Shown piece after piece: positions 1-49,595 of a stretch of 49,595 bases of DNA. This DNA comes from Aquiflexum balticum DSM 16537. GTDB taxonomy: Bacteria > Bacteroidota > Bacteroidia > Cytophagales > Cyclobacteriaceae. Made by a program: the position numbers and the translations under genes. Position 1 is the stretch's first letter, and each line of letters opens with the position of its first letter. The stretch lies in the NCBI RefSeq assembly GCF_900176595.1, contig NZ_LT838813.1:5937501-5987095 (forward strand). Reading direction: 5' to 3'. Under the pieces are notes generated by a model. That model searched no databases, had not been told where the DNA came from, and was given only the letters and a program-made list of their open reading frames with translations.

Positions 1-22
1 CAAAATCTTTATAAAGGGATAT

Positions 23-640
23 TTATAGAATAAACCAAAAAGCTCCGAAGCATACTGTAAATCCCAATAAGAACCCTCCTAGTACCTCTAATGGTGTATG
101 AGCATTTAAATATAACCTGGAAGAGGCTATAACTCCTGTCAGTAAAATAATCCCTAAAAAATAATACAATAGGCCATAATCAGAAAACTTCAAAATAGTC
201 ACTGATATGATTGCCAAAAAACCCGATATCCCTGTCATGTGGGCACTGATTTTCCAAAAAAAAGTAACCCCGGTCATTATGACCAGGCAAATGGAGATAG
301 TAGCCAAGGTTTGAACAAAAATCGGTTCCAACTTAAATTTTGTGTGAAATAAATAAGTGGAAAAAATATAAAATCCTGTGACCATAGTAAATGGAAAAAG
401 CCTATCCTCCTTACTTTCCATGTGAAAAGATGAAATTTTATTTGTAAGTCTCATGGCAATAAGACTAAATATTGGAATAATAAAAGTGGTCAAAAAAATC
501 ATCAATAAAACAAAACTTTTTTCAACCAAACTGAGACCTGTAACTTGGGGTACAGGAAACAACAGGAAAAGAAAAATCAGACTTGGTACTACAAGGGGCT
601 GAAATAAATAAGAAAGTATTAAAGCAGTTCTTCTAATCAC
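23..640 (-). CDS. PAP2-like integral membrane protein
   Basis: 205-residue polytopic membrane protein with about six hydrophobic segments. Near the C-terminus, SRLYLNAHTPLEVLGG resembles the third PAP2 phosphatase signature (SR-x5-H-x3-D) with Glu in place of the final Asp; the other PAP2 signatures are weak, so activity on a lipid phosphate is an inference. The start codon is GTG on the minus strand, directly abutting the rpoN stop codon with no spacer, so the two genes are probably co-transcribed and translationally coupled. It could be a non-catalytic PAP2-fold protein. Confidence 0.7.
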   Translation of the reverse strand: MIRRTALILSYLFQPLVVPSLIFLFLLFPVPQVTGLSLVEKSFVLLMIFLTTFIIPIFSLIAMRLTNKISSFHMESKEDRLFPFTMVTGFYIFSTYLFHTKFKLEPIFVQTLATISICLVIMTGVTFFWKISAHMTGISGFLAIISVTILKFSDYGLLYYFLGIILLTGVIASSRLYLNAHTPLEVLGGFLLGFTVCFGAFWFIL

Positions 641-2095
641 TTAAAGTTCCTTTCTCAATCTTGCAACAGGGATTTGCAATTGTTCTCTGTATTTCGCGAC
701 GGTTCTCCTTGCTATATTATAGCCTTTATCATTGAGCATTTTCACTAATTTGTCATCTGATAAAGGCCTCTTTTTACTTTCATTATCCACCAAGGACTGG
801 AGAACACTTTTCACTTCTTTGTTGCTTACATCCTCACCTGAGTCAGTGGCAATACCTTCGGAAAAGAAATACTTCAAGGGATAAATACCAAATTCAGTCT
901 GAATTGATTTACTGTTTGCAACTCTTGAAACAGTCGAAATATCCATTTCAATTCTTTCAGCAATGTCTTTAAGGATCATCGGTTTCAGTTTGGTCTCATC
1001 GCCCTCATAAAAAAAATCCCCCTGAAAGTCCAGGATGGCCTGCATGGTCTTGAGCAAAGTATGCTGTCTCTGTTTGATCGCATCTATAAACCATTTGGCA
1101 GAGTCAAGCTTTTGCTTGACAAAAGTGACCGTATCTTTCAATTTTTTATCCTTTTTATCACTCTTCTCAAAGGCATCAAACATTTCCGAATATGACCGGC
1201 TTATTCTCAATTCAGGTGCATTCCTGGAGTTTAAAGAAATCTCTAATTTCCCATCAGTATTGGTCAGAATGAAATCCGGAATAATATATTGGGTTTTTAC
1301 CAATCCATCCGATGTGCCACCGGGTTTGGGGTTGAGGCGCGTAATCATATTAACAGATTCCTTTAATTCTTCCTCTCCCAAATCAAGTTTCTTTTGGATT
1401 TTTGAATAGTGTTTTTTGGTAAATTCGTCAAAACATTCACTGAGTATTTTGATTGCATTCTGAACGGTAGTATCATCCGGATGTTCTTTTCTTTCCAGTT
1501 GGAGGATTAAACATTCCTGGAGATTTCTGGCTGCTATTCCTGCAGGGTCGAAAGTCTGAATTTTTCTGAGAATTTCTTCAATTTCATCAACATCCGTTTC
1601 GATATTCTGGCTAAAAACCAAATCATTGATAATTGCTTCAAGATCCCTCCTGATATATCCGTCATTTTCGATACTGCCTATCAGTTGCCTGGCGATTATT
1701 TTTTGCCTTTCGTCTAACTTTAAAAATCCCATTTGGGCTATTAACTGCTCATGAAGCGAAATTCCTCCCGAAACCGGAATTTCTCTTTGATCCTCCTCAG
1801 ACGTATAATTTCCGTCACCCTGCATTTTATACCCACTATAATCATCATTGAGATAATCCTCAATGTTGACTTCTTTTTCCTCAAAATTTGACTCTTCTTC
1901 ATAATTGTCCTCAAATTCTTCCTCAGAATCTTTTTTATCTTCATCCTTCCCTTCTTCAAGAGCTGGGTTGATTTCCAACTCTTCTTCTACCCTAGTGTCC
2001 AATTCAGCGGTAGGCACCTGCAATAGCTTTATGAACTGGATTTGCTGTGGGGAAAGTTTTTGAGATAGAGACTGACTTAAATGAAGTTTCTGCAT
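641..2095 (-). CDS. rpoN: RNA polymerase sigma-54 factor RpoN
   Basis: 484 residues, usual for sigma-54. The N-terminus (LSQSLSQKLSPQQIQFIKLL) is the Gln/Leu-rich region I that contacts activators and blocks open-complex formation. A strongly acidic region II follows (about residues 45-100), then the core-binding domain, a helix-turn-helix (DISTVSRVANSKSIQT), and the RpoN box (ARRTVAKYREQLQIP) near the C-terminus, which reads the -24 promoter element. It directs transcription from -24/-12 promoters and needs AAA+ activators, none of which is encoded here. Divergent from asnS across about 190 bp. Confidence 0.97.
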   Translation of the reverse strand: MQKLHLSQSLSQKLSPQQIQFIKLLQVPTAELDTRVEEELEINPALEEGKDEDKKDSEEEFEDNYEEESNFEEKEVNIEDYLNDDYSGYKMQGDGNYTSEEDQREIPVSGGISLHEQLIAQMGFLKLDERQKIIARQLIGSIENDGYIRRDLEAIINDLVFSQNIETDVDEIEEILRKIQTFDPAGIAARNLQECLILQLERKEHPDDTTVQNAIKILSECFDEFTKKHYSKIQKKLDLGEEELKESVNMITRLNPKPGGTSDGLVKTQYIIPDFILTNTDGKLEISLNSRNAPELRISRSYSEMFDAFEKSDKKDKKLKDTVTFVKQKLDSAKWFIDAIKQRQHTLLKTMQAILDFQGDFFYEGDETKLKPMILKDIAERIEMDISTVSRVANSKSIQTEFGIYPLKYFFSEGIATDSGEDVSNKEVKSVLQSLVDNESKKRPLSDDKLVKMLNDKGYNIARRTVAKYREQLQIPVARLRKEL

Positions 2096-2281
2096 ACTTG
2101 TTAAATTAGAAAAGGTTTATAAAAATCAGGCATCAATTTTGACTTGATCCTTATTCCTAGCTTTCAAATTTAGGAAATTAGAACAAATTTTTGATAAAAA
2201 GCTTATTATATCGTTTTTTTGCATTCCCTTTAAGACGTCTATTTTAAAAGGGTCTTAAACTTACATTTTATAAACAAAAAT

Positions 2282-3733
2282 ATGGCCTTCAATAAAAGAG
2301 TGAAAATTAAAGAGTTGCTTGAAAATGACTACATCGATCGTGATGTGGTAATCATGGGATGGGTAAGGACAAAAAGAAGCAATAAAAACGTTTCGTTCAT
2401 AGCACTCAATGACGGATCATCTATAAAAAATTATCAAATTGTAGCAGACCCAAATATTCTCAGTGAAGAAATACTAAAAAAAACCACCACAGGTGCTTGC
2501 CTTAAGGTATTTGGCAAGATAGTTCCTTCACAGGGTGCCGGTCAACAGAATGAACTGGTTGCTGCCAAGATAGACATTCTTGGAGAGGCCGATCCTGAAA
2601 AATACCCGCTCCAACCAAAAAAACATTCTTTGGAATTTTTAAGAGAAATCGCTCATCTTAGGGTGCGGACAAACACTTTCGGCGCGGTTTTTAGAGTCAG
2701 GCATGCCTTGGCATTCGCTGTGCATAAATATTTTAATGACAAAGGATTTTTCTACATACATACTCCCATCATCACTGCTTCAGATGCAGAAGGTGCCGGT
2801 GAAACCTTCAAAGTGACTACTTTGGACCTCAAAAACCCACCTATTTCTGAAGATGGAAAGATTGATTTTAAATCTGATTTCTTTGAAAAAGAAACAAACC
2901 TAACAGTTTCAGGTCAATTGGAGGGCGAGTTGGCAGCTATGGGACTTGGAGATATCTACACTTTTGGTCCGACCTTTCGTGCAGAAAATTCAAATACTGC
3001 GCGACACTTGGCAGAATTCTGGATGATAGAACCTGAAATGGCTTTTTATGATGCCGAAGACAATCAGGATCTTGCTGAGGATTTCCTTAAGTATGTAATT
3101 TCCTATGCGCTTGAAAACTGTAAGGATGATATTGCATTTCTGGATAATAGAGCTGCTGAGGAAGATAGCACCAAAAAAGCAGACCAAAGAAGCGAAATGG
3201 GATTGTTGGAGAGGTTACAATTTGTGGTAGAAAATAAGTTTCAAAGATTGACTTATACTGAAGCCATTGATGTTTTGAAAAATTCCAATTATAACAAGAA
3301 GCAAAAGTTTCAATACCTTATTGAGGATTGGGGCGTGGATTTACAATCCGAACATGAGCGGTACTTGGTAGAAAAACATTTCAAAAAGCCTGTAATTCTG
3401 ACCGACTATCCAAAAGAGATCAAAGCCTTCTACATGAGACAAAACGATGATGGCAAAACAGTTGCGGCCATGGATATATTATTTCCCGGGATAGGAGAAA
3501 TTGTTGGTGGTTCACAGAGAGAAGAAAGACTTGATCTGCTTTCCAAAAGAATGGAAGAAATGAATATCCCAACTGAGGAAATGTGGTGGTATCTGGATAC
3601 AAGAAGATTTGGTTCAACCCCTCATGCCGGATTCGGTTTGGGTTTTGAAAGACTTGTATTGTTTGTTACCGGGATGGGAAATATCAGAGATGTGATAGCA
3701 TTTCCGAGAACTCCGGGACACGCAGAGTTTTAA
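2282..3733 (+). CDS. asnS: Asparaginyl-tRNA synthetase
   Basis: 483 residues. Residues 1-115 form the OB-fold anticodon-binding domain ([20 protein letters not shown]); the rest is the class IIb catalytic core. Motif 2 is visible as [20 protein letters not shown], and motif 3 as [20 protein letters not shown] followed by the typical PRTPGHAEF end. It charges tRNA-Asn with asparagine in the cytoplasm. A mid-domain insertion around residues 205-310 is usual for bacterial AsnRS. Monocistronic: divergent rpoN upstream, a strong hairpin terminator immediately downstream. Confidence 0.98.
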
Positions 3734-3742
3734 AAAGTATCT

Positions 3743-3774
3743 CGAAAAAACCACCAACTTAGGTGGTTTTTTCG
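3743..3774. terminator. Bidirectional intrinsic terminator between asnS and the MFS gene
   Basis: CCACC and GGTGG pair around a six-base loop, flanked by an A-run on the left and a T-run on the right (stem CGAAAAAACCACC), so it can stop both asnS (+) and the convergent MFS transporter gene (-), whose stop lies 8 bp further on. Confidence 0.9.
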
Positions 3775-3781
3775 TTTAGCT

Positions 3782-5020
3782 TTATTCATTAATTAATTCA
3801 GTTTCTGAATCTAATTTTACAGCAGCTTCATCTGTATCTATCACTTTGATCCTTCTGGCCAATGGAATACACAGTAAACTCAAGAAGATGGCAAAATACC
3901 CAACAATATCATAATTCAACAGCTCTCCATTGGCCCCCTCGGCTAAAATCAGCCCTGCCAGGAAAGAAGCCAATCCTGCTGAAAGCTGCTGTACCGCGGA
4001 ATTAAAACTAAGAAAACTGCCTCTATTCTCAGATTTTGCTGTACCTGTTATCAATGCTGCAGCCGGAACCATCCTTCCATTGGAGGTGACAAAAAACATA
4101 GTCGAAATCAACAGGACATAGGGTATGGGAGTTTGGCCCAAATGAGTAATTACCCCAATTGGGATAACGTTCAAAGTCATAAAAATGGTAAAAACTTTTA
4201 TTTTCCCGTATTTATCTGTCATTCTTCCTACCCAAGGAGAGGTAAAAATCGTAAAAAATCCGCCAGCCATATAAATATAAGTAAGCTCAATCTCACTAAA
4301 GCCAACATTAGCCACCATATAAGGACTCAAAAAAGGGATAATAGCAAACTGCCCCAACATCATCATGATGGTCAGGGAAATAGCACGCATTTGATTTCCA
4401 TTTCCGGTAACTCTCTGAATCACCTGAATAGGACTCGGTTTAAATTGTTGCTTTTCCAGATGGGCAGTAATGGATGGTATAAATCTATAAATCATCCAAA
4501 GAATCAACAAAGACAGGCCTGCCAAAAAGAAAAATGGAGCATGCCAATTAGAAATACTGGCAATAAATAACCCAAAAGGAACTCCTATTACAGAAGCCAC
4601 AGAAAATGCAGCCATTACTAGTCCCATAGCCCTACCTCTTCGGACATCAGGAATAACATCACCTATAATGGATAAAACCAAAGCTGATGTAAGACCGCCA
4701 AAAACACCTGAAATTATTCTTGATATCAATAAAATGGAATAATTTGGGGAGAAAGCACAGGCCAATGCACCAAATAAGAATCCTGTGAATACCCAAAGCA
4801 AAATGGTCCTACGGTCATATTTATCCAGAATAAAGGCTCCAAAAAAACTGCTCACACCCGCACTAAATGTGTAGGATGAAACCAATAGACCAAACTCTCT
4901 TGGCGAAATTTCAAATATCCTCATCAGCTGCGGGCCTAGAGGCATCAAGATCATAAAGTCAACAATGTGGGTGAAATTTATGGCCGCCAGCGTCCATAAT
5001 AAAAACTTTTCTTTATACAT
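3782..5020 (-). CDS. MFS transporter (DHA1-like drug/metabolite exporter)
   Basis: 412 residues with about 12 hydrophobic segments in two halves. The loop between helices 2 and 3 carries a motif-A-like sequence (DKYDRRTILLW), repeated in the second half (GRMTDKYGKIKVF), as in 12-helix DHA1 exporters of the AraJ / Bcr families. The substrate cannot be told from sequence. It is a single gene, convergent with asnS, with about 70 bp to the upstream nnr stop, so it may be read in the same direction after nnr. Confidence 0.85.
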   Translation of the reverse strand: MYKEKFLLWTLAAINFTHIVDFMILMPLGPQLMRIFEISPREFGLLVSSYTFSAGVSSFFGAFILDKYDRRTILLWVFTGFLFGALACAFSPNYSILLISRIISGVFGGLTSALVLSIIGDVIPDVRRGRAMGLVMAAFSVASVIGVPFGLFIASISNWHAPFFFLAGLSLLILWMIYRFIPSITAHLEKQQFKPSPIQVIQRVTGNGNQMRAISLTIMMMLGQFAIIPFLSPYMVANVGFSEIELTYIYMAGGFFTIFTSPWVGRMTDKYGKIKVFTIFMTLNVIPIGVITHLGQTPIPYVLLISTMFFVTSNGRMVPAAALITGTAKSENRGSFLSFNSAVQQLSAGLASFLAGLILAEGANGELLNYDIVGYFAIFLSLLCIPLARRIKVIDTDEAAVKLDSETELINE

Positions 5021-5088
5021 CAGCGATAAAATCCTGCTTGATTAACTTGATGAGATTTATTTTAGTTCTAATATTCCCCGATTCTTTA

Positions 5089-6564
5089 TCAATCTATATC
5101 CAATTGGGTATATGTAGCAGGAATGTAATCGATGATATCACTTGCTATCAATCCTCTCCTCTTAACCACTGAGGCTAACTCACCTGCCAATCCATGATGG
5201 AATACACCACAAACAGCCGCATTAAATGGCTTGTAACCTTGTCCCAAAAAAGAAGTAATCATACCGGTTAAAACATCACCCGAACCAGCAGTAGCCATGT
5301 ACTTATTCCCTGTAGAATTAAAATATTGATTTCCATCAGGGCAAGAAATACAGGTAAATGCTCCCTTCAATACAATGAAAATATGGTGTTTTTTGGCCAA
5401 ATCTTTAGCTTTCCTTAATCGTTCCTCCTGGTTTTCACAAATACCGACCAATCTTTCAAACTCTTTGATGTGCGGAGTAAGGATGCTTTCTTTTGGAATC
5501 AATTTTAAAAGATCCGGATTTTTGGAGATTAAATTTATACCATCTGCATCAATGACAACGGGTTTATTGTAATTGCTTAACAATTCCCTGTAAAAAGAAA
5601 TATCGACGTTCATTCCCCAACCTGGGCCTATACCCATTGCATCAAATTGTTTATAGTCCTGTACTTCTTGGGAATCAAAAACCATTACTTCGGGAACTGC
5701 TATTTGTAACACCAATCGTTCTCCTTTTGGTATGTGGGCATGAACAAGACCGCTTCCTGTGCGCAACGCTGATTTTGAAGCCATCAATACTGCCCCGACT
5801 TTTCCAACACTCCCTCCAATAATTATTACTCTCCCATAATCACCTTTATGACTGAAATTATGGAATTTTTTATGCAGGCCGGGTATATCTGATTTCCTGA
5901 TTAAGAATTTCTGATTGGAAAAAGACTTTAAAAAATCATCATGAATTCCGATATCTGCAATGTGTATATCACCGACAAAAGAAGCATGTTCAGGAAATAA
6001 CAGGGAAAGTTTAGGGAATTGGAAAGTAACTGTATATGCTGCCTTGAAACATGTTCCATCCAGAACAGCATCTGATGGAATCCCGGAAGGAATATCAATG
6101 GAGATTTTCATTCCTTCCACCCTATTGAGTTTTTCGATTGATTCTTTGAAGATTCCTTCCAAAGGTCTGTTTATCCCAACTCCAAAAATTCCGTCAATTA
6201 CAAAATCATCCTTAGAAATATTGAAGGAAAAATCCTTAATATGAATCTTACTTATGTTTTTTGGCAGTTTAGCAAAATTAGATTGATAGTCATTACTGCA
6301 ATTTTCCGAATCTTCAAAATACACAACATGTACTTTGTCTGTTGTTTTTGAAAATATTCTGGCAATAGCAAGTCCGTCTCCTCCGTTGTTACCTGGACCG
6401 CAAAAAATAAATATGGCATTTTCATTTTTTGGAAAATGAACAAAAAACCAGTTACAAAAAGATACAGCTGCTCTTTCCATTAAATCCAACGAGGTAATTC
6501 CTTCATAGGAAATGAAAGCTTTGTCAAGTTGAGAGACACTTTTTCCTGGAATTATACTCAGCAT
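5089..6564 (-). CDS. nnr: Bifunctional NAD(P)H-hydrate epimerase / ADP-dependent NAD(P)H-hydrate dehydratase
   Basis: 491 residues, the usual length of the fused bacterial enzyme. The N-terminal YjeF_N domain (about 1-215) carries FCGPGNNGGDGLAIAR and the GIFGVGINRPLEG / DIPSGIPSD motifs of the epimerase. The C-terminal ribokinase-like domain (about 235-490) carries KGDYGRVIIIGGSVGKVGA and TAGSGDVLTGMITSFLG, the ADP-dependent dehydratase site. Together they repair hydrated, inactive NADH and NADPH. Both domains look intact. Confidence 0.96.
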   Translation of the reverse strand: MLSIIPGKSVSQLDKAFISYEGITSLDLMERAAVSFCNWFFVHFPKNENAIFIFCGPGNNGGDGLAIARIFSKTTDKVHVVYFEDSENCSNDYQSNFAKLPKNISKIHIKDFSFNISKDDFVIDGIFGVGINRPLEGIFKESIEKLNRVEGMKISIDIPSGIPSDAVLDGTCFKAAYTVTFQFPKLSLLFPEHASFVGDIHIADIGIHDDFLKSFSNQKFLIRKSDIPGLHKKFHNFSHKGDYGRVIIIGGSVGKVGAVLMASKSALRTGSGLVHAHIPKGERLVLQIAVPEVMVFDSQEVQDYKQFDAMGIGPGWGMNVDISFYRELLSNYNKPVVIDADGINLISKNPDLLKLIPKESILTPHIKEFERLVGICENQEERLRKAKDLAKKHHIFIVLKGAFTCISCPDGNQYFNSTGNKYMATAGSGDVLTGMITSFLGQGYKPFNAAVCGVFHHGLAGELASVVKRRGLIASDIIDYIPATYTQLDID

Positions 6565-6706
6565 TATTTACCTTGGATTATTTTCAATCTACAAATTAAT
6601 GAAATCATTTCTACCAATTAAACCATAAGGAATTTTAAAGAAGGCTTATTGGCAAATAGACATGGGTCTAAGTTAAAACAAATCTCCTTTTCAAAAAGAA
6701 TTACCC

Positions 6707-6742
6707 AAAAAAAAAGCCATCCCAATTGGGACAGCTTTTTTT
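6707..6742 (-). terminator. Intrinsic terminator of the exb operon
   Basis: Runs of A and T flank a stem AAAAAGC...GCTTTTT with an inner palindrome TCCCAATTGGGA. It lies 17 bp past the stop of the last exbD gene (minus strand) and ends in a T-run on that strand. Confidence 0.85.
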
Positions 6743-6758
6743 ATGCGTTAGAATAGTT

Positions 6759-7223
6759 TTAATTATTCTGTACTTTACCAGTTGATGCATACATCAATTT
6801 CCTGGCATCAGCCTCTCTCAATTCAAATTGTATATCAGAAATAGGTCCCATCTTCACTTCACGGTCCGCTTTCATAGAAATTGTAATCTGATCTCTTTCT
6901 GCTTCTGAAAGTTTATCTTTTTCCTGGTTCACCCAAAGAAGAATATCTTTGGTATTGATCAGAACATCATTTGCCTGTATCCTAGGTTCTGTTCCATATA
7001 GAGCAGTATTCTTTGGCTTTCCAACAAATAAATAAGAAATCAAAGATTTTTTCTCCAATTTTTGAAGTTGTGTCGCTTGCGGAAGTTTTTGTTCAACAAG
7101 AAGTTCCTGATCTCTTAATACCGTTGTCACCATGAAGAAAAACAAAAGCATAAAGATAATATCCGGTAGAGCTGAGGTAGGAATATTTTCCGAAACCTTA
7201 TTCTTTTTCTTAAACTTTGACAT
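6759..7223 (-). CDS. exbD: ExbD/TolR-type biopolymer transport protein (second ExbD)
   Basis: 154 residues. A basic N-terminus (MSKFKKKNKVSE) is followed by one membrane segment with the essential Asp (PDIIFMLLFFFMVTTVL), then a periplasmic domain. ExbD subunits sit inside the ExbB pentamer, and the membrane Asp carries protons that energise TonB. Two bases separate it from the upstream exbD, so the genes are co-transcribed. The periplasmic part is divergent from the first ExbD, so the pair may act as a heterodimer, as in other Bacteroidota operons with two exbD genes. Confidence 0.93.
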   Translation of the reverse strand: MSKFKKKNKVSENIPTSALPDIIFMLLFFFMVTTVLRDQELLVEQKLPQATQLQKLEKKSLISYLFVGKPKNTALYGTEPRIQANDVLINTKDILLWVNQEKDKLSEAERDQITISMKADREVKMGPISDIQFELREADARKLMYASTGKVQNN

Positions 7224-7224
7224 A

Positions 7225-7866
7225 TCAGTTTCCTCCTATTTTATCTGGTTCTGCAATTGAAATCGCCATAGGTATATTTTCCTTACCTCTGTCAATCAAT
7301 TCTTTTTCAGCGGCATTTTTCCCTGTCAAAGCCCTGTATTGATCAGCGGTCAAACCAACCCTTTCAGCATATATTTCAAAATATGCTTTTTTCACTTGAT
7401 CCAACACTTCAAGATACCTTTCATAACTTGTCCCTCTGTTTGTCTTGATGGAAACCACTGCTCCTCCTGACATGGGATGATCAGAAGACTCAGGACTCCT
7501 GTTGGCCCGTGATTTTAAAGATTGAGGCAATGAATTGAATAATGCAACAGCATCCTCATCAGGAGCACCGAAATTCAAAATGAAATCTTTGATTTCTTCA
7601 GAAAGATTATCAGTATTGTCCATATAGTCGCCTTCAACCAAAAGCTGATCATTGGCATTTACCAGAATATTGAAAATATTTCTTTCATTCAATTCAACTT
7701 CCGGTGGCGGCTGATTGGGATCTTGCTTTGGTGGAAGGATATTCAATACACCCTTATCAGAAGCAATTGTTGTCGTAACGAGGAAAAAGATAAGCAACAG
7801 GAAGGCGATATCCGCCATGGAACCCGCATTTACCTCCTGACTCACTCTTACTTTCTTTTTTGCCAT
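7225..7866 (-). CDS. exbD: ExbD/TolR-type biopolymer transport protein (first ExbD)
   Basis: 213 residues: basic N-terminus (MAKKKVRVSQEVN), single membrane helix with the proton-carrying Asp (SMADIAFLLLIFFLVTTTI), then a longer periplasmic domain than usual, including a Pro-rich stretch (PPKQDPNQPPPEVELNERN) and a Ser/Asn-rich insertion around residues 90-115. Its ATG overlaps the stop of the upstream small membrane gene by one base (TAATG), which suggests translational coupling. It works with ExbB to power TonB-dependent outer-membrane transport. Confidence 0.93.
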   Translation of the reverse strand: MAKKKVRVSQEVNAGSMADIAFLLLIFFLVTTTIASDKGVLNILPPKQDPNQPPPEVELNERNIFNILVNANDQLLVEGDYMDNTDNLSEEIKDFILNFGAPDEDAVALFNSLPQSLKSRANRSPESSDHPMSGGAVVSIKTNRGTSYERYLEVLDQVKKAYFEIYAERVGLTADQYRALTGKNAAEKELIDRGKENIPMAISIAEPDKIGGN

Positions 7867-8195
7867 TATTTTATTGCTTTATTGATTTCTGTTAACACGA
7901 TGCCCACTACCGCTACGATAAAAAGGCCATAAACTGTGATTAACGAACCCCCAACAAATTTGGACATGCCGGGAGTCAGATTAAATGGTTCCGCAGCAAA
8001 TTTTGGAAGCACGTCTCCATCTGATATTGAATAAGCTATGAAAAACACAACTGCCAAAATTGCAACTCCCACGCCTGTTTTCAATAATGATCCAGGATTA
8101 TCGAGGGATTTTACCAATGGCATCAATATCGCTGCTATTGCTCCTACGATAATCAGTATTTCAGCAACGTATATAAATATATCTATAGAATCCAT
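7866..8195 (-). CDS. Small three-helix membrane protein in the exb operon
   Basis: 109 residues with three hydrophobic segments (about 8-26, 42-58 and 80-100) and almost no soluble part. It lies between exbB and exbD, coupled to exbD by a one-base overlap. Its place suggests an accessory subunit or assembly factor of the proton channel. I do not recognise a named family and no catalytic motif is visible. Confidence 0.85.
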   Translation of the reverse strand: MDSIDIFIYVAEILIIVGAIAAILMPLVKSLDNPGSLLKTGVGVAILAVVFFIAYSISDGDVLPKFAAEPFNLTPGMSKFVGGSLITVYGLFIVAVVGIVLTEINKAIK

Positions 8196-8252
8196 AATTG
8201 TTTTTTATAAAGTTAAGAATAATTTTTAGTTGATAAATAATCAAACTAGAAA

Positions 8253-9050
8253 TTACTTAGTCAACTTATGCCTAACAAGGATATCTACCAAGGTAATGGA
8301 AGCGTCTTCCATATCATTTACCAAAGAATCAATCTTAGCCACACAATAGTTGTAGAATAACTGTAGGATAATAGCGACAATCAAACCCGCTACTGTAGTC
8401 AAAAGGGCGATTTTGATACCACCCGCTACGAGAGATGGAGAAATATCACCGGCTGCTTCGATGGCATCAAATGCACCGATCATACCGATTACAGTACCCA
8501 TGAAACCCAACATCGGAGCAAGGGAGATGAAAAGAGAGATCCAAACCAATCCTTTTTCCAATCGGCCCATTTCAACTGAACCATAGGCAATGATTGATTT
8601 CTCTACCATTTCTATACCTTCTGTGTACCTCATCAAACCTTGGGTAAAGATTGAAGCAACAGGACCTTTAGTGTTTTTGGTGACATCCTTGGCAGCTTCA
8701 ATACCGCCTTGTTCTAGCGCTTCTTCAACTTTAGCCAACAATTTCTTGGTGTTGGTTGTAGAAAGGTTCAGGGTAATGATTCTTTCAATAGCTACTGCAA
8801 GACCCAAAATCAAACAGATCAATACGGGAGACATAAAAGTCGGGTCACCTTCAATGAACTTTTCTTTGATTACTTGGTGAAACCCTTTATTCTCCTCAAT
8901 GATTTCATCATCGACGATAGCGGGCGCAGCAGGGGCTGCTTGTTCAACAACTTCTTCTGTTGCTGTTGTGTCTTGTGCATCTTGAGCCTTCGTGGTTGCC
9001 GGGAACATCAAAATTCCGGAAAGCATGAACAAAGCGATTAACTTTTTCAT
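8253..9050 (-). CDS. exbB: MotA/TolQ/ExbB proton channel family protein
   Basis: 265 residues. An N-terminal signal-like segment (MKKLIALFMLSGILMFPATT) is followed by an acidic, Ala/Pro-rich linker (about 22-60) and three membrane helices at about 74-92, 170-195 and 212-235. The conserved core APMLGFMGTVIGMIGAFDAI and LLTTVAGLIVAIILQLFYNY is present. ExbB forms the pentameric proton channel that houses ExbD and energises TonB. It is first in a four-gene operon; no tonB gene follows, so TonB must be encoded elsewhere. Confidence 0.95.
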   Translation of the reverse strand: MKKLIALFMLSGILMFPATTKAQDAQDTTATEEVVEQAAPAAPAIVDDEIIEENKGFHQVIKEKFIEGDPTFMSPVLICLILGLAVAIERIITLNLSTTNTKKLLAKVEEALEQGGIEAAKDVTKNTKGPVASIFTQGLMRYTEGIEMVEKSIIAYGSVEMGRLEKGLVWISLFISLAPMLGFMGTVIGMIGAFDAIEAAGDISPSLVAGGIKIALLTTVAGLIVAIILQLFYNYCVAKIDSLVNDMEDASITLVDILVRHKLTK

Positions 9051-9682
9051 AATGTAGATTTTAAATAGAATTTAAATAAAGGTTAAACGGTTTCTAAATT
9101 AATAATGAGATTTTAAAGTTATCATTTTTTCATTTCAAATTGCAAAGGAAACATTCATAAATTTTTTATAAAATTAGAATTTGGATGTTTTTGATAACTT
9201 CTTCGCAAGCTAAATGAAGGATTATGAATTAATTAGGTTAATTATATAAGCGGATATAGAATTATAATAAATGGACAACATTTGAGTTTACTTCCTTATT
9301 TGATTGAGAAAGCAAGCAATGATATTAAATTCAATTCCATAATTCAACTAAATCAAATAAAATCCTGAAATAAATATAAGTGGCACTAAAATTTGGACAA
9401 CTCAATAAACTAATTGATTAGCTAATATAATCAATTCTGTTTTAAATCGCTTCATTTTTTTTGAAGAAAACTAATTTATTCGCTGATAGTCAAAAAGAAT
9501 CATTGTTGAAAAACAGAATTCAATTCACCAAAAAACCTCCAGCAGATATTTTGAAGGACAGGGAGAAGTGGATTTTTCGTGCACCTAGTGCATAAAAAAA
9601 GCTTTGTCGAATCTCTCTTTAGTAGATTTCAAACACCAGGATTCTCCTATCTTCCAAAAAAATTTAATGAAAGTTTGTTCAT
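9051..9682. other. AT-rich intergenic region upstream of exbB
   Basis: About 630 bp without a convincing coding region on either strand. It must hold the exbB promoter, but no clean TTG / TAnnTTTG pair is visible. It ends at the stranded chromosomal terminator just before attL. Confidence 0.6.
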
Positions 9683-9711
9683 AAAAAAACCGATACCTCC
9701 ATAGTACCGGT
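9683..9711 (-). terminator. Stranded original terminator of the tRNA-Ser gene
   Basis: On the minus strand, ACCGGTA pairs with TATCGGT (one G-U pair) around a nine-base loop and is followed by a T-run. It lies 7 bp from the attL copy of the tRNA 3' end. Before the element inserted it would have sat just downstream of tRNA-Ser. Confidence 0.7.
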
Positions 9712-9717
9712 AATTTC

Positions 9718-9744
9718 TCGCAGAGAGGAAGGGATTCGAACCCT
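9718..9744. repeat. attL: 27-bp copy of the tRNA-Ser 3' end
   Basis: Begins TCGCAGAGAGG and ends TTCGAACCCT, identical over 27 bases to 20343-20369, then diverges on both sides. It contains only the T arm and the acceptor 3' strand, so it is not a functional tRNA. Confidence 0.92.
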
Positions 9745-9851
9745 TTTTACTTATATTAGGAAATATAACTTTAAATCATCTTACTAAAGCTATTTAAACA
9801 AGGTTTATAGTAAACAGAGACAAGACAAATCAACCTAAATAAAAAATAATT

Positions 9852-9874
9852 ACACCCCAATTAACACCCCAATT
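9852..9874. repeat. Tandem ACACCCCAATT repeat at the left end (candidate integrase arm sites)
   Basis: ACACCCCAATT occurs twice with a 12-bp period, about 110 bp inside attL and directly before the integrase gene. A diverged pair with the same 12-bp period lies at 20271-20293, inside attR. Tyrosine integrases with an N-terminal arm-binding domain bind such repeats at both element ends. Confidence 0.6.
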
Positions 9875-9914
9875 GTTTTTTTTATATCTTAGGTGTGTCT
9901 TAAATGGGGAAAAA

Positions 9915-11243
9915 ATGGCAAAACTTACAATCCGGTTCGAAATCCGGCAGGAAAAATTGAACCGAGAGGGCATGGCTCCTATTTCATGTATCCTTTCAGT
10001 TTCGCAAAACAGAAAGAGATTAGCTACTGAAATCAGTATCCCACCAATCAATTGGGATAAATCCAAGCAAAGAGCAACCTACATTAATAAAAAGATGCAC
10101 TCAAAGACAGCTGGATCAAGCGCATCAATTATCTTGATGGAATCCGACATTGATAGGATTAATTCACTTATAGAGAAATTCAAATCCAAGCTCAACTTTA
10201 TTGAGGATGGATTTAGACTTGCAGACAAGGATTATAGTGTGGAGGACATTTTTGATTCATTCAGAAATTCCAAAACCTCCACCGGAATTAAGGGTCCAGA
10301 AAAAGCCACTTTAATAACTCAGACTGTTCCAGACTTCATAGACACCTACATAGAGAGGAATAAAGCGAGTAGGGCCACAAGAAGTCTTGGAGTGTATTCA
10401 CAGCTTCAAAGTCATTTGAAGAGTTTTGAAAAATGGACAGGAAAAAAGGTAACCTTTGATAGGATAGGACTTTCATTTTTTGAGGAATTTCAATCATACT
10501 TGATTGAGGAACGTGATACAATAAACAACATTACCATAGCCAAACAGCTAAGCACACTTAAAACATTGTTGGGATATGCCAGAAAGCATGGAATAGAAAT
10601 GAATCAATCATACAGGGATTTTACTATCAAACGGCAAAAACTTGAAGTGATCACCTTATCAGAAAGTGAATATAGGTTATTGAAAGAAGCAAATTTGAAG
10701 GGAGTAAGCCGACATGAGAAAGCACGAGACATATTCATTTTTCTTTGCGCAACAAGTATGAGGTTTTCGGATTATGATCAATTCAAAAGAGAGCATATTA
10801 AAGGCAGTACTATCCAATTGACCATGAAGAAAGGAAGTAAGCCATGGGAAATACCGTTAAATCCTGATTCACTTTCCATACTCGAAAAATATAAAGAATT
10901 GGCTGAACCTTTGCCTAAGATTTCAAACCCAAAGCTATCCAAATACATCAAGGAGGTTTGTGAAGTTGCAAATATTGATGAATCCATTGAAATTGTGAGA
11001 TACAAGGGTGCCGAACCAATCAGACAGGTTTTTCCCAAACACAAACTTGTTTCAGCACATACCGGACGTAAGACATTTTGCACACTTTCTCTTGAACGTG
11101 GGGCATCAGTTGAAACGGTCATGAAATGGTCTGGTCATGAGTCATATGCAAGTTTCAAACGGTATGTCAATTTAAGCCGGACTCACAGCATAAGTGAAAT
11201 GGAACGGGTTTGGGGCAAAGGAAATATCTTGAAAGCCGGATAA
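9915..11243 (+). CDS. int: Tyrosine recombinase / integrase
   Basis: 442 residues from the ATG at 9915, where the conserved MAKLTIRFEIR start begins; an in-frame ATG 42 bases upstream is less likely. Order: Arm-DNA-binding domain (about 1-95), core SAM-like domain (about 120-235), catalytic domain (about 245-435). Catalytic residues are Arg283 (SMRFSDY), His382 and Arg385 (HTGRKTF), His408 (SGHES) and nucleophile Tyr417 (KRYVN). It should join and excise the element at the tRNA-Ser 3' end. It reads inward from attL, as in most tRNA-integrated islands. Confidence 0.95.
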   Translation: MAKLTIRFEIRQEKLNREGMAPISCILSVSQNRKRLATEISIPPINWDKSKQRATYINKKMHSKTAGSSASIILMESDIDRINSLIEKFKSKLNFIEDGFRLADKDYSVEDIFDSFRNSKTSTGIKGPEKATLITQTVPDFIDTYIERNKASRATRSLGVYSQLQSHLKSFEKWTGKKVTFDRIGLSFFEEFQSYLIEERDTINNITIAKQLSTLKTLLGYARKHGIEMNQSYRDFTIKRQKLEVITLSESEYRLLKEANLKGVSRHEKARDIFIFLCATSMRFSDYDQFKREHIKGSTIQLTMKKGSKPWEIPLNPDSLSILEKYKELAEPLPKISNPKLSKYIKEVCEVANIDESIEIVRYKGAEPIRQVFPKHKLVSAHTGRKTFCTLSLERGASVETVMKWSGHESYASFKRYVNLSRTHSISEMERVWGKGNILKAG

Positions 11244-11355
11244 ATATTGAAATTGAAATTGAAAAAAAGTCAAAATTCCAAAATACTTGCATAAATAAGT
11301 AGTTTACGAATGGTGAAAAGTTTTTAATTTTAAAGGAAATCTTTGGGGAAAAAGA

Positions 11356-12198
11356 ATGGAACGAACAGAAAACCCTGTTATTGAAAGGCAAATTTATTGG
11401 TTAAAGTATTTTAAAATCCCATCTTTTATTGATTTTTTAAATGGAAAACCAAAACCCTTTTTGGATATGGCAATGCTTGTTGCTGAAGATACAGATGAAA
11501 GTAATGAAGTTTGGTTTAAATATGTAGATGGGATAATTGAATTATTTATAGATAATCTTAGTTCAAAGATCAAGCCTAATTTGGAAAAATCTAATCAGTT
11601 GACTAGTAAAGGTTTTGAAATTATTTTGAATTATATTAAAAATCCTACTTTCCAGAAAGCTGTAATAAAAAGGCATCAACATGGAAAAGATATAATTACA
11701 TTATCAGGAAACCTTCAGACAATTGTATCTTCAAAATCATTAGAAAATTTTAGAAAAACTACTAATAAAATCTTGTGGTCAGAAAATTCTTTTTTGGAAT
11801 TGCGAAAAGCTTATATTGACAAGGTTAAAAAAAATCATGGGTTGCTAACTAATGATGAATCGAGTATGAGCCGAAATCAGAAAAAGACTGATTTAACACC
11901 CGTACAAGCAGGGTATATGTTATATTTTTTAATGGGAAAACACCCTAATTTTAAAAAATGCACTTCTAGGAATCATGTTGGAATTAAAGAGAATTTAAAA
12001 AAATTAGGTATCGAAAAAATGAGTCCTAATACTGTTTATCAAAAAGGAATTAGAATTCTTAATAATGCTGTGAAATACAAGGATTTTATCAATCCTAAAG
12101 ATGTAGCAGAAATAATTCCAAAACTCAAAAAATTGGATCCAGAAATTGCTACTACAGCAAAAAATGAGTTTTATTATTTGATACATGGTAGGGATTAA
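11356..12198 (+). CDS. Hypothetical element protein
   Basis: 280 residues, visibly richer in A/T codons than the replication genes that follow. The N-terminus (RQIYWLKYFKIPSFIDFLNG) is hydrophobic/aromatic but has no clear signal peptide. The middle is Lys-rich and helical. The C-terminal half contains KKTDLTPVQAGYMLYFLMGK. No catalytic motif is recognisable. It lies alone between the integrase and the regulator-replication block, in the same direction. A regulatory or DNA-binding role is possible but unsupported. Confidence 0.7.
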   Translation: MERTENPVIERQIYWLKYFKIPSFIDFLNGKPKPFLDMAMLVAEDTDESNEVWFKYVDGIIELFIDNLSSKIKPNLEKSNQLTSKGFEIILNYIKNPTFQKAVIKRHQHGKDIITLSGNLQTIVSSKSLENFRKTTNKILWSENSFLELRKAYIDKVKKNHGLLTNDESSMSRNQKKTDLTPVQAGYMLYFLMGKHPNFKKCTSRNHVGIKENLKKLGIEKMSPNTVYQKGIRILNNAVKYKDFINPKDVAEIIPKLKKLDPEIATTAKNEFYYLIHGRD

Positions 12199-12280
12199 GG
12201 GTTTGCAAGTAAATTTTTTTTTGAAATTTTTTGATCTGATTTTCAGCATTTTATAAAAACGAACTCTTTTATATAACCTT

Positions 12281-12319
12281 GCTAACCTATATACAACCGG
12301 TTAGCGACCTTTGAAAGGT
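12281..12319. promoter_or_regulatory. Two palindromes upstream of the HTH gene (candidate operators)
   Basis: GCTAACC (12281-12287) and GGTTAGC (12299-12305) form a perfect inverted repeat with an 11-base spacer. It is followed by ACCTTTGAAAGGT (12307-12319), perfect around a central G. Both lie just before the start of the HTH regulator and its operon, where an autoregulator or a helper-phage inducer would bind. Confidence 0.5.
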
Positions 12320-12348
12320 GGAGATCTTTGAATAAAAACAAAGAAATC

Positions 12349-12639
12349 ATGGACAATCCAACAGTTCTATTCACCATCCCATTGCACAGATTAAAAGTTG
12401 AAATGCAAGGATGGTTCAAGGAGATCTTGAATCAAAAAGATTCAGAGTTAATGAAATCAAAAGAAGGATTAATTCTAGACACCGATCAACTAATGGAAAA
12501 GCTGGGAGTTACCCGGCCAACACTTTCAAAGTGGAGGAAAGAAGGGAGGATCCCTTTTATTCAAGTTGGGTCTGTGGTCCGATATGACCTGGACAAAGTA
12601 TTGGAGGTATTGGAAAACAAAAAAAGGAGGTCTAAATGA
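12349..12639 (+). CDS. Excisionase / AlpA-type helix-turn-helix protein
   Basis: 96 residues from ATG 12349; an in-frame TTG at 12328, preceded by AGGTGG, would add seven residues. The C-terminal half is a MerR/excisionase-type winged HTH: ILDTDQLMEKLGVTRPTLSK, then WRKEGRIPFIQVGSVVRYDL, with a basic tail. The N-terminal 40 residues (IPLHRLKVEMQGWFKEIL) resemble the leader of Bacteroidota element HTH proteins. It likely directs excision and/or activates the replication operon, as AlpA does in Gram-negative PICIs. It overlaps the next gene by 4 bases (ATGA). Confidence 0.87.
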   Translation: MDNPTVLFTIPLHRLKVEMQGWFKEILNQKDSELMKSKEGLILDTDQLMEKLGVTRPTLSKWRKEGRIPFIQVGSVVRYDLDKVLEVLENKKRRSK

Positions 12640-12839
12640 AATCATTCAACCAGACCTCCGAAAATGTCTCTTTGAGGAAAGAACATTGCAAAGATATTGA
12701 TAAAATACATTTTATCAACTTCAAAGGAACACTTATCAGAACAATAGCAAGTATCAGTTTTACAGTGGTTTCCGGATACCTATTTAATTTTGAAATTTTC
12801 TTAATTACAAGTTTGGAGGCTGTCAGATTATGGCACTGA
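12636..12839 (+). CDS. Small protein coupled between regulator and RepA-like gene
   Basis: 67 residues. It begins inside the stop of the HTH gene (ATGA) and overlaps the next gene by 10 bases, so it is embedded in a coupled operon. The N-terminal 30 residues are charged; residues about 33-58 (IRTIASISFTVVSGYLFNFE and onward) form one hydrophobic stretch that could be a membrane segment. No family recognised. The tight coupling on both sides is the main reason to accept it. Confidence 0.5.
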   Translation: MKSFNQTSENVSLRKEHCKDIDKIHFINFKGTLIRTIASISFTVVSGYLFNFEIFLITSLEAVRLWH

Positions 12840-14011
12840 GACAAACACCCAAACTCCCATTAGGTGGCGATTTAGAGAAAATGAGTAAAAATTTCCAAAA
12901 AAATCATCAAGATATTGCGATGCAGATGGTAATTGATGATGTGGAAATCCAATCCGAAAATGATAAGAAAGGTATAGGTTTAGAGGATATCTATACTGAA
13001 GCTGAAAAACTTTTGAATCGAGGTAACGAAGCTAAAGAAAGTAAAGGGTTGTTCACCGTGAAAACAGCCACCCGTTGGATTGAGCAAGCGAAAACCCGAC
13101 CTATTCCGAAAATGCTCTTTGGAGAATTTTGGTTTGAGGGCGAACTATGCATTTTGTTTGCCGACACGAATCTAGGGAAGTCTATTTTAGCCGTGCAAAT
13201 TGGTAACAGCATAAGCAGGGGAGAACAGATACAGGGCTTTAAACTGGAAACACCAAAGCAACCAATTTTGTATTTTGATTTTGAGTTAAGCGACAAACAA
13301 TTTGAAAATCGGTATTCAATAAAGTTTGAACAGCATTACAATTTTGATAACAACCTAATACGGGTTGAGATTAACCCCGATGCTGTAATACCCGAAACCC
13401 AAACCTTTGAGGATTTCCTCAACCATTCATTAGAACGAAGCATTACCGAAACTGGGGCAAAGGTTTTAATCATTGATAACATCACATATCTCAAAAATGA
13501 AACAGAAAGGGCTAAAGATGCATTGCCCTTAATGAAGCATTTGAAAGCATTAAAAAGTAAATATGGGCTTTCTGTTTTAGTTTTAGCACACACACCTAAA
13601 AGGGATAATTCCCGACCTATAAGCGTAAACGATATACAAGGCAGTAAAATGATTTCCATTTTTATGGATAGCTGTTTTGCCATTGGTGAAAGCCATAAAG
13701 ATAAAAGTTTACGCTACTTGAAACAGATTAAAGCAAGACAAAACGAAAAGGTGTTTGATACTGAAAATGTTTGCATTTGTCAAATAGCCAAGCCAACCAA
13801 TTTTTTAAAGTTTGAGTTTCTTGATTACGGAACAGAACGAGAACACTTACGGGAAATAACAGAACAGGACAAAGGAAAAAAGATTATCGAAGCAATGGAA
13901 TTAAAAAAACAAGGTGCTTCAAATATTGAAATAGCTCGAAGGTTTGGCGTTTCAGAAGGCGCAATACGCAAATGGATTAAGAAAGCAAATGAAAATGAAG
14001 CAGGTAATTAA
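12830..14011 (+). CDS. RepA-like AAA/RecA-fold ATPase (replication helicase)
   Basis: 393 residues. The ATPase core shows a Walker A-like loop ADTNLGKS (Lys117), Walker B VLIIDNI (Asp216) and a sensor-like LVLAHTPKRD, matching RecA-fold RepA / AAA_25 hexameric helicases of plasmids and mobile elements. The C-terminus (about 350-385, NIEIARRFGVSEGAIRKWIK) is a helix-turn-helix that may bind the origin. The usual first Gly of the P-loop is Ala here. It precedes the primase gene and the 14028-14070 inverted repeat, giving a self-contained replication module. Confidence 0.87.
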   Translation: MALRQTPKLPLGGDLEKMSKNFQKNHQDIAMQMVIDDVEIQSENDKKGIGLEDIYTEAEKLLNRGNEAKESKGLFTVKTATRWIEQAKTRPIPKMLFGEFWFEGELCILFADTNLGKSILAVQIGNSISRGEQIQGFKLETPKQPILYFDFELSDKQFENRYSIKFEQHYNFDNNLIRVEINPDAVIPETQTFEDFLNHSLERSITETGAKVLIIDNITYLKNETERAKDALPLMKHLKALKSKYGLSVLVLAHTPKRDNSRPISVNDIQGSKMISIFMDSCFAIGESHKDKSLRYLKQIKARQNEKVFDTENVCICQIAKPTNFLKFEFLDYGTEREHLREITEQDKGKKIIEAMELKKQGASNIEIARRFGVSEGAIRKWIKKANENEAGN

Positions 14012-14027
14012 GTTCAATTCGTACACC

Positions 14028-14070
14028 TCGTACCGTTCGTACTCCTGTACGATAAGTACGAACGGTACGA
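14028..14070. repeat. Perfect 16-bp inverted repeat (candidate origin or operator)
   Basis: TCGTACCGTTCGTACT (14028-14043) and AGTACGAACGGTACGA (14055-14070) are exact reverse complements around an 11-base loop. The word GTAC recurs six times in 14021-14068. It lies in the only gap (75 bp) between the RepA-like ATPase and the primase. There is no T-run, so it is not an ordinary terminator. Confidence 0.75.
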
Positions 14071-14086
14071 AGCACTAAACAAAACA

Positions 14087-15139
14087 ATGAGCGATCATAA
14101 ATACATTTTAGAACCATACAAGGGAATGAATACTCGTCACCGATGCCCCAGTTGCCTGCAAAGGGATAAAACGTTTTCGGTTTACATTGATACAGAAACA
14201 GGCGAACCCATACACCCTACCGTTGGCAGATGCAACCGTGAAAGCAAATGCGGTTACCATTACACCCCGAAACAATATTTTGAGGATAAAGGTGTTTCAA
14301 TTGAGACAAGTCAGCCCAAAAAATACAAGCCGAAAGCCGATACACCTCCTCCGAAGCCCGTTTCATTTATTCCCATCGAGATATTTAAAGCCAGTCTTAA
14401 AGCACATGAAACAAACCACTTTGTACAGTTCCTTTTTAGCCTATTCGGGTTTGAGGTTGCCAGCCAACTGGTAATCCGATACTTTATTGCCACCTCAAAA
14501 CATTGGAAAGGTGCAACTGTATTTTGGCAGATAGATATAAAGGGCCAAGTGAGAACTGGGAAAATTATGCTCTACAATCCCAATACAGGAAGAAGAGTAA
14601 AAGAACCATTCAGTCATATCAGCTGGGCGCATAAAGCCCTTAAACAGCCGGAATTTGAATTAAAACAATGTTTGTTTGGAGAACATTTACTGATAGATAA
14701 AACAAAACCTGTCGCTATAGTTGAGAGTGAAAAAACCGCAATAATTGCCAGTGTGTATTTGCCCCAGTTTATTTGGGTTGCAGTTGGCAGCATTACTAAC
14801 CTGAATGCTGAAAAGTGCAGCGTATTAAAGGGGCGAATTGTCGCACTATTTCCCGACCTCAACGGGTTTAATAAATGGAGTAGTAAGGCCAAGGAACTTT
14901 CAACTGTTGCCAATTTTATAGTTTCTGATTTATTGGAACGGAATGCCACTGAAGAAGAAAGGAACCAAGGGCTTGATCTTGCTGACTATTTAACAAGGTT
15001 TAAATACCACGATTTTACACTAGCTAAACCTGAAGCCCTAGAATTTCCTTCATTGGTTCAACCAAATGTTCAGGCGGAAAATATAATAAAATCTGAACCT
15101 GCTAGTTATTGCCCTAAAACGGAACTAAGAAAAGCCTAA
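14087..15139 (+). CDS. Zinc-finger / Toprim-like primase (DUF6371-like)
   Basis: 350 residues. The N-terminus has a zinc ribbon (RCPSC, Cys20 and Cys23; RCNRESKC, Cys49 and Cys55), like CHC2 fingers of DnaG-type primases. A central domain follows (FVQFLFSLFGFEVASQLVIR). The C-terminal half shows Toprim-like acidic motifs IVESEKTA (Glu213) and LFPDLNGF (Asp257). It would prime replication of the element together with the ATPase just upstream. The DUF6371 assignment is from memory of the domain layout; the zinc finger and Toprim-like motifs are visible directly. Confidence 0.8.
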   Translation: MSDHKYILEPYKGMNTRHRCPSCLQRDKTFSVYIDTETGEPIHPTVGRCNRESKCGYHYTPKQYFEDKGVSIETSQPKKYKPKADTPPPKPVSFIPIEIFKASLKAHETNHFVQFLFSLFGFEVASQLVIRYFIATSKHWKGATVFWQIDIKGQVRTGKIMLYNPNTGRRVKEPFSHISWAHKALKQPEFELKQCLFGEHLLIDKTKPVAIVESEKTAIIASVYLPQFIWVAVGSITNLNAEKCSVLKGRIVALFPDLNGFNKWSSKAKELSTVANFIVSDLLERNATEEERNQGLDLADYLTRFKYHDFTLAKPEALEFPSLVQPNVQAENIIKSEPASYCPKTELRKA

Positions 15140-15150
15140 AAGATGGGAAC

Positions 15151-15360
15151 ATGAAATTTCAGAACTTGAAAAATATTTTTCTACCACTATTATACCCACC
15201 TATCCCATTAAGATTAATCAATGCACTACTATTCAAAAACCCTCACCTTTTTGTTGAAAGCCATTTATCAACCATAAAAGCGAATAGTGACAAAATCAAT
15301 TATAATGTTTATTTGGATAGATTAATCAATTTCAAAAAATGTATTGAAAATTTTACTTAG
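15151..15360 (+). CDS. Small hypothetical protein
   Basis: 69 residues starting 11 bp after the primase stop, same strand. Hydrophobic N-terminal half (IFLPLLYPPIPLRLINALLF), basic and polar C-terminal half. No family recognised; it may be a real small protein or a chance frame. The short spacing to the primase is the only contextual support. Confidence 0.35.
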   Translation: MKFQNLKNIFLPLLYPPIPLRLINALLFKNPHLFVESHLSTIKANSDKINYNVYLDRLINFKKCIENFT

Positions 15361-15432
15361 TGAATTTGTAAGTTTTCTTTAACTTGTTTGTAGGAAGTAA
15401 GAATATTGTCAGTTAATCCATTCAGTAAAAAT

Positions 15433-15597
15433 ATGAAGAACGAGGAATTAAAAAAGGAGGTGCCAAAACCTCAATTAAACCATGATCAATTGGAGGAGAA
15501 ATTGGATAGACTTTGGAATGAAATAGAAAAACTAAAAGTCAATCTTCCTACGATTTCCATAAACATTTCTGATGAGTGTCAAGGTTGCGGAAGCTAA
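15433..15597 (+). CDS. Small acidic coiled-coil-like protein
   Basis: 54 residues from ATG 15433; a TTG nine codons upstream is also in frame. Charged and helical (QLNHDQLEEKLDRLWNEIEK), with two Cys near the end (DECQGCGS). No family recognised. It precedes the next small gene on the same strand, so the two may be partners. Confidence 0.45.
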   Translation: MKNEELKKEVPKPQLNHDQLEEKLDRLWNEIEKLKVNLPTISINISDECQGCGS

Positions 15598-15619
15598 TGC
15601 TACATTTAACAAATCCAAG

Positions 15620-15919
15620 ATGGAAGAGAAAACAGAAATTCAGAAAGCCCGGCAGGTAAAGAGAACCCAATTGTTGATGGAACTATTGGCAAAGCAGAAC
15701 GGGCAGGCCACAGACCCGACAGAATCAATCCTAATGCAGAAATTGAAGGAGGACTTCCTAAGTAAGAACAGGCAGAGGATATTCCTGGAATTGATGGTTC
15801 AGTACCTAAACCTGACAACTGAGAAGGAACAGGTTAGCCAAGTCTTGACAAAGTTTCTCAACCTTACACCACAGGAGCAAGGTACGTTGCAAGAGATCCT
15901 AAAAGAAATTAATAAATAA
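15620..15919 (+). CDS. Small helical hypothetical protein
   Basis: 99 residues from ATG 15620; an earlier in-frame ATG at 15572 would overlap the upstream gene by 26 bases and add 16 residues. Highly charged and helical (KARQVKRTQLLMELLAKQNG, FLELMVQYLNLTTEKEQVSQ), no Cys, no membrane segment. GC content is higher than in the cargo genes. Function unknown. Its position after the replication module is where satellites often keep packaging-interference or regulatory genes, but nothing in the sequence shows such a role. Confidence 0.6.
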   Translation: MEEKTEIQKARQVKRTQLLMELLAKQNGQATDPTESILMQKLKEDFLSKNRQRIFLELMVQYLNLTTEKEQVSQVLTKFLNLTPQEQGTLQEILKEINK

Positions 15920-15951
15920 CGCCTACAAGAGCGCTAAAGACTTTTTGTTAA

Positions 15952-16047
15952 TTGCATGCATTAGGAAACGCTATAGATGCCAAAAGAAAGTCAGGATATG
16001 CTGTAGGAGCTGCAAGGCAGACGGGCTATAAGGTTGGACTCAAATAA
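15952..16047 (+). pseudogene. Short coding-like remnant
   Basis: A frame of 31 codons without an ATG, ending in a TAA, reads as plausible protein (AIDAKRKSGYAVGAARQTGY, then KVGLK). It may be the 3' remnant of a deleted gene. Weak evidence; no homologue recognised. Confidence 0.25.
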
Positions 16048-16085
16048 AAAAACCTTGTATTATAAAGAAAATAAAATGTAAAAAA

Positions 16086-18125
16086 TTACTTCATTTCTAA
16101 TAAAAGTTTTCCTTCTTTATAAGTCTCTTTTTTGATTGTTTGGTTAGATTTTACATCAATAAAAATTGTTTTCCCATTTCTTAAACCAGCTTTTATTTTT
16201 CTTATCTCATTAATTCCATCTTCCTTATTGATAAAAGTAAAGTCACCGGAAAACAATTCTCCGTTAAGTTTTAAATATTTTTCCTCAATCTTTAGGTCTT
16301 TCTCAAAATAAGATTCAATTTTAACATTTTGATCATAATAGAAAAATGTCCATAAACCAATTCTATCTTTTTTATAATAATTACCAATTATAACAGGTTG
16401 ATTGAAATTATTAATCAGTTTAAATTCTCCATCTTTAAATCCATTTCTCTCATTATTATCTTTATTTCTCATCGTTAATAAATAATTGAAATAAAACCAA
16501 AAGTGGTCAAATTCTTTATCTTTTTTTAATGAATAAACTTGTGAAATACTCCCATCTTTTGTAAAATCAGTTTTTCGGCATCGAAAACTATCCAGTTTTT
16601 CTTCATAAATTTCATACTTAGTATATAATGTAATACCTAAACTATCATATATACTTAGTTCTTTTAATTTACCATTAGAATATATCCCCTTATGTTGATT
16701 ATTGCTAAAGTGATTTAGAGTAAGATATTCTCCATCGAGCTCTCCATTTTTGTAATTAAAAATTTCCTCTAAATTACTTTCAGTTTTGAATTGAATCCAT
16801 TTACCCTCTCTTTTACCTCTTAAATAATGTCCTTTTTGAAAATAGTAAATTGGTTCGTTTTCAAGATTATAACTATACCTTTCTATCCATTCTCCACTTC
16901 TTTCTCCATTAACATATTTACCTTCATTTACTAATGTACCTGCCAAATCATAATATTTCCAATTACCAGACTTTAGACCATGATTAAAATACCCCTCCTT
17001 TACAAGTGTGAGTTTAGAAATATCTGTTTCAAAGACTCCACCATATAATGATCCTTTAGTGTCTAAATAAACTTTATACTCCCCATGAAATTTATTGTCC
17101 TTATAGGACCCAATTTTTAAACTATCACGATCAGGTTTTTGGAATGCACCATTTAAAACTCCATCAGTGAAATTCTCGAATTTTAACAAATTCTCCATGT
17201 CATCTCCAAGTACCAAAAGTCTCCAAGATCCATTTTTCTTATCGTTTTTATAATCACCTATTAACCTTCCCCGAAGGTTTCCATTATCTTTATTGTAATA
17301 GTATTCTATGTATTGACCGTTTTTTAAATCATTTTCATAATTAAAAGAGTGAGAAATTTTTCCTTGCTCATAAACAATAAACTTACCTTCAATTTTCCCA
17401 TTAGACATAGAATATTCTGCAACAAGATTTCCTTCTTCATCAAATTCTTTGAAAGGTCCATTTTCAATTCCATTTATTAAAGTACTTACTTTATCAATTT
17501 TTCCATTTGGTTTATAAAACTTGATCTCCCCATTTATCTCCCCATTAAGTAGGGAATATTCGGCTTTAATTTGTCCATTAGGATAATAATCTGTTTTTTT
17601 TCCATTTTCATTATCATATATTCCTGCTTTATTTGTTAATGTAATGTTGTAAGCAGTTAAACTTACATCACTCCAACCATCATCCTTTTGCCTACTTGTA
17701 GAAATTTTTAAAGTATATATAGAATTTTGATATGTCGAAATAACTTCATTATTCTCAATATCACTTTTTACAAGTTCAAACCCAGCTGAGGAAATCGAGT
17801 TTTGAATTGATAAGTAGGTATCATCGTTGAAAAAAGAATAAGATATTTTATTCGGTAAACCTTCATAAGTAAACAAATAAAACCATCCTTGGGATTTATC
17901 GCTATAACGATCTTTATTAAAGGTCCAGGTTATTGTATTGTATTTAATGGAACTTCCTTTCTCTGAGTCATAATAAGTCCAGCCTTTGGATATTAGACTT
18001 TGATTAACATCTTCCCAATTTTTTTTTGAGGATAGAATTGTTAAGTCCAATAATTTCAAGTTTTGTCCAAAACAAATTAAATCTAAGAAGAATGAGAATA
18101 TAGATATAAATACAAATTGTTTCAT
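16086..18125 (-). CDS. Exported MORN / YwqK-like repeat protein (cargo)
   Basis: 679 residues with an N-terminal signal peptide (MKQFVFISIFSFFLDLICFG). Residues about 180-660 are a long run of degenerate YwqK/MORN-type repeats of the pattern G-x-W/Y-x3-Y/F-x(n)-G-x-L/I with G-E/K-x-x-G turns (NGEINGEIKFYKPNGK, GPFKEFDEEGNLVAEYSM, GNWKYYDLAGTLVNEGKY). Annotation pipelines often label such proteins 'YwqK antitoxin', but no toxin partner is visible. Much more A/T-rich than the replication genes and on the opposite strand, so it looks like a separately acquired cargo gene. Confidence 0.82.
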   Translation of the reverse strand: MKQFVFISIFSFFLDLICFGQNLKLLDLTILSSKKNWEDVNQSLISKGWTYYDSEKGSSIKYNTITWTFNKDRYSDKSQGWFYLFTYEGLPNKISYSFFNDDTYLSIQNSISSAGFELVKSDIENNEVISTYQNSIYTLKISTSRQKDDGWSDVSLTAYNITLTNKAGIYDNENGKKTDYYPNGQIKAEYSLLNGEINGEIKFYKPNGKIDKVSTLINGIENGPFKEFDEEGNLVAEYSMSNGKIEGKFIVYEQGKISHSFNYENDLKNGQYIEYYYNKDNGNLRGRLIGDYKNDKKNGSWRLLVLGDDMENLLKFENFTDGVLNGAFQKPDRDSLKIGSYKDNKFHGEYKVYLDTKGSLYGGVFETDISKLTLVKEGYFNHGLKSGNWKYYDLAGTLVNEGKYVNGERSGEWIERYSYNLENEPIYYFQKGHYLRGKREGKWIQFKTESNLEEIFNYKNGELDGEYLTLNHFSNNQHKGIYSNGKLKELSIYDSLGITLYTKYEIYEEKLDSFRCRKTDFTKDGSISQVYSLKKDKEFDHFWFYFNYLLTMRNKDNNERNGFKDGEFKLINNFNQPVIIGNYYKKDRIGLWTFFYYDQNVKIESYFEKDLKIEEKYLKLNGELFSGDFTFINKEDGINEIRKIKAGLRNGKTIFIDVKSNQTIKKETYKEGKLLLEMK

Positions 18126-18418
18126 TTAAATCAATTCCTTTTAATACCGGTTAATTTTAGAAAAAAATAGATTTTCATATAAGAACTCAAATTTTATTTA
18201 TTTAATTTCTAAAATTAAAATGTTCAATGATTTCAATTTTGATTCTGAATTTTTATAATGGATTTATCAAATATTAATTAATCTCTGTAATCATTGGTAT
18301 TCCTTTCCTTTCAAATGCGTTTTATTCTTTGTTGAAATCCTTAAGGAGAAGTCTCGATCAATTATTAACCTTTAAATTACATGTTTCCCTAACCCAAGAA
18401 AATAGGTTGTTTGGGATC

Positions 18419-18565
18419 TTATAAATACTTCGCTCTTTCTTGCAAATGTTTTTCTAACCCGGATACAATTAAATCCAAATCCCTTTCTGTAAATTTATTA
18501 AAAAGTGCAATATGTTGCCGATATGATATTTAATTTTTCAAATCCTTTCGCATTTGCTCTACCAT
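18419..18565 (-). pseudogene. Broken small gene with an in-frame stop
   Basis: From an ATG at 18565 the frame reads MVEQMRKDLKN, TAA (18530-18532), then ISYRQHIALFNKFTERDLDL and IVSGLEKHLQERAKYL before a final TAA. The 36 codons after the internal stop have strong protein character and stay in the same frame. This suggests a 48-codon gene inactivated by one nonsense change. Family unknown. Confidence 0.4.
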
Positions 18566-18834
18566 AATTTAGGAGTTTATTGGAACTCTGAAAGAACCCT
18601 CATCACCTTTTCGTAATTCTTGTGATGGTTCTCGGTTTGAAATTTGATATTTTCTTTTTTTTCCCTCCCTTTAATTGTTACGTAAGTTCTATTTTAAAAA
18701 AAACAAATTACTCCTTCAATTTCAGCTTTTTCCTATTTTTAATTCATTTTTTTTTATTAATAGCAATTTTTTATTTGATATACCTTCTTAAAGATCTTCA
18801 TGATTTTGTATTTTCAAGAAATATAATTTTGTTT
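18566..18834. other. T-rich leader region before terS
   Basis: About 270 bp, very T-rich on the plus strand. The terS frame stays open through it from 18622, but the translation is low-complexity Phe/Leu. I read this as non-coding. A TAATTTTG (18824-18831) is too close to the ATG to be an ordinary promoter. Confidence 0.5.
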
Positions 18835-19311
18835 ATGAAAAAATATATTTCCATAAAGGGTGAAGAATTCGAGTTTACAGATAAGGAATTTCAATTTGCT
18901 AATTTTTATCTCGGAGAAGCACGCTTTAATGCTACAGAGGCCGCAAAACTTGCAGGATATAGTGAGAAAACAGCAAGACAACAGGGTTCAAAAATGTTGA
19001 CAAAAGTTAACATTGAAAAATACATTCAGTGGAAGGCATCTAAAATACTAGAAGACCTTGAAGTCAATCAAGAACGAATACTGAAAGAGATAGTGGCAAT
19101 TGCCTTTTCTGACGTAACTGAGTTATTTAATGATGATTGGACTTTAAAGCCTCTTAATGAAGTTTCACTAGAAAAAGTTAAAGCACTTGACATCCTGATA
19201 AAAGAGGAGAGCAAATTTGAAGTAAAAACGAAATCAATTTCAATCAATATGGATAGCAAGATGAAAGCTCTAGCAATTCTTTGGGATTTTGTGAAAAATC
19301 AACCAAAATAG
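18835..19311 (+). CDS. terS: Phage terminase small subunit (TerS-like)
   Basis: 158 residues from ATG 18835, where conserved sequence begins. The first half is the DNA-binding HTH of the Terminase_2 family (FTDKEFQFANFYLGEARFNA, then TEAAKLAGYSEKTARQQGSK). It is followed by the usual oligomerisation part with VNQERILKEIVAIAFSDVTE and a C-terminal region ending MKALAILWDFVKNQ, close to the family ending. TerS recognises the packaging site and recruits the large terminase. No terL, portal or capsid gene accompanies it, as in PICIs, where a satellite TerS redirects a helper's TerL to satellite DNA. Confidence 0.85.
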   Translation: MKKYISIKGEEFEFTDKEFQFANFYLGEARFNATEAAKLAGYSEKTARQQGSKMLTKVNIEKYIQWKASKILEDLEVNQERILKEIVAIAFSDVTELFNDDWTLKPLNEVSLEKVKALDILIKEESKFEVKTKSISINMDSKMKALAILWDFVKNQPK

Positions 19312-19496
19312 TTATCCATCAAATACTTTTATTCAATGATCCTCCTAATTTGGGAAATGTAGTAGTTAACTTTTTCATTAGAAAAATCTTACTCTTTCAT
19401 AGGATTAGAGTATCAACAATATTGATTTGAAGGAAAATAAACTAGGTCACCACTAAAGAAAATCTAGTTTAATTTCTATTTCCAAAGAGCTTTATT

Positions 19497-20138
19497 TTAA
19501 TCTGAGTAAGACAACCTTCTTGAAGCCTTCCTCATAACAGTATTAATCAAATCTTCTGTTGAAGTTCCAATAGAACCGTTTAAACCCTTATTGTAATTAG
19601 CAAGTAACAGGCCATCTTCGGCATTGTAAACAGACATATTAATTACTGCCTTATTAGTGCTTCCATAAAAACCTACTAACAGTCCTAAAGTAGCAGATGC
19701 ACCTTCTGACATAGGTTTATTTGTTTCAAATGTACCCATTATAATTCCATCTACTTCCAGAAACTTAGCAATTTCTTCAGGTGTATATTCATCTATATTT
19801 TCAAATGTGACTCCAAGTCTTTTGAGTTTTGCATTGGTGACAGCTGGATCTTGGAAATTAGTTTTCAAAGTTCCTCTTTTTTCCCTTTTTAAAAACCACG
19901 AATGCATAGCACTTTGAATACTCAAACCTTCTGAGACCTCCATTCTGTCTAATTGTTCAGCTGACATATCCTTCATATCTTTTGGCCTTAAAGTAATTGA
20001 AGTTTTGAAAGGTAAAATTGCAACCAATTCGTGATTCTTGGTTATCTCATCGAATTTGGGATGTTCATAAAGATGTGTCTGTGCTTGGGAATAATTAGAC
20101 ACAAATAGGATAAAAATTAAAAATAAGAAGGTTTTCAT
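19497..20138 (-). CDS. Exported CsgG/FlgO-like protein (cargo)
   Basis: 213 residues with a signal peptide (MKTFLFLIFILFVSNYSQAQ), cleaved probably after AQ. VAILPFKTSITL, VDGIIMGTFETNKP and VINMSVYNAEDGLLLANYNK follow the layout of CsgG / FlgO / DUF799 periplasmic domains (AVLPF strand, GxF strand, 'D/E-G-xLL' strand). There is no lipobox Cys, so it is soluble rather than a lipoprotein. It lies just inside attR, on the minus strand, with no partner gene. Family placement is tentative; the export signal is clear. Confidence 0.7.
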   Translation of the reverse strand: MKTFLFLIFILFVSNYSQAQTHLYEHPKFDEITKNHELVAILPFKTSITLRPKDMKDMSAEQLDRMEVSEGLSIQSAMHSWFLKREKRGTLKTNFQDPAVTNAKLKRLGVTFENIDEYTPEEIAKFLEVDGIIMGTFETNKPMSEGASATLGLLVGFYGSTNKAVINMSVYNAEDGLLLANYNKGLNGSIGTSTEDLINTVMRKASRRLSYSD

Positions 20139-20270
20139 AAATAATTTCTTTTAGGTAAATATTGTTTTAAACCACCAATATAAATCAAAAATTAGGAAAA
20201 CTATACCTAACAGAAAAATATTAGAGTTATTGTATTCATTCCCTCAGTTAAATTAAAAAATCATGAATTT

Positions 20271-20293
20271 ACACCCCAATCAGCACCCTAATC
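20271..20293. repeat. Right-end counterpart of the ACACCCCAATT repeat
   Basis: ACACCCCAATC and GCACCCTAATC with a 12-bp period, in the same orientation as the pair at 9852-9874 and about 50 bp inside attR. Candidate integrase arm sites. Confidence 0.55.
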
Positions 20294-20296
20294 AAA

Positions 20297-20338
20297 ATAA
20301 AAAATCCTAACTCACATATTTCCAGTAAGTTAGGTTTT
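20297..20338 (-). terminator. Terminator now serving tRNA-Ser, supplied by the element
   Basis: On the minus strand AAAACCTAAC pairs with GTTAGGATTTT around a 17-base loop and is followed by T-rich sequence, just after the tRNA 3' end. It replaces the original terminator, now 10.6 kb away at 9683-9711. Confidence 0.6.
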
Positions 20339-20342
20339 CATT

Positions 20343-20369
20343 TCGCAGAGAGGAAGGGATTCGAACCCT
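20343..20369. repeat. attR: 27-bp repeat within tRNA-Ser
   Basis: Identical to 9718-9744. It covers the T-arm and acceptor 3' strand of the intact tRNA-Ser gene plus three bases beyond the discriminator. Confidence 0.92.
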
Positions 20370-20432
20370 CGATACCCTCACGGGTATACACACTTTCCAG
20401 GCGTGCTCCTTCAACCACTCGGACACCTCTCT
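20346..20432 (-). tRNA. tRNA-Ser (anticodon GGA)
   Basis: 87 nt with a long variable arm typical of class II tRNAs (TATACCCGTGAGGGTATCGA region). The acceptor AGAGAGG pairs with CCTCTCT, discriminator G. Anticodon stem CACGC/GTGTG holds loop CTGGAAA, so GGA reads UCC/UCU. T arm GAGGG-TTCGAAT-CCCTT. The CCA end is not encoded. It is intact on the chromosomal side; the mobile element begins at its 3' end. Confidence 0.95.
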
Positions 20433-20513
20433 GTTTAGTCGTTTTGCTGAATGGGAGTGCAAAGAAATGAATTATTAAAAGCCCAAGCAAGCTTCTATCA
20501 TAAAATTTAAGTA

Positions 20514-21587
20514 CTAACCAGTCAGCGACATTTCACCGATCATCGGGGTCACCAATTTCCTTCTGATTTCAGTATCATCTGTCTCGTTGGCCAACAAAAA
20601 CATCATTTTGGTAACCGCAGCTTCTGTGGTAATATCCCCTCCACTCAGAACACCTATTTTTTTAAGATCTTTACTTGTCTGATATCTTCCCTGAATTACC
20701 CTTCCTCCATTGCATTGGGAAACATTCAGGATGATTATTCCCTTTTTAACAGCTTTTTCTAACGAATTTATAAACCAGGATTCACTTGGGCTATTTCCTG
20801 AACCATAGGTTTCAAGCACAACCCCCCGCATATCTTCAATATCAAAACAGGAATCAAGAATCTTGGAAGTGATACCCGGAAAAAGTTTTAAAATCATCAC
20901 CCTGTTGTCAAGCTTATTGTAGTATTTAAGCTTTTTCCCTTCTTCATAAGTTTTGATGGCTGCGTAATTATAATCGATGATAATTCCTGCCTCTGCCAAA
21001 GCAGGATAATTTTCGGATTCAAATGCATCAAAATGAACACTTTGGACTTTCTTGGACCTATTTCCCCTCAATAGCATATGATTGAAAAATATGCATACCT
21101 CTGGTACAACAGGATTGCCATTTGCTTTAGCAGTAGCAATTTCAAGTGCAGTCATCAAGTTTTCACGGGCATCAGAGCGCATGGCTGAAATGGGTAATTG
21201 AGCCCCGGTAAATACCACAGGTTTACTCAATCCTCTAAGCATATAACTCAACATGGACGCAGAGTAAGCCATCGTATCCGTCCCATGAAGAATTACAAAA
21301 CCATCATAGGTATCATAATTTTCATAGATAATATAGCCCATATCCACCCAATGCTGCATGTTTACGTTGGACGAATCTATGGGTTCAGGAAAGGAGATGA
21401 CTGTAATAGCTACGTTCATATTGGTCAGGTTGGGGATTTTTTCCAAAATCTGACCAAAATTGAAAGGGACTAAAGCACCGGAAGCATCATAGGCCATACC
21501 TAGTGTGCCCCCTGTATAAATAATTAAAACAGATGCCGCGATATCATTTTTTGCACCGGTATTGAGCCGGACTATTTTGTAATTCAT
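20514..21587 (-). CDS. ansA: Type I L-asparaginase
   Basis: 357 residues with both asparaginase signatures: IIYTGGTLGM near the N-terminus (first catalytic Thr) and GFVILHGTDTMAYSASMLSY (second Thr with Asp). It hydrolyses asparagine to aspartate and ammonia. No signal peptide, so it is the cytoplasmic type. Its ATG overlaps the stop of the upstream tatD by four bases, so they form an operon. It ends about 80 bp before tRNA-Ser. Confidence 0.95.
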   Translation of the reverse strand: MNYKIVRLNTGAKNDIAASVLIIYTGGTLGMAYDASGALVPFNFGQILEKIPNLTNMNVAITVISFPEPIDSSNVNMQHWVDMGYIIYENYDTYDGFVILHGTDTMAYSASMLSYMLRGLSKPVVFTGAQLPISAMRSDARENLMTALEIATAKANGNPVVPEVCIFFNHMLLRGNRSKKVQSVHFDAFESENYPALAEAGIIIDYNYAAIKTYEEGKKLKYYNKLDNRVMILKLFPGITSKILDSCFDIEDMRGVVLETYGSGNSPSESWFINSLEKAVKKGIIILNVSQCNGGRVIQGRYQTSKDLKKIGVLSGGDITTEAAVTKMMFLLANETDDTEIRRKLVTPMIGEMSLTG

Positions 21588-22360
21588 AGATTAAAATGAT
21601 TAAAAATCTTTTTTGTGTTTCTTTGGGTGATTTCGGACACCTTTTCCAAACTGCTTTCTGCAAGCACTCCTATTCTTTCAGCAATGATTGGAATATATTC
21701 AGGGGAGTTTCTTTTACCCCTATAAGGTACCGGAGCAAGGTAGGGCCCATCAGTTTCCAGAACAACATGCTCCAAGCCCAATTCAGGCAATATCTGATCC
21801 AATCCTCCATTTTTATAAGTAGAAACACCCCCTATCCCCAAAAGAAATCCCAATTCAATGATTTGTTTGGCTTGCTCAATAGTACCAGAGAAGCAGTGGA
21901 AAATCCCTTTTAAGTCATCGGTTTTCTCTTCTTTAATGATGGCTATGGTTTCATCCATAGATTCCCGGCAATGCAGGACAATGGGCCACTTTTTTTTCTT
22001 TGCCCAGGTGATCTGAATTCTCAAAGCCTCCTTTTGTTGCTCAAAAAAGGTCTTGTCCCAATACAGGTCCAAACCTGTTTCACCAATAGCGGCAAATTCC
22101 CGATTTTCGATCCACTCCTCCATTACATACAGCTGCTTCTCAAAGTCCTTTTTTACATCGCAGGGATGAAGTCCCATCATGGGAATACAGACCCCCGGAT
22201 ATTTCAGTTCCGCTTCCAGCATCGCATCGATGGATTCCACATCAATATTGGGCATATATATTTTCTCTACCCCATTTTCAGCCGAAACCCTGATCACATC
22301 TGACCTGTCATCATCATATTTTTTGGAATAGATGTGGGCATGGGTATCGGTATATTTCAT
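21584..22360 (-). CDS. tatD: TatD family metal-dependent deoxyribonuclease/hydrolase
   Basis: 258 residues, the usual TatD length. The metal ligands are visible: YTDTHAHIYSKKYDDDR at the start, GETGLDLYW (Glu), VLHCRES (His), FHCFSGT (His) and LETDGPYLAPVPYRGKRN (Asp). TatD enzymes are amidohydrolase-fold nucleases linked to 3'-5' DNA repair. It is coupled to ansA by a four-base overlap. Confidence 0.95.
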   Translation of the reverse strand: MKYTDTHAHIYSKKYDDDRSDVIRVSAENGVEKIYMPNIDVESIDAMLEAELKYPGVCIPMMGLHPCDVKKDFEKQLYVMEEWIENREFAAIGETGLDLYWDKTFFEQQKEALRIQITWAKKKKWPIVLHCRESMDETIAIIKEEKTDDLKGIFHCFSGTIEQAKQIIELGFLLGIGGVSTYKNGGLDQILPELGLEHVVLETDGPYLAPVPYRGKRNSPEYIPIIAERIGVLAESSLEKVSEITQRNTKKIFNHFNL

Positions 22361-22376
22361 TTTTATTGTGGGTTAG

Positions 22377-22907
22377 TTGTTTTTTTGGTTATTCTTTCTT
22401 TGGTTGTCTGCCCTAGCATCTTGTCTATCTCATCAAGCTTCTCCGATTAATTCTACCTTAACGCTAGTCCTAGATCGGTCGTGCCTACGGCACTTTGGGG
22501 CATTTTTTCTCATCTTGAACCCTGCAATAAATTACCGGGCTATTAAATCGGTCATGCATACAGCATATATCTGTATCTCATGATTCCAGGCTCTCAGTTC
22601 TCCCCCTCAGTTCACCCATCTTGGTTCTCCGAAATTCATCGGGACAGGCTTTCGTTCTTGGCTCCAAATTCTCAAATCTCGGTTCTCGCTTCTCGTCTCT
22701 CGGTTCTCCCATCTCGGTTCTTATTTCCCCGATATTCATCGATAAAGGCTTTGTTTCTTGATTCTTGTTTCCCCGATATTCATCGGGACAGGCTTTGGCT
22801 CTTGTTTCTTGGCTCTTGTATCTTGGCTCTCTTAACTCTCGCTTCTCTTTTCTCGTTTCTCGCATCTCGCCTCTCGCCTCTCGCTCCTCGCTTCTACCCT
22901 TCATCCT
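22377..22907. repeat. Non-coding region of degenerate dispersed repeats
   Basis: No gene. The left part (22440-22580) has fragments such as CGGTCGTGCCTACGGCAC and its diverged copy CGGTCATGCATACAGCAT around CCCTGCAATAAATTACCGGG. The right part has three copies (about 22629, 22727, 22771) of a unit resembling CCCCGATATTCATCGGGACA followed by GGCTTT and CTTG/CTC-rich sequence, then a long CT-rich tract of TCTCG/TTCTC words. Open frames here read as low-complexity Arg/Glu or Ser/Leu and are not genes. Confidence 0.7.
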
Positions 22908-24011
22908 TCAATACCTCCTCCCCTTCCAATCAGTTTGAGCAGGCCAAAAATAATAAACTATCGTGGACCATGCGGCAAACATATAATATATTTCAAAAAG
23001 TATCAGGTCAATTGGATTTATCTTCACTGCTGTTTTGGAAGCAAAAGCAGTTATAAAAAGGCTTTGAATTGCCACTTTGCAGATCCACAACAAAACCCCC
23101 ATTAAAGGATAGGAAAAAAGCAAAAAAACGATGCCCGGAAAAAAAAGCACCTGTAGTCCCAAAAGTAATTTCCAAAATATTGGCAAATCCATAGCACCTG
23201 CCATCCAGCGTTTTCTTTGTTTTAGAAGGTCGGAGATTTTCTTTTGAGGTTTTGTAGAAATAAGATTCTCCTTTCCAACTAAGTGAAATGATGTGAATCC
23301 TTTAGCCAGTATATGCTTTGCAATTTCAAAGTCCTCAGTCAAAGAAAACGGAATGCCTTCAAATCCACCCACTGACTGATAGGCATTTTTTGAAATCAGC
23401 ATATTGTTACCCATGGAAGTCACAGAAAAACCCACATCGCTGATCACTTTGACCATCCCCAAAGTCAGCCACCAATCCATGGCCTGCATTTTATCAAAAA
23501 ATCCATCCCCTGAAACATGTGTAATTCCCGTAATAATCCCTGCACCTGTTCTTTGCCAGGCAGCAACCATGGCTGTCACATAATTTTCCGGAACTATACA
23601 ATCCGCATCAGTAAACAGGAGCACTTCCCCCGTGGCTTTTTTTGCCATTTGGGACAAGGCGTTTGCTTTGCCGTTCATTTTCCGGGTATCGCACTCTTTG
23701 ATATCAAGCAATAAGGTTTCAGGATGTTGATCAACATAAGCTTCCAAAATTGCACGGGTACTGTCTATGCTTCTGTCATCTCCCAAGATCACTTGTAGTT
23801 TATCCAATGGGTAATTCAGCTTGCTCAATGAAGCAAGGCATTCGGGTAAGTTTTTTTCTTCATTCCGGCTAGGAATCAAAATACTGACCCTGGGATATTC
23901 TAAAATCCCGCTTTTGCCAAAGTGTTTGAAATTGGTTTTCAAAAGGATCCAAAGAGCAGTATCCTGGATAATCAAAAGAACTGTGATTGTCAAAATCAAA
24001 GCCAGGATCAT
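22908..24011 (-). CDS. Family 2 glycosyltransferase, membrane-anchored
   Basis: 367 residues. N-terminal membrane helix (about 1-20), a GT2 GT-A domain (about 40-270) with SILIPSRNEEKNLPECLASL, LGDDRSIDST, the DxD-like FTDADCIVP, the acceptor-site LTEDFEIAK and the QRKRWMAGA motif of processive synthases, then two or three C-terminal helices. It probably builds a surface polysaccharide or glycolipid at the inner membrane. It overlaps the upstream deacetylase by four bases (ATGA). A paralogue lies at 26282-27406. Confidence 0.9.
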   Translation of the reverse strand: MILALILTITVLLIIQDTALWILLKTNFKHFGKSGILEYPRVSILIPSRNEEKNLPECLASLSKLNYPLDKLQVILGDDRSIDSTRAILEAYVDQHPETLLLDIKECDTRKMNGKANALSQMAKKATGEVLLFTDADCIVPENYVTAMVAAWQRTGAGIITGITHVSGDGFFDKMQAMDWWLTLGMVKVISDVGFSVTSMGNNMLISKNAYQSVGGFEGIPFSLTEDFEIAKHILAKGFTSFHLVGKENLISTKPQKKISDLLKQRKRWMAGAMDLPIFWKLLLGLQVLFFPGIVFLLFSYPLMGVLLWICKVAIQSLFITAFASKTAVKINPIDLILFEIYYMFAAWSTIVYYFWPAQTDWKGRRY

Positions 24012-24634
24012 AGCAGGGCTGTTTTGAATCCTTGATCTTGGATGAAATCCAAATATTGGGACAATACTTTCCTGATTATGCTTGCTGTCCTTTGCTGATC
24101 ATGAAACACTACCACCGAACCGTTTTTACTGTGTTTTTTTGCTTTTTTCAAGCATTCCTCAGCACTTTGATTTGGATCAAAGTCTCCGGTCAAAACATCC
24201 CACATGATTACCTTGAAATTAGGGGATATAGCATGAAATTGTTTTTTGGTAATTCTCCCATAAGGAGGCCTGAACAAAAGTGTGCTCACTGACAAAGTCT
24301 GCTGAATTTGGGATTGGCAGTTATGAATATCCTCAAGATATTGATTAAGGGGGGTTTTAAATCCGTTTAGGTGGTGCATGGTATGATTGCCTACTGCATT
24401 ACCGGCTAAGTGGACCTCTTTGGCCAAGTCCGGATGCTTTTTAATATTATCCCCTACCATAAAAAAGGTTGCTTTCATATCCCTTTTTGCCAATTCATTC
24501 AGGACAAAATCCGTTGTTCCGGGAACAGGGCCGTCATCAAATGTTAAAAAGATTTTACTCTCCTTCCTATCCAAATGCCATACAAACTGGGGAAATATTT
24601 TTGGAATTAGAGAAGGAACATGATGAATCATCAT
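24008..24634 (-). CDS. Polysaccharide deacetylase (NodB/CE4 family)
   Basis: 208 residues covering one NodB domain. Catalytic motifs: FLTFDDGPVPG (Asp-Asp), GNHTMHH (metal His pair), LFRPPYGRIT (RPPYG), MWDVLTGDFDP, and VVFHDQQRT (final His). It likely removes N- or O-acetyl groups from a glycan made by the coupled GT2. There is no clear signal peptide, which is unusual for an exported deacetylase; it may act at the inner face or be exported in another way. Confidence 0.92.
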   Translation of the reverse strand: MMIHHVPSLIPKIFPQFVWHLDRKESKIFLTFDDGPVPGTTDFVLNELAKRDMKATFFMVGDNIKKHPDLAKEVHLAGNAVGNHTMHHLNGFKTPLNQYLEDIHNCQSQIQQTLSVSTLLFRPPYGRITKKQFHAISPNFKVIMWDVLTGDFDPNQSAEECLKKAKKHSKNGSVVVFHDQQRTASIIRKVLSQYLDFIQDQGFKTALL

Positions 24635-24639
24635 TATTG

Positions 24640-25851
24640 CTATTGGAATTTGATGCTTAATAAAGTGATGTCATCTCCTTGTTCCACTCCCTCGGTGTAA
24701 CTTTTCAATTCTTCAAAAAACAATTTATGAAACTTATTTGGCTCCACACAAAGCTGGCTTTTTACAAATTGGTGAAAACGCTCATCTCCATATTCTTCTT
24801 CCTGGTTGTTAAAACTTTCGGTGAGACCATCAGTATACAAATGAATGGAAAAACCTTTGAGATGCTCCCGCTTTCCTATTTCCAGAAATGGCAATTGTTC
24901 AAAAGCTCCCAATATCGTAGTGCCTGCCCCTAACATCTCACTCCTTTGCTCACCTTCCCAGCACAAAACAGGTGGGTTATGACCTGCATTCACATAAATT
25001 AATTCCCTCTTTTTATAATTGCAGTATCCCAAAAAGAATGTGATGAATCTTTCTCCTTTGGTATTATCATAAATGGTATAATTCAATTGCTCCACAATCA
25101 TTTTCATATCAGAGGAGCTTCGCAACAAAGTCCTTAAAGCGGCCTGAAAATTCGACATCAATAGAGCCGCCGGCATTCCTTTTCCAGATACGTCAGCAAT
25201 GCAGAAAAATACCTCATCATCTGATTTTTTGATCAGGTCATAATAATCCCCCCCTACTGTGGAGTGTGGTATATAGGTTACTTTTGCTTTTAGCTTGGCA
25301 GTTTGTGGAAGAATTGCAGGGAAAAGCATCCTTTGCACATTGGAGGCTATCTCTACTTCCCGCTTCAGCCTTTCCTGCTCCAGTTGTCTCTTGGCAAATC
25401 TTTTGTTTTCCAATGCAACGACCATAATATTGGTCAATGCCTGTGTGAAATTTAAATCAAGGTCTTCCTGTTCATCTTTCTTTTTCAAAAAAAGAATTGC
25501 CAGCATCCTTTCCTTATGGTAAACCGGCAGATAACTTTCCAACTCAGAAAATGAGTACCCCGAGTCCAATTCAATATGCAATTCTTCAGAGTCCTTACTA
25601 TAGCTGACCCTTTCTTCCAGAATGTGGTCCGGGACCAAGCCTTTGGTTCCGTGACTGATTTTTAATTGAAATCTATCCTGATCGATCATATACAAAAGAA
25701 TCGAGCGGATATTTAAATGTACCAAACAGGTGAATTTAAAAATATTGAGAAGTACCGTCGCCGATTTATTTTCATTAATCGCCTGGGTAATCTCCAAGAG
25801 CGCTTTGAGCTCCAGTTCTTTTTTTTGATACTTGACAGTCTGTATGGCCAA
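24640..25851 (-). CDS. SpoIIE-type PP2C serine phosphatase with a GAF-like sensor
   Basis: 403 residues. N-terminal GAF-like domain (about 10-155), a short coiled linker (KRQLEQERLKREVEIASNVQ), then a SpoIIE/PP2C domain (about 190-402) with metal-binding GGDYYDLI, CIADVSGKGMPAALLMSNF, NAGHNPPVLC, LYTDGLTES and QGDDITLLSIKF. Such phosphatases usually act on anti-anti-sigma factors in partner-switching pathways; none is encoded nearby. It lies 5 bp from the deacetylase gene, so it may regulate this polysaccharide cluster. Confidence 0.93.
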   Translation of the reverse strand: MAIQTVKYQKKELELKALLEITQAINENKSATVLLNIFKFTCLVHLNIRSILLYMIDQDRFQLKISHGTKGLVPDHILEERVSYSKDSEELHIELDSGYSFSELESYLPVYHKERMLAILFLKKKDEQEDLDLNFTQALTNIMVVALENKRFAKRQLEQERLKREVEIASNVQRMLFPAILPQTAKLKAKVTYIPHSTVGGDYYDLIKKSDDEVFFCIADVSGKGMPAALLMSNFQAALRTLLRSSSDMKMIVEQLNYTIYDNTKGERFITFFLGYCNYKKRELIYVNAGHNPPVLCWEGEQRSEMLGAGTTILGAFEQLPFLEIGKREHLKGFSIHLYTDGLTESFNNQEEEYGDERFHQFVKSQLCVEPNKFHKLFFEELKSYTEGVEQGDDITLLSIKFQ

Positions 25852-25862
25852 TTTTATATCCT

Positions 25863-26114
25863 TTAAATAGCATTATGCTCCATCAGGCCCTTTTTGGTGG
25901 CCAGATAAAACAGATTTTTTCCTTTTTTATTGAGATCCACTTTATCAAATATTTCATTGTCAGGCTCAGTCAGACATTTGATCAGGCCTTTTTCATAAAG
26001 GGATTGCAAGGTAACCAAAAGGATTTCATCTTCCCAGCCCAATGTTTCCTTTAGGAAAGCATACTGCTGCACAAAATATAGTTCATCCAGCAAGTCAAAC
26101 TCTTCATCAGTCAT
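25863..26114 (-). CDS. Small conserved-looking hypothetical protein
   Basis: 83 residues, acidic N-terminus, helical with an LLVTLQSLYEKGLIKCLTEP segment and a beta-like DKVDLNKKGKNLFYLATKKG, a layout that fits a small winged-helix domain. It lies 11 bp upstream of the SpoIIE phosphatase on the same strand, which suggests a partner or regulator of it. No family named. Confidence 0.65.
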   Translation of the reverse strand: MTDEEFDLLDELYFVQQYAFLKETLGWEDEILLVTLQSLYEKGLIKCLTEPDNEIFDKVDLNKKGKNLFYLATKKGLMEHNAI

Positions 26115-26281
26115 ATTTAATAAACAATAATGAAATGTAAAGTTATTAATTTAGTCCAAATCACCTTAAATCGAATGCCACAGTTTATATTGATTTATCA
26201 ATAATTAACTGAACACATCCAATTTCTTTCTGCTTCATGACTGAATAATTTTCAATTTTTTTGCCATAAGAACAAATGAAA

Positions 26282-27406
26282 TCAGATGTTTGAAAACACC
26301 CTTCTTCCTTTCCATTCGTTTTTAAAAAATAAAATCCTGAAAACAATAATAATTACATAAAAAGGATGAAAAACAGAAACCAAGAAAAACCAGAAAAAAT
26401 GATGCTTGATTCCGTACTGTTGGAGAACTTTGCCCAAGACAATTCTCTCAGATCCAACTTTGGCAATCCAAATGAAAATGAAAACCCATAAATCCAGAGC
26501 CCCAATAACCATGAGTAGAAAACTCGAAAGAAATACAAACTGAAATAAAACAGGTATAATCGATCCCAACAAATGATTGAAAGAACCATGAGTATTCCAT
26601 TTTGACGCCCATCTGCTTCTTTGGTCAAAAAGGCTTCTCCAATTCTGTTGAGGTTGGGTATAAACCAAATCTTCCATGTGATTTTGATACACAACTGACT
26701 CAGGGCCAAACTTTTTCACAAACTTCTTCAGCAGGAATTCGTCATCTCCTGACAAGATCATATCATTGCCCTGATATCCCTCTACCGCTAAAAAAGCACT
26801 TTTCCGATAAGCCAAATTTGCAGCGCTGCACATCAATGGAGAATTAATTTCAAAACCTGCCTTGGTCACCAATAATATGCTGGCCCAATCAATTTGCTGA
26901 AATTTTTGGAAAAAGCCTTTTTGGCCACTTGTCATTACCGGACCACCAACCATTTTCACCTTTGGGTTTTCAAAATGACCCAGTTTATTTTCAATCCAAT
27001 TTTCAGGAACCCTACAGTCCGCGTCCGTACAAAAAATCAAGTCAGCTTGGGCTGAAGCGATTCCCGTATCTATTGCAGCTTTTTTTCCGATCCCTTTATT
27101 CTCCAGTATATAAACTGGAAAGGGTAAGGAAGGGTGGTTATCAATCAAACCCTGAAGTACTTCATTACCTCCATCATTACTGTGGTCATTTATAAAAAGT
27201 ACCTCAAGATTTCTATATGAAAGTGAAATAATGCATTCAAAAAAGTACCCTAGAATATCCTTTTCATTTCTAAATGAAACCAATAGGCTTACCATTGGAG
27301 ATTCAAACCCTTTTAAGGGATTCGTATATTTCCTGTGCCACAATAATAAAAGTTCAACAAGCAGCCCTGTGTAAACTATCCCAAATAAAAGATAAAATAT
27401 TGCCAT
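26282..27406 (-). CDS. Family 2 glycosyltransferase, membrane-anchored (paralogue)
   Basis: 374 residues. N-terminal helix, GT2 domain with VSLLVSFRNEKDILGYFFEC, NDHSNDGG, FCTDADCRVP, SGDDEFLLKKF and the QRSRWASKW motif, then three C-terminal helices. Same architecture as the GT2 at 22908-24011, so probably the same glycan pathway. It starts 21 bp from the divergent ruvC. About 170 bp of non-coding sequence separates it from the 83-residue gene downstream. Confidence 0.9.
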   Translation of the reverse strand: MAIFYLLFGIVYTGLLVELLLLWHRKYTNPLKGFESPMVSLLVSFRNEKDILGYFFECIISLSYRNLEVLFINDHSNDGGNEVLQGLIDNHPSLPFPVYILENKGIGKKAAIDTGIASAQADLIFCTDADCRVPENWIENKLGHFENPKVKMVGGPVMTSGQKGFFQKFQQIDWASILLVTKAGFEINSPLMCSAANLAYRKSAFLAVEGYQGNDMILSGDDEFLLKKFVKKFGPESVVYQNHMEDLVYTQPQQNWRSLFDQRSRWASKWNTHGSFNHLLGSIIPVLFQFVFLSSFLLMVIGALDLWVFIFIWIAKVGSERIVLGKVLQQYGIKHHFFWFFLVSVFHPFYVIIIVFRILFFKNEWKGRRVFSNI

Positions 27407-27427
27407 GAATTCTTTTAAATTGCGCTA

Positions 27428-28006
27428 ATGGGTAAAGAAGATAAAAAAGAGGCAAAGGAAAAAATAATTCTTGGCATTGATCCGGGAACAAATGTCATGG
27501 GCTATGGCCTGATATTGATTGAAGGGCAAAAATACAGTTTGATTCAGTTTGGCGTAATCCACTTAAAAAAATACAGTTCCCATGAATTGAAGCTCAAAAA
27601 AATCTTCGAAAGGATTACAGGACTCATCGATGAATTCCATCCTGACTCTGTGGCTCTAGAGGCCCCTTTTTATGGGGAAAATGTGCAGTCCATGCTCAAA
27701 TTGGGCCGGGCCCAAGGCGTAGCGATGGCCGCTGCGTTGGCAAGAGAAATCCCTATTGCTGAATATTCACCCAAAAAGGTAAAGCAGTCCGTAACGGGTA
27801 ATGGTAATTCCTCAAAATTACAAGTAGCCGAAATGATAAAAACACTCCTCAAAATCGAGGAAATCCCAAAGCTTTTGGATGCTACGGATGCCTTGGCTGT
27901 AGCGTTATGCCATCATTTTCACGATGGACGCTTGCAGACAAGAGGAAGGACTGCGGGTTGGAAGTCGTTTTTGGAAGAAAACCCTGGAAGGGTCAAGGGA
28001 CTTTAA
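27428..28006 (+). CDS. ruvC: Holliday junction resolvase RuvC
   Basis: 192 residues. The four acidic catalytic residues are visible: Asp18 (GIDPGTNVMGYG), Glu78 (ALEAPFYG), and Asp151 and Asp154 (LLDATDALAVALCHH). It cuts Holliday junctions after RuvAB branch migration. The first ~12 residues are Lys/Glu-rich and precede the core fold, and the C-terminal tail (RGRTAGWKSFLEE) is also a little longer than in E. coli. ruvA and ruvB are not nearby. Confidence 0.96.
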   Translation: MGKEDKKEAKEKIILGIDPGTNVMGYGLILIEGQKYSLIQFGVIHLKKYSSHELKLKKIFERITGLIDEFHPDSVALEAPFYGENVQSMLKLGRAQGVAMAAALAREIPIAEYSPKKVKQSVTGNGNSSKLQVAEMIKTLLKIEEIPKLLDATDALAVALCHHFHDGRLQTRGRTAGWKSFLEENPGRVKGL

Positions 28007-28086
28007 AAAACAAAAAGATTTAAATTTGGGATTATCTGCTTTCAGATCAAATTGATTAAAGCAGGATACTATCTGATTCAAACCCA

Positions 28087-29394
28087 ATGACTATGATATT
28101 CAAAACTATTTTCCGGATTGTAGGACTACTTTCGTTATCCTTATTTATACTTTGGAGTTGTTCGGATTCCTCCAACGAACAGACTTTCGATTCCTCTAAG
28201 CTGAGGAAAGCCAGTCAGGAGGAAATTGAAAATGTTATCGAGGCTTTTATCCTCGCAGAAGAGGGGGATATTATCGAAATTCCCCCGGGATTCTACAGTT
28301 TTAAAACTCAATTAATCCTGGATTCCAAAAATAACATCAGCATCAAAGGGGCCGGAATGGGAGAAACTGTCCTTTCGTTCCGTGAACTCAAAGCAGGCGG
28401 TGAAGGAGTAAAACTGGTAGGAAACAATGTAAAAATCGAAGACCTCAGCATTGAAGATGCCCCCGGAGACGGGATCAAAAGCCAACATAGTGATGGTATC
28501 ACATTTAGACGCATCAATGTTACTTGGACAAATGGTGATAAATCAGAAAATGGGACCTATGCCATTTACCCTGTTCAGTGCAAAAATGTCATGATAGATG
28601 AATGCATTGCTTCGCATTCCAAAGATGCGGGGATTTATGTAGGTCAGTCCGAAAATATCATCGTCAGAAATTCTCTTGCCTTTGGGAATGTGGCAGGGAT
28701 TGAAATAGAAAATTCCGACAATGCAGAGGTCTATGGAAATACTGCAAGGGACAATTCCGGAGGTATTTTGGTATTCAACCTGCCCGGACTTCCAAAAGCT
28801 GAAGGCCGTGGCACTAAGATCTATAATAATGATATCAGGTCCAATAACCATGTCAATTTTGCGGTTCCGCTAAGTGATGAACCCAATGGCAATACCGTGA
28901 CCATGATTCCACCCGGGTCGGGAATCATACTTTTGGCGGCAAAGGATGTGGAGGTTTACAACAACAGGATTCACAAAAACAAAACAACAGGAATTGCCAT
29001 CGCCAATTATCACATCACAGGTTTTCCAACTGAGGCACCAAATTGGTCTCCTTTCACCTCCAATATTTATGTGCATGACAATGACTACAAACGGACCTGG
29101 AAAATTCCTGACCTGACCAAAGAGTTTGGGCAATTGATTTCGGTCTATAATGCCCATGGGAAAGGGAAAACCCAGGATATTATTTATGATGGGTTTTGGG
29201 ATAAAAGCATCAGTGACGATATATCCACCAACCCAATGAAAGTCTGCATCCGGGAAACAGGCATGGAAAAACTGCATTTCACGCTATTTGACCTTTGGGA
29301 AGGGGAGGAAAACATCAAAGCATCCAAAGACTATACCCCTTTCCAATGCGAAACGGTAATCAAGACAGATGTAAGTGGAGTAGCCAAATTGTAA
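28087..29394 (+). CDS. Parallel beta-helix lipoprotein (TIGR03805-like)
   Basis: 435 residues. Lipoprotein signal (LLSLSLFILWSC, Cys at the lipobox), then a right-handed beta-helix (about 40-340) of NosD-like repeats: ISIKGAGMGETVLSF, VKIEDLSIEDAPGDGIKSQH, IIVRNSLAFGNVAGIEIEN, VEVYNNRIHKNKTTGIAIAN. It is followed 4 bp later by the diheme cytochrome gene, the conserved pairing described for the SO2930/HNE_0200 families, which supports the family call. Function is unknown; it is probably anchored facing the periplasm or outer surface. Confidence 0.88.
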   Translation: MTMIFKTIFRIVGLLSLSLFILWSCSDSSNEQTFDSSKLRKASQEEIENVIEAFILAEEGDIIEIPPGFYSFKTQLILDSKNNISIKGAGMGETVLSFRELKAGGEGVKLVGNNVKIEDLSIEDAPGDGIKSQHSDGITFRRINVTWTNGDKSENGTYAIYPVQCKNVMIDECIASHSKDAGIYVGQSENIIVRNSLAFGNVAGIEIENSDNAEVYGNTARDNSGGILVFNLPGLPKAEGRGTKIYNNDIRSNNHVNFAVPLSDEPNGNTVTMIPPGSGIILLAAKDVEVYNNRIHKNKTTGIAIANYHITGFPTEAPNWSPFTSNIYVHDNDYKRTWKIPDLTKEFGQLISVYNAHGKGKTQDIIYDGFWDKSISDDISTNPMKVCIRETGMEKLHFTLFDLWEGEENIKASKDYTPFQCETVIKTDVSGVAKL

Positions 29395-29398
29395 CAGC

Positions 29399-30532
29399 AT
29401 GAAGTTCAGTCAGCGATATTTCATTATCCGAATTTTATTTATTTCATTGATATCAGGTGTTGCCTGTTCGGGGGAAAAAGAACAGGAAAAAACTGAGGAA
29501 GAACAGGTGCAGATCGAATATACTGATGCCCCGGATATCAATATTGCAGCAATTGATTTTGATCAGATTCCTTTCAAAACACTTTCGGAATACGGGTTTT
29601 TCAAAGGTCAGTTAAGGGCTTTGAACCCCAATGGGGAACTGGTCAAGTATGAACCTTCATCTTCACTCTTTACAGATTATGCATTTAAATCCAGGTTTAT
29701 CTGGATGCCTGAAGGTACTTCAGCTTCCATCAAACAGGATATAGGAGGCTCTTTTGAATTGCCTGATCAGACTATTATCATCAAGAATTTCTATTACCCC
29801 TTGGATTTTAGAAATCCTGAAGGGGAGAAAAGAATCATTGAAACAAGGCTGATGGTCAAGCGTCAGGGAATATGGGAAGCATTTCCTTATATCTGGAATG
29901 ACGATCAGACTGAGGCAGCGTACAAGGTAGTGGGAGCGGAAAAAGAAGTGAAATGGAAAGACCTGAATGGAAACGAACAGGTCATCAACTACATCGTGCC
30001 CAATAAAAACCAATGCAAAAGCTGCCACAACGAAAACGAAGTAATGGTTCCCATCGGTGTCAAGGCCAAATACCTCAACCATCCCATTCTTTACGGAGAG
30101 GAAAGTAAAAACCAATTGATCAAATGGTCAGAAACAGGATTTCTTGAAAACATTCAGGATATAAATCATTATACTGCCATGGTAGATTATAACGATGCTT
30201 CCCAACCATTGGAATTGCGTGCCAAAGCCTATCTGGACATCAACTGTGCCCATTGCCATAGGGCTGAAGGACCTGCGAGTACTTCCGGACTTTTTTTGGA
30301 TTATGAGGAAACTGACCCGTTGAAACTCGGGGTATTCAAAACCCCTGTTGCAGCCGGATTTGGAGCCGGTTCCTTCAAATACGCCATTTATCCCGGTAAA
30401 GCAGATGAATCCATCATGACTTTCCGGATGTCCACCAACAAAGTCGGAGCCGCAATGCCTGAGATCGGCAGGGTGAGTGTACATGAAGAAGGAGTTGAGC
30501 TGATCAGGGAGTGGATTAATGGGATGAAATAA
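29399..30532 (+). CDS. Diheme c-type cytochrome lipoprotein (SO2930 family)
   Basis: 377 residues. Lipobox in LISLISGVACSG. Two haem c sites: CKSCH at 206-210 and CAHCH at 283-287, with later Met residues (TFRMSTNKVGAAMPEIG) as candidate axial ligands. N-terminal beta domain (about 45-200). Forms a pair with the upstream beta-helix lipoprotein, as in TIGR03805/TIGR03806. It must be matured by a cytochrome c system in the periplasm. Electron-transfer partner unknown. Confidence 0.9.
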   Translation: MKFSQRYFIIRILFISLISGVACSGEKEQEKTEEEQVQIEYTDAPDINIAAIDFDQIPFKTLSEYGFFKGQLRALNPNGELVKYEPSSSLFTDYAFKSRFIWMPEGTSASIKQDIGGSFELPDQTIIIKNFYYPLDFRNPEGEKRIIETRLMVKRQGIWEAFPYIWNDDQTEAAYKVVGAEKEVKWKDLNGNEQVINYIVPNKNQCKSCHNENEVMVPIGVKAKYLNHPILYGEESKNQLIKWSETGFLENIQDINHYTAMVDYNDASQPLELRAKAYLDINCAHCHRAEGPASTSGLFLDYEETDPLKLGVFKTPVAAGFGAGSFKYAIYPGKADESIMTFRMSTNKVGAAMPEIGRVSVHEEGVELIREWINGMK

Positions 30533-30619
30533 AATGGAATGCAGATCAAGCTGATTTACTGATTCATGCAGATAAATAATCAGTAAAATCAGCTTGATCT
30601 GCGTTATCAGCGTTCCATT
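30533..30619. repeat. Long intergenic hairpin repeat
   Basis: GCAGATCAAGCTGATTTACT... (30541-30564) pairs with its complement at 30578-30602 over 24 bases with one bulge; outer AATGGAA/TTCCATT (30533-30539 / 30613-30619) extends the palindrome. It follows the cytochrome gene. It looks like a dispersed 'AACGCAGATCAAGC' repeat family seen in many genomes rather than a simple terminator; there is no T-run. Confidence 0.7.
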
Positions 30620-30734
30620 GTTGGTTTTAAAAAGAAAGTATATAAAAATCGAAAACTTTTCAGAAATACAAATCCTACAATTTTTTTAAATAACATATTT
30701 GTTATTATTTTTACTTTTCATCAATCAAATTATT

Positions 30735-30875
30735 ATGAAGGTAACCAAGAAGCGTCGTGAACTTGAAAAAGACCTTCTTTTTTATCTGAGATATTATAAA
30801 AAAATCGCACCTGATTCCAGAAAAACCTTCAATAAGATTATTGAGGATTTGGTGGAATTATTGAAAGAAACTTAA
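30735..30875 (+). CDS. 46-residue basic small protein
   Basis: ATG 30735 to TAA 30875, encoding MKVTKKRRELEKDLLFYLRY and on to IIEDLVELLKET. Basic N-terminus, helical and amphipathic throughout. It precedes the DUF5053-like gene by 20 bp on the same strand, so the two probably form an operon. No family recognised; shorter than usual gene-finder cut-offs. Confidence 0.5.
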   Translation: MKVTKKRRELEKDLLFYLRYYKKIAPDSRKTFNKIIEDLVELLKET

Positions 30876-30895
30876 TATTAAAAATTGCTTACAAC

Positions 30896-31294
30896 ATGAA
30901 GTCCATAGAAGAAAAAATAAATGACCTCAAAATACGATTTCGAACAGCCTCCAAGGAGGAACTTGGAAAAATCGATATTGAAATGGAGCACTTGGCTGTA
31001 GAAAATCCTGAGGCATTTTCTAAGGCTATGTTGGAGGCAGCTCGGCAAACCGTCATAAATACTGAGGAACTTCGTATAAAAGAAAAATTGGATAAAATAC
31101 TTCCGATTGTGTCTGTCTCTTATTTAGCTAAAACCTATTTTGGAAAAACACCACAGTGGTTTTACCAAAGACTTAACGGCAATATAGTTAACGGGAAAGA
31201 GGCTAGATTTACTGATCAAGAAATTAAGGTAATTTCAAAAGCTTTGAATGATATAGGGGACAAACTTATAAAATCCTCTCAACTCATTGCATGA
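30896..31294 (+). CDS. DUF5053-like protein
   Basis: 132 residues. The C-terminal half contains VSVSYLAKTYFGKTPQWFYQ and RLNGNIVNGKEARFTDQEIK, the characteristic core of DUF5053, a HTH-like domain common in Bacteroidota chromosomes and mobile elements. The N-terminal half is a charged helix (about 1-60). DNA binding is an inference from the fold. It stands 20 bp after a 46-residue small gene, which may be a partner. Confidence 0.82.
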   Translation: MKSIEEKINDLKIRFRTASKEELGKIDIEMEHLAVENPEAFSKAMLEAARQTVINTEELRIKEKLDKILPIVSVSYLAKTYFGKTPQWFYQRLNGNIVNGKEARFTDQEIKVISKALNDIGDKLIKSSQLIA

Positions 31295-31367
31295 TGGAAT
31301 AAGCACTTGAGTAAATAATCGAATTAAATTTAACTTATCTTTTCGAAATCCAATTTAAATCAATTCA

Positions 31368-31409
31368 AAAAAGAAAAAGACTGAATTATGATTCAGTCTT
31401 TTTCTTTTT
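31368..31409. terminator. Bidirectional terminator
   Basis: A perfect 19-bp inverted repeat, AAAAAGAAAAAGACTGAAT and its complement, around a four-base loop TATG. It lies directly at the stop of the M1 peptidase gene (-) and about 75 bp after the DUF5053-like gene (+), so it can serve both. Confidence 0.92.
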
Positions 31410-33366
31410 AATCCTTATACACCCCGCTCGGCCATTTGTCGTTTCCGGCATTGGTATCGGTAATGACTTTGTCCGGATCAATTTCCACTGCTACCACTTT
31501 TTTATCCACTTTGAGCAGATGGTTCCATTGGTTGCCTTTGAACCAAATCTCAACAGGTAGCATCCTTCTTTCTTTTTCCCCATCATCATAGGTGATTTCC
31601 AATAATACCGGCATGGGCAGTTCCCCAAGATTGGAAAGTGACACTATATAATTGGCACCGTAAGGAAAAACACCATTGATCGCCATGTCAATATTGGCAT
31701 TGCTGTAAAACCAGCCTTTCCAGAACCAATCCAGATTTTCACCGGATACATTTTCCATATGATTGAAAAAATCTGTTGGTTGGGGATGCTTATATGCCCA
31801 CGCTTTAATATAAGATCTAAACGCTTTGTCAAACCTTTCATGACCCAATATATATTCCCTAAGCATTATCAGCCCTAAGGCAGGTTTCATATAAGCTACC
31901 ATTCCAAGATTATTGGTTTGGGTACGGTCAGCATGGGTGGCGATCGGTTCCCGGTCCTTATTGGTAAGCCAACCAAGATACCTTCTGGTCTGTATCAGGT
32001 CATTGGTATACTCACCATCGTTGAAAGCTAGATAACTGTAATAGTTGATAAAAGTATTGAAACCTTCATCCATCCAAGCATGTCTTCTTTCATTGCTTCC
32101 AACAATCATTGGAAACCAGTTATGTCCGAATTCATGGTCTGTCACTCCCCACAAACTTTCCCCCTTTGATTTCCAGCTGCAGAAATTGACTCCCGGATAT
32201 TCCATACCGTTGATGTCTGCCGCAACATTCACCGCTACAGGATACGGATATTCGTACCACATTTCAGAATAATGTTCCACAGAGGCTTTGCTGTATTCAG
32301 TGGATCGGCCCCAAGCATCTTCCCCATCACTTTCCTGAGGGTAGACAGATTGGGCCATGGCCTTTTTTCCACTGGGAAGATTGATTCTTGCCGCATCCCA
32401 GATAAATGCTTTTGATGAAGCAAAAGCGATATCTCTGGAATTTTGGATTTTGAAATGCCAGGTTTGGGTACCACTTTGTTTGACTCTATGATTGGCATAG
32501 TCAGTCACTTCTTCAGGACTGATAATGTACACCCGCTCATCACTTTCAGCAGCTATTTTCATCCTGTTTTGCTGCTCTTTTGTGAGCACTTGTCCCGGAT
32601 TCAACAATTCCCCTGAACCTACTACAATATGGTCAAAAGGTACAGTTACTTTATACTCAAAATCGCCATAACCTAAATAAAATTCTCCTGCACCAAGATA
32701 GGGATCTGTATTCCATCCGGTCACATCATCAAAAACCACCAACCGGGGATACCATTGCGCCATAGCATAAATAGTCCCATCCTTTACTTTAAGCCGTCCC
32801 ATTCTGTCCATACCTTTTTCAGGAATCTTGAATTCAAAATCCATAGAAATGACTGCTTGTCCTCCATTGGCAGGGAGCGGTTCATTAAAAGTAACCTGCA
32901 TTCTGGTATCACTGATCAAATAATCGTTGGAAATGGGTTTGTTTTTGCCGGAAATCTGTGCTTTTAAATTTTCAATTTTATAACCCCCGTCTAAGTCCCC
33001 GCTGTACCTGTTTCCCTGTATCGGTGTAGTCAGCGAACCCCTGGATTCTTCCGTAAATCTGTTCTGCTCCAAATAAAGCCAAACAAAATCCAGATTCTCG
33101 GGACTGTTATTTTTGTAAGTAATACTGACTTTACCTTTGATGATATGTGTAGAATCATTCAGCGTCACGTCAATGACATAATCTGCTCTATTTTGCCAGT
33201 AAGAAGGTCCTGGTTTTCCGGAAGCAGTCCTGTAAGCTGAACCTTGCCTATAACCGAATTCCGTAAATGCAGCATCTCTATTATCCTTCACCTGCTGGGC
33301 ATAGGACTCAAAACCAAAAAATACAACAAGTACAATGGTGGAAATTTTATAAAATGTATTTCTCAT
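31408..33366 (-). CDS. M1 family zinc metallopeptidase (gluzincin)
   Basis: 652 residues with a signal peptide (STIVLVVFFGFESYAQ). N-terminal beta domain (about 45-270), then the catalytic domain with the zinc motif HEFGH at 411-415 and the downstream Glu in HAWMDEGFNTF. The GxMEN exopeptidase loop is altered to NGMEYPGVNFCS, as in related Bacteroidota M1 proteins. It is probably a periplasmic or secreted peptidase. The C-terminal domain is short, without the large armadillo domain of PepN-type enzymes. Single gene with its own terminator. Confidence 0.93.
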   Translation of the reverse strand: MRNTFYKISTIVLVVFFGFESYAQQVKDNRDAAFTEFGYRQGSAYRTASGKPGPSYWQNRADYVIDVTLNDSTHIIKGKVSITYKNNSPENLDFVWLYLEQNRFTEESRGSLTTPIQGNRYSGDLDGGYKIENLKAQISGKNKPISNDYLISDTRMQVTFNEPLPANGGQAVISMDFEFKIPEKGMDRMGRLKVKDGTIYAMAQWYPRLVVFDDVTGWNTDPYLGAGEFYLGYGDFEYKVTVPFDHIVVGSGELLNPGQVLTKEQQNRMKIAAESDERVYIISPEEVTDYANHRVKQSGTQTWHFKIQNSRDIAFASSKAFIWDAARINLPSGKKAMAQSVYPQESDGEDAWGRSTEYSKASVEHYSEMWYEYPYPVAVNVAADINGMEYPGVNFCSWKSKGESLWGVTDHEFGHNWFPMIVGSNERRHAWMDEGFNTFINYYSYLAFNDGEYTNDLIQTRRYLGWLTNKDREPIATHADRTQTNNLGMVAYMKPALGLIMLREYILGHERFDKAFRSYIKAWAYKHPQPTDFFNHMENVSGENLDWFWKGWFYSNANIDMAINGVFPYGANYIVSLSNLGELPMPVLLEITYDDGEKERRMLPVEIWFKGNQWNHLLKVDKKVVAVEIDPDKVITDTNAGNDKWPSGVYKD

Positions 33367-33536
33367 GGATGATTTGCTTTTTGATAATTTAAGGCGCTAA
33401 AATACAGAATGGTACTTAAAGAAAAAATTCATTACAATCTCCAATGGCTTTTTATACAAACTAATATCAGGTTTCCGGGATTTGCATTTAGATTTTAATC
33501 ATCTGTAATTTGCGCAGTTAAAAACCACAACTATTT

Positions 33537-35378
33537 ATGAAAATCTGCTTTACAATAATTTTTATTTTCCTTTCGCTGAACTTGGTTTGCGCTTTTCAGG
33601 ATAGCACAACAGTGGAATTAGGGGAAATCATGATTATGGAAAACAGAATTGGAATACCCTTCAACAAGATTTCAAGAAATATCACTGTCATACAAAGAAG
33701 GGATATTGAAACCGTACCAGCCAGAAGTATTCAGGAATTACTGGCATTTACCCCAGGGGTTGATGTAAGGCAAAGGGGTGTCAGTGGCGTACAGGCCAAT
33801 ATAGGAATCAGGGGAGGAAGCTTTGAGCAGACATTGATGCTGATCAATGGGATCAAACTCACAGATCCACAGACTGGTCACCATATGATGAATATCCCTG
33901 TTCCTTTACAGGGAATCCAACGGATAGAGGTACTCAAAGGGCCCGGCTCGCGGATTTTTGGACAGAATGCTTTTGCAGGTGCCATCAATATAATCACTAC
34001 GCTTCCCGATACTAAAAGTCTTCAAATACAGGGATTCGGCGGTGATTTTGGAATGCGAGGAGGACATATCATTTCCTCTCTGCCCATTGGAAATTACAAA
34101 CAGACCCTTTCGGTTTCGCATGACGCTTCTGACGGTCATTGGTACAACTCCGACTTTGAAGTCACCAATATTTTTTATGAGTCAGGCTATGAAATAAATG
34201 AGAAAAATGAACTGAATGCCATGTTTGGTTTTACAGACCGGGAATTTGGTGCGAATGGATTTTACACAGACCGATTCCCAGATCAATGGGAGGCCATTCA
34301 GACCTACCTTTCTGCACTCAGCCATACCTATAGAAACAATAATCTGTATTTTCAGACCAGAGCCTATTGGCGGAGAAATGTGGATGAATTTAGATTAAGA
34401 AGAAATGAACCTGAGTTTTTCACAAATTTCCACACTTCAGATGTATTGGCACTGGAATTTAACAGCACTTACACTTCCAAGTATGGCGTTACGGGTTTTG
34501 GACTTGAAGGCAGGGAAGAAATAATTGACAGCAGCAACCTGGGAAACCATAGCAGAAGTTTTCTTGGCATTTTTGCAGAACATAGGATTGAATTCCTTGA
34601 CAAATTTGATTTAAGGGCAGGCGTTTACTCCAATTATTACAGTCAATTTGGCTGGAGGCATTTCCCGGGTGCAGAAATTGGGTTCCAAATCAATGAAACT
34701 TCCAGGCTGTATAGTAATATTGGGAACAGTTTCAGGATCCCTTCTTACACTGAATTATTTTATCAGGATGCCAGTAATACCAGTAATCCAAATCTTCTGC
34801 CTGAGGAAGCAAGAAACTTCGAGGTAGGCTGGAAACTGAACAAATCAAGATTGAGGGCTGAACTTGTTTATTTCTATCGATTTACTGAAAATCTGATCGA
34901 TTATACCCGTGCCCCAAGTACAGTACAACCGAATCCCAACCAATGGACTCCCGGAAATATCAGTCAGGTTACCTTCAATGGATTGGAATCATCCATCCAA
35001 TATTTGGTAAACTTGGGCTCTGAAAATCTAAAGATTAAGGATTTTTCGTTCAGCTATAATTTTATCAATGCAGACCTGATACAACCCGAGGGTGTGGAAT
35101 CCAGATTTGCTTTAAACTCACTTAGAAATCAATTTATAGGAGGAATAAATGCAGAATTCTTCAAGAAAGCTGAATTGACAATTAAAGGCAGGTATTTGGA
35201 AAGAGTTGCATTGGAACCTTATTTTCTGTTGGATGCAAGATTGGACTACAATCGCTTAAAAAAATTCGGACTATTTGTAGAAGTCTCCAATATAACCAAT
35301 GCAGATTATATCGAAGCAGGGTTTGTGCAGATGCCAGGCAGGTGGTTTAAGGCAGGGTTTATGGTGAACATCGATTAA
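33537..35378 (+). CDS. TonB-dependent outer-membrane receptor
   Basis: 613 residues with a signal peptide (IFIFLSLNLVCAFQ). The plug domain (about 25-150) carries ISRNITVIQRRDIETVPARS, IGIRGGSFEQTLMLINGIKL and IEVLKGPGSRIFGQNAFAGA; a 22-strand barrel follows, ending in an aromatic-rich strand (GRWFKAGFMVNID). It lacks the SusC-type N-terminal carboxypeptidase-like domain, so it resembles BtuB/siderophore receptors rather than SusC. The substrate cannot be read. Energised by an ExbB-ExbD-TonB system such as that at 6.8-9.05 kb. Confidence 0.94.
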   Translation: MKICFTIIFIFLSLNLVCAFQDSTTVELGEIMIMENRIGIPFNKISRNITVIQRRDIETVPARSIQELLAFTPGVDVRQRGVSGVQANIGIRGGSFEQTLMLINGIKLTDPQTGHHMMNIPVPLQGIQRIEVLKGPGSRIFGQNAFAGAINIITTLPDTKSLQIQGFGGDFGMRGGHIISSLPIGNYKQTLSVSHDASDGHWYNSDFEVTNIFYESGYEINEKNELNAMFGFTDREFGANGFYTDRFPDQWEAIQTYLSALSHTYRNNNLYFQTRAYWRRNVDEFRLRRNEPEFFTNFHTSDVLALEFNSTYTSKYGVTGFGLEGREEIIDSSNLGNHSRSFLGIFAEHRIEFLDKFDLRAGVYSNYYSQFGWRHFPGAEIGFQINETSRLYSNIGNSFRIPSYTELFYQDASNTSNPNLLPEEARNFEVGWKLNKSRLRAELVYFYRFTENLIDYTRAPSTVQPNPNQWTPGNISQVTFNGLESSIQYLVNLGSENLKIKDFSFSYNFINADLIQPEGVESRFALNSLRNQFIGGINAEFFKKAELTIKGRYLERVALEPYFLLDARLDYNRLKKFGLFVEVSNITNADYIEAGFVQMPGRWFKAGFMVNID

Positions 35379-35445
35379 GACAATTAATTTTTAATAATTC
35401 AATATCAGTGGTTTAGTAAAGAAATCAGAAAAATAGAATTCTTTT

Positions 35446-35477
35446 TTTGTCATCATATAAATTTAATTTTACATTTG
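35446..35477 (+). promoter_or_regulatory. Bacteroidota sigma-A promoter of the tRNA-Val cluster
   Basis: TTTG (35446-35449), 20-base spacer, TACATTTG (35470-35477) matches the Bacteroidota -33/-7 consensus exactly. Transcription would start around 35483. Confidence 0.75.
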
Positions 35478-35481
35478 CACT

Positions 35482-35510
35482 CCGTTCTGAAAGAGAACGG
35501 TTTTTATTTT
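35482..35510 (+). promoter_or_regulatory. Leader hairpin with T-rich tail before the tRNA-Val cluster
   Basis: CCGTTCT and AGAACGG pair perfectly (7 bp) around GAAAG and are followed by TTTTTATTTT. It starts at or near the predicted transcription start, so it could be an attenuator-like element or a processing signal of the tRNA precursor. Confidence 0.55.
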
Positions 35511-35590
35511 GGGAGTTTATCCCGATAGCTATCGGGATGGTTCAGAGCATTCCGATCTTAATCGGAAGGGTCGGGGGTTCGAATTGTAGA
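35511..35590 (+). pseudogene. tRNA-Val-like mosaic, copy 1
   Basis: GGGAGTTTA, GGTTCAGAGCAT and GGGTCGGGGGTTCGAAT match the true tRNA-Val. The D-arm 5' part is replaced by the palindrome ATCCCGATAGCTATCGGGAT, the anticodon arm by TTCCGATCTTAATCGGAA, and the T arm/acceptor end is lost (TGTAGAGATAG). It cannot fold as a working tRNA. Confidence 0.7.
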
Positions 35591-35611
35591 GATAGAGGAT
35601 AGTAACATTTC

Positions 35612-35686
35612 GGGAGTTTAGCTCAGCTGGTTCAGAGCATCTGCCTTACAAGCAGAGGGTCGGGGGTTCGAATCCCTCAACTCCCA
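35612..35686 (+). tRNA. tRNA-Val (anticodon TAC), copy 1
   Basis: 75 nt. Acceptor GGGAGTT/AACTCCC, discriminator A, anticodon stem TCTGC/GCAGA with loop CTTACAA (anticodon UAC), T arm GGGGG-TTCGAAT-CCCTC (one G-U-type pairing aside). CCA not encoded. Confidence 0.95.
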
Positions 35687-35706
35687 CAATTATTTATTTC
35701 TTCATT

Positions 35707-35766
35707 ATCGGGATGGTTCAGAGCATACCGATCTTAATCGGAAGCGTCGGGGGTTGGAATTGTAGC
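35707..35766 (+). pseudogene. tRNA-Val-like mosaic, copy 2
   Basis: Same chimera as copy 1 from ATCGGGATGGTTCAGAGCAT onward, with a replaced anticodon arm (ACCGATCTTAATCGGAAG) and a mutated T loop (TTGGAAT). It lacks the 5' GGGAGTTTA. Non-functional. Confidence 0.65.
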
Positions 35767-35787
35767 GATAGAGGATAGTAACATTTT

Positions 35788-35862
35788 GGGAGTTTAGCTC
35801 AGTTGGTTCAGAGCATCTGCCTTACAAGCAGAGGGTCGGGGGTTCGAATCCCTCAACTCCCA
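35788..35862 (+). tRNA. tRNA-Val (anticodon TAC), copy 2
   Basis: 75 nt, identical to copy 1 except one base in the D loop (AGTTGG for AGCTGG). Same acceptor, anticodon UAC and T arm. Followed by a terminator at 35874. Confidence 0.95.
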
Positions 35863-35873
35863 CAATTAAAAAT

Positions 35874-35911
35874 AAAAAAGCCCAGTAGAGAAATTTTCAC
35901 TGGGCTTTTTT
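35874..35911. terminator. Terminator after the tRNA-Val cluster
   Basis: AAAAAAGCCCAGT pairs with ACTGGGCTTTTTT around a 12-base loop. With A-runs on one side and T-runs on the other it can also stop the convergent aldehyde dehydrogenase gene, whose stop lies 17 bp further. Confidence 0.9.
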
Positions 35912-35928
35912 ATTTTGAAACTGGGGTT

Positions 35929-37473
35929 TCAAATATCAAACTTGATCCCCTGCGCCAAAGGTAAATTTGTACTGTAATTGATGGTATTGGTTTGACGGCG
36001 CATATAGGCTTTCCAGGAATCTGAACCTGACTCCCGACCACCTCCTGTTTCTTTTTCGCCGCCAAATGCTCCGCCTATCTCCGCACCTGATGTTCCGATA
36101 TTGACATTAGCAATACCACAATCAGAACCCGATACTGACAAAAATGCTTCGGCTTCTCTCATATTCAAAGTCATGATGGCTGAAGACAATCCCTGCGGAA
36201 CACCATTATGCATAGCAATCGCCTCATCTAAAGTTTTATATTTCATGATATATAGAATAGGAGCAAAAGTTTCTTCCTGTACCATCTTAAAATGGTTTTC
36301 CGCCTCAATGATGCATGGTTTGACATAACATCCCGATTCATACCCATCACCTGAAAACACTCCTCCTGCAACAACTTCCTTACCCCCCTCTATCTTTACT
36401 TTCTCAATCGCCTTTTGATACATTTCCACGGCCATTTTATCGATCAATGGCCCCACATGATTTTTCTCGTTCAATGGGTTTCCAATTACCAATTTGGAAT
36501 ATGCAGCAGCCAATCTCTCTTTTATGGACTCATAAATTGACTCATGTATGATCAACCTTCTTGTGGAAGTACATCTTTGACCTGCCGTACCTACAGCACC
36601 AAACAAGGCTCCTCTGATGGCAATTTCGATGTCTGCATTTTCTGTAATGATGATGGCGTTGTTCCCTCCTAATTCCAACAATGACCTTCCTAGTCTTGCA
36701 GCCACAGCCTGACCTACGATTTTACCCATCCGGGTGGAACCTGTTGCCGAAATCAAAGGGACCCTTCTGTCTTCGGTCATAAATTTCCCAACCTTATAAT
36801 CTCCAACAATCAAAGAAGATATTCCTTCCGGCAATCCATTTTCTTTGAAAACTCTGGCCGTAATTTGTTGACAAGCGATCCCGGACAAGGGTGCTTTTTC
36901 TGAAGGTTTCCAGATGCAAACATCTCCGCAAACCCATGCGATCATACTGTTCCATGACCAAACAGCAACAGGAAAATTAAATGCTGAAACGATCCCTACA
37001 ATTCCCAATGGATGCCATTGTTCATACATTCTGTGTCCGGGACGCTCTGAATGCATGGTAAGTCCATATAACTGACGTGATAATCCTACCGCAAAATCAC
37101 ATATATCGATCATTTCCTGGACTTCGCCAAGTCCTTCCTGATAAGATTTGCCCATTTCATAGGAAACCAATTTCCCCAACTCAGGTTTAACCTCACGTAG
37201 TGCATTTCCTATTTGCCTGACGATTTCCCCTCGCTGCGGTGCAGGCATATTCCTCCACGTTTTATAAGCTTCTTGGGCTTTGGAGACAACTGCATCATAA
37301 CTTTCCCTGTTTGTGACCTGGACCTTTCCTATCAATTCTCCATCTGCAGGTGAAAAAGAACTGATATATTCCATACCTGAATCTATCCAGTTGTTTCCAG
37401 TAGAAGTTCCTAAGTTTTCGGTTTGTACTCCTAGTTTTTGTAGGGCGGACTTGACGCCGAATGAATCTGACAT
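35929..37473 (-). CDS. amaB: ALDH7-type aldehyde dehydrogenase (probable L-piperidine-6-carboxylate dehydrogenase)
   Basis: 514 residues. NAD-dependent aldehyde dehydrogenase with nucleophile Cys in GTAGQRCTSTRR, general-base Glu in LLELGGNNAI, and cofactor-binding IVSAFNFPVAVWSWN and GSTRMGKIVG. The antiquitin/ALDH7 family is indicated by the RPGHRMYEQWHPLGIVGI region and the GGGRESGSDSWKAYMRRQT ending. Such enzymes oxidise alpha-aminoadipate semialdehyde in lysine breakdown. The lysine-side partner genes are not adjacent, so the specific substrate is inferred from family only. Confidence 0.9.
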   Translation of the reverse strand: MSDSFGVKSALQKLGVQTENLGTSTGNNWIDSGMEYISSFSPADGELIGKVQVTNRESYDAVVSKAQEAYKTWRNMPAPQRGEIVRQIGNALREVKPELGKLVSYEMGKSYQEGLGEVQEMIDICDFAVGLSRQLYGLTMHSERPGHRMYEQWHPLGIVGIVSAFNFPVAVWSWNSMIAWVCGDVCIWKPSEKAPLSGIACQQITARVFKENGLPEGISSLIVGDYKVGKFMTEDRRVPLISATGSTRMGKIVGQAVAARLGRSLLELGGNNAIIITENADIEIAIRGALFGAVGTAGQRCTSTRRLIIHESIYESIKERLAAAYSKLVIGNPLNEKNHVGPLIDKMAVEMYQKAIEKVKIEGGKEVVAGGVFSGDGYESGCYVKPCIIEAENHFKMVQEETFAPILYIMKYKTLDEAIAMHNGVPQGLSSAIMTLNMREAEAFLSVSGSDCGIANVNIGTSGAEIGGAFGGEKETGGGRESGSDSWKAYMRRQTNTINYSTNLPLAQGIKFDI

Positions 37474-37536
37474 GTTATTTTGGTTTTAAGCTTATTGATC
37501 AAAGGCAAAACTAAAGAAAAATCCTCAGGCAGATGT

Positions 37537-38586
37537 TCAATTATCGTTTTTCTGTTTAAACTTTTCAGGCAAATATCTGTCAATATCAATATAATCCAGA
37601 TAGGGCTTCAATTTGGGTCCAACATCAAAACGGTAGACAAAATTAATTCGATAATTCCCTGTCTGAAAATCAGTAGAAAAACTCCTCGCCTCCCTTATCC
37701 GCACATTATTGTGCACATAATTGGCATTGATGGACCATTTGGGCCCATTATATCCAGCAAATCCTCTTAAAAAATAATTGGAGTTTACTCCCCAATTTCC
37801 TTCTTTATCGGTATCAGAGGAAATAGTTGTATTTCCCAAACCGATATTTCCTGAAACCATACCCGTAATAAAAAAATGCTTTGCAATCACAAAAGTATGG
37901 ACATAACCAACATTTGGCCCAAATTCTATAAAATTCATTTTTTTGAATTCGATTGGATCAGGGATAAATTCTGCAACAATATTACTTTCGTCATTGGCCC
38001 TTCCAAAATAAAATTCGAATCCTGTCACGAAGCTACCTGCCGATTTTTTTTGCCAGGCACTTTGAAGAAATGCAGCTTTCAAGGACAGTTTATCCCCATT
38101 GAACAAATATTGGACATTTGCCCCAAATTTTCTTACCTCCAAGTCTGGAAATGCCAGATCAGGAGGAATATCCGGTAAAGGTCCTATATAATCGCGAAGG
38201 AAAAAACCATCATAAAACTGCCCAAAAAGATCAATCACCCAATTTTTAGGGTAAATATGGGCCTGCAAATCCAAATACCGTGTATCTACCTGGGTCCGAT
38301 TGGAATTCATAAAGTCAAAACCGTAGGCAAGGTTTAATGTGAAATCATTATAGGTAGCCCCAATGCCCAAGTTCAGTGTCGAAGTGGGTTCAAGAATTAT
38401 TCTGGAATCATCGTCTATCCCTCTGATAAATAATGAAGTGTATTTTCTTGAAACATATGTTCGAGTTGTAAGTAATTTTTTATAGTTGACATAATAAGTG
38501 GTGTCCTCTTGGGCCTGGACATTATAAAAAATGCCAGAAAAAATTCCTATAAAAAAAATAAAGATTTTTGGTAAGGATGCTTTCAA
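37537..38586 (-). CDS. DUF4421-like outer-membrane beta-barrel protein
   Basis: 349 residues, signal peptide (IFIFFIGIFSGIFYNVQAQ), then alternating polar/hydrophobic strands with aromatic ends typical of a small beta-barrel (LNLAYGFDFMNSN, DLFGQFYDGFFLRDYIGPLP, FVTGFEFYFGRAND). The text YYVNYKKLLTTRTYVSRKYT and the FLRDY region match DUF4421 as I remember it. Function unknown. It stands upstream of the ALDH gene on the same strand with about 60 bp between. Confidence 0.8.
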   Translation of the reverse strand: MKASLPKIFIFFIGIFSGIFYNVQAQEDTTYYVNYKKLLTTRTYVSRKYTSLFIRGIDDDSRIILEPTSTLNLGIGATYNDFTLNLAYGFDFMNSNRTQVDTRYLDLQAHIYPKNWVIDLFGQFYDGFFLRDYIGPLPDIPPDLAFPDLEVRKFGANVQYLFNGDKLSLKAAFLQSAWQKKSAGSFVTGFEFYFGRANDESNIVAEFIPDPIEFKKMNFIEFGPNVGYVHTFVIAKHFFITGMVSGNIGLGNTTISSDTDKEGNWGVNSNYFLRGFAGYNGPKWSINANYVHNNVRIREARSFSTDFQTGNYRINFVYRFDVGPKLKPYLDYIDIDRYLPEKFKQKNDN

Positions 38587-38629
38587 AATTTCTGGAATTT
38601 TTTAATTCACAAATATATCGATCTAATAA

Positions 38630-38758
38630 CAAAAAAAATCCGCAACAAGTGCGGATTAATTTTATATTGAATGGAGATCAGTAAAAATTATTATCTAAAT
38701 AATCTCCATTCATTTTTAATTTTCAAAAGTCTTTAGCAGAAAAAGTTGCTTAATCACC
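38630..38758 (-). ncRNA. Candidate small RNA with its own promoter and terminator
   Basis: Minus-strand transcript of about 130 nt. It starts a few bases after a consensus promoter (38764-38795). It contains a perfect 11-bp stem (TGAATGGAGAT at 38668-38678 with ATCTCCATTCA at 38702-38712, plus-strand text) and ends in an intrinsic terminator (AATCCGCA, loop ACAAG, TGCGGATT, then a run of eight A on the plus strand, i.e. U on the RNA). No gene of usual size is present between promoter and terminator. Family not recognised. Confidence 0.65.
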
Positions 38759-38763
38759 CGAGA

Positions 38764-38795
38764 CAAATATAATAAACTTTAAATTAAAATAGCAA
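38764..38795 (-). promoter_or_regulatory. Bacteroidota promoter of the candidate small RNA
   Basis: On the minus strand TTG (38795-38793), 21-base spacer, TATATTTG (38771-38764): an exact -33/-7 match. The nearest annotated gene on this strand (37537-38586) starts about 180 bp downstream, beyond an intrinsic terminator. Confidence 0.75.
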
Positions 38796-39332
38796 TACCC
38801 TGTTCACGGTATTTTTAGATAAAATACCAAAAAATTTATAATCGATTTTTTTAAACTCTTTAAATCAAGCAATTATACCAACTAAAAAATACTGTAAATT
38901 GGTTCTTATTTCTTCATTAAAATAAAAAATAACTAAAGTTAGTTTCCATATTCAGACTAATTTGTCTGGTTAAAATATTGAAAAACAATTAATTATTTCT
39001 TCGAATAGATTTAACATCTCAGGACAGTTTCCAAGTCAAACTAAACTAATAATTGTATTTTAAAGTTTTAATTATACTTGCTCATAAAACAATTTTTTCT
39101 TGAAAAAATTTAATTTTTAAGCATTATAATCTCAATATTATTAAATACAACTATCAAAAAATAATACTCAAAAAACCCAAAATTTGGAAATTATTTAACG
39201 GTTAAAATCAGATTTTTTAACAATTTATCACAAACGGAGCCTTGGACTGGCCATTTTATTCACCGGAAGGATAGACTACCATCAAAAAAACAACCTGAAA
39301 TTTTGGAATACTCCGAACTATCAAGAGCTGTT
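38796..39332. other. AT-rich intergenic region
   Basis: About 540 bp with no credible gene, no repeat and no further promoter match that I can see, between the small-RNA promoter and the aspartate aminotransferase terminator. Confidence 0.6.
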
Positions 39333-39371
39333 AAAAAAAAGTACCCGTGACAAAGTGCCACAGGTACTTTT
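39333..39371 (-). terminator. Terminator of the aspartate aminotransferase gene
   Basis: On the minus strand AAAAGTACCTGTG pairs with CACGGGTACTTTT (one G-U pair) around a nine-base loop and is followed by a T-run. It is 13 bp past the stop. Confidence 0.88.
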
Positions 39372-39384
39372 AAAAATAGATTAA

Positions 39385-40587
39385 TTATTTCAATTTGCTC
39401 AAAGCTTGTTTCATTCTTTTCAATGCTTCTACCAAGTCCTCCTCTGAAGCAGCATAGGACAATCTAACACAATTAGGCGCGCCAAAAGCCGCTCCTGTTA
39501 CCAAGGACACATTCGCTTTTTCCAAAAGGTACAAACAGATATCATCAGCATCATTGACAAGGTAGCCATCGGAAGATTTTCCAAAGAATGCAGTGACATC
39601 AGGAAAGAAATAGAATGCACCTTCTGGAACATGGGTTTTGATCCCAGGGATGTCTCTTAATAATCCCAAAACCAAGTCCCTTCTTTTAAGGTAGGCATCT
39701 TCCATTTTTTTGGAAGGGGATTGATCTCCTTCAATTGCTGCCAAAGCTGCTCTTTGAGCAATACCCGTCCCACCTGAAGTAAATTGTCCCTGCATTTTTT
39801 CACAGGCTTTGGCCATAAATACCGGTGCGCAGATGTAGCCTACTCTCCATCCTGTCATGGCATATCCTTTAGAAAATCCGTTGACGGTTATGGTTCTTTC
39901 AAACATTTCGGGAAAAGAAGCTATGCTGGCATGTTTACCTGTGAAATTGATCAATTCATATATTTCATCGGCAATCACAAATAAATTTTCTCTCTTTTTT
40001 ACAACAGCGGCTATCGCTTCCAATTCCTCTTTGCTGAAAACCGATCCAGTAGGATTACAGGGAGAAGAATAAATAATTGCTTTTGTTTTATCTGTAAGCG
40101 CATTTTCCAACTGTGTGGCTGTCGCCTTAAAATTATTCTCAAGGTTACCTTCGATCAATATGGGTACACCGCCGGCCAATTTGATAATCTCAGCATAACT
40201 GACCCAATAGGGTGAAAATATGACCACCTCGTCTCCTTCATTAAGCAAACACATGAATACATTCGCAATGGAATGTTTTGCACCAGTGGAAACTACAATA
40301 TTCTCCGCCTTAGCCTCAGCGATATGATTTTCTGCTCTGAGTTTTTTTGCTATGGCTTCCCTTAAATCCTGATAACCTGCAACGGGAGAATAAGAAAAAT
40401 ACTTTCCTTCATCGATTGCGTCCTTGGCCGCTTCCTGAATATGCTTTGGTGTCTTGAAATCGGGCTCGCCCAAGCTTAAGCTTATGATATCAATACCTTG
40501 CGATTTCAGCTCTCTGGCCTTTTTTGCCATTGCCAAGGTAGCGGATTCCTCCATTTGAATAATCCTGTCTGATAGAATAGAATTCAT
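39385..40587 (-). CDS. aspC: Aspartate aminotransferase (class I, PLP-dependent)
   Basis: 400 residues, fold-type I aminotransferase of the prokaryotic AspAT I-gamma-like group. Visible motifs: SLSLGEPDFKTPKHI near the start, YSSPCNPTGSVFSKEELEAI (Asn contacting PLP), VIADEIYELINF (Asp/Tyr), and the Lys Schiff-base site NGFSKGYAMTGWRVGYI. C-terminal Arg in NCVRLSYA binds the substrate carboxylate. It interconverts aspartate and oxaloacetate with glutamate. Single gene with its own terminator. Confidence 0.93.
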   Translation of the reverse strand: MNSILSDRIIQMEESATLAMAKKARELKSQGIDIISLSLGEPDFKTPKHIQEAAKDAIDEGKYFSYSPVAGYQDLREAIAKKLRAENHIAEAKAENIVVSTGAKHSIANVFMCLLNEGDEVVIFSPYWVSYAEIIKLAGGVPILIEGNLENNFKATATQLENALTDKTKAIIYSSPCNPTGSVFSKEELEAIAAVVKKRENLFVIADEIYELINFTGKHASIASFPEMFERTITVNGFSKGYAMTGWRVGYICAPVFMAKACEKMQGQFTSGGTGIAQRAALAAIEGDQSPSKKMEDAYLKRRDLVLGLLRDIPGIKTHVPEGAFYFFPDVTAFFGKSSDGYLVNDADDICLYLLEKANVSLVTGAAFGAPNCVRLSYAASEEDLVEALKRMKQALSKLK

Positions 40588-40613
40588 TATTATGGTTGTT
40601 TTTTAAATACCGC

Positions 40614-40646
40614 CAAAAATACGGATTACTGCGATTAATTCTACAA
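40614..40646 (-). promoter_or_regulatory. Probable promoter of aspC
   Basis: On the minus strand TTG (40646-40644), 22-base spacer, TATTTTTG (40621-40614). The spacer is one base longer than usual. It lies about 27 bp upstream of the ATG. Confidence 0.5.
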
Positions 40647-40719
40647 TTAGCTGATGAATTGATTTGTAATCTATATTTTTGGTGTAAAATATTGAGCTGA
40701 TTGACTCGTTAATCTAATT

Positions 40720-41583
40720 ATGAATTCAAAAAATCTTCTTCTTTTATTTTTGATGACGGTGTCTCATGCTGTTTTTCCTCAAAAAGATAAAAAAGCTGAA
40801 ATGGCCGATCCGGATTCAACAGGGGTGATGCCTGATAATCTGTTGCCCACTACAGCCCCAATTCTTCTTTTTGATGATCATTCAAAATCTGACAAGAAAA
40901 AAGCAGAGAAGAAAAAAATAAAAAAGAATATCTATTATGGCGAGCGGACTAAAAAAGGATACACCAAACAAACCGTAAGGGATCAGACACAATATCAAAT
41001 TTTCAATTATACTACGCAAAACAGAGAATCTGATCCCTATATCAGAGATATTCATTGGTATGATGCAAGAGATAAAATAATCAGAACAAAAGAATTCGAT
41101 CCTTCCAGAGGTTTTTTGTTACATGGCCCATATTCTAAGGAAATCGATGAGGTGGTTCTAGAAAAGGGCAATTTTTTCTTTGGCACCAAACACGGAACAT
41201 GGTTGACATTTGACAACAAATCCATCCTTCTGGATAAACTGCACTATTCTGAAGGTTGGCCAAAAGACTCAAAAGTGACCTATTATAATCGGGAAGAAAG
41301 GAAGATTGAAAAATTGACACCTATTGAATATGAATTGATGGAGGGAAATTTTTTCCATTTTCATGAAACGGGACAGGTTGCCGTAACCGGAGAGTACCAC
41401 TTTGGTGAAAAGGTGGGACTATGGACTGAATACTGGAATACAAAAAACAACAAAATCATCCGCAAAAGAGAAATTCAGTATCAAGAGATACCCTTCAGTA
41501 AAGATTTCAGACCTTATATACGGGCCGAATGGGACCCGGAAGGTAATCTGGTCTATAGAAAGGAAGGTTTAAGCTCCAATTAA
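40720..41583 (+). CDS. Exported MORN-like hypothetical protein
   Basis: 287 residues with a signal peptide (LLLLFLMTVSHAVFPQ). A Lys-rich linker (DKKKAEKKKIKKN) is followed by a few YwqK/MORN-like units (GFLLHGPYSKE, GNFFFGTKHGTWLTFD, GQVAVTGEYHFGEKVGLWTE). It resembles a short relative of the island protein at 16086-18125. Function unknown; it probably acts in the periplasm. Followed by the marR promoter, so transcribed alone. Confidence 0.75.
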   Translation: MNSKNLLLLFLMTVSHAVFPQKDKKAEMADPDSTGVMPDNLLPTTAPILLFDDHSKSDKKKAEKKKIKKNIYYGERTKKGYTKQTVRDQTQYQIFNYTTQNRESDPYIRDIHWYDARDKIIRTKEFDPSRGFLLHGPYSKEIDEVVLEKGNFFFGTKHGTWLTFDNKSILLDKLHYSEGWPKDSKVTYYNREERKIEKLTPIEYELMEGNFFHFHETGQVAVTGEYHFGEKVGLWTEYWNTKNNKIIRKREIQYQEIPFSKDFRPYIRAEWDPEGNLVYRKEGLSSN

Positions 41584-41614
41584 AATCTATTTAGCCTATA
41601 ATTTTTGTAGGTAA

Positions 41615-41646
41615 TTGTTTTTATCTTCAATTCATTCTTATATTTG
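41615..41646 (+). promoter_or_regulatory. Promoter of the marR gene
   Basis: TTG (41615-41617), 21-base spacer, TATATTTG (41639-41646). The expected transcription start (about 41652) lies beyond the in-frame ATG at 41649, which favours the ATG at 41664 as the true start. Confidence 0.75.
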
Positions 41647-41663
41647 TCATGCTAATTATTGGT

Positions 41664-42095
41664 ATGACACAAGAACAATTCAGTAAATACTCATTCCTTC
41701 TTGACCGAACTGCAAGACGCGTGAAACAGTACGCCCAACAAAAGTTTAAGCTTGGAGACTTTGACATTACTGTAGATCAATGGCTTATTTTGAAAAATCT
41801 TTCCGAAAATGACCTTTTGAGTCAAACAGAATTAGCCCAAATGGTATTTAAAGATCAACCTACCCTTACCAGAATCATTGACATATTGGTCAAAAAAGGA
41901 TTTGTACAAAGAGTACCCCATCCTCTGGACAGAAGGAGTTTTCAATTGCTGTTGACCAATGAAGGGAAGTCCAAAGTAGAGGAACTAAAACCACAGATTG
42001 CTTCTATCCGGGAGAAGGCCTGGGAAAATCTTGATAAATCAGATTTTGAAGAATTCAAAAGGATTTTGAACACCATTTACAACAATCTTGAATAG
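41664..42095 (+). CDS. MarR family transcriptional regulator
   Basis: 143 residues from ATG 41664. An in-frame ATG at 41649 precedes the predicted transcription start, so it is rejected. Winged HTH with LLSQTELAQMVFKDQPTLTR as the helix-turn-helix, ILVKKGFVQRVPHPLDRRSF as the wing with the conserved D-x-R, and flanking dimerisation helices. It likely regulates the ferredoxin reductase / ferredoxin pair downstream or itself; the ligand is unknown. Confidence 0.92.
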   Translation: MTQEQFSKYSFLLDRTARRVKQYAQQKFKLGDFDITVDQWLILKNLSENDLLSQTELAQMVFKDQPTLTRIIDILVKKGFVQRVPHPLDRRSFQLLLTNEGKSKVEELKPQIASIREKAWENLDKSDFEEFKRILNTIYNNLE

Positions 42096-42133
42096 ATTTG
42101 TTGCTGAATAATAAAAATAGTTGCTATACTAAT

Positions 42134-42141
42134 TATATTTG
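42134..42141 (+). promoter_or_regulatory. Candidate -7 box before the ferredoxin reductase gene
   Basis: TATATTTG matches the Bacteroidota -7 element, 47 bp upstream of the ATG. No TTG lies at the usual distance, so the promoter may need an activator, possibly the adjacent MarR protein. Confidence 0.4.
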
Positions 42142-42188
42142 TACGAACATTTGAACCTATCATCGGTTAAACAATAAATATTCACATC

Positions 42189-43193
42189 ATGATTACTACA
42201 GACATTTGTATCATTGGAGCAGGACCTGTGGGTTTATTTGCGGTTTTTGAAGCTGGATTGTTAAAAATGAGATGTCATCTTATCGATTACCTTCCTCAGG
42301 TAGGTGGGCAGTTATCCGAGATTTATCCGCAAAAACCCATCTATGATATTCCTGGCTATCCTGAAATAAAAGCACAGGAATTGGTAGACAATCTGATGAA
42401 ACAGATCAAACCTTTCAAACCCACATTTTCTTTGGGAGAAAGAGTGGATCATCTTTCGAAGCAAACCGATGGATCTTATATAGTGACTACAAATGACAAA
42501 ACTAAAGTACATGCACAAGTCATTGTAATCGCAGGGGGTTTGGGGGTTTTTGAACCGAGAAAGCCGGTTTTGGAAAACCTGGATCACTTTGAAGGTAACG
42601 GCGTAACTTACATGGTGAAAAATCCTGAAACTTTCAGAAACAAAAAAGTGATTTTAGCTGGAGGGGGTGATTCTGCTTTGGATTGGGCGATTTATCTTTC
42701 CGATGTAGCTGAAAGAGTTACTTTAGTCCATAGAAACGAAACATTCCGAGGTGCACCGGATTCTGCGGCCAAAGTTTATGATCTGGCCAATAATGGCAAA
42801 ATTGATTTGATCCTTTCTGCTAACCTCAAAGAACTTGGAGGCAACGGGAAGTTAAAAAGTGTTACCCTTGAAGGAAAAAGTAAAGAAGAGATAACCATTG
42901 ATACAGATTATCTCATTCCACTTTTCGGATTGAGTCCCAAATTGGGTCCAATTGCGGATTGGGGATTGAATATTGATAAGAATGCCATTGAAGTAGATAC
43001 TAGAGATTATTCTACAGGAGTTGAAAGGATTTTTGCCATCGGTGATATCAATACTTACCCAGGAAAATTAAAACTCATTCTTTGCGGATTTCATGAGGCG
43101 GCCATTATGATGCATTCGGCTTTCAAATATGTCTATCCTGATCAAAAATTAAGTTTTAAATACACTACAGTTAACGGTGTTAATTCATTTTAA
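42189..43193 (+). CDS. Ferredoxin-NADP+ reductase (TrxR-like type)
   Basis: 334 residues. FAD-binding IIGAGPVGLFAVFEAGL at the N-terminus, NADPH-binding ILAGGGDSALDWAIYLS in the centre, and the C-terminal FAD motif IFAIGDINTYPGKLKLILCG. The CxxC redox pair of thioredoxin reductase is absent, as in YumC/TrxR-like ferredoxin reductases. The ferredoxin gene follows within 15 bp, which supports the function: electron transfer between NADPH and that ferredoxin. Confidence 0.92.
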   Translation: MITTDICIIGAGPVGLFAVFEAGLLKMRCHLIDYLPQVGGQLSEIYPQKPIYDIPGYPEIKAQELVDNLMKQIKPFKPTFSLGERVDHLSKQTDGSYIVTTNDKTKVHAQVIVIAGGLGVFEPRKPVLENLDHFEGNGVTYMVKNPETFRNKKVILAGGGDSALDWAIYLSDVAERVTLVHRNETFRGAPDSAAKVYDLANNGKIDLILSANLKELGGNGKLKSVTLEGKSKEEITIDTDYLIPLFGLSPKLGPIADWGLNIDKNAIEVDTRDYSTGVERIFAIGDINTYPGKLKLILCGFHEAAIMMHSAFKYVYPDQKLSFKYTTVNGVNSF

Positions 43194-43207
43194 TTCTATT
43201 TTTGCTC

Positions 43208-43528
43208 ATGGTAAAATTCACTGTAGAAGATCACGAAGGCACCCGAAAGGAAATTGAAGCTCCCGATGATATGGGACTGAGCCTAATGGAAATATTGAAA
43301 GCATATGAATATCCGATATTGGCTACTTGCGGTGGGATGGCGCTTTGTGCTACCTGTCATGTCGAGGTTTTGGAAGGAGAGGATGAACTAGGTACAGCCT
43401 CGGATGCTGAATTGGATCAGTTAGAAAACCTACCGGAGTATTTTCCTACTAGTAGATTGGCTTGCCAAGTTCGAATCAGTTCCATTTTGGAGGGCGCAAT
43501 TATCAAACTCAGAGGCGAAGATAATTAA
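43208..43528 (+). CDS. [2Fe-2S] ferredoxin (adrenodoxin type)
   Basis: 106 residues from ATG 43208; a TTG two codons earlier is in frame. Cluster Cys residues in the adrenodoxin pattern: Cys41, Cys47, Cys50 (CGGMALCATCH) and Cys86 (SRLACQVRI). Acidic, as expected for docking to the reductase encoded just upstream. Redox partner of cytoplasmic oxygenases, P450s or Fe-S assembly; which one is unknown. Confidence 0.95.
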   Translation: MVKFTVEDHEGTRKEIEAPDDMGLSLMEILKAYEYPILATCGGMALCATCHVEVLEGEDELGTASDAELDQLENLPEYFPTSRLACQVRISSILEGAIIKLRGEDN

Positions 43529-43870
43529 TACTAAAAAATACTTTTATTCCTGTCCTTTTTGAAATCACGCATATCGATCTCAAGACCAGTCAAGAACATG
43601 ATAGAAGCAAACTTACAGTCCCAAACAACACAACACTACTGTCTCTCTCCAAAAAATCAAGTCCATTTGGACCAATTATCGTCCCCCAATGATCAAACCG
43701 ATAAGCTGAGGAATTTTAATCCTGTTTAGGAGAATCGGAGCAAAAAGGATGATAAAAGGATACTGGCAAAAATTAGAACAGGATTGCTCCAGGGCAACGA
43801 AAAATCCAAGTCTGCGGCTAATACCATAGCAATTTATTTTTATCGAAACCAAATTAAATATTTACTGGGA
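43529..43870. other. Intergenic region without a recognised feature
   Basis: About 340 bp between convergent genes. No credible gene. The nine-base words AATCCTGTT and AACAGGATT, with nearby GGAGC and GCTCC, could pair to form a structure around 43715-43795, but no T-run follows. Confidence 0.5.
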
Positions 43871-45763
43871 TTAGAGTACTATACCTACAGAAATTTCCAG
43901 CTCAACTTCCTGCCCTACAATATCTATTATTTCATTTTTGACCTCATTCAGTTCTTCAAAGTCAAGAGGTTTTTCAGAAATAATAGTAAGTGATATCCGC
44001 ATGGGCTTTATTCTGATCACCCTCACATTGCGGAATTTTCCTTGGGGAATTTCTGCTTCGCTTAATCGCTGAATGATTTTATTTTCTTTCACCATCTTGG
44101 AAAATCCAAATCCCAATGGAGCGCTTATTAGGGCAACAAAAAACAAAGAAATCAACAAGCCTTTTCTGGCTAACCTGAAAGGACTGAAACCAAGTAATAA
44201 GAAGGTCATTGCGGCAGCCAATACCATTCCTGCAAGATTGGTCCCCAACAAAAGCAAAGCTCCCCAGAATATCGACCAATCGCCCCAACCAAGTCCAATT
44301 CCTGATACAGCCAATGGCGGGACCAATGCAACTGCTATAGCTACCCCTGCCAAAGTCTTTGCAATTTCTTTTTTGGCATGGGCGTAGGCTCCGGCAACAC
44401 CGGAAGCTGCCGCTATTCCCAAATCCAGAAGGTTTGGTCGAATTCGGGCAAGTATCTCGCTATTAGCAGAATTAAGTGGTGTCAACCACGTGATCAAAAT
44501 GGCAAAAACATAACTGATGGCCAAGCCAAATGCAATGGTTTTCAGACTTTCCTTGATCAATTTTTCTTCCTGTCTCAAGACTCCCATTGAAAGAGATATG
44601 ATTGGGGACATCAATGGCGCCAAAATCATAGCTCCGATAATAACAGGGGAGGAATTCCCGAAAAGTCCAAAAGTGGCAATAACAGTAGAAATGGACATTA
44701 AGACCAGATAACTTTGACTGACCTGGGAGTTTTCCCTCAAAGCAGTGAAAAGCCATTTGAATTCCTCCGTTGTGGCATGATTGGTTAATGGCAGATAGCG
44801 GTTCAAAAGCTCACTCTTTAACTCCCCACTTGGAAGATTCTGCACTTTAAAGACCCTTTTCTTTTCAACCTCCTTTTTGGTTTCCAACAAACTCCCGGGA
44901 ACAATTCCCAAGGCTTTGGGAAGGGATTCAAGTTCGATCTCTTTTGCACTCAACAAAATCTCATCCACGGCAAAATTCACGGATTTCTCACTACTGATTC
45001 TGATTTTATCTGTTTTGATGTGGGCAACATATTCTGGTAGTGTACTTCGGGATTTTGACTTAAAAATACTGTAAAAACCGAATTTGATGATTTCCCAGAC
45101 ACTTTTGGGTGCCAAGACCAAACAATGCATCAAACCATCATTTGGACTGGAGTCCTCAATGATCCGCCGGGACAAAATAGAACTTTTGCCATGCTGCACG
45201 ATCACCATGCCCAAGGCCGCTGTTTCTATGGATTTTTCTTTGTCTTCTTCTGAACCAGTACTCCAACAAATGGTATAGGGATGCAGTTTTACCTTTCTGA
45301 ATGAGCGAAAAAAATTCCTCATTCTGCCGTATAATTTGGCAAAAAAACCTGTTTTTACCCCCGAGCCGTACATCAAACTAAAAGTATTGCCAATGATTAG
45401 TTTGTTTAATACAGGCTTTCCGTTGGCCATAAGCACATCTACTTCTAAAACTTCTTCAGTCTGAAGGATATTTTCTACAGCCGCCTCAAGATTGGAAGAA
45501 ATCCCAAAGCCCTGTCTCCCTTCTTTCATTTCAGGATGTGGTAGAAAACCGATCTTCCAATGGTTTTCTATAATTTCATCCAGAAATTCACGAAGCTGTT
45601 CATCAGACAAATAACAAACCAAAAAATCAGTCTCTGTAAACTTAAAATTCCTAAAGTCTTTATAGGCAATCTTGATTTTTATGTTGTTCTCAAAAAGTGG
45701 CAAAATCAGATCATCAACTTCTTCTTCCCTGTTTTGGTCAAAAATAAGCGTGATCGATTTCAT
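43871..45763 (-). CDS. DUF389 membrane protein with N-terminal lipid-kinase-like domain
   Basis: 630 residues. Residues about 1-300 follow the diacylglycerol-kinase/YegS layout (IGFLPHPEMKEGRQGFGISS, then VDVLMANGKPVLNKLIIGN and SPNDGLMHCLVLAPKSVW), but the GGDGT and GTGNDF motifs are not present, so it may not be catalytic. Residues about 350-560 are the DUF389/TIGR00341 membrane domain (VIIGAMILAPLMSPIISLSM, AGVAIAVALVPPLAVSGIGL). A ~70-residue cytoplasmic tail follows. It starts 20 bp after the mutase large subunit, so probably the same operon. Function unknown. Confidence 0.85.
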   Translation of the reverse strand: MKSITLIFDQNREEEVDDLILPLFENNIKIKIAYKDFRNFKFTETDFLVCYLSDEQLREFLDEIIENHWKIGFLPHPEMKEGRQGFGISSNLEAAVENILQTEEVLEVDVLMANGKPVLNKLIIGNTFSLMYGSGVKTGFFAKLYGRMRNFFRSFRKVKLHPYTICWSTGSEEDKEKSIETAALGMVIVQHGKSSILSRRIIEDSSPNDGLMHCLVLAPKSVWEIIKFGFYSIFKSKSRSTLPEYVAHIKTDKIRISSEKSVNFAVDEILLSAKEIELESLPKALGIVPGSLLETKKEVEKKRVFKVQNLPSGELKSELLNRYLPLTNHATTEEFKWLFTALRENSQVSQSYLVLMSISTVIATFGLFGNSSPVIIGAMILAPLMSPIISLSMGVLRQEEKLIKESLKTIAFGLAISYVFAILITWLTPLNSANSEILARIRPNLLDLGIAAASGVAGAYAHAKKEIAKTLAGVAIAVALVPPLAVSGIGLGWGDWSIFWGALLLLGTNLAGMVLAAAMTFLLLGFSPFRLARKGLLISLFFVALISAPLGFGFSKMVKENKIIQRLSEAEIPQGKFRNVRVIRIKPMRISLTIISEKPLDFEELNEVKNEIIDIVGQEVELEISVGIVL

Positions 45764-45783
45764 ATTTCCTTTTCAAAAATGGA

Positions 45784-47913
45784 TTAAGTCAGACTTCCTG
45801 TCAATTTTTGCAAAATCTCTATCGCAGCCTTTGGCAGTACAGTCCCTGGACCAAAAACTGCAGCTACTCCGGAATCATAAAGAAATTGATAATCTTTAGG
45901 AGGAATTACCCCTCCGGCAATTACCATAATATCTTCTCTTCCGAGCTTTTTAAGTTCGGCGATCAATGCGGGCACCAACGTTTTATGCCCTGCTGCCAAA
46001 GATGAGGCCCCTACTATGTGAACATCGTTTTCAATGGCCTGCATGGCTACTTCTTCGGGTGTCTGGAACAAAGGGCCGATATCAACATCAAAACCTAAAT
46101 CAGCAAAGCCTGTAGCTATCACTTTTGCTCCCCTATCGTGACCATCCTGCCCCATTTTGGCCACCATTATTCTGGGTCTTCTTCCTTCTAGTTTTGCAAA
46201 TTTATCAGCAAGTCTCTTGGCTTCCATAAAATTGACATCATCTTGGGCTTCTCTGGAATATACCCCCGATATCGATTTTACTGTAGCTTTGTGTCTCCCA
46301 AATTCTTTCTCCATAGCATCAGAAATTTCCCCTAAGGTAGCTCTTTTTCGGGCTGCCTCCACAGACAGGGCCAACAAGTTGCCTTTTCCAGACCGGCAGG
46401 CTTCAGTGATGGAATCCAATGCTTGGAATACAGCTTCATGGTCCCTATCAGCCTTCAATTGCTTCAATTTATCAATCTGTGATAGCCTAACTGAATTATT
46501 ATCCACTTCCAAAATATCAAATTCAGAGTCTTCATCTGTCTGGTACCTGTTTACCCCGACTATCACATCTTTGCCACTGTCAATCCTGGCCTGCTTTCTT
46601 GCAGCAGCTTCTTCGATTCGCATTTTGGGAATCCCGGCTTCTATGGCTTTCACCATTCCACCCAATTCCTCTACTTCCTGAATCAAATCCCAGGCTTTTT
46701 CTACCAATTGGTCGGTTAGATATTCTACATAATGTGATCCTCCCCAAGGGTCTACAACTTTGGTGATATCCGTTTCCTCCATAAGGTAGAGTTGGGTATT
46801 TCTGGCTATTCGTGCAGAAAAATCCGTGGGCAAGGCTATTGCTTCATCAAAAGAGTTTGTATGAAGGGATTGGGTATGTCCTAATACTGCAGCCATTGCT
46901 TCGGTAGTTGTTCTGGCCACATTATTAAAGACATCCTGAGCAGTCAGGGACCAGCCCGAGGTTTGACAATGGGTTCTCAGGGTCAAAGATCTGGAATCTT
47001 TGGGATTAAACTGATTGACAATCTTCGCCCATAGAATTCTTCCAGCTCTCATTTTTGCAATTTCCATAAAGTGATTCATTCCAATTGCCCAAAAGAAGGA
47101 CAATCTGGGTGCAAAATCATCTATATCCAATCCGGCAGCAATTCCTGTTCTCAAATATTCCAGACCATCAGCAAGAGTGTAGGCAAGTTCCAATTCGGCA
47201 GTAGCTCCTGCCTCCTGCATATGGTAGCCCGAAATTGAAATGGAATTGAATTTGGGCATATACCTGGAAGTATATTCAAAAATATCTGAAATGATTCTCA
47301 TGGAAGGTTTGGGCGGGTAGATATAGGTATTTCTTACCATAAATTCCTTTAAGATATCATTTTGTATTGTCCCGCTCAGTTGCTCCTGCTTGACTCCCTG
47401 CTCCTCGGCTGCTATTATATAGAATGCCAAAATCGGGATCACTGCCCCATTCATGGTCATGGATACAGACATTTGGTCCAAAGGAATTTCATCAAATAAA
47501 ATCTTCATATCCAAAACCGAATCGATGGCAACCCCTGCCTTTCCAACATCCCCGACCACCCTGGGGTGATCAGAATCATAACCCCTATGTGTCGCCAAAT
47601 CAAAAGCTACTGAAAGCCCTTTTTGTCCTGCGGCAAGGTTTCTCCTGTAAAATGCATTGGAATCTTCAGCTGTGGAAAAACCCGCATATTGTCGGATTGT
47701 CCATGGCCTAAGGATATACATGGTGCTGTAAGGTCCTCTCAAATAAGGCGGTAAACCGGCCCCAAATCCGACATGTTTGATTCTTCCATACATTTCCTCA
47801 TCAATAATAGATGGAACTGCTATTTTCTCGGCAGTTTCCCAAACAGTCTCCTCAACAGCTCCTTTTGAAAAGGAACTGTTTTTATTTTTGAGTTTCCTCA
47901 GATCAGGCCTCAT
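45784..47913 (-). CDS. mutB: Methylmalonyl-CoA mutase large (catalytic) subunit
   Basis: 709 residues. N-terminal TIM barrel (about 50-560) that binds the CoA substrate ([34 protein letters not shown]), and a C-terminal cobalamin-binding domain with the axial His592 in [13 protein letters not shown] and the lower-ligand pocket [12 protein letters not shown] and [12 protein letters not shown]. It interconverts methylmalonyl-CoA and succinyl-CoA. It overlaps the small-subunit gene by 11 bases. Confidence 0.97.
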
Positions 47914-49327
47914 GATTTTTTAGGTTTTCTACAGACATACTTTCCCTAGTTGGCAACAATTGAAAATTTTCCTTTTCAATAGGCTCCGTTATCTTTTCCC
48001 TACTCATTTCATCATTGATCAAGTACTTATTTACTCCGATTTTGATTTTCTCTTTGCTGAGGATTGAATTCATAGATTGGGCCCTTTTTTCTTTTACTTG
48101 TTTCTGGATTTCACAACTCTCATAAAGATTCCACCAGCCTCCTTGACTTTCAATCTGTTCCAATTGGCTTTGGACAGCATCAAAAAGTTGGTTGATCATG
48201 TTCTCCAGAAAGTAACTTCCTGCTACGGGATCCAGTACTTTGTCCAAATAGCACTCGTCTTTAATAATATTGGAAATATTGCAGGCCATTCTTTTGGAAA
48301 ATGAGTTTCCTCCAACAGAGACAACATCATGAGGGATGACCTGTAGCGCATTACAGCCTCCTAAAACTGCAGCCATGGATTCAACAGTATTCCGAATCAT
48401 ATTGGAATGGATGTCCATATTGGTCTTTGTCCATAAACTGGTTTCTGAATAAATAAAGATATCAACCAAAGCAAGTCCCGATCCATACAGTCCTACCAGC
48501 TGATGAAACAAAATCCTGATGCTTTTGACTTTGGCTATCTCCAAAAAATAGTCGGAACCAATAGCTGTCCAAATCATGGTTTTGCCGATAATTTCTTCAG
48601 GAGGCAAACCTGCTGATGTCAACCCATCCATAAGTTCAATAAATCCAGCCAAGGCATAAGAAAGCTCCTGAACAGTACTTGCACCGGAATTGTGGTAATG
48701 GGAAGAATCAATGGCCAAGGTTTTGAAATTAGGGAAACCTGAAGCTTGATCCATCAAAATTACGGCCTGTTGAATCACCTTATTCTTATCGGATTTTTTA
48801 ATCAATACCCTTGTAAAACCATCCCATAGAATCCCTCCATTCAGGTGATTTGGATCAATCTGTTTTTTTTCTACCCAAGAAAATAATTGCTTTAAAACAA
48901 GCACAGGGTCACCTTTAGGGCAAACAAATAACTGGATATACTGCACCTCCACTTCTTGAAGCAAGATGTCAAGATCTTCGTCACCGGATAAATCCAGGCG
49001 AAGGGCGTCTGCTCCGTTTTGTAAAGCCAGGAGAATTTCTTTGTTTCCCTGTCGTTCATCCGAGGCATCGTTAGCAAAAACATTCGACCAGATTCTTGGA
49101 GGCAACCCGGGGATTCCTGAAGGAGGATTTACAAGATGTCTGAAATCCCTGAGCCATAAAGTATCCTTGGAATCATCATGATTATAAAATGGCGAAATCC
49201 TCAGATCATCTTTCGTACGGGACATCACTGTTTTTTCGAAGTCTTTACCCTTGAGGTCTTTTATAATTAGTTGGATCCATTCCTCTTTTGATACTGGGGA
49301 AAATTCATCAAATAAATTTTCTTTCAT
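47903..49327 (-). CDS. mutA: Methylmalonyl-CoA mutase small (beta) subunit
   Basis: 474 residues. Mutase-like barrel ([57 protein letters not shown]) without the cobalamin-binding residues, so non-catalytic, stabilising the MutB partner. It ends soon after the barrel and lacks the degenerate B12 domain seen in longer homologues such as that of Propionibacterium. First gene of mutA-mutB-DUF389. Confidence 0.95.
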
Positions 49328-49376
49328 GTTTGGGTTTAAATTAGTTTTTTGCAGGAGATTGAATAATCCTTAGATC

Positions 49377-49424
49377 TTGATCAAATGGCTTTATGTTTTC
49401 CTTTGATTATCTTTATTTGATCAA
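49377..49424. promoter_or_regulatory. Paired TTGATCAA palindromes upstream of mutA
   Basis: TTGATCAA occurs at 49377-49384 and 49417-49424, 40 bp apart, 50-100 bp upstream of the mutA start. The second copy sits against a TATTTTTG (minus strand, 49429-49422) that could be the -7 box. Candidate operators. Confidence 0.35.
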
Positions 49425-49595
49425 AAATAAGCTTTAGAACTTTCAAAACCGATTATTTTAAACCAATAAAGTTGGTTCAGGTGCTGTCAGATTAGGTAAG
49501 GTAGAATTTGAATTTTCAACAAAAAATGAAATAAGAAACGTCAGTGCCCGAAGCATTGAGATATATTAAAAAGTCAAGTCAATTTTGATTTTTTA

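Follow-up and report, generated by a model that had tools for sequence, protein, structure and literature searches.

We identified in the window, the whole stretch of 49,595 nucleotides of Aquiflexum balticum analysed here, a 10.6-kb integrated element that is most probably (roughly 0.83) a phage satellite. It resembles PICIs and PICMIs in its logic and would be packaged by its own small terminase subunit (TerS) together with the large subunit (TerL) of a helper phage. Most of the well-characterised phage satellites are from Firmicutes and Proteobacteria. Types from marine and soil bacteria, Cyanobacteria and Actinobacteria have been proposed in addition (PMC11389934). Literature searches, with subscription papers and most preprints outside their scope, returned no described case of this kind in Bacteroidota; the element presented in PMC12324425 is of a different type and has no terminase. 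Phage satellites would be extended to Bacteroidota by a TerS-bearing lineage that recurs in Cytophagales and differs in its replication family and its restriction cargo.

The boundaries proposed from the letters alone are confirmed: an exact 27-nt direct repeat flanks the element. The chance expectation for such repeats in the window is about 7e-8, a rough figure that assumes an even base composition in DNA that is AT-rich. An intact tRNA-Ser(gga) occupies 20345-20432 on the minus strand, and its 3' end thus forms the right copy. The features are the following.

9718..9744, unstranded: attL, 27-nt copy of the tRNA-Ser 3' end
9852..9873, plus: left pair of likely arm-type sites, two exact copies of ACACCCCAAT at 12-nt spacing
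9915..11243, plus: tyrosine integrase, by domain matches (Arm-DNA-bind_5, Phage_int_SAM_5, Phage_integrase)
11356..12198, plus: p280, an unassigned ORF of 280 aa between the integrase and HTH genes
12328..12639, plus: excisionase/AlpA-type regulator (HTH_17, 1.6e-9; phrog_66, excisionase and regulator, 2.6e-9)
12830..14011, plus: RepA-like ATPase with a C-terminal HTH (AAA_25, 2.5e-20)
14087..15139, plus: primase-like protein (Zn_ribbon_16, 3.1e-28; DUF6371, 8.8e-65)
15151..15360, plus: separate ORF whose product is homologous to the C-terminal part (~70 residues) of those DUF6371 relatives that are longer
15406..15919, plus: overlapping small ORFs of 63 and 115 aa without a family above cut-off
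16086..18125, minus: cargo, exported-looking protein of 679 aa with MORN-like repeats (PF07661, 0.00066; NF033566, 1.7e-9; both below cut-offs)
18835..19311, plus: terS, terminase small subunit (Terminase_2, PF03592, 2.7e-25)
19497..20138, minus: cargo, exported-looking protein of 213 aa, no family match
20271..20292, plus: right pair of likely arm-type sites, one exact and one two-mismatch copy of ACACCCCAAT at 12-nt spacing
20343..20369, unstranded: attR, 27-nt copy
20345..20432, minus: tRNA-Ser(gga), the integration target

The paired ACACCCCAAT sites close to both ends, which the sequence-only reading did not contain, presumably bind the integrase. The tRNA-Ser site is unoccupied in 13 of the 20 loci compared (own locus counted), and in a genome of the same genus it is occupied by a different insertion headed by an integrase.

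We scanned ten proteins of the window against Pfam, PHROGs and NCBIfam. The matches bear out the gene identities that had been read from the translations: a tRNA-targeting integrase (three integrase domains, with att at the tRNA-Ser 3' end), an excisionase/AlpA-type HTH protein, a RepA-like ATPase with a zinc-finger primase, and a lone terS, with no TerL among the ten proteins. The proposed exported cargo corresponds to two minus-strand proteins whose starts, judged by eye, are like signal peptides. The likely start of terS is the ATG at 18835 and not the GTG at 18622 of the raw ORF; upstream TTG or GTG starts are possible. Two further details are new relative to the sequence-only reading. The first is the p280 gene, whose product weakly resembles (7e-5) a 283-aa protein of a related element (L086). 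We considered an RteC-like regulator as a candidate for p280 and dropped the idea: RteC is not among its Pfam matches, and its AlphaFold model, with a pLDDT of 37.7, is uninformative. The second is the stop of the primase-like gene at 15139, followed by the separate ORF for the C-terminal part. Several relatives have a longer version of this gene, and hence the window copy of the element may be impaired. We saw no clear iteron array marking an origin after the replication genes (AAA_25, DUF6371) within the element, and counts of promoter- and terminator-like sites did not differ from those in shuffled sequence.

The gene set is close to that of PICIs, including SaPIs, which have an integrase, an excision or AlpA-type regulator, replication genes and a specific attachment site, optionally carry terS for preferential packaging, and lack structural and lytic genes (as described in PMC6092414). 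The element has each of these: the 27-nt att at tRNA-Ser, the HTH_17 protein, the terS that some PICIs carry, and, TerS aside, no match to virion, lysis, TerL or transfer families among the ten proteins in the three databases, as had been claimed. Its 10.6 kb lies on the small side of the ~15 kb of PICIs, and its relatives span 7.6-31.8 kb. PICIs differ in their divergent stl/rpr repressor pair, described for the Gram-positive ones; no divergent repressor partner was found in the element, where int, p280, HTH, repA and pri all lie on the plus strand. Replication would also rely on other families (AAA_25 and DUF6371), and the host is a member of Bacteroidota; the string 'bacteroid' has no occurrence in the main text of PMC6092414. 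The term 'PICI-like' holds for the expected way of working. Strict PICI membership cannot be concluded from this, since the element lacks the repressor pair and its replication proteins come from other families. A terminase gene is also found on cfPICIs. These encode capsid genes, whereas none was found in the element. The PICMIs of Vibrionaceae share small size and the order integrase, extra gene, AlpA, primase; PF12728 is among the AlpA models used for them, and a defence gene and a virulent helper, the likely kind of helper here, are further points in common (PMC10803314). They differ in being fis-adjacent and modelled with DUF3987/DUF5906 primases, which had no match in the window proteins; the element sits at tRNA-Ser and carries DUF6371 and terS.

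With the window TerS as query against genome contigs we found seven relatives, six of them in Algoriphagus, Cyclobacterium and Rhodonellum (42-51% identical) and one in Listeria (38%). The six elements are bounded by direct repeats of 18-66 nt at a tRNA, encode an integrase and measure 9.7-31.8 kb; five of the six carry a p280-like gene and four a small HTH gene. The sequence-only reading had proposed a search of related species for the same gene set at tRNA-Ser with different cargo: sets of this kind with different cargo do occur at tRNA genes in other genera, but none was found at tRNA-Ser. Type I restriction is the cargo in at least three relatives; a PICMI has likewise been described with a defence gene among its cargo (PMC10803314). 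Among 196 genomes of the same family there are 12 unbroken TerS places (window included), with TerL adjacent in three and not adjacent in nine. A comparison with prophage TerS, suggested earlier, places the window TerS in a clade of 12 lone-TerS satellite rows (support 96/88) in a tree of 32 rows, and all 15 rows with a phage or prophage label fall outside this clade. One lone TerS (L102) clusters with phage TerS outside it. Values of dN/dS range from 0.10 to 0.30 among eight TerS relatives (18 of 28 pairs computable; window TerS not included), so that the satellite TerS clade shows signs of purifying selection in these relatives. Because of this clade without phage rows and these values, TerS looks like a conserved component of the element lineage and not a prophage relic. 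The satellite TerS clade, together with a tRNA att and paired arm sites, provides a marker for finding more such elements.

The integrase-HTH-AAA-DUF6371 core is not specific to these elements. It is also found in Tn4555-type mobilisable elements of Bacteroides (PMC13183296), which have a mobilisation protein, and hence is by itself no pointer to phage. The window replication genes are closest to loci without a TerS match. A 10-kb plasmid-form element of Bacteroides fragilis (CP103138), whose gene set is close to that listed for Tn4555 in PMC13183296, has the same replication core, a 467-aa mobilisation protein and cfxA, and differs from the window element in lacking a TerS match. These data raise the alternative that the window element is an integrative mobilisable element, conjugated through a helper ICE or plasmid, with TerS as a passenger. 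We consider this improbable. Relaxase-based transfer had been named as counter-evidence to a satellite, and the PF03432 relaxase is absent from the window element and from every TerS element, although it is present elsewhere in 12 of 26 genomes searched; other relaxase families were covered by the Pfam and NCBIfam scans of the window proteins. Within the searched loci (L032-L116), the mobilisation protein of CP103138 matched nothing else at 1e-3, and the TerS clade and the selection on TerS also argue against a passenger.

Six phage records match DUF6371. We examined five gut contigs with DUF6371, labelled 'Bacteriophage sp.', as possible evidence of packaging; one encodes a close homologue of the mobilisation protein (1.2e-133) and another a weak one (1.5e-4), and such contigs therefore cannot separate satellites from mobilisable elements. 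We suspect that they derive from the VLP virome of PMC8361208, since source and country fit, the accessions not being seen in the parts of that source consulted. Three of seven IMG/VR contigs are circular, with terminal repeats of 114-127 nt. They carry DUF6371 at 69-72% identity, two of the three also a close RepA, and TerS had no match on them.

A decayed prophage that kept its integrase, replication genes and TerS is less probable still. TerS and a tyrosine integrase are phage-type genes, and the primase-like gene is separated from its usual C-terminus, but the att ends and arm sites are complete and no prophage mark (TerL, portal, capsid, tail) was matched in the element. The sequence-only reading had held that TerL, portal and capsid genes in close relatives would indicate such decay. 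A search with two TerL families (PF04466 and PF03237) found neither in any of the 12 lone-TerS genomes, and head, tail and lysis families were absent from the other ORFs of close relatives among the matches listed. Two more distant elements do have TerL, with no portal or capsid seen among their scanned proteins. Elements with the same small set recur without TerL, their TerS clade lacks phage rows, and independent decays would hardly be expected to converge on the same lone gene. Finally, TerS might be a weapon or regulator (e.g. poisoning phage packaging) in a defence island without its own phage-borne transfer, as could be suggested by relatives in which terS shares its element with defence genes, type I restriction among them, but this is very improbable given that integrase, excision and replication genes are retained too, and we know of no precedent for TerS alone as a weapon.

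Under the phage satellite reading, the protein families suggest the following cycle. The integrase would insert the element into the 3' end of tRNA-Ser. Upon growth of a helper phage, the integrase and the HTH_17 protein, acting as excisionase or inducer, would excise it, and the AAA_25/DUF6371 pair would replicate the excised circle. The satellite TerS would then mark element DNA, pair with the helper's large terminase and load helper capsids, as TerS directs packaging in SaPIs (PMC6092414). With no TerL found, a resident prophage is an improbable helper and a virulent phage a likely one.

More tentatively, Bacteroidota may harbour a single integrative chassis (integrase, HTH, AAA-type ATPase and DUF6371) with swappable transfer cartridges: a Tn4555-type mobilisation protein for conjugation, terS for phage packaging, terS with terL, or terS with tail genes. 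With a chassis common to Tn4555-type elements, switching between plasmid-type and phage-type helpers becomes testable. The last combination is seen in two genomes from a different family of the order, where terS is accompanied by the element's own tail genes (for a tape measure, a protein resembling a tail chaperone, or one of 730 aa with weak similarity to a phage structural protein). If the chassis reading is true, these would be capsid-less satellites that re-build the tail of their helper.

The genome carrying the window is a single contig of 5.99 Mb, of which the window covers positions 5937501-5987095. The element inserted at tRNA-Ser is bounded by an exact 27-nt repeat:

9718-9744, attL: exact 27-nt repeat, partner of the right copy
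20343-20369, attR: exact 27-nt repeat, identical to the 3' end of tRNA-Ser(gga)

The + strand encodes, in this order, an integrase, p280 (a 280-aa protein), an HTH_17 protein, an AAA_25 ATPase, a Zn-ribbon/DUF6371 protein, small ORFs and terS, while two exported-looking cargo proteins are on the - strand. The DUF6371 gene ends at 15139, and the C-terminal part of longer relatives is matched by a separate ORF (15151-15360). Since other DUF6371 relatives also lack this part, we did not call the gene broken. Three exact copies of ACACCCCAAT are found in the whole window, at 9852, 9864 and 20271, and a fourth, with two mismatches, lies at 20283. Placed near both ends of the element, these copies show the layout of putative integrase arm sites. 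The motif is not rare when one mismatch is permitted (6 found vs 3.7 expected, and 13 of 100 shuffles reach 6), and hence the argument for arm sites rests on place and spacing.

We used the window TerS as query in one scan of genome contigs, which matched seven loci: six in Algoriphagus, Cyclobacterium and Rhodonellum (42-51% identity) and a seventh in Listeria (38%). All six elements of the former genera, i.e. relatives with a lone TerS (without TerL beside it), end at a tRNA with direct repeats.

Relative elements with a lone TerS: tRNA, direct repeat, length
tRNA-Thr, 59-nt repeat, 10.6 kb
tRNA-Val, 45-nt repeat, 9.7 kb
tRNA-Leu, 66-nt repeat, 15.5 kb
tRNA-Leu, 27-nt repeat, 19.1 kb
tRNA-Leu, 24-nt repeat, 31.8 kb
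tRNA-Leu (A. hitonicola), short repeats, 18 nt at the tRNA, about 19.5 kb

Integrase and TerS are present in all six and a p280-like gene in five, where the only direct match to the window p280 comes from L086 (7e-5) and the others match the L086 protein. In four, a small protein occupies the HTH place; its only link to the window HTH runs via the corresponding protein of L058, a tail-gene locus. Two have a RepA resembling those of other DUF6371 elements (L086, one of these, also has DUF6371), three have instead a protein of ~308 aa in the RepA place that matched no Pfam family, and L084 has neither. Their cargo includes HsdR and HsdM as well as GIY-YIG-like and FRG domains, and PADLOC reports type I restriction among it. 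Pairs of GTTTGCCAA spaced by 11 nt lie near both ends in three of the six relatives; another has a pair at the left end and only one copy at the right. A fifth has a different word with one copy per end, and in L088 that different word is confined to the right end. In Rhodonellum and Cyclobacterium (L091:1500-1870 and L090:4010-4160), additional repeats immediately beyond attL duplicate the right end of the element, which would fit several elements having accumulated at the same tRNA-Leu.

Of 196 genomes of the same family, 11 have Terminase_2, including G070 and G216, each with a lone TerS; in the class it was detected in 8 of 395 genomes. The same-family search gave 15 TerS places, three of which are fragments or have internal stops. 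TerL adjoins TerS in three of the 12 unbroken places (G076 with Terminase_3, G188 and G239 with Terminase_6N) and is not beside it in the other nine, window included. Among 75 non-core ORFs of seven elements scanned with PHROGs, no head, tail or lysis function appeared in the 25 of 39 families listed; the 55 ORFs of a second scan had matches to 19 families, all of them listed, and the only ones with a name were helicase, endonuclease and Holliday-junction resolvase. These 19 may include some of the 14 other families of the first scan. Searches for TerL had hits in 4 of 21 genomes with PF04466 and in 1 of 16 with PF03237, and in none of the 12 lone-TerS genomes to which both were applied. Hence, we favour a helper phage that is virulent or absent.

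Tail genes were found at loci led by DUF6371 or an integrase in two genomes (9.5 and 9.8 Mb) from another family of the order. These are listed with L112, which also has TerL.

Loci with tail genes or TerL
L058:3352-8332, TerS and tape measure protein (PF20155, 1.5e-23)
L114:9813-14092, TerS and tape measure protein (similar at 3e-10)
L059:4448-6871, tape measure protein (3.3e-15), TerS not detected
L060:2986-7077, TerS and a 730-aa protein with weak similarity to a structural protein of a Cellulophaga phage
L113:9912-14490, TerS, TerL and the same kind of 730-aa protein as L060
L112:5079-15440, 10.3-kb element with a 73-nt att at tRNA-Asp, TerS and TerL

Neither capsid nor portal was found among the proteins scanned from L058, L114 and L059, nor among those scanned from L112. 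The limits of the tail-gene loci are putative because no exact repeat of at least 15 nt suited to be an att was found there; the one repeat of 15-16 nt in each of L113 and L114 starts inside the element rather than at its end. These loci appear satellite-like, and prophage remains are a possible reading.

In the TerS tree (32 rows, several branches long and unsure), 12 rows labelled satellite, window included, form one clade with support 96/88. The label requires 3 changes vs 10.9 in shuffles, where labels are judgements: L113 was set as satellite in spite of its TerL, the att-bounded L112 was labelled phage or prophage, and eight IMG/VR rows were counted as phage (five with an ORF of 381-837 aa directly downstream). 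Outside the clade, the satellite row L102 falls among phage TerS, and a second group consists of four G110/G125 rows. The dN/dS among eight satellite TerS, window excluded, is 0.10-0.30 across the 18 of 28 pairs that are unsaturated; many of these have high dS, and their values are rough.

Protein families, together with work on PICI and PICMI satellites (PMC6092414, PMC10803314), suggest how such an element might work. It would integrate at tRNA-Ser, the HTH protein would aid excision, the AAA_25/DUF6371 pair would replicate the element, and TerS would direct packaging of its DNA into helper capsids. In the studied PICMI, as described in PMC10803314, iolg adjoins int and is essential for excision; most subfamilies have this gene between int and alpA. 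The position of p280, between int and HTH, is the same.

The chassis of integrase, HTH protein, AAA ATPase and DUF6371 is shared with mobilisable elements. DUF6371 has matches on 11 plasmid records, nine of them from Bacteroides, and one record, CP103138, encodes an integrase, an AAA ATPase and DUF6371 together with a mobilisation protein and cfxA, largely the gene set for which PMC13183296 uses the name Tn4555. Searched with the window DUF6371 protein, 25 of 146 genomes gave a match, counting its own. The loci nearest to the window AAA_25 and DUF6371 proteins (L046-L048 and L063) had no TerS match, which suggests that the window element combines a common chassis and a satellite TerS. Three contigs from a viral database (L047, L048 and L049; 4.7-7.8 kb) are circular, as their terminal repeats of 114-127 nt indicate; they encode close DUF6371 relatives and gave no TerS or mob match. 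L048 also encodes two conserved proteins of ~200 aa.

The asparaginase gene to the right of the element is present in 26 of 29 genomes (own included). In the fetched flanks, tRNA-Ser and exbB occur together, less than 0.7 kb apart, in 13 of 20 loci (own included), where the integration site is thus uninterrupted; the remaining seven comprise the window, G001, one locus truncated by a contig end, one with a different arrangement and three whose flank has no tRNA-Ser. In G001, from the same genus, a different insertion comes after tRNA-Ser (L137:541-2215), led by an integrase that matches the window integrase at 1.6e-22 and containing other genes, and the site is thus reused.
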